Part shown: positions 1 to 20,999 of the stretch, one piece after another
Numbering within the stretch: position 1 is the stretch's first letter
How the letters are laid out: every line of letters starts with the position of its first letter
IMG/VR virus record: IMGVR_UViG_3300046683_000019
Span: 1-20,999 of that record
Origin: a virus
DNA length: 20,999 nucleotides
Strand: one strand, 5' to 3'
Translations under genes and position numbers: made by a program
Notes under the pieces: model-generated
Database searches by the model: none
Told to the model about the DNA's origin: nothing
Seen by the model: the letters and a program-made list of their open reading frames with translations, nothing else

Positions 1-255
1 GCGGCGAAAACCAAACTCGCCGACGACAAGGCCGCGCGCGAGAAAGCGAGCAAGGAACGCGAAAAGGCGGCGGCCGCAACGACGCCGACGCCGACGCAAG
101 AGGAAAACGACCTCGCCGCCTCGGGCATCCCCGTCACCGAGCACGAGGACGACGGGAGCGGTCCCGATCCGAACGCACCGCAAGCCAAAGACAAGCAAAT
201 GGCGGCCGACAAGCCGGCCGGCTATCAAACCAGGACCGCAACGGCCAAAGCATGA
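1..255 (+). CDS. C-terminal end of an unidentified charged protein (5' partial)
   Basis: The frame is open from the first base of the window and ends at TGA 253-255, giving 84 visible residues. The start lies upstream. The visible part is Lys/Ala/Glu-rich, then has a Thr-Pro run (TTPTPT), then an acidic stretch (TEHEDDGSG) and a Lys/Ala tail. It has no hydrophobic core, so it looks like a disordered C-terminal tail. The stop overlaps the portal start as ATGA, so the two genes are translationally coupled. In HK97-type gene orders the gene before the portal is usually the large terminase subunit. It could also be a tail on a capsid or scaffold protein, because the capsid gene is not downstream of the portal. 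Nothing visible decides between these, so no function is assigned. Confidence 0.7.
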   Translation, partial: AAKTKLADDKAAREKASKEREKAAAATTPTPTQEENDLAASGIPVTEHEDDGSGPDPNAPQAKDKQMAADKPAGYQTRTATAKA

Positions 256-1667
256 CCGTCCGCGGGTTTCTCAACCGCGTTGCGGGCCGGGTCATTGGTA
301 AAGCCGAGGGCGATTACCGTCCCGGCCCGTATTACTTGCCGGTCACCGGCGGATGGCTCCCCGACGGCGCGCCGGATAATTGGTGGCAATTGGGCTATAC
401 GCCGGTCACCGGCGGACAATCGGCGATGGTCGAGGCGTGCGTTTCGGCCTACGCGCAAACGGTCGCCATGTGTCCCGGCGACCACTGGATTACAAACGAC
501 GACGGCGGGCGCGAGCGGGTAGAAACGAGCGCCTTGTCGCGTTTGTTGCGGCATCCGAACGACTACCAAAGCATTTCCGATTTTCTCCTCAACGCGACGC
601 GCGGGCTTTACTTGACCGGCAACGCCTATGCGTTGGCATTGCGTAACGATCGCTTTGAGGTGTCCGAATTACACTTGATGAATCCCGACTTGTGCTATCC
701 GCGCGTCGCCTATAACGGCGAAATATTCTATACGCTCAACGGTAATGACGTCATGGCGATGCGGCTCAATAGCCCGCAAGACCTGATCGTCCCCGCGCGC
801 GACGTCCTGCACATTCGTTTGCACACCGAGCGCGTGCGGTTTCCGACGCCGCTCCTCGGCGTCTCGCCGCTGGTCGCCGCCTATTCCGATATCGCCGTTA
901 CCGCGGCGATCGCCAGGCAACAAACCTCGTTCTATCGCAATGAGGCGCGGCCCTCGGCCGTGCTTTCGACCGACCTGGTGCTCGACAAGGACCAGGTTAC
1001 GGCGTTGCGCGATCGTTGGAACGAGCAAGCGCGCGGCATGAACCAGGGCGGCACGCCGATATTGACCGCCGGCCTCAAGGTTCAACCTTGGGCAATCGCC
1101 GGCAAGGACGCGGCGACCGCGGAAATTCTCAAATTGAGCAACGAGAATATCGCGCTTGCGTTTCGCATTCCGTTGCAAATTCTCGGGCTCGCCGGCGGCC
1201 CGGTCAACTCGACCGAAATTCTTATGCAATCCTGGATCGCCTCGGGCTTGGGCTTTTGCCTCAACCATATCGAGGAAGCGATCGGCCTATTGTTCAAGCT
1301 CGACGGCCAACCTTACGAATACGTCGAGTTTGATACCGCGGCGCTCTTGCGCTCGGCCTTTAAGGACCGGATCGAGGGCCTCGCGCGCGCGGTGCAAGGC
1401 GGCATCCTGGCGCCCGACGAGGCGCGTGCGTTGGAAGGTTACGCCAAGGTTCCTGGCGGATACGGCAAGGAGCCGCGAGTCCAGCAACAAGTCGTCCCGT
1501 TGTCGGCCGCCGAAAAGATACCGGCGGCACCGGGACCAGGCGCGCCGCCGCCGGCGCCGGCGCCTGGAAACGGACAAGCGCAAAACGAGGGCTTGAGCGA
1601 TGGCGAACGAAAACGCATCCGCCGAAACATCCGAGCACAACACCGCAATACTCGGCTCGCTTGCTGA
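252..1667 (+). CDS. Phage portal protein, HK97 family
   Basis: This protein should form the dodecameric portal ring at the head vertex through which DNA is packaged and ejected and onto which the neck is built. The 471-residue length fits HK97-type portals. Family-like stretches include SAMVEACVSAYAQTVAMCP near residues 57-75, a LTGNAYALA segment near residue 120 and a PLLGVSPLVAA segment near residue 200. A helical stem-like region follows, with the segment SNENIALAFRIPLQILGL near 295-312 and the downstream EILMQSWIASGL. The C-terminus is Pro/Ala-rich (PGPGAPPPAPAPG) and then strongly basic, probably disordered. The start at 252 overlaps the preceding stop as ATGA. The last 68 nt overlap the collagen-like gene in another frame. 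Family assignment is secure from the sequence; the exact limits of the stem and clip are not resolved. Confidence 0.93.
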   Translation: MTVRGFLNRVAGRVIGKAEGDYRPGPYYLPVTGGWLPDGAPDNWWQLGYTPVTGGQSAMVEACVSAYAQTVAMCPGDHWITNDDGGRERVETSALSRLLRHPNDYQSISDFLLNATRGLYLTGNAYALALRNDRFEVSELHLMNPDLCYPRVAYNGEIFYTLNGNDVMAMRLNSPQDLIVPARDVLHIRLHTERVRFPTPLLGVSPLVAAYSDIAVTAAIARQQTSFYRNEARPSAVLSTDLVLDKDQVTALRDRWNEQARGMNQGGTPILTAGLKVQPWAIAGKDAATAEILKLSNENIALAFRIPLQILGLAGGPVNSTEILMQSWIASGLGFCLNHIEEAIGLLFKLDGQPYEYVEFDTAALLRSAFKDRIEGLARAVQGGILAPDEARALEGYAKVPGGYGKEPRVQQQVVPLSAAEKIPAAPGPGAPPPAPAPGNGQAQNEGLSDGERKRIRRNIRAQHRNTRLAC

Positions 1668-2391
1668 TTTTGTCGTCGAGGAGATCGCGAGCGTCGCCGG
1701 CCAGGCCGAGCGCGAGCGCGACCTATTGCTTGCGCGCAAGTTAGCCGAGCTCAACCAACGCGAGGCCGAGCACGAGCTCCGCTTGCACAAGCTTGAGCAA
1801 GAAATTCGCAACCGCCTCGCGAGCTTGCGCGACGGCGAGAAAGGGGAGCCCGGTGACAAAGGCGAAAAAGGCGAACAAGGCGACAAAGGCGAGGCGATCA
1901 AAGGCGAAAAAGGCGATCCGGGCACGCCTGGCGAAAAAGGCGAAAGCATCCAGGGCGAAAAGGGCGCGCCCGGCGAAGCCGGCCGCGACGGAAACAACGG
2001 AAGCAACGGAAACGACGGCGCCGTCGGACCCGCCGGCGCTTGCGGACTAGATGGCCGCTCGTTCACGATCCGCGATACTTACGACCCGACCGAAAACTAC
2101 CTTGAGCTCGACGTCGTAACGCTTAATTCAACCTGGTTCATCGCGCGCAAGGACGCGCCCGGCGTTTGCCCTGGTCCCGATTGGAAGGCCGGGCCGACCG
2201 GCCGGCGCGGCGAGAAAGGCGAACGCGGCGAGCGCGGGCAACGCGGCGAGCCCGGCGCAACCGTCCGCGTTGTCGAGTGGGATATCCGCGCCAAAACTTA
2301 TGAGGCGTTTCCGGTCATGAGCGACGGCACGCTCGGGCCGCCGATCCCGTTGCGCGCGTTGTTTGAGCAATACCAGGCCGAGGCGCGCTAG
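1600..2391 (+). CDS. Collagen-like phage structural protein (possible head or neck fibre)
   Basis: The protein has 263 residues with clear modules. Residues 22-78 are a charged heptad-like helix, likely a trimeric coiled coil (ERERDLLLARKLAELNQRE). Residues 79-149 are Gly-X-Y collagen repeats rich in GEKGEP/GDKGEK triplets. Residues 150-197 form a small aromatic domain (YLELDVVTLNSTWFIARKD, then GPDW) like the CBM5/12-type carbohydrate-binding modules often found in phage fibres. Residues 198-220 are a second collagen run (GEKGERGERG), and a short beta-rich end follows. It lies between portal and connector, where HK97-like phages usually carry protease and capsid genes. It is therefore probably a decoration or fibre protein on the virion, but attachment to head or neck is inference. 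The start at 1600 lies 68 nt inside the portal gene, with a GAGG-like ribosome site about 10 nt upstream. Confidence 0.85.
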   Translation: MANENASAETSEHNTAILGSLADFVVEEIASVAGQAERERDLLLARKLAELNQREAEHELRLHKLEQEIRNRLASLRDGEKGEPGDKGEKGEQGDKGEAIKGEKGDPGTPGEKGESIQGEKGAPGEAGRDGNNGSNGNDGAVGPAGACGLDGRSFTIRDTYDPTENYLELDVVTLNSTWFIARKDAPGVCPGPDWKAGPTGRRGEKGERGERGQRGEPGATVRVVEWDIRAKTYEAFPVMSDGTLGPPIPLRALFEQYQAEAR

Positions 2392-3039
2392 ATGCAATCG
2401 ACCATCGTGGTTACGACGCCGGCGACGTCGATCGACCTGATCGAGCTCGACGAGCTCAAGCGCGCGCTCAACATTACCGCGACCACAAGCGACGCGATGC
2501 TCGCCGACCTGATTACGCGGGTATCGGCGCAAATCGCCGCTTATTGCAACAACCGGGTATTCGGTTACGAGACGGTCGTCGAAACCTTTACCGAATTATC
2601 GACCGACGACAAAAACCGGCTATTCCTGGCGCGCTATCCGATCCCGCAAGACGACACCGGGATCACCGCGCTCACCATTAACGGCGCCGCGCAAGCCTAT
2701 CCCGACGGCCTCTTGCTCGACTCGCTATGGGGCAAGCTGACATTGCCGAGCGGGGTTTATGTCGAGCAAACAATTATCGAATATTCCGGCGGTTATCATT
2801 TGCCCGACGAGGCGCCGCCGGCGTTAAAGCAAGCCGCGGTTATGCTCATGCGGGAAGCCTATTACGCGAGCGTCCGCGGCGACGCCACGGTCCGCATGAT
2901 CGGACACAAGGAATCCAGAATAATTTATTTCGATCCTAATTTGCTGGCGCGATCGAGCGGCGGCGCCGGCACCGGTGGCACGCCGGCGCAACGCGCGGCG
3001 CATGATCTCTTGACGCATTTCACGCGCTACGAAGCTTGA
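2392..3039 (+). CDS. Head-tail connector protein, gp6-like
   Basis: This is a putative adaptor that docks under the portal ring and begins the neck. The 215-residue protein opens with the helical layout of gp6-type connectors: DLIELDELKRALNI near residues 15-28, then SDAMLADLITRVSAQIAAYCNNRVF near 33-57. Strands follow (NRLFLARYPI, then TIIEYSGGYHL), and a closing helix with LPDEAPPALKQAAVMLMREAY around residues 135-157. This alternating order and the short PDEAPPALKQA motif are typical of the phage gp6/YqbG-like head-tail connector group. The last ~35 residues are Gly/Ala-rich and likely flexible. The ATG immediately follows the stop of the collagen-like gene (TAGATG), with GAGG-type complementarity upstream. 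Confidence 0.82.
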   Translation: MQSTIVVTTPATSIDLIELDELKRALNITATTSDAMLADLITRVSAQIAAYCNNRVFGYETVVETFTELSTDDKNRLFLARYPIPQDDTGITALTINGAAQAYPDGLLLDSLWGKLTLPSGVYVEQTIIEYSGGYHLPDEAPPALKQAAVMLMREAYYASVRGDATVRMIGHKESRIIYFDPNLLARSSGGAGTGGTPAQRAAHDLLTHFTRYEA

Positions 3040-3042
3040 CCC

Positions 3043-3567
3043 GTGCCGGAAAAATCGACGTTTAACATTACGATCGAGCCCTCGCTCGACAAGGTCAAAC
3101 AATTCTTGACCGACGCGCTCCTCGCCGACCTCGAAAAGCTCCATCCCGACGAGGTCGTCGTTATCCGCGGCGTCCGCAAGTCGTGGAAAAAACGATACAA
3201 GGATACCGACCTCGTCAAGATCGTAACGGCCAACGACGGCCGCGTGTGCAAACACTGTCAAGACATGGTCGCGCATAATCCGTATTCGTACGGCGACGCC
3301 AAGAAACAATTGCCGCACCATCCTGGTTGCCGTTGCCAAATCCGATCGTTGCGCGCGACCGATCCGGCGTACCTGGCGCAACCGACCTTCAAAAAATTCG
3401 GCACCTATATGCGGGTCGCCGTCCGCAACGCGGTCAAGCACAAAGGCAAAAAAGTCCCGCAACGCGGCGCCACGATTACCAAGCTCCGCAAGCGCGGAAA
3501 GCGGTTCGTCGCGCCGAGCGGCTATCGCGCGATCAAGGTTTACAAGCGGCAAAAAGGCAAAGGGTAA
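3043..3567 (+). CDS. Small MuF-like head morphogenesis protein with a Cys/His cluster
   Basis: The protein has 174 residues and starts at GTG 3043, three bases after the previous stop. The central segment carries Cys69, His71, Cys72, His92, His93, Cys96 and Cys98, in the pattern VCKHC ... HHPGCRC. This resembles the C-terminal part of phage Mu gpF/SPP1 gp7-type minor head proteins, where two Cys residues are followed by a HPxCRC motif, presumably a metal site. The N-terminal helical domain of classical MuF proteins is reduced here to about 60 residues. The C-terminal third is highly basic (KHKGKKVPQ, KLRKRGKRF) and could contact DNA. It is unusually short, and it sits after the connector rather than directly after the portal. 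An alternative is a neck protein of the HK97 gp10 type; the Cys/His pattern favours MuF-like. Confidence 0.65.
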   Translation: MPEKSTFNITIEPSLDKVKQFLTDALLADLEKLHPDEVVVIRGVRKSWKKRYKDTDLVKIVTANDGRVCKHCQDMVAHNPYSYGDAKKQLPHHPGCRCQIRSLRATDPAYLAQPTFKKFGTYMRVAVRNAVKHKGKKVPQRGATITKLRKRGKRFVAPSGYRAIKVYKRQKGKG

Positions 3568-3570
3568 ACG

Positions 3571-3942
3571 ATGCCGGTCGACTTTTCCGCGCAAGTCTAT
3601 TTGCCTTGTTTTGATACCTTTGCGCGTGTGATCCAGGTCACGCCGATCGTCGGCCTTGCCTACCAGGCGCGCGGCATATTCGATACCGTTTCGATCGACG
3701 TCGTCGCGATCGACGGCTCGATTATTTCCGAGCAACGCACCATCCTCGACGTCCGCGACAACGAATTTGGCGCGTTGCCGATCCAGGGGGATTTAATTTT
3801 AATTCCGGCCGACGGCACCTTGCCCGACGCCGGCGCCTGGGAGGTGATCGACACGAGCCGCAATGGTGGCGGCGAGACGACGCTCACGCTGCGCAAGCTC
3901 ATGCCCAAGACACCGCTTAAATTGGTCAAGCCGGCACCATGA
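3571..3942 (+). CDS. Putative head-tail joining (neck) protein
   Basis: This 123-residue protein is predicted to be almost entirely beta. It contains ISEQRTILDVRDNEFG near residues 51-66 and then LPIQGDLILIPADGTLPDAG, followed by a WEVIDTS strand and TTLTLRK. Small beta-barrel joining proteins such as lambda gpFII have this layout (a strand listing derivative or field definitions, a GD-type turn, and a V-x-D-x-x-x-D/N-G-G end), and they occur at this place in the neck cluster. The assignment rests mainly on size, fold type and position between the MuF-like gene and the tail-terminator-like gene, so it is moderate. An AAGG ribosome-binding sequence lies within the end of the preceding gene, and its stop overlaps the next start as ATGA. 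Confidence 0.6.
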   Translation: MPVDFSAQVYLPCFDTFARVIQVTPIVGLAYQARGIFDTVSIDVVAIDGSIISEQRTILDVRDNEFGALPIQGDLILIPADGTLPDAGAWEVIDTSRNGGGETTLTLRKLMPKTPLKLVKPAP

Positions 3943-4589
3943 CGCAAACGCCGGCGTTGATCGTGCGCGACGCGATTTACGATCGCGTCAAGGCGATGCC
4001 GTTCTTTGGCGGCTTTACCTTTGCCAAAAACAAGATGATGCGAATACAAACGCAAGACCTACCCTATTGCGGCGTCTATCTGATTAACGAGCTCCTCGTC
4101 CCCGAGGGCGATTCAAACGCCGGCGATATCCGCTTGCGCGATAGCGCGCGCTACGGCTTTTCGGTGATCGTGCTCGACAACGAAAACGAGGGCGGCGAGG
4201 AAACGCTCGACCAGGCTTTCGCCGAGATTACCAACGGCCTGTTATGCGATACGACGTTGACCGGCTTTAATCACAAGCTCTTGCAAGGGATCACGCGCGG
4301 CGAGCGTACGCACCTCTATGGCTCGGTCGCGCTCGACAACGAGACGCCGATCCTCGAATTGCAATTCGACATGACCGCCGACCTCGGCACCGCGATATTC
4401 AAGCCGACCATAACCGACGACCTTATCACGCTGCATATCGACGCGCGGCCGATCCAGAATCCCGACGCGCCGATCGTCGAAATGGAATGGAATATGCAAA
4501 CCGGGGAAATCAATACAACCAAGCGAGGACGCAATGGCAAAAATAAGAGTCACGCCAAACCGCGACGATCTCCCGCCGCATCCGATTGA
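3939..4589 (+). CDS. Tail-terminator-like phage protein
   Basis: The 216-residue protein begins with a helix (ALIVRDAIYDRVKAM). A mixed alpha/beta core follows, with LPYCGVYLINELLVPEGD near residues 45-62, then a strand ARYGFSVIVLDNEN and a strand PILELQFDM. Proteins that cap the tube and join tail to head in Mu-like and lambda-like phages have this size and order of elements. They are encoded just before the DUF2635 and sheath genes, as here. A length-measuring or capping role is inferred from position and general fold; I see no diagnostic motif. The C-terminus is Lys/Arg-rich and overlaps the next gene by 56 nt in another frame, a longer overlap than elsewhere in this operon. The start overlaps the previous stop as ATGA. 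Confidence 0.6.
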   Translation: MTQTPALIVRDAIYDRVKAMPFFGGFTFAKNKMMRIQTQDLPYCGVYLINELLVPEGDSNAGDIRLRDSARYGFSVIVLDNENEGGEETLDQAFAEITNGLLCDTTLTGFNHKLLQGITRGERTHLYGSVALDNETPILELQFDMTADLGTAIFKPTITDDLITLHIDARPIQNPDAPIVEMEWNMQTGEINTTKRGRNGKNKSHAKPRRSPAASD

Positions 4590-4755
4590 CGGCAAATTGC
4601 CGCCCGAGGGCGGCGAGTGGACCGCCGATCAATATACGTTCCGGTTGATCCGCGACGGCGACATTACCGAGGTGCCGCCCGAGGGCAGCGGCGACCCGCA
4701 ACGTCGAGCACCGCCGCCGGCCGATCACGGCGACGATCCAAAACGGAAAAAATGA
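4534..4755 (+). CDS. DUF2635 family protein (Mu gp38-like)
   Basis: This is a 73-residue protein. The segment DGKLPPEGGEW near residues 19-29, followed by FRLIRDGDITEVPPEG near 36-51, matches the usual DUF2635 pattern: a G-x-x-LP-x-x-G-x-x-V segment and then a R-L-x-D-G-D-V-x-E-V segment. DUF2635 genes lie directly before the tail sheath gene in Mu-like phages. Here the homing endonuclease has come between the two. The last ~20 residues are Pro/Asp/Lys-rich and probably disordered. The function of the family is not established; a role in sheath or tail assembly is inferred only from synteny. The start lies inside the 3' end of the tail-terminator-like gene, with AGCGAGGA about 8 nt upstream as a plausible ribosome site. 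Confidence 0.75.
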   Translation: MAKIRVTPNRDDLPPHPIDGKLPPEGGEWTADQYTFRLIRDGDITEVPPEGSGDPQRRAPPPADHGDDPKRKK

Positions 4756-5426
4756 CGACCGACTACGTCGTCTATTGGTTGTTTGATGAAACATGCGTAA
4801 CGCCCGAACACGACGGCTATGTCGGGGTAACTCAAGACATTAAACGGCGAACGGGCCAGCACCGTCGGCGCGGCGGGTTTCCGCCGGGCTTTGAGGTAAG
4901 GGTTCTAAATCAAGGGACGCTCGCCGAGTGTCGCGCCGTCGAGTGGCGGTTACGGCCGGCGTCGTTCATTGGTTGGAATTTGGCGGTCGGCGGAAAGCCG
5001 TCGGTTAATCATACCGAGGCGGTGCGCGCGAAAATAAGGGCGGCGAGGCGTCGGCAAACAATATCTGACGAAACGCGCGAAAAACTGCGCGCCGCATCAC
5101 GCGGTCGGACAAATAAAGGCCGGCTCGGTCAAAAGAAATCGCCGGAAGAAATCGCAAAGATTGCAGCGGCGAACATTGGTCGAAAAGCATCGGAAACAAC
5201 GCGCGTAAAACAGGCCGAAAAAAAGCGGGGCAACAAACATCGGCTCGGCAAGTATCACTCAGAAACGACGCGCGAAATAATTCGGTTCAAGAAAACCGGC
5301 GTTGCGGTTCACAGCGAACAGCACAAACAAATACTCCGCGATCGTTGGATTGGTAACTCACTCACTAAAGGTCAACCGTGGTCCGCGGCGAGGCGTCTCG
5401 CGTGGCTATCAACTAAGGAGATATGA
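4752..5426 (+). CDS. GIY-YIG homing endonuclease with NUMOD3-like repeats (free-standing)
   Basis: Predicted to be a site-specific DNA nuclease that copies its own gene into homologous phages lacking it. The 224 residues carry the GIY-YIG signature in order: Tyr5/Tyr8 (YVVYWLFD), Y23-V24-G25 (GYVGVT), Arg32/Arg33 with His37, the metal-binding Glu64 (AVEWRL) and Asn76 (GWNLAVGG). From residue 103 on there are five NUMOD3-like DNA-binding segments with the S-x-E-T pattern, at Ser105, Ser130, Ser147, Ser170 and Ser188. The region is very rich in Lys/Arg and lower in GC than its neighbours (about half GC in 5221-5280, counted by eye). I chose the ATG at 4752 because the nuclease domain begins there and it overlaps the previous stop as ATGA. 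An upstream in-frame ATG at 4617 would add 45 residues that only translate the DUF2635 gene in another frame. All active-site residues look intact. Confidence 0.9.
   Translation: MTTDYVVYWLFDETCVTPEHDGYVGVTQDIKRRTGQHRRRGGFPPGFEVRVLNQGTLAECRAVEWRLRPASFIGWNLAVGGKPSVNHTEAVRAKIRAARRRQTISDETREKLRAASRGRTNKGRLGQKKSPEEIAKIAAANIGRKASETTRVKQAEKKRGNKHRLGKYHSETTREIIRFKKTGVAVHSEQHKQILRDRWIGNSLTKGQPWSAARRLAWLSTKEI
5415..5420 (+). promoter_or_regulatory. Strong ribosome binding site of the tail sheath gene
   Basis: AAGGAG at 5415-5420 lies 9 nt before the sheath ATG at 5430. This sequence forms part of the last codons of the homing endonuclease gene, so the element kept or carried a near-perfect ribosome site for the high-copy sheath protein. 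Confidence 0.8.
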
Positions 5427-5429
5427 ACC

Positions 5430-6947
5430 ATGCCGATTTCTTTTTCGTCGATTCCCTCGGGGTGGAAGCTTCCGCTCGTATATATCGAGGTCGATCCCTC
5501 GCAAGCCGGCACGCCAACCTCACAAAAATATGCGTTGCTCGTCGATTACAAGCTCGCCGCCGGCGTTGCGCCGGTCGACGTCCCGATCGCGTGCGGCTCG
5601 GTTGCCGACGCGATCAATCTCGCCGGCCAGGGCTCGCCGCTCGCGCGCATGTACCAGGAATTTTTCTTGCTCAACAAGTCGACGCCCGTCTTGTTATTGC
5701 CGATCGCGCAAGCCGGCGCCGGCGTTGCGGCAACCGGCACGATTACGGTCGCGACACCGGCGACGCAAGCCGGGGAGCTCGCGCTTTATATCGCCGGCCA
5801 AAAGGTATCGGTCGGCGTCGCAACCACCGACGTCGTCGCCACGGTCGGGACCAACATCGCGGCGGCCATTATGGCGATGCCCGACTTGCCGGTCACCGCG
5901 GCGGCCGCGGGTGCGGTCGTTACCTTGACGTCGAAATGGAAAGGAATAAGCGCCAACGATATCGCGTTTGACTACAACGTGCTCGGCCCGAACGGCGGCG
6001 AAATGTTCCCGATCGGCCTCACCGTCACGCCGGCAACCGGCGGCAACCTTACCAGCGGCGTCGGCGTCCCGACCTGGACGACCGCGATCGCCAACCTCGG
6101 CGACGAGCCGTACGAATATGTCGGCCTCGGTTTCAACGATAGCGGCACCTTGCTCGCCTGGGAAACCGAATACGGCTTTAGCGACTCGGGTCGTTGGGGT
6201 TGGTTGCGCGAGGTTTATGGTCATGTGATCTCGGCCAAGCGCGACACCTATGCCAACCTTTTTAGCTACGGCCCGACCAACAATAGCGGCGTCGTTTCGC
6301 TCCTCGCGATCGAGCCGGATTCGCCGTCGCCGCTCTATGAATGGATCGGTGCCTATTGCGCGCGCGCGGCCGGGGCCTTGTCAATCGACCCGGCGCGGCC
6401 GTTGCAAACCTTGACGCTCGACGGGATCACGCCGGCGCCGAAACATTTGCGCTTTAACAAGACGCAATTGAACGCGCTCGCAAACGTCGGCCTCGCCGTG
6501 CAAATGGTCAACGCCGGCGAGATCGCCGCGCTCGCGCGTGAGCAAACGACCTATCAAAAGAACACACTCGGCCAAGCCGACAATGCCTACGAGCTCATGA
6601 CGACGCTCGCGACCTTGGCCGAGCTTTTCCGCCGTATGCGGCAAAGCATCACAAACAAATATCCGCGCGTGAAACTTGCCGACAACGGGACTCGATTTGG
6701 TCCCGGCCAGGCGATCGTTACGCCGAACATTCTCAAAGGCGAATTGATCTCGGAATATCGCCAATGCGAATACGACGGCCTTGTCGAAAACGGCCAAGCG
6801 TTCAAGGCGGCGTTGATCGTCGAGCGCGACGACGTCGATCCCAACCGAGTCAATGTTCTTTGGCCGGGAGACGTTATCAACCAACTTCGAATGTTCGCCG
6901 TCCTCGCGCAATTCCGCTTGCAATTCCCGCTCGCGCTCGCGGCCTAA
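5430..6947 (+). CDS. L: Contractile tail sheath protein, Mu gpL-like
   Basis: This is the polymerising sheath protein that surrounds the tail tube and contracts to drive it through the envelope. Its length of 505 residues matches Mu-type sheaths. Characteristic stretches lie in the C-terminal half: PARPLQTLTLDGI around residue 320, then TTYQKNTLGQADNAY near 376-390. KLADNGTRFGPGQAIVTP follows at 415-432, and DPNRVNVLWPGDVINQLR begins at 470. These match the conserved core that forms the inter-subunit mesh in Mu-like sheaths. The central section (residues ~95-190, Ala/Thr/Val-rich) corresponds to the variable outer domain. Translation is favoured by the strong ribosome site directly upstream, as expected for one of the most abundant virion proteins. 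It is followed by the tube gene after 25 nt. Confidence 0.93.
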   Translation: MPISFSSIPSGWKLPLVYIEVDPSQAGTPTSQKYALLVDYKLAAGVAPVDVPIACGSVADAINLAGQGSPLARMYQEFFLLNKSTPVLLLPIAQAGAGVAATGTITVATPATQAGELALYIAGQKVSVGVATTDVVATVGTNIAAAIMAMPDLPVTAAAAGAVVTLTSKWKGISANDIAFDYNVLGPNGGEMFPIGLTVTPATGGNLTSGVGVPTWTTAIANLGDEPYEYVGLGFNDSGTLLAWETEYGFSDSGRWGWLREVYGHVISAKRDTYANLFSYGPTNNSGVVSLLAIEPDSPSPLYEWIGAYCARAAGALSIDPARPLQTLTLDGITPAPKHLRFNKTQLNALANVGLAVQMVNAGEIAALAREQTTYQKNTLGQADNAYELMTTLATLAELFRRMRQSITNKYPRVKLADNGTRFGPGQAIVTPNILKGELISEYRQCEYDGLVENGQAFKAALIVERDDVDPNRVNVLWPGDVINQLRMFAVLAQFRLQFPLALAA

Positions 6948-6957
6948 CTGAAACCCG

Positions 6958-6964
6958 AAAGGAG
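6958..6964 (+). promoter_or_regulatory. Strong ribosome binding site of the tail tube gene
   Basis: AAAGGAG at 6958-6964 precedes the tube ATG (6973) by 8 nt. It sits in the longest gap of the operon (6948-6972). Sheath and tube thus have the best visible ribosome sites, while most other genes here depend on overlapping stop and start codons. Confidence 0.8.
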
Positions 6965-6972
6965 ATCGACCC

Positions 6973-7344
6973 ATGTCAAATAGATTCGCGGGCGTTGCCT
7001 ATTGGAGCGTCGACGGCCGGCAACTCGCCGTGCGCGGCAATCTTGAGGTCATGCCGTCACGCTACGAGAGGACCGGAATCGCGGGGCAAGACGCGGTTCA
7101 TGGATATTCCGAATTGCCGGTCGTCCCTTACGTCGCCGGCGACGTCTCGACGCTGGAAGGCACGAGCGTCGAGGATATCGACGCGATTACCGACGCGACC
7201 ATCACGGTCGAGGCCGCCAACGGTACGGTTTACTATCTCCGCAACGCCTGGCGCGCCGAACGCTCAACCGTCAATACCCGCGACGGGCAATTCCACGTTC
7301 GCTTTGAGGGTATGCAATGCGACGAGGTCGCGGTCGCGGCATAA
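6973..7344 (+). CDS. M: Tail tube protein, Mu gpM-like
   Basis: This subunit stacks as hexameric rings to form the inner tail tube inside the sheath. At 123 residues it is the usual size for Mu-type tube proteins. The chain is almost wholly beta and begins RFAGVAYWSVDGRQLAVRG, followed by near-invariant-looking features of the family: ERTGIAGQDAVHGY near residues 36-49, then PYVAGDVSTLEGTSVEDI and TDATITVEAANGTVY. A short G-Q-F-H-V-R-F-E-G strand closes the barrel. It directly follows the sheath gene, as in Mu, and is translated from its own strong ribosome site. Identification is secure from size, sequence pattern and synteny together. Confidence 0.9.
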   Translation: MSNRFAGVAYWSVDGRQLAVRGNLEVMPSRYERTGIAGQDAVHGYSELPVVPYVAGDVSTLEGTSVEDIDAITDATITVEAANGTVYYLRNAWRAERSTVNTRDGQFHVRFEGMQCDEVAVAA

Positions 7345-7356
7345 GGAAAAAACAAA

Positions 7357-7728
7357 ATGGCCGTCAATGTGACCGATATCAAAGCCCGCGAGGCAAGCGC
7401 GCCGCCGATCCCCGAGGAGCCGGCGACTCCATTACCGGGCTATTCTTGCGAGCTCACGCGACCGATCGAGGCACACGGTCAAACCGTGACGATGCTCGTG
7501 TTTCGGGAACCAACCGCGCGCGATCTCCTAAGCATCGGCAATCCGGTGATATTCGATCCGATCTCCGATCCGCCGAAAATCATGCACGATGAAAAGCGCA
7601 TGAATGCAATGTTATCGGCGCTCGCCGGCGTGCCGCCGTCGGCGATCGCCTCGCTCACGACGCGCGATTTTATAACGTGCGCCTGGGGCGTAACGCCTTT
7701 TTTCGTGCCGGTGCCGGGCAAGATTTGA
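7357..7728 (+). CDS. Tail assembly chaperone, short form (gp41/gpE-like)
   Basis: This 123-residue zero-frame product likely binds the tape-measure protein and tube subunits during tail assembly and is not itself part of the virion. It has the pattern of the Mu gp41/P2 gpE chaperone family: an initial disordered Pro-rich part, then a strand-containing segment (YSCELTRPIEAHGQTVTMLVFREPTARDLL cut between residues ~29 and 58), and a helix containing LSALAGVPPSAIASL followed by TTRDF. It lies between tube and tape measure, as this gene always does. A ribosome site (AAGGA, 7343-7347) lies 9 nt upstream. Near its 3' end is a slippery heptamer giving an extended form, annotated separately. Confidence 0.85.
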   Translation: MAVNVTDIKAREASAPPIPEEPATPLPGYSCELTRPIEAHGQTVTMLVFREPTARDLLSIGNPVIFDPISDPPKIMHDEKRMNAMLSALAGVPPSAIASLTTRDFITCAWGVTPFFVPVPGKI

Positions 7729-7850
7729 TCGGCGATTGCATCGGCCTGGCGCTCAATTTCCATTGTAGTCCGCTTGCTTTCGCCGATCTCCCCATGTCGC
7801 AAATACACGATCTCATTCGCGAATTGATCGCGCTCAAGGACAAGCAATAA
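7357..7850 (+). CDS. Tail assembly chaperone, -1 frameshift extended form
   Basis: If ribosomes slip back one base at T TTT TTC (7698-7704), the zero-frame residues 1-116 are joined to 48 residues read in the -1 frame, ending at TAA 7848-7850, for 164 residues in total. The added part contains LIGDCIGLALNFHCSPLAF and then SQIHDLIRELIALK, an aromatic/Pro strand and closing helix like the extension of other long-tailed phage chaperones. The -1 frame stop overlaps the ATG of the tape-measure gene (TAATG), so the extension fills the whole gap. A dual-product chaperone just before the tape measure is an established feature of long-tailed phages. The event itself is inferred from sequence. Confidence 0.82.
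7698..7704 (+). promoter_or_regulatory. Programmed -1 frameshift slippery heptamer
   Basis: TTTTTTC is positioned exactly as X XXY YYZ in the chaperone frame (last T of CCT, then TTT, then TTC). The zero frame ends 24 nt later (TGA 7726-7728), whereas the -1 frame stays open to 7850. I see only weak short stems just downstream, so a stimulatory structure is unproven. Confidence 0.8.
7836..7840 (+). promoter_or_regulatory. Ribosome binding site of tape-measure gene 1
   Basis: AAGGA at 7836-7840 lies 9 nt before the ATG at 7850, inside the frameshift extension. It supports the choice of 7850 as the true start. Confidence 0.65.
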
Positions 7851-9784
7851 TGGCGAACGAGCAAGACGAGGTCGTCAAGATCGTCGTCGAGGTCGTCGAC
7901 AAGTTTACCAAGCCGCTTGAGGACATGCGAAAGCACCTCGCCGGCGTCGGCGACAAAGGTCCCGACGCCGAAAAGATTACAAAACATTTCGACAACTTGC
8001 GGGTCGCGGCGCGCAATGTCGGGAGCGCGTTGAGCGTCACGTTGTTGCCGGCCTTGCGCTCGCTCGGCCTCGGCTTTGCCACGATCGCAACGGCGGTGTT
8101 TGGCGCGGTGACCGCGCTCAAGGGCTTTGCCGGCAACCTCGATACCTTGAGCCGGCTCTCGCGCGAGACGGGCCTCACGATCGACAACATGCGCGAGCTT
8201 GAGGCCGTCGGTCGCCGCGTCGGCGCCACCACCGCGGAAATGCGCGAGGGTTGGCGCAATTTCGCCGCCGAGATGCACAAGATTCGCGCGCACGTTCAAA
8301 GCGAGACGTTAACCGGCTTGCGCGCGGTCGGCCTCAACGAATACGCCGACCGATTGCGCCAGGCCAAGACGACGGCCGAGGCGGAAGCTCTTATGTTTCA
8401 AGAGCTCGACAAAATCCGCGATCCCGACGAGCGCCGCCGTTTCCTGCAATTACATTTTTTGCCGCCGGAATTTGCCGACGCCACGCGCGCCGAACGCGAG
8501 CGCCTTATTGCCGAATATCGCAAGCAAGTCGGACCCGCCAACAAGGCCGCGGTCGACGCCTCGAAAAAGTTTATTGATTCGCTCGACGGCGTAAGCAACG
8601 CCTGGGAAGCGATGACAAAGCAAATGGCGCGCGACGGCACGCTCGAAAGCGCCGTCACCGGGCTCCAGGGCGCCGTTAACGCGGTCGACAAAATTAACGA
8701 CGCGATCGCCGGCATCATGGGACCGGGATCGCTCGGCGACAAAGTTTTCGGACCCAAATCGGAAACCTGGCACGCGCCCAAATCGCCAGGCCGGCCGCTC
8801 ACGATTTGGGAGCAACTCTTTGGCATGGGTTTCCCTACCGTCGATCCCGAGCATCCGGCGGCGAGCCCACAAAGCGACGAAAAAACCAAGGACACGATTA
8901 AGCAAGGCACGAGCGCCGGCGTGGTCGAGGGCCTCAAGAAAATGGCGCTCGATACCGGCGGCGGCGACGGCGCCTTTGGCGGCGCGTCATTGATCCGCGC
9001 CTCGCTCGGCGGCGGCGGCGGCCGCGGCGGACCAGGCGGCGGCAACGAAAGCGAGCCGGCGCCAGGCGGGCGCGCCAACATACCGGGCAACCGGCGCGCG
9101 GTTGCCGGGGCCGTCGTCGACGAGCTCCGCAAGGCCGGGCTATCCGACGAGGCGATCGCCGGCATCCTGGCGAATATCGGATCGGAAAGCTCTTTCGATC
9201 CGAGCTTGCGGCATCCCGACCAACCGGCTTACGGCGGCGAAGCACATTACGCGCATGGCCTTTATCAAGAGGGCGGCGCCGAGTGGAATAATTACGCGCG
9301 TTGGCTCCGCGAAAATCATCCCGGCGAGTCGTGGCAAGACCCGCGCTTGCAAACGCAATTCCTGATTCATCGGATGAAAACCGGCTATCCGAAACTTTGG
9401 GAAAAACTCAAGCACTCGGGCCGCACCGGCGCCGCGATCGCGTTCTTGCGCGAATACCTAAAACCCGCGCAACGGCATCAAGACGAGCGATCGCGCCAGT
9501 ATCAAAAGGGTTTGCCTGGCGTCGAGGATTATACCGGGACGCCGCCGACGGCGGGCGCCAAGCCGCAAAGCGAGCCGGCACCAACGCCGCCGCCGGCGCC
9601 GGTCCCGCGCGAGCGATTGCGCGAAGCCTCGTTAAGCGCGGCGCCGCGCACCGAGGGCGCGGCCTCGCTCCGCGTCTCGCTCAACGGTTTCCCGCGCGGC
9701 ACGCGCACGAGCACCGAGGCGAGCGGCGTATTCGGCGACGTCGAAACGCACCGCGGCAACATGCTCGCGACCGAGAGGGCTTAA
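7850..9784 (+). CDS. Tape-measure protein 1 with C-terminal tail-lysozyme domain
   Basis: This 644-residue protein should set tail length and travel down the tube into the host. The N-terminal ~300 residues are helical and charged, with a hydrophobic stretch at about 61-95 (LSVTLLPALRSLGLGFATIA and onward), typical of tape measures and possibly membrane-active on ejection. A linker follows with GVVEGLKKMALD (from 357) and IRASLGG (from 382) and long Gly runs. Residues ~409-560 form a phage tail lysozyme (Phage_lysozyme2-like) domain: AIAGILANIGSESSFDP with putative catalytic Glu446, then AHGLYQEGG and a WENLKH-like end. A Pro/Ala linker and a conserved tail (GVFGDVETHRGN) complete it. It is joined directly to a second, paralogous tape-measure gene. 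The lysozyme domain probably cuts peptidoglycan locally during DNA entry. Confidence 0.88.
   Translation: MANEQDEVVKIVVEVVDKFTKPLEDMRKHLAGVGDKGPDAEKITKHFDNLRVAARNVGSALSVTLLPALRSLGLGFATIATAVFGAVTALKGFAGNLDTLSRLSRETGLTIDNMRELEAVGRRVGATTAEMREGWRNFAAEMHKIRAHVQSETLTGLRAVGLNEYADRLRQAKTTAEAEALMFQELDKIRDPDERRRFLQLHFLPPEFADATRAERERLIAEYRKQVGPANKAAVDASKKFIDSLDGVSNAWEAMTKQMARDGTLESAVTGLQGAVNAVDKINDAIAGIMGPGSLGDKVFGPKSETWHAPKSPGRPLTIWEQLFGMGFPTVDPEHPAASPQSDEKTKDTIKQGTSAGVVEGLKKMALDTGGGDGAFGGASLIRASLGGGGGRGGPGGGNESEPAPGGRANIPGNRRAVAGAVVDELRKAGLSDEAIAGILANIGSESSFDPSLRHPDQPAYGGEAHYAHGLYQEGGAEWNNYARWLRENHPGESWQDPRLQTQFLIHRMKTGYPKLWEKLKHSGRTGAAIAFLREYLKPAQRHQDERSRQYQKGLPGVEDYTGTPPTAGAKPQSEPAPTPPPAPVPRERLREASLSAAPRTEGAASLRVSLNGFPRGTRTSTEASGVFGDVETHRGNMLATERA
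8991..9006 (+). repeat. Direct repeat copy 1 of 3 (encodes IRASL linker motif)
   Basis: TGATCCGCGCCTCGCT occurs here and again at 10839-10854 and 11001-11016, in tape-measure genes 1 and 2. Each copy encodes I-R-A-S-L within a Gly-rich linker. Copies 1 and 3 stay identical for several bases beyond the shared 16. Confidence 0.85.
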
Positions 9785-11797
9785 ATGGCCGAGCAAGACG
9801 AGGCGATCAAGGTCGTTGTCGAGGTCGTCGACAAATTCTCAAAGCCGCTCAACGACCTCAAGAAAGAGCTCGACCGCATTAGTGACCGCGGCGGCGACGG
9901 CGCCTCGAAAGTTAAAAAGCATTTTGACGGCTTGCGCGAGGCGGCGACCAACGTCGGCAACGCGCTCAACGCGACGGTCGTCCCGGCCTTGCGCGCGGTT
10001 GGGATCGGCTTTGGCGGCCTAGCCGCGACGATCGCAACCGCGGTGACCGCGCTCAAGGGCTTTGCCGGCACGACCGAGGTGCTATCGCGCCTAAGCCGTG
10101 AAACCGGCATCTCGATCGACCGTATGCGCGAGCTTGAGGCGGTCGGCCGGCGGCTCGGCATATCGGCCGGCGAAATGCGCTCGGGCTTTCGCGACTTTGC
10201 CGCGTCAATGCACCAAACGCGACTCGGCATCGGCGACGCCGCAAAAGACTTACGGATGCACGGCCAGGGAGAATTTGCCGAGCAATTGCGCCGTACCAAG
10301 ACCAACGCCGAGGCGCTTGAGCTTATTTTCAAAAAGCTCGACACAATACGCGATCCGCAAAATCGGCGCGATTTCCTCAAGGGCCAGCATTTGCCGCCGG
10401 GCCTGGCCGACGCCAACCGCAAGGAACGCGAAAAGCTTATCAAGGAGTGGCGCGATAGCGTCGGCGCCACGACCAAAGAGGACGTTGACGCCGCCGACCG
10501 TTTTGAGCACTCGCTTTGGCGCATGGGCAACGCCTTTGAGTCGCTCACGCAAAAAATGACGACCGAGGGCTCGCTCGACACCTTAACCAAATCGTTGACC
10601 AGTATTTCCAACCTGGTCCCCGAGCTCATCAAGGGCATTAATCAATTCAACGAGTTCTACGGCAAATTCCAAAAGTTTATAACGCCGCCGGAATTGCCGA
10701 CGAAATCCTGGGAGGAATGGTGGGAGAATTTCAAGCAACGATTTGGCGGCGGCGGCAATAGCGCGCCGGCGGCGCCAGGCGCGCCGGCGAGCCCGCAAAA
10801 AATGTCCTACGGCGGCGGCACGTTCGGCGGCGCGCAAGTGATCCGCGCCTCGCTGATCGGCGGCGGCGACGAGGAAAAAGCTAAAGAGATAATTGCCGAG
10901 GGCGTGGTCGAGGGCCTCAAAAAATGGGCGCTCGACCAGGGCGCCGAGGGGCCGGGCGCGCATGGCGGCCAGGGCGGCGATGGCGGCGGCGGTGCGCCGG
11001 TGATCCGCGCCTCGCTCGGCGGGAGCCCGTCGAGCCGCGGCGGCAATACGGGCGGCGGTGATGGCGGCGGCGGCCCGCAATCGGCCGGCGGCGGCTCGGC
11101 GCCGGATCAATCCGATCGGCCCTATAAGATCGGCGGCAAGGTTACCGTCGGCGGGCAAGAGTTTACATGGGGCTCGGGCGGCGCCAAGCGCGGCTCGCTT
11201 CCTTACGGCGATTTTCCGGTCAATATCGGCGACCCGCAAATGGGGCCTTGGGGTCGCACGCATGGCGCGATCGCAACCATCGGCGGCGCCGGCGGCGTGA
11301 TCGACGACCCGAAATATCCAGGGCGCCCGCGCGCCGGTATTGAGATTCATCCCGGTTCGGGCGCCACGCTCGACCGGCTTTATTCGGAAGGATGCTTCGC
11401 GGTCCCGCGCCAACAATGGCCGGCGTTCAAGCGCGCACTATTAGAGCAAGCGAAAAACGGCCCGCTCATGCTCCATGTTGGCCGCAACGGGCGGGCCGAG
11501 ATTTTATCGCGGCAAGATTGGCGCGCCAGGTACGGCGGCGGCGCCACGGCCGGCGTCCCGTTACCGCGCGCGCGACCCGACGCGCCGCGCCCGCCGGCGG
11601 TGCCGCGCGATCGCATGATGGACGCCTCGGCACGGCAAAGCCAAGTTGCCAAGATCGAGGGCGCGGCATCCGTCCGCATTGATCTCGCCGGCTATGGCAA
11701 TGCGCCGAAGCATAATTCCTCGCCGACGGCCGGCGTCTTTTCCGAGGTGCAATTGCACCGCGGCAATACCATCCCTTACGCCAACGAAAGCGCATAA
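9785..11797 (+). CDS. Tape-measure protein 2 with C-terminal L,D-transpeptidase/peptidase-like domain
   Basis: The 670-residue protein is a clear paralogue of the preceding one. Its first residues (AEQDEAIKVVVEVVDKFSKP) nearly repeat those of protein 1 (NEQDEVVKIVVEVVDKFTKP), and SRLSRETG and MRELEAVGRR are shared. Similarity runs to about residue 290, resumes in the linker (GVVEGLKKWALD; IRASL at 353 and 407) and again at the C-terminus (GVFSEVQLHRGN). The lysozyme domain is replaced by a different domain at about 450-600. This contains HGAIATIGG, then Gly-Ile-Glu-Ile-His522, eleven residues, and Ser534-Glu-Gly-Cys537. The H-x11-S-E-G-C arrangement resembles the H...[S/T]-x-G-C active site of YkuD L,D-transpeptidases and of related toxins such as Tlde1 (DUF2778). 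That points to a peptidoglycan-acting enzyme, but the assignment is only motif-level. ATG 9785 follows the previous TAA directly. Confidence 0.85.
   Translation: MAEQDEAIKVVVEVVDKFSKPLNDLKKELDRISDRGGDGASKVKKHFDGLREAATNVGNALNATVVPALRAVGIGFGGLAATIATAVTALKGFAGTTEVLSRLSRETGISIDRMRELEAVGRRLGISAGEMRSGFRDFAASMHQTRLGIGDAAKDLRMHGQGEFAEQLRRTKTNAEALELIFKKLDTIRDPQNRRDFLKGQHLPPGLADANRKEREKLIKEWRDSVGATTKEDVDAADRFEHSLWRMGNAFESLTQKMTTEGSLDTLTKSLTSISNLVPELIKGINQFNEFYGKFQKFITPPELPTKSWEEWWENFKQRFGGGGNSAPAAPGAPASPQKMSYGGGTFGGAQVIRASLIGGGDEEKAKEIIAEGVVEGLKKWALDQGAEGPGAHGGQGGDGGGGAPVIRASLGGSPSSRGGNTGGGDGGGGPQSAGGGSAPDQSDRPYKIGGKVTVGGQEFTWGSGGAKRGSLPYGDFPVNIGDPQMGPWGRTHGAIATIGGAGGVIDDPKYPGRPRAGIEIHPGSGATLDRLYSEGCFAVPRQQWPAFKRALLEQAKNGPLMLHVGRNGRAEILSRQDWRARYGGGATAGVPLPRARPDAPRPPAVPRDRMMDASARQSQVAKIEGAASVRIDLAGYGNAPKHNSSPTAGVFSEVQLHRGNTIPYANESA
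10839..10854 (+). repeat. Direct repeat copy 2 of 3 (IRASL linker motif)
   Basis: Identical 16 nt to the copies at 8991-9006 and 11001-11016. It encodes residues from Ile353 of tape-measure protein 2, in the Gly-rich linker. Confidence 0.85.
11001..11016 (+). repeat. Direct repeat copy 3 of 3 (IRASL linker motif)
   Basis: Identical 16 nt to the copies at 8991-9006 and 10839-10854. It encodes residues from Ile407 of tape-measure protein 2. The presence of two copies here suggests a short internal duplication of the linker. Confidence 0.85.
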
Positions 11798-12385
11798 ATG
11801 GCAATCCCGCTTTGGCGTCGCATGTTGGTTCCGGCGTTCTTTCGTATGGCGCCGTTTCATGTCGACGCCAACTCGCGTACCTCGGGCCGGCGCGTTGTCT
11901 TGCACGAATTTCCCAAGCGCGACACGCCGTACGCCGAGGACATGGGCCGATCGGCGCGGCGCTTTCCGGTTACCGGCTATGTGATCGGGCCGGATTATCA
12001 AATATGGCGCGAGCTCCTCGTCCTGGCGCTAGAGGCCGAGGGACCGGGCTTGCTGGTTTTGCCGACGTTGTTGCAACGCGACACCATCCTCGTACAACCG
12101 CGCGAATACACCGTACGCGAGACGCGCCAGGCCGGCGGCATGGCCGAATTTGAGATGCAATTCGTCGAGGCCGGCGAAACCGGATTCACCAGCGACATAG
12201 GAAGCCAATCGCAAGCCAACGCCGCCGCCGACGGCGCCGAGGGGCAAACGGTCGGCGCCTCAAACGACGCGCTCGGCGGCGGCAATAGTTTCGGCGGCGG
12301 CGGTTCCGAGGGCGACGTATTTGGCAGCGGGAGCACCGGCGAGGTCACAATCGGCGATCCCGAAATCGGCGTCGGGACCGACTAG
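11798..12385 (+). CDS. gpN-like DNA circularisation protein, N-terminal part
   Basis: The 195-residue protein matches the DNA_circ_N domain at the front of Mu gpN. Residues 20-32 contain FHVDANSRTSGRR, residues 36-48 HEFPKRDTPYAED, and residues 60-67 GYVIGPDY. A PGLLVLPTLLQRD strand and a FVEAGETGF end follow near 120-130. In Mu, gpN is a tail/baseplate protein of about 490 residues; the family name comes from an older proposed role in DNA circularisation. Here the chain stops soon after the conserved domain, with a Gly/Asn/Ser-rich tail (GGGNSFGGGGS) to residue 195. The remainder of gpN is in the next gene. ATG 11798 follows the tape-measure stop without a gap. Confidence 0.88.
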   Translation: MAIPLWRRMLVPAFFRMAPFHVDANSRTSGRRVVLHEFPKRDTPYAEDMGRSARRFPVTGYVIGPDYQIWRELLVLALEAEGPGLLVLPTLLQRDTILVQPREYTVRETRQAGGMAEFEMQFVEAGETGFTSDIGSQSQANAAADGAEGQTVGASNDALGGGNSFGGGGSEGDVFGSGSTGEVTIGDPEIGVGTD

Positions 12386-12387
12386 CC

Positions 12388-13059
12388 ATGAGGGCATTGG
12401 AACGCGAGGAAGCGACCAAAGTCGTTAGGGCGGTCGTCGCCGATTTGATTGCTAACGCCACGATCGACGCCGGCCGCGACGGTTCCATGTTTCGGCTGGC
12501 GTGCGGCGACTTGCTCGCCGACGCCGAGCAAATGATCGAGGACGGTGCGATCGCGGCGCCGCTCGCCAACCTGTTTAACCTGGCGCGCGTCGCCGGCGCG
12601 ACCTTCAATCAGTTTGATGCGGTGCGCGCCGACACCGCGGCGATGGTCGTCCATTATTTCGCCGCCTGGTCGGTCGGTAACACTTGCATCCGGCTTTGCC
12701 TGATCCAATGCGCGCGCATTCTTTCGCTCACCGATTTCGTGAGCCGGCCGCAAGTTGACGACTATCTCGACCGGATGAATCCGGCCTTTGATGATGCCGA
12801 GTCCCTTGCCGGCAATTCCAAGGACCAGGCGAGCTATCAATCGCTGGTCGCCTTGCACGCCGCCGTGAGCTACGACCTTACGACGCGCGAGCGCACGTTG
12901 CCGACGATCGTGGTCTATAATTTTGCAAAGCCGCGGCCGGCGCTTTGGCTTTGCAACCGGCTCTATGGCGGCGAGTCGCGCGGCGTCGAGCTCGTCGCCG
13001 AAAACCGGCCGGTGCATCCGGCCTTTATGCAAATGCCGGTGCGGGCCTTGTCGCAATAG
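12388..13059 (+). CDS. gpN-like protein, C-terminal part as a separate gene
   Basis: The 223-residue helical protein corresponds to the second half of Mu-type gpN. The most telling stretch is near the end: TTRERTLPTIVVYNFAKP, then LCNRLYGGESRGVELVAEN and RPVHPAFM. This parallels the usual gpN ending in which a phrase of the type LPALVVAYRLYGD is followed by ADEIVARNRIRHPGF. The start lies only 2 nt after the stop of the N-terminal gene, so the two would be made in similar amounts and could assemble as a two-chain gpN. The N-terminus (MRALEREEATKVVRAVVADL) is a regular helix, so it looks like a genuine start and not a frameshift artefact. Upstream GAGG is weak; coupling to the previous gene is likely. 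Confidence 0.75.
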   Translation: MRALEREEATKVVRAVVADLIANATIDAGRDGSMFRLACGDLLADAEQMIEDGAIAAPLANLFNLARVAGATFNQFDAVRADTAAMVVHYFAAWSVGNTCIRLCLIQCARILSLTDFVSRPQVDDYLDRMNPAFDDAESLAGNSKDQASYQSLVALHAAVSYDLTTRERTLPTIVVYNFAKPRPALWLCNRLYGGESRGVELVAENRPVHPAFMQMPVRALSQ

Positions 13060-13062
13060 GCC

Positions 13063-14214
13063 ATGCCAAACCCGCAAGAAATTTGCGTCGTCCAGGTCGC
13101 CGGCACGAATTACAAATATTGGAAAGAGGTCGAGGTCGTCCGCGATCTCAACGAGGAGGTTAGTCAATGCTCGCTCGTCGTCGCCGAGGTCGGCGATCTC
13201 AATAAAGGATGGGGCTCGTTGCGCCTCAAGCCGGGCGATCCGGCCAAGGTCACGCTCGCCGGCCAATTGGCGGCGACCGGCGCGGTTGCGGTGCGCCAGG
13301 TCGTCTATGACGGGCAAAACCATAACGTCAAAATTATCGTCCATTCCAAGCCCGCCGATATCGTCAAGGGCTCGCTCGACTTGCCGCCGGGGCAATTCAA
13401 GAATCAAACGCTCACGCAACTCGCCAACGCCGCCTTAAAAAAGTTCGGGATAACCTTTTCGTTGCGCGGGTCGCCCGAGGGCGCCGACAAGAAATTCGAG
13501 CGCGTTAGCGTGCATTGGGGCGAAAGCCCATTTCAGTTTATTTTGCGGCTGGCGCAAATGCGTAACATTCACATCATGGACAACGAGCTCGGCAATATTA
13601 TCGGCATCCGCGGCGGCGGCCAAGTCGTCGCCGAATTGCAAGAGGGCCGCAACATCCTCTCGGCCGAATTAATTTGGACGAATAATTCGGCGGTGAGCAA
13701 CATCATTTCCGATACCGACCAACATGGTAACGACGATCACAATATGGACAAGGCGCGCGCGCAATCGGCCGAAGCCAAAAACCAAAACTATAGCGGCGCT
13801 AGTCCTGCACCGTTGCGCGTGGTGGCGCCGCAACCCGGCGACGTCAAAGATGCACAAATGCACGCTAACCATATGGGCGACATCAACGCGGCGAGTATGT
13901 TCCAGGCTAACGTTACGGTTACCGGATGGCTTCGCAATAACGGCAAGCTATGGCTCAACGAGGTCGGCAATTTGATCGACCTCTATTCGCCTATGTTGTT
14001 GCCGAACCAACGCGCCACGCTCGGAATCCAGGCGGTGACCGCGCGCCAGAATGACCAAACCGGCACCACCTCGACCTTGACGCTCGTCCTGCAAGATCGG
14101 CTCGGCGGCCGCGACCATTACGATACCAGCGGCGGCGACGCCGCCGACCAGGGCGAGCCGTCGTCGCCCGAGCCGGCCATGCCGAAAGAGGAAGAGTCGC
14201 AAGGAGCGCCATGA
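13063..14214 (+). CDS. Baseplate hub protein, Mu gp44 (gpP)-like
   Basis: This protein should form the trimeric baseplate hub to which the spike attaches and through which the tube passes. At 383 residues it is about the size of Mu gp44. Diagnostic-looking features include DLNEEVSQCSLVVAE near residues 28-42 in the first barrel, the phrase VHSKPADIVKGSLDLPPGQF around 95-114, and VHWGESPFQFILRLAQMRN near 149-167. The last is the typical W-x-x-E-S-x-F-x-x-L-x-R-L-A element of hub proteins. A GWLRNNGKLW strand lies further on, and a closing TLTLVLQDRLGG strand near 340. The C-terminus is Pro/Glu-rich and flexible. Its stop overlaps the next start as ATGA. The synteny of gpN, gp44, gp45, gp46, gp47 and gp48 matches Mu exactly. 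Confidence 0.88.
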   Translation: MPNPQEICVVQVAGTNYKYWKEVEVVRDLNEEVSQCSLVVAEVGDLNKGWGSLRLKPGDPAKVTLAGQLAATGAVAVRQVVYDGQNHNVKIIVHSKPADIVKGSLDLPPGQFKNQTLTQLANAALKKFGITFSLRGSPEGADKKFERVSVHWGESPFQFILRLAQMRNIHIMDNELGNIIGIRGGGQVVAELQEGRNILSAELIWTNNSAVSNIISDTDQHGNDDHNMDKARAQSAEAKNQNYSGASPAPLRVVAPQPGDVKDAQMHANHMGDINAASMFQANVTVTGWLRNNGKLWLNEVGNLIDLYSPMLLPNQRATLGIQAVTARQNDQTGTTSTLTLVLQDRLGGRDHYDTSGGDAADQGEPSSPEPAMPKEEESQGAP

Positions 14215-14957
14215 GATTTTCCACGCGCACGGTCGGCGACCGCATGAACAACGCGCTCAAGCGCGTCACTATTGAAAGCAATAACGACGATCCGCTTTTT
14301 CGCGAGCATGAGGTTTCACTTTACACGCAAGAAAAGCAAAAAGAGATCGAGCACTTTGAGCCATACGGACTAACCTCGCGCGTCAAGAAACCGACCGGCC
14401 AGAAACCCAACCAAAAAAAGGCCGAGGCCGTTATGGTGTTTACCGGCGGCAACCGCTCACATGGCGCGTTGCTCGTCGTCGGCGATCGGCGCTATCGGAT
14501 CAAGGGCTTGGTCGAGGGCGAGGTCGCGTTATTCGACGACCAGGGGCACCAGGTCCATATCACGCGCGACGGCATCGTCGTTTCGGCGCCGAGCGGCAAA
14601 AAGATCGTCTCGCAAATTATGAAAGACGATAAGGCGCCCAAGCCAACGACCGGCCAGGGCGAAGCGAAAACGCTCGGCCAGGGCAAGCAATCCGGCCAAG
14701 AGGCGCTCGCGTCGTTGACGCTCACAAAAGAGTCCTGGGTCGTCAATCATCCAACCAAGATCGAATTTAGCGTCGGCGGCAATACGGTGCTGATTGATAC
14801 CGGAAAAATTATCTGCAAATTCGGCGGCGACGATAATAAATCCATGCGCGTCGACGCCGGTCACACGCATATCAAGCACGGCGCCAATGCTATTTTTGTC
14901 GACGATGGCGGATGCTGGTCGACGGTGCCGATCCAACTCAAAGCGGACCCGAATTAA
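14211..14957 (+). CDS. Baseplate assembly/central spike protein, Mu gp45-like
   Basis: This is a putative trimeric puncturing spike under the hub. The 248 residues begin with a helix (GDRMNNALKRVTIESNNDD) and an OB-fold-like region (FTGGNRSHGALLVVGDRRYR near 77-96), followed by VEGEVALFDDQGHQVHIT near 101-118 and a repetitive beta-rich stalk (TKIEFSVGGNTVLIDTGK). The end carries His218, His220 and His223 in GHTHIKHG. In known spike tips, including those of P2 gpV and Mu gp45, an H-x-H pair from each chain holds a metal ion at the point, so a similar iron site is plausible. The protein is about 50 residues longer than Mu gp45; the extra Lys/Gly/Gln-rich section lies near residues 140-165. Confidence 0.86.
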   Translation: MRFSTRTVGDRMNNALKRVTIESNNDDPLFREHEVSLYTQEKQKEIEHFEPYGLTSRVKKPTGQKPNQKKAEAVMVFTGGNRSHGALLVVGDRRYRIKGLVEGEVALFDDQGHQVHITRDGIVVSAPSGKKIVSQIMKDDKAPKPTTGQGEAKTLGQGKQSGQEALASLTLTKESWVVNHPTKIEFSVGGNTVLIDTGKIICKFGGDDNKSMRVDAGHTHIKHGANAIFVDDGGCWSTVPIQLKADPN

Positions 14958-15454
14958 TGCCCGACTTACGGCTTTTTGATATCGTTACGCCGATCGTCGT
15001 CACCTTCGACCTCTTGCAACGGCCCGACAATTTGATCGACGAAACCGAGGCGCTCGCGTCCGCGGTGATCGTCGCGCTCGGCACCAACAAGCGCGCCAAC
15101 GCCGACGATATTTTGCCGAACGCGGAATCCGATACTGACCGGCGCGGATGGTGGGCCGACGAAAACGCCGACCTGGTTTGGAATGGCTGGCCGATCGGCT
15201 CTCGCCTATGGTTGCTCGATCGGCACAAGATCACCGGCTTTGAAGCGCGCCAGGGCTCAACGATCGCGCGCGTCGATAGCTATATCCGCGAGGCGTTGCA
15301 ACCGTTTATTACGCAACGGATCATTTCGCGCTTTGACCTCACCGTCACGCGTGAGGAATTGCAAAAAATCGTCGCGCGGATCGTGCTCTATCGCGGGCCG
15401 TTGCCGGCGATTCAATTGCAATTCCAATCCCTCTGGAACGAGATAGGTCAATAA
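14957..15454 (+). CDS. Baseplate wedge protein, Mu gp46-like
   Basis: The 165-residue protein contains the hallmark of the gp46 family: DRRGWWAD at residues 61-68 followed by IGSRLWLLDR at 80-89. The Asp-Arg-Arg-Gly-Trp-Trp motif belongs to a region equivalent to the T4 gp25-like lysozyme fold of the baseplate wedge. A C-terminal part with helix and strands (DSYIREALQPFI, then RFDLTVTREELQKIVARIVL) is also usual. I placed the start at 14957 (TAATG overlap with the gp45-like stop); an in-frame ATG at 14912 would add 15 residues translated from the previous gene in another frame. It should connect hub, sheath and the J-like protein at the start of baseplate assembly. Confidence 0.88.
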   Translation: MPDLRLFDIVTPIVVTFDLLQRPDNLIDETEALASAVIVALGTNKRANADDILPNAESDTDRRGWWADENADLVWNGWPIGSRLWLLDRHKITGFEARQGSTIARVDSYIREALQPFITQRIISRFDLTVTREELQKIVARIVLYRGPLPAIQLQFQSLWNEIGQ

Positions 15455-16516
15455 ATGCCTTGGACAACGCCGACGCTCGACGAGGTCCGCAAGCAAAACC
15501 GCGATTATATAACCGCGCGCTTACACTCGGCCGCGATGATCCCGAATAGCGTCTTGCGCGTGCTCGCCGACGCTAACGCCGGCCTCGCTTTCCTCGTCTT
15601 GCTCTACATTGATTGGCTGTCGCGGCAATTGCTCCCCGACACCGCGGAAACGGAATGGCTCGACCGTCACGCCGCGATTTGGTTGCCGGGCGCCGGCCGC
15701 AAGCCGGCGACGTTTGCCAGCGGCTCGGGGACCGTGACCGGCATCGCCGGCACCGTCTTGCCGCAAGGGTCGCAATTAACCGCCGGCGGCGGCGTGCTCT
15801 ATGAGACGACCGAGCAAATAACGGTCGGGTCGTCCCCGACGCCGGTCGGCATCCGCGCCATTGACGCCGGCGCGGCTGGCAATCTCGACGAGGGCTCAAG
15901 CCTGGCGTTTGTTAGTGCGCTCGCTGGCGTCGACGGCATCGTGACCGTTGTCACGATGGACGGCGGCGTCGACATGGAAAGCGACGACGAATTGCGCCAA
16001 CGGGTGCTTGAGCGGATTCGTCAACCGCCAATGGGCGGCGCCGCTTACGATTACGTCGCATGGGCGAAACAAGTACCAGGTGTCACGCGCGCTTGGGCGG
16101 TGCCGGAACAAGGACCGGGCACCATGACGGTGCGCTTTCTCATGGACGACTTGCGCGCGAGCGATGACGGATGGCCGACGCCGGCCGATATTCTTATCGT
16201 TTCCGATTATATCGACTTGCATCGCCCGGTCACCGTCAAAGACTGTTACGTCATGGCGCCTATCAAGCAATTCCTCGAAATGACGATCCTCGACCTCGTC
16301 AATGACACCGAGGCAACGCGCGCGGCGATCGAGCAATCCATTCAAAACATGCTGTACGCGCAAGCCGCGCCCGGCCAAACGATCTATCGCTCATGGGTCG
16401 ACGAGGCGATATCCAACGCGGTCGGCGAGGATCACCATACCTTGATCTTTGACGACGCGATCATGCCGGCGCCCGGTTATATGGCCGTCCTCGATACCAT
16501 CCTTTACGACGAATGA
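15455..16516 (+). CDS. Baseplate J-like protein, Mu gp47-like
   Basis: This is the large wedge component that links the baseplate ring to the fibre-bearing proteins. The 353 residues fit the family. Conserved-looking features are the N-terminal helical part with ADANAGLAFLVLLYIDWLSRQ near 38-58, then TEWLDRHAAIWLP near 66-78. The jelly-roll part contains GTVLPQGSQL and AAGNLDEGSSLAF around 140-152. After that comes DDELRQRVLERIRQPPMGGA near 177-196 and AYDYVAWAKQVPGV, the usual phrase in J-like proteins. The C-terminal segment has YMAVLDTILYDE. The gene starts one base after the gp46-like stop and overlaps the next gene as ATGA. Synteny and sequence agree, so identification is secure. Confidence 0.92.
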   Translation: MPWTTPTLDEVRKQNRDYITARLHSAAMIPNSVLRVLADANAGLAFLVLLYIDWLSRQLLPDTAETEWLDRHAAIWLPGAGRKPATFASGSGTVTGIAGTVLPQGSQLTAGGGVLYETTEQITVGSSPTPVGIRAIDAGAAGNLDEGSSLAFVSALAGVDGIVTVVTMDGGVDMESDDELRQRVLERIRQPPMGGAAYDYVAWAKQVPGVTRAWAVPEQGPGTMTVRFLMDDLRASDDGWPTPADILIVSDYIDLHRPVTVKDCYVMAPIKQFLEMTILDLVNDTEATRAAIEQSIQNMLYAQAAPGQTIYRSWVDEAISNAVGEDHHTLIFDDAIMPAPGYMAVLDTILYDE

Positions 16517-17286
16517 CCGACAAGCATATCCGGCGTAATTGCGACGATTACGCCGAAGCCCTCGCTGATTTATTGCCGGTCGGCCCGGCCTGGCCGCGCG
16601 AATACGATTCCGTTTTAATGAATCTCGTCCACGGCGAGTCCTGTATTTGGGCCGACCCGGTCGACGCGCGCGCCGCCGATTTGCTTGAGATCGAAAGCGA
16701 CCCGCGCACGACGATCGAGCTCTTGCCGGAATGGGAATACAATTTCGGCTTGCCCGATCCTTGTTATACCGCGCCGCAAACGATCGACGAGCGTCACCTC
16801 GCACTTGTCATGCGGATGACGATGCTCGGCGCGCAATCGCGCGCGTTCTTTATCGCGACCGCGGCCCAAATCGGTTACACGATCACGATTACCGAATACC
16901 GTACGTTTGTCGTCGGCATTGATCGCGTCGGCGACGCGCGCGTTTACGGCGACTTGCCGCCCGATCCGATGCGCAACGAGTGGGGCGTTCCCATTATGAA
17001 CGCGCGCGGCGACGCGCCGGTCGCCGACGGCGCGCTTTCCGAGTGGCCGTATTACGGCCTTGGTCCCGATACCAACCGCTTTTATTGGACCGTTCACGTT
17101 GACCAGGCAAAATTGACCTGGTTCCGCTGCGCGTCCGGTCAATGTGGCGTCGATCCGCATTTGCGTATCGGCATCGCCGACGATCTTGAGTGTTTGTTGA
17201 ACCGCCTCAAGCCCGCGCACACCGAAATTATTTTCGACTATTCCGGCTTGAGCAATCCCGGCGATCCAATGGCCGGCACACCGTAA
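16513..17286 (+). CDS. Baseplate protein, Mu gp48 (DUF2313/YmfQ)-like
   Basis: The 257-residue protein shows the DUF2313 pattern: LLPVGPAWPRE at residues 20-30, DPRTTIELLPEWE at 63-75 and GLPDPC at 79-84. ERHLALVMRMTMLGAQSRAFF near 93-113 and GYTITITEYR from 121 complete the conserved part. In Mu-type baseplates this protein joins the J-like wedge to the fibres. It is somewhat longer than Mu gp48 because an insert lies at about 135-190 (VYGDLPPDPMRNEWGVPIM and onward). The C-terminal ECLLNRLKPAHTEIIFDY is the expected closing element. It is the last of the conserved baseplate genes; host-recognition genes begin 12 nt downstream. Confidence 0.88.
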   Translation: MTDKHIRRNCDDYAEALADLLPVGPAWPREYDSVLMNLVHGESCIWADPVDARAADLLEIESDPRTTIELLPEWEYNFGLPDPCYTAPQTIDERHLALVMRMTMLGAQSRAFFIATAAQIGYTITITEYRTFVVGIDRVGDARVYGDLPPDPMRNEWGVPIMNARGDAPVADGALSEWPYYGLGPDTNRFYWTVHVDQAKLTWFRCASGQCGVDPHLRIGIADDLECLLNRLKPAHTEIIFDYSGLSNPGDPMAGTP

Positions 17287-17298
17287 CGAGGACTCGCG

Positions 17299-18582
17299 AT
17301 GAAATACAACCAACCCTACGGCGCGCCGGGCGCAAACGACCCGTACATTAACGGCAACCCGTCGACCGGGACTATGGGCTCGATCCCGCCCGCCGCCTCG
17401 ATTGAATATCCGCAACGGGAAATCGTCGAGGTTATTGCGGCGGGCGGCCTGACGCCGGATAACGCCGACCTGACGCAATTAGCGAAAGCCATTCAAGGCG
17501 GCAAAATCATTTTCGGTGGCACCTCGGCCAATGCCGGTAACGCGTTCTCGGCCTCGGTATCGCCCGTTCCAAATGCGCTCACCGTTGGAATGTGTGTCGT
17601 CGTTAAAATGAATGCCGCGCCGACCGGCCCGGCGACCTTTGCGCTCAATACGTTCAGCTTTGCCAACGTCATTCGCCGAGGCGGCGCGGCAATTGGCAAA
17701 GACGAATGGGCGGCTAATGATTTCGTTGCGTTTTGGTGGACCGGTTCGCAATGGCAGACCGGTGCCGGGGCCAGTCCGCAATCGGGCGGCTTGATCCTAG
17801 CGTTAATGAGCCTTGATCTTTATGTCGCGACAAGTGGCAACGACACGACCGGAGATGGTACGGCCAGCAAACCGTTTCTCACCATTCAGAAGGCTTATAA
17901 TTTCGCGCAACAAACATACAATTTGAACGGGCACACCCTTACAATTCATGTTGCTGACGGCACTTATCTAGGATCGCTTCAAGCTGCTGGTCCCATCACC
18001 GGCACGACAGGACCCGGCGGCGTGCAGATTATCGGCAACACGACAACGCCAGCCAATTGCTACGTTATCACGAGCGGCAATGTTCCGTGTTTTTACGGCT
18101 CGGGTGGCGCACAATTTTATGTTGACGGCTTCCGTATTGGCATCGGCGGGGCGACGACCATCATTGGTTGCATTTGGGCAACTGGTAATGGCACAGCGAT
18201 ATCAGTCGGTACACACATTCATTATGCCGGTGCGGTGAATAGTGCCAACATCAAAAGCGATGTAAGCGGCACCGTCATCATGCGCGGTTGCGTGATCGAA
18301 AACGCGTCATTTGGTTATCATTTGTATGCTAGCGCGGGACAAATCTATAGCGCGGGAGTGTCCGACACCATCATTTGTCAGGGTACTCCGGCCTTTGGTG
18401 GCGCGTGCGCCAGCGTGACCTATGGCTATATCGGCACGCTATTGCTTAGCGTTTCCGGTTTTGCGGTCGGCAAAAAATACGAGGCGAATAATCTGGCTTG
18501 GCTCAACACCTATGGCAGCGGCGCAAACTATTTTCCCGGTGATAGCGCAGGAACGATAGGCACTTATGGTATCTATTCTTGA
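17299..18582 (+). CDS. Tail fibre/tailspike with a predicted parallel beta-helix
   Basis: A probable receptor-binding protein of 427 residues. Residues 1-70 (PYGAPGANDPYINGNPSTGT, then a helix with LTQLAKAIQGG) resemble baseplate-attaching N-termini of alphaproteobacterial phage fibres. Residues 70-160 form a small beta domain (FWWTGSQWQTG near its end). From about residue 174 (LYVATSGNDTTGDGTASKPF) the sequence looks like the start of pectate-lyase-type parallel beta-helices, and short Gly/Ile/Val-rich coils continue to about 385. The end (NTYGSGANYFPGDSAGT near 400-422) is a typical fibre tip cap. No acidic catalytic pair is obvious, so enzymatic cleavage of polysaccharide is not shown. GC is lower in the helix part (25 of 60 bases in 17881-17940, by eye). 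The ribosome site CGAGGA lies 6 nt upstream. Confidence 0.8.
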   Translation: MKYNQPYGAPGANDPYINGNPSTGTMGSIPPAASIEYPQREIVEVIAAGGLTPDNADLTQLAKAIQGGKIIFGGTSANAGNAFSASVSPVPNALTVGMCVVVKMNAAPTGPATFALNTFSFANVIRRGGAAIGKDEWAANDFVAFWWTGSQWQTGAGASPQSGGLILALMSLDLYVATSGNDTTGDGTASKPFLTIQKAYNFAQQTYNLNGHTLTIHVADGTYLGSLQAAGPITGTTGPGGVQIIGNTTTPANCYVITSGNVPCFYGSGGAQFYVDGFRIGIGGATTIIGCIWATGNGTAISVGTHIHYAGAVNSANIKSDVSGTVIMRGCVIENASFGYHLYASAGQIYSAGVSDTIICQGTPAFGGACASVTYGYIGTLLLSVSGFAVGKKYEANNLAWLNTYGSGANYFPGDSAGTIGTYGIYS

Positions 18583-18594
18583 TGGAGACGATCA

Positions 18595-19149
18595 ATGCAA
18601 ATTATACCGGCTTACACACCGAATGACTGGTATTGGATCGTCGCGGGCGATCAAGCAAACGTATGGTCAAGCGGTCGCGCCATGTCGGTCCCGGTTGCGG
18701 ACGCGGGCTATGTCGCTTGGCTTGACGCTGGCAATGCACCGTCGCAAGCGGCGACAATGGCCGATCTCGAAAACGTATTAGCGACACAGTATCCGCCGGG
18801 CACGCCGCGCACATATAATGCGTTTGCTCGCTACACCAAGGCGAGCGGCGGCGTGAGTATTGGCGGCAAGCCGTATTTGAGCGATCCGGTTTCGCGCAAT
18901 ACCGCCGCAAGCGCGCACGACTACGCGGTCGCCAATCCCGGCCATATCACCGATTGGAAATTGGCCGACGGCACGTTTACGCAACTCGACGAGCCGGGAC
19001 TAGCACATGTCGTTCAACAAATGGCGACGTTTGTGCAAGCCTGTTTTACGTGTGAGAGCAATACGCTCACCGCCATCAATGGCGGTAGCATAACGACGCT
19101 GGCGCAAATCGACGCCGCGTTTGCCGCAATTTCAAACGTGCTTGCGTAG
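18595..19149 (+). CDS. DUF4376-domain fibre-module protein
   Basis: The 184-residue protein begins NDWYWIVAGDQANVWSS, and its N-terminal part (to ~65) resembles small proteins encoded next to phage fibres. The C-terminal half (~85-180) fits the DUF4376 pattern. It has GGVSIGGKPYLSDPVSRNTA, then HITDWKLADGTFTQLDE and a helix ending VQACFTCESNTLTAI. DUF4376 genes usually sit beside tail-fibre genes, and the domain is often on fibre tips or fibre-associated chaperones. Whether this one is on the virion or helps fold the fibre cannot be told. It has its own GGAGA ribosome site (18584-18588), 12 nt after the fibre stop. Identification as DUF4376 is from pattern recognition only. Confidence 0.68.
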   Translation: MQIIPAYTPNDWYWIVAGDQANVWSSGRAMSVPVADAGYVAWLDAGNAPSQAATMADLENVLATQYPPGTPRTYNAFARYTKASGGVSIGGKPYLSDPVSRNTAASAHDYAVANPGHITDWKLADGTFTQLDEPGLAHVVQQMATFVQACFTCESNTLTAINGGSITTLAQIDAAFAAISNVLA

Positions 19150-19151
19150 TC

Positions 19152-19499
19152 ATGGCAATCGTCAATATCACCGTCGAGAATGACGCGGATTTTTACCGCG
19201 CGTTCCAATACATGACGGCGGATAGCGGCACGCCTATCGACATGACCGGCGCGTCATTGGAAATGATGCTGCGGCACCATGCCGAGGATGCCGAGGCGGT
19301 CTTGCGGCTCGCGACCGATACCGGCGAATTTGCGCTTACCGATCCGGTCAATGGATTATTTACGTTGCTCATTCGACAGGACGTTTTGCAGCATTTGAGC
19401 CTCGGCAGTTTTGACCATTCCAACGTCATGACGCTCGGCGGTTTCAAAACGAAAATCTGGAACGGCACATTCATTATCAACGCCGGGCCGACGCGATGA
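19152..19499 (+). CDS. Small beta-rich fibre-module protein
   Basis: The 115 residues read as alternating strands: [21 protein letters not shown], then [43 protein letters not shown] and a short C-terminal strand with WNGTFIIN. This layout (T-G-A-x-L-E/x-M-x-L-R in the second strand, then a G-x-F-x-L turn) is similar to small N-terminal domains of baseplate upper-type fibre proteins found next to collagen-like fibres in many phages. I do not recognise a named family with certainty. Its stop overlaps the next start as ATGA, so it is coupled to the collagen-like fibre gene. A partner or adaptor of that fibre is the simplest inference. Confidence 0.6.
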
Positions 19500-20512
19500 A
19501 TAGCGTCGACGTCATTGCCGACGCCAACGTCACCATTGCCGCCGACGACGCCGCAACCGTTGTTGTGCTCACGACCGATGAAATCGAAACCATAGCAACC
19601 GGCGAGCAAGGACCGCCGGGGCCACCGGGGCCACCGGGCGGCCCAATGGGGCCGCAAGGCGTACCGGGCCCAACGGGCCCGCAAGGTGATCCGGGGCCAA
19701 CGGGGCCGCGAGGACCGACCGGCAATACCGGCACAACCGGGCCAGCGGGATCGACGGGGCCAACGGGGCCAACGGGGCCGCAAGGACCGGCTGGCGCGAA
19801 TAGTACGGTGCCGGGACCGCCGGGCGCGACCGGGCCGCAAGGACCGCCGGGCGCGACCGGGCCAACGGGCGCGGATGGCGCGGGCGCTCCGGCAACCGTC
19901 CCACCGCTCATGGACGGCACGGCGACGGTCGGCACCTCGTTATTGTTTGCGCGGCAAGATCATATTCATCCGAGCGATACGACGCGCGCTCCACTGGCGT
20001 CGCCAACATTTACCGGCGATCCGAAAGCGCCGACGCCGACGGCGGGCGATGCCGACACATCAATAGCGACGACGGCGTTCGTTACAGGCGCGGTTGCGGC
20101 GGCTAGTGCAATTCCCGCCGGGACGGTCATGCTTTTCTATCAGGCGGCGGCACCGACTGGCTGGACAAAACTCACGACTAACAATGACAAGGCATTGCGT
20201 GTGGTGTCTGGGAGCGGTGGTGTCGGCGGCGGCAGCGTTGCTTTTAGTACCGTGTTTGCGCGGACGATGACGGATGACTTTACGCTAGCGACGACTCACA
20301 TTCCTTTTCACAACCATGCGACGACAAGCGTTTCTAACGTGCAATTGCTTAATTATGCCGTAGGGGGTTCGTGGGATTATACCCCGGGCGGGCAGTCGCG
20401 CTCGGATGGCAACACGTTTGTAACGGGCGGTGCTGGTGCTGGCTCCGCGCATAATCACACCATCGACTTGCGCGTGCAATATCTCGACCTGATCCTTGCG
20501 AGCAAAAACTAA
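19496..20512 (+). CDS. Collagen-stalk tail fibre with collar-like C-terminal domain
   Basis: Predicted trimeric fibre of 338 residues. A short beta N-terminus (1-35) is followed by about 95 residues of Gly-X-Y collagen repeats (36-131) rich in Gly-Pro-Pro/Gly-Pro-Gln triplets. Next come classic fibre motifs [12 protein letters not shown] (155-166) and [13 protein letters not shown] (188-200). The C-terminal head (206-338) begins [18 protein letters not shown], the phage tail-collar pattern. It carries two His pairs, His272/His274 (HNH) and His319/His321 (HNH), in the positions where collar heads of T4 gp12 type hold metal ions. It is likely an adhesin or receptor binder on the tail tip. The repeats make the DNA strongly repetitive from 19606 to 19880. 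Confidence 0.85.
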
Positions 20513-20815
20513 ATGAAAATCCCGCACGCCGACGAGGGCTTTATTTGCCCGTTGCACAAGGTCGACACGGCGACCGTTTGCCACAAATGCCCGTGGTGGA
20601 CGCGCGTCATTGGCAAAAATCCACAAAGCGAAGAAATGATAGACGATTGGCGTTGCGCGATTGCGCTTTTGCCCATGCTCTTAATCGAGGGCGCGCAACA
20701 AACCCGCCAGGCGGGCGCGGCGATCGAGACGCTACGCAATGGCATGGTCGAGGCGGTCGGGATCGCCGCAAGTAGTGCCGGGAGGTTAATCAATGCGCGT
20801 CACGATCATCGTTGA
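20513..20815 (+). CDS. Small CxxH...CxxC (zinc-finger-like) protein
   Basis: The 100-residue protein opens with Cys12-x2-His15 (ICPLHK) and Cys23-x2-Cys26 (VCHKCPWW), with eleven residues from Cys12 to Cys23. This is a likely four-ligand zinc site. A further Cys48 and a helical C-terminal half (CAIALLPMLLIEGAQQTRQ, then GAAIETLRNGM) follow. I do not recognise a named family. It starts immediately after the collagen-stalk fibre stop, so it belongs to the fibre module. Possible roles are a fibre assembly factor or a small regulator; nothing visible decides. Its 3' end overlaps the next gene by 23 nt. Confidence 0.65.
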   Translation: MKIPHADEGFICPLHKVDTATVCHKCPWWTRVIGKNPQSEEMIDDWRCAIALLPMLLIEGAQQTRQAGAAIETLRNGMVEAVGIAASSAGRLINARHDHR

Positions 20816-20999
20816 CGACGATACGGTCCTCGTCGACGGCAAGCCGCAAAAGGTTGATTGCAAATCGCTCGCTCGCGACGGCATTCATGCCGTGCAATGG
20901 TACGACAAGATCGGCGAGGTCGAATACCGGTCCGAAATTGATTTCGACACGGCAAAACTGGCGCGCCAGCCGAACGAGACAATTACGGATTTTGCACCG
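20793..20999 (+). CDS. Start of a small fibre-module protein (3' partial)
   Basis: ATG 20793 is preceded by a good ribosome site (GGAGG, 20781-20785, 7 nt away) inside the end of the previous gene. The 69 visible residues run to the window edge without a stop. They begin MRVTIIVDDDTVLVDGK and contain GIHAVQWYDKIGEVEYRS near residues 31-48, followed by NETITDF. Similar small beta proteins with an I-H-A-V-Q-W-Y phrase and a closing N-E-x-I-T-D element are common in the fibre regions of alphaproteobacterial phages, sometimes as tail-fibre assembly-like proteins. The length and function are unknown. Confidence 0.7.
   Translation, partial: MRVTIIVDDDTVLVDGKPQKVDCKSLARDGIHAVQWYDKIGEVEYRSEIDFDTAKLARQPNETITDFAP

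Follow-up and report, generated by a model that had tools for sequence, protein, structure and literature searches.

The window, a virus record of 20,999 bases, carries what profile matches identify as the head-tail operon of a contractile-tailed phage, with genes for the portal, head-tail connectors, a DUF2635-like protein, sheath, tube, tail chaperone, tape-measure-like proteins and baseplate. Between the DUF2635-like gene and the sheath gene lies an intact, free-standing homing endonuclease gene of the GIY-YIG/NUMOD3 type (HEG; Table 1). The ORFs and profile matches confirm the coordinates, frame and junctions given in the original prediction. The HEG ATG at 4752 overlaps the TGA (4753-4755) of the 73-aa ORF at 4534-4755, so that both genes share an ATGA, and its own TGA stop occupies 5424-5426, shortly before the sheath ATG at 5430; the last HEG codons supply the ribosome-binding site of the sheath gene, TAAGGAGAT, as had been proposed. 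The lower GC content noted earlier is also real (55.4%, compared with 61.2% in the sheath gene), and the GC3 of 0.573 is the lowest among the 24 genes of the window. Second-lowest is the gene at 17299-18582 (0.593), which has no Pfam match and is possibly a recent acquisition. An intron or intein origin of the HEG was ruled out, as the Rfam scan of the window returned no family match and the gene lies between two intact ORFs. Further along, at 7850-11797, lie two paralogous tape-measure-like ORFs in tandem (44% over 423 columns, E 4e-89), with a tail lysozyme domain detected in the first ORF only.

Table 1. Features at and around the endonuclease gene of the window.
Feature	Position	Strand	Basis
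DUF2635-like gene, 73 aa	4534..4755	+	phrog_208 (E 1e-5); Pfam DUF2635 (E 0.013), below cut-off
Free-standing GIY-YIG/NUMOD3 homing endonuclease gene (HEG), 224 aa	4752..5426	+	PHROG and Pfam matches, AlphaFold model, dN/dS
ATGA start/stop overlap of HEG with DUF2635-like gene	4752..4755	+	Sequence; terminator-like hairpin of empty relatives absent here
GIY-YIG catalytic domain, residues 5-81	4764..4994	+	Conserved Y8, Y23, R33, H37, E64, N76
NUMOD3-type helical DNA-binding region, residues 87-223	5010..5420	+	Pfam NUMOD3; helices of the model; 1i3j profile match
Sheath ribosome-binding site TAAGGAGAT within HEG 3' end	5414..5422	+	Sequence
Tail sheath gene, 505 aa	5430..6947	+	phrog_165 (E 2e-149); Pfam Phage_sheath_1 and 1C
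Sheath 5' end, putative co-conversion tract and likely target region	5430..5546	+	Excess of nearly all synonymous differences from empty relatives

The HEG protein matches PHROG 314, 'homing endonuclease' (E 3e-12). Pfam NUMOD3 (PF07460) exceeds its cut-off over two stretches (27 bits vs 20.4), and GIY-YIG (PF01541) scores below its own (16.8 bits vs 22.6, E 0.0084), which is a threshold of the model and not a defining property of the fold; the family member of contig L118 passes it with 24.1 bits. The GIY...YIG motif is present together with the Tyr, Arg, Glu and Asn that we take to be catalytic. The roles of such residues are also given in the available sections of PMC2988022. Y8, Y23, R33, H37, E64 and N76 are all invariant in 8 of 8 sequences; in an alignment of 32 sequences Y8, Y23 and N76 stay invariant and R33, H37 and E64 are each conserved in at least 90%. 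The AlphaFold model has a mean pLDDT of 81 (about 96 over most of the first 70 residues) and a pTM of 0.42. Foldseek against the PDB gave no significant match (best E 2.6, Slx1). When its candidates were reordered by VIA-align, the best was the catalytic domain of I-TevI, the td intron endonuclease of phage T4 (Z 7.9, 75 residues, rmsd 2.8), followed by UvrC GIY-YIG domains (Z 6.2) and then by Slx1 and a restriction enzyme. With Z below 8 and a Foldseek E of 2.6, the model lends modest support to a GIY-YIG fold.

Beyond the catalytic domain, the model contains seven helices of at least 11 residues, and among PDB entries the family profile hits the I-TevI DNA-binding domain (1i3j, E 0.0053). 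The five NUMOD3-like segments counted earlier are roughly right: five to six can be discerned by eye, but Pfam passes two, and the pattern S-x-E-x3-K matches four times (mean of 0.23 in shuffled sequences). The further claim that this DNA-reading region is unusually long did not hold, since its length is ordinary, the whole proteins of relatives measuring 142-267 aa. dN/dS is 0.19-0.30 in the three pairs among the window, L099 and L008 and 0.09-0.30 over five comparisons of related HEG pairs, which indicates that the protein is under selection now or was until recently. Judged by its sequence, the HEG is an intact, conserved gene under purifying selection. A different state is seen at L127:2067-2630, where an in-frame deletion of 24 nt has removed the catalytic Glu; a single base is the only other difference from the L116 allele in this region, the remaining ORF is kept, and the allele is apparently dead. 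Homing endonuclease genes go through a cycle of gain, decay and loss, in which dead alleles are expected.

The original prediction implied that relatives without the gene at this site would exist, and this is what we found. A scan with the sheath protein returned 63 contigs, of which 55 could be read at the junction (six had no sheath start and two had less than 150 nt upstream). A family member lies between DUF2635 and the sheath gene in 10 of them, representing five distinct endonuclease genes, and 45 have none; for the 16 contigs whose sheath is less than 74% identical, 'empty' means that no member of the HEG family was detected just upstream. The empty relatives include three with a 97% identical sheath (L017, L021 and L055), so that presence at this fixed site is polymorphic among near relatives. 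All 15 distinct empty junctions of the lineage with about 75% or more sheath identity carry a terminator-like element, a GC-rich hairpin with a T-run behind it, that overlaps the DUF2635 stop or lies immediately downstream of it (L055:3954-3982 and equivalents); an automatic rule detected 14 of them, and that of the L025 type was recognised by eye. The stem sequences vary between relatives yet stay complementary. Applied to the upstream regions of other genes, the rule found hairpins in 3 of 47 cases for tube, 2 of 52 for head-tail attachment and 0 of 99 for four further genes, and it detected none in the junctions of more distant relatives.

The hairpin itself is absent from the window, where it was lost at 4752, and from L008. 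In L033, L010 and L045 the endonuclease gene begins directly after the T-run and ends with a stop codon within sheath codons 5-6, having displaced the spacer and the former ribosome-binding site in it. The earlier view of an insertion that broke neither neighbour is therefore correct for both reading frames, but not for the hairpin, the spacer with its ribosome-binding site and the native first sheath codons, all of which were replaced. The event would be better described as a replacement than as a clean insertion, in which the cassette appears to take the place of a short spacer and of ~60-230 nt at the start of the sheath gene, the outcome expected from co-conversion during homing.

Comparison of occupied and empty relatives reveals such a footprint in natural sequences, and it is sharp in two pairs. 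The occupied L045 and the empty L044 show no mismatch in the 1,615 nt running from sheath nt 61 to nt 1,675, and all of their 12 differences fall within nt 1-60, where 11 codons are changed, all synonymously; upstream of the L045 HEG, only 4 mismatches to the empty L043 occur from DUF2635 to the end of the hairpin T-run. The sheath genes of L033 (occupied) and L052 (empty) differ at 28 positions in nt 1-90, at 9 more up to nt 231 and at 8 in the remaining 1,080, and upstream the two are near-identical up to the T-run except for one short indel region. Between the window and L055, 25 of the 33 differences in the first 300 sheath nt lie within nt 1-117, identity in successive 60-nt blocks being 80%, 78%, 98% and 98%. 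In a set of 5 occupied and 15 empty sequences, similarity in sheath nt 4-60 is lower than elsewhere in the gene for occupied-empty pairs (mean -0.087, 75 pairs) and slightly higher for empty-empty pairs (+0.032, 105 pairs). In a permutation over these 20 sequences the true labelling gave the lowest value of all 15,504, although the sequences are related and this is not a strict probability.

Such differences might be expected if the first sheath codons had merely re-adapted to translation initiation after the HEG changed their upstream context, with no conversion tract; the differences are nearly all synonymous and lie at the gene start, where mRNA structure matters, and the cassette brings a new ribosome-binding site. 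We regard this as highly improbable, because 12 changes in 60 nt and none in the next 1,615 nt would require very rapid and strictly local evolution, and because L010 and L045, whose HEGs are related, resemble each other more closely over the first 60 nt (0.87) than over nt 61-300 (0.78). An assembly chimera is likewise unlikely, as each of these alleles recurs, that of L045 in L112, that of L033 in L034 and that of the window in four further contigs. L112, which is occupied and comes from a second sample, has 2 mismatches to the L045 contig over 4,652 nt. The empty L044 comes from the same sample as L112, 3300046529, and both contigs end near the stretch of allele difference, which fits two co-existing alleles, as these would stop an assembler.

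Conversion from a carrier also has a probable direction, since the other empty members of the lineage share the sheath start of the empty allele, and the tract of the carriers thus looks like the incoming one. The target, which the original prediction placed in the flanking genes, would on this evidence lie on the sheath side, in the spacer and the first ~60 sheath nt. This location comes from relatives of the window enzyme, the HEGs of L033 (70% identical) and L045 (about 32%), because L055, the nearest empty relative of the window, is too diverged to give a sharp edge. If the cut lies in the replaced stretch, the target of the L045 enzyme would fall within the spacer and sheath nt 1-60; our best guess for the window enzyme is the same region, given that its differences from L055 concentrate in the first ~117 nt.

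Position-blind scans with endonuclease sequences only recovered 54 family genes on 53 contigs (window included, repeat-fetched contigs counted once, and 24 loci, L140-L163, and a further 14, L178-L191, left out as weak matches or matches mainly to the repeat part). Relative to a sheath gene, 25 lie upstream in the sense orientation, 19 upstream in the antisense orientation and 7 downstream in the sense orientation; the other 3 have no sheath gene in the fetched stretch. As many as 49 of the 54 are directly beside the sheath gene, meaning that no recognised gene intervenes, with gaps of up to 658 nt in which small unrecognised ORFs are possible; the endonuclease gene of L009 lies beyond the tube and chaperone genes and that of L121 is 2.4 kb from the sheath. 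At 90% identity there are 43 distinct genes, which a hand tally divides into 16 upstream sense, 17 upstream antisense, 7 downstream and 3 without a sheath. The exceptions without a sheath are the gene of L117, beside a ParB-like gene, that of L126, after a DUF2635-like gene with the sheath region missing, and that of L139, which lies in a baseplate-like region and is a GIY-YIG/NUMOD3 gene of a different type. The endonuclease genes of L119 and L123 adjoin sheath genes of another family (phrog_23).

In the HEG tree (36 rows, built without four near-identical rows and without the later loci L164-L199), genes group by position and orientation, with four changes for upstream sense, two for upstream antisense and two for downstream; none of 500 shuffles was as low. 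Ten additional contigs have an endonuclease closest to the antisense clade, and all 10 carry it at the same antisense site (7 and 3, from two scans). The first 24 and the last ~120 residues of the sheath are conserved blocks among 47 distinct sheaths, and these lie next to the two sides of insertion. The nearest isolate phages contain distant GIY-YIG genes only, and the three examined do not lie beside a gene annotated as sheath (in the terminase region of K1E, at the tail fibre genes of MEP301 and beside a RuvC gene in PA-SR01); further queries among isolates gave no close relative of the HEG. The sheath tie therefore looks like a property of this GIY-YIG/NUMOD3 clade, within which it is family-wide as far as sequence can tell. 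As a clue to the host, a scan of a genome collection gave one record with a related sheath (Bosea sp. BK604, 61%), too little to name a host.

Vertical inheritance from an ancestor that had the HEG, followed by many deletions and with the flanking differences as ordinary drift, would account for HEG clades that track site and orientation. It would also agree with the equal dS of the HEG and sheath genes between L010 and L045 (0.82 and 0.81), a value that fits long co-residence as well as transfer. However, L010 and the window have an 88% identical sheath and HEGs of different clades (about 34% identical), and L101-L104, with sheaths roughly 42-57% identical, carry HEGs of the window's clade. 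Endonuclease genes thus move between phages, since close phages hold different clades at the same junction and distant phages share one. The footprints of L045/L044 and L033/L052 in addition require recent recombination, and the remaining empty members of the lineage share the sheath start of the empty allele. We rejected vertical inheritance with losses as improbable on account of the mismatch between HEG clades and sheath similarity and of these footprints.

The HEG might instead move passively by ordinary recombination, its protein now serving mainly as a DNA-binding regulator or as an excluder of competing phages. Compatible with such a role are the profile match to the I-TevI DNA-binding domain, given that I-TevI is able to act as a transcriptional repressor (PMC10448857, available text), and the L127 allele, which kept its remaining ORF after losing the catalytic Glu. 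We consider it unlikely, as the catalytic residues are conserved in nearly all of the 32 aligned members, and a few fixed sites beside one gene, in both orientations, fit site-directed entry better.

We propose, with good but not complete confidence, that the HEG is a free-standing homing endonuclease of the I-TevI type, predicted to cut empty phages in the spacer and about the first 60 nt of the sheath gene, with repair templated by the carrier. The N-terminal GIY-YIG nuclease would be guided by the string of NUMOD3 helices, which would read a long DNA site. During mixed infection, the enzyme would cut the matching region of a phage without the HEG, and the cut empty allele would be resected and then repaired from the carrier, so that the HEG is copied in along with the sheath 5' end of the carrier. 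The incoming end would encode the same protein with synonymous differences, leaving the new carrier immune. As the HEG leaves the sheath gene unsplit, immunity has to arise either because the spacer or the hairpin is lost or through the synonymous changes, and we infer the latter. The cutting itself, its precise position and the role of homing in driving the exchange are likewise predictions; intronless homing, by analogy with the Seg enzymes of T4, would be the simplest account. A broader reading, which we advance tentatively and hold a little short of even confidence, is that the clade is specialised on the sheath gene. Its members would be cassettes of an HEG together with a synonymously recoded, cleavage-resistant copy of the first 20-80 sheath codons, or a counterpart at the other end, and would spread among unrelated sheath-bearing phages by cutting the conserved ends of the gene, with the line of the window also removing the terminator.

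Most of what is known about free-standing homing endonucleases comes from T4-type phages and a handful of model systems. Uncultured phages from metagenomes add near-identical pairs of carriers and non-carriers that display what one acquisition replaced, which narrows the likely target to less than 100 nt. If the sheath-bound clade is real, a structural gene of the contractile tail would be a recurrent landing site, and sheath 5' ends may be swapped among phages by endonucleases, beyond descent alone.

The enzyme class and homing are already known, and the available parts of PMC10448857 and PMC12724721 describe free-standing endonucleases next to essential phage genes, HEG islands and clades sorted by insertion site. 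I-TevI resembles the HEG in combining a GIY-YIG catalytic domain with a NUMOD3-type DNA-binding region, and has a linker zinc finger and a C-terminal helix-turn-helix (PMC10448857, available text), but it is intron-borne and the HEG is free-standing. The Seg endonucleases of T4, free-standing GIY-YIG enzymes for which 'intronless homing' is described, share with the HEG a location between conserved genes and co-conversion of flanking sequence; in the available text of PMC2988022 they are described in T4-type phages, with none placed at a sheath gene, and the likeness is by description only. The K1E gp40.5-like endonucleases of Vectrevirus are about 45% identical over 60 residues of the GIY-YIG domain; K1E gp40.5, unlike the HEG, is flanked by two parts of the large terminase gene, so it is not tied to a sheath gene. 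In HEG islands, nucleases bracket essential genes (PMC10448857, available text), and the HNH endonucleases of Skunavirus cluster by insertion site (PMC12724721, available text). Both recall the present family in that essential genes are bracketed and subfamilies follow insertion sites, but they involve other nuclease families (T5orf172, IPA-HNH and HNH), of which T5orf172 and IPA-HNH are reported in the accessible sections of PMC10448857 mainly near terminase, nucleotide reductase, capsid or polymerase genes. The endonuclease of LIMEstone1 is free-standing and next to contractile-tail genes, being listed with the tail tube gene ORF144, yet it is a single case of a '-like' group, apparently Hef-like and not GIY-YIG/NUMOD3, in the available portion of PMC3296691. 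In searches of an open-licence library we found neither a sheath-tied GIY-YIG/NUMOD3 clade nor natural footprints of this kind.

Several contigs show further arrangements around the sheath gene. It is bracketed by endonuclease genes on both sides in L013:2513-5789, by two GIY-YIG clades, and by a GIY-YIG gene and an HNH-type gene in L123:278-3318 (phrog_374) and L119:359-4654 (phrog_3339). At L126:2565-3403 the endonuclease gene runs into a baseplate-hub-like gene and the sheath, tube, chaperone and tape measure genes are missing, either through a large deletion or through misassembly. A small endonuclease VII/HNH-like ORF (phrog_2340, E 2e-6) lies between the sheath and tube genes at L009:1444-1713. 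The sheath gene of L104 contains an in-frame, repeat-like insertion of more than 200 residues around residue 155 (L104:5197-5897); an intron or intein was considered for it and dropped, because the insert is a single open frame of repeat-like sequence. The sheath matches of L169 show a comparable gap (L169:2659-3191).
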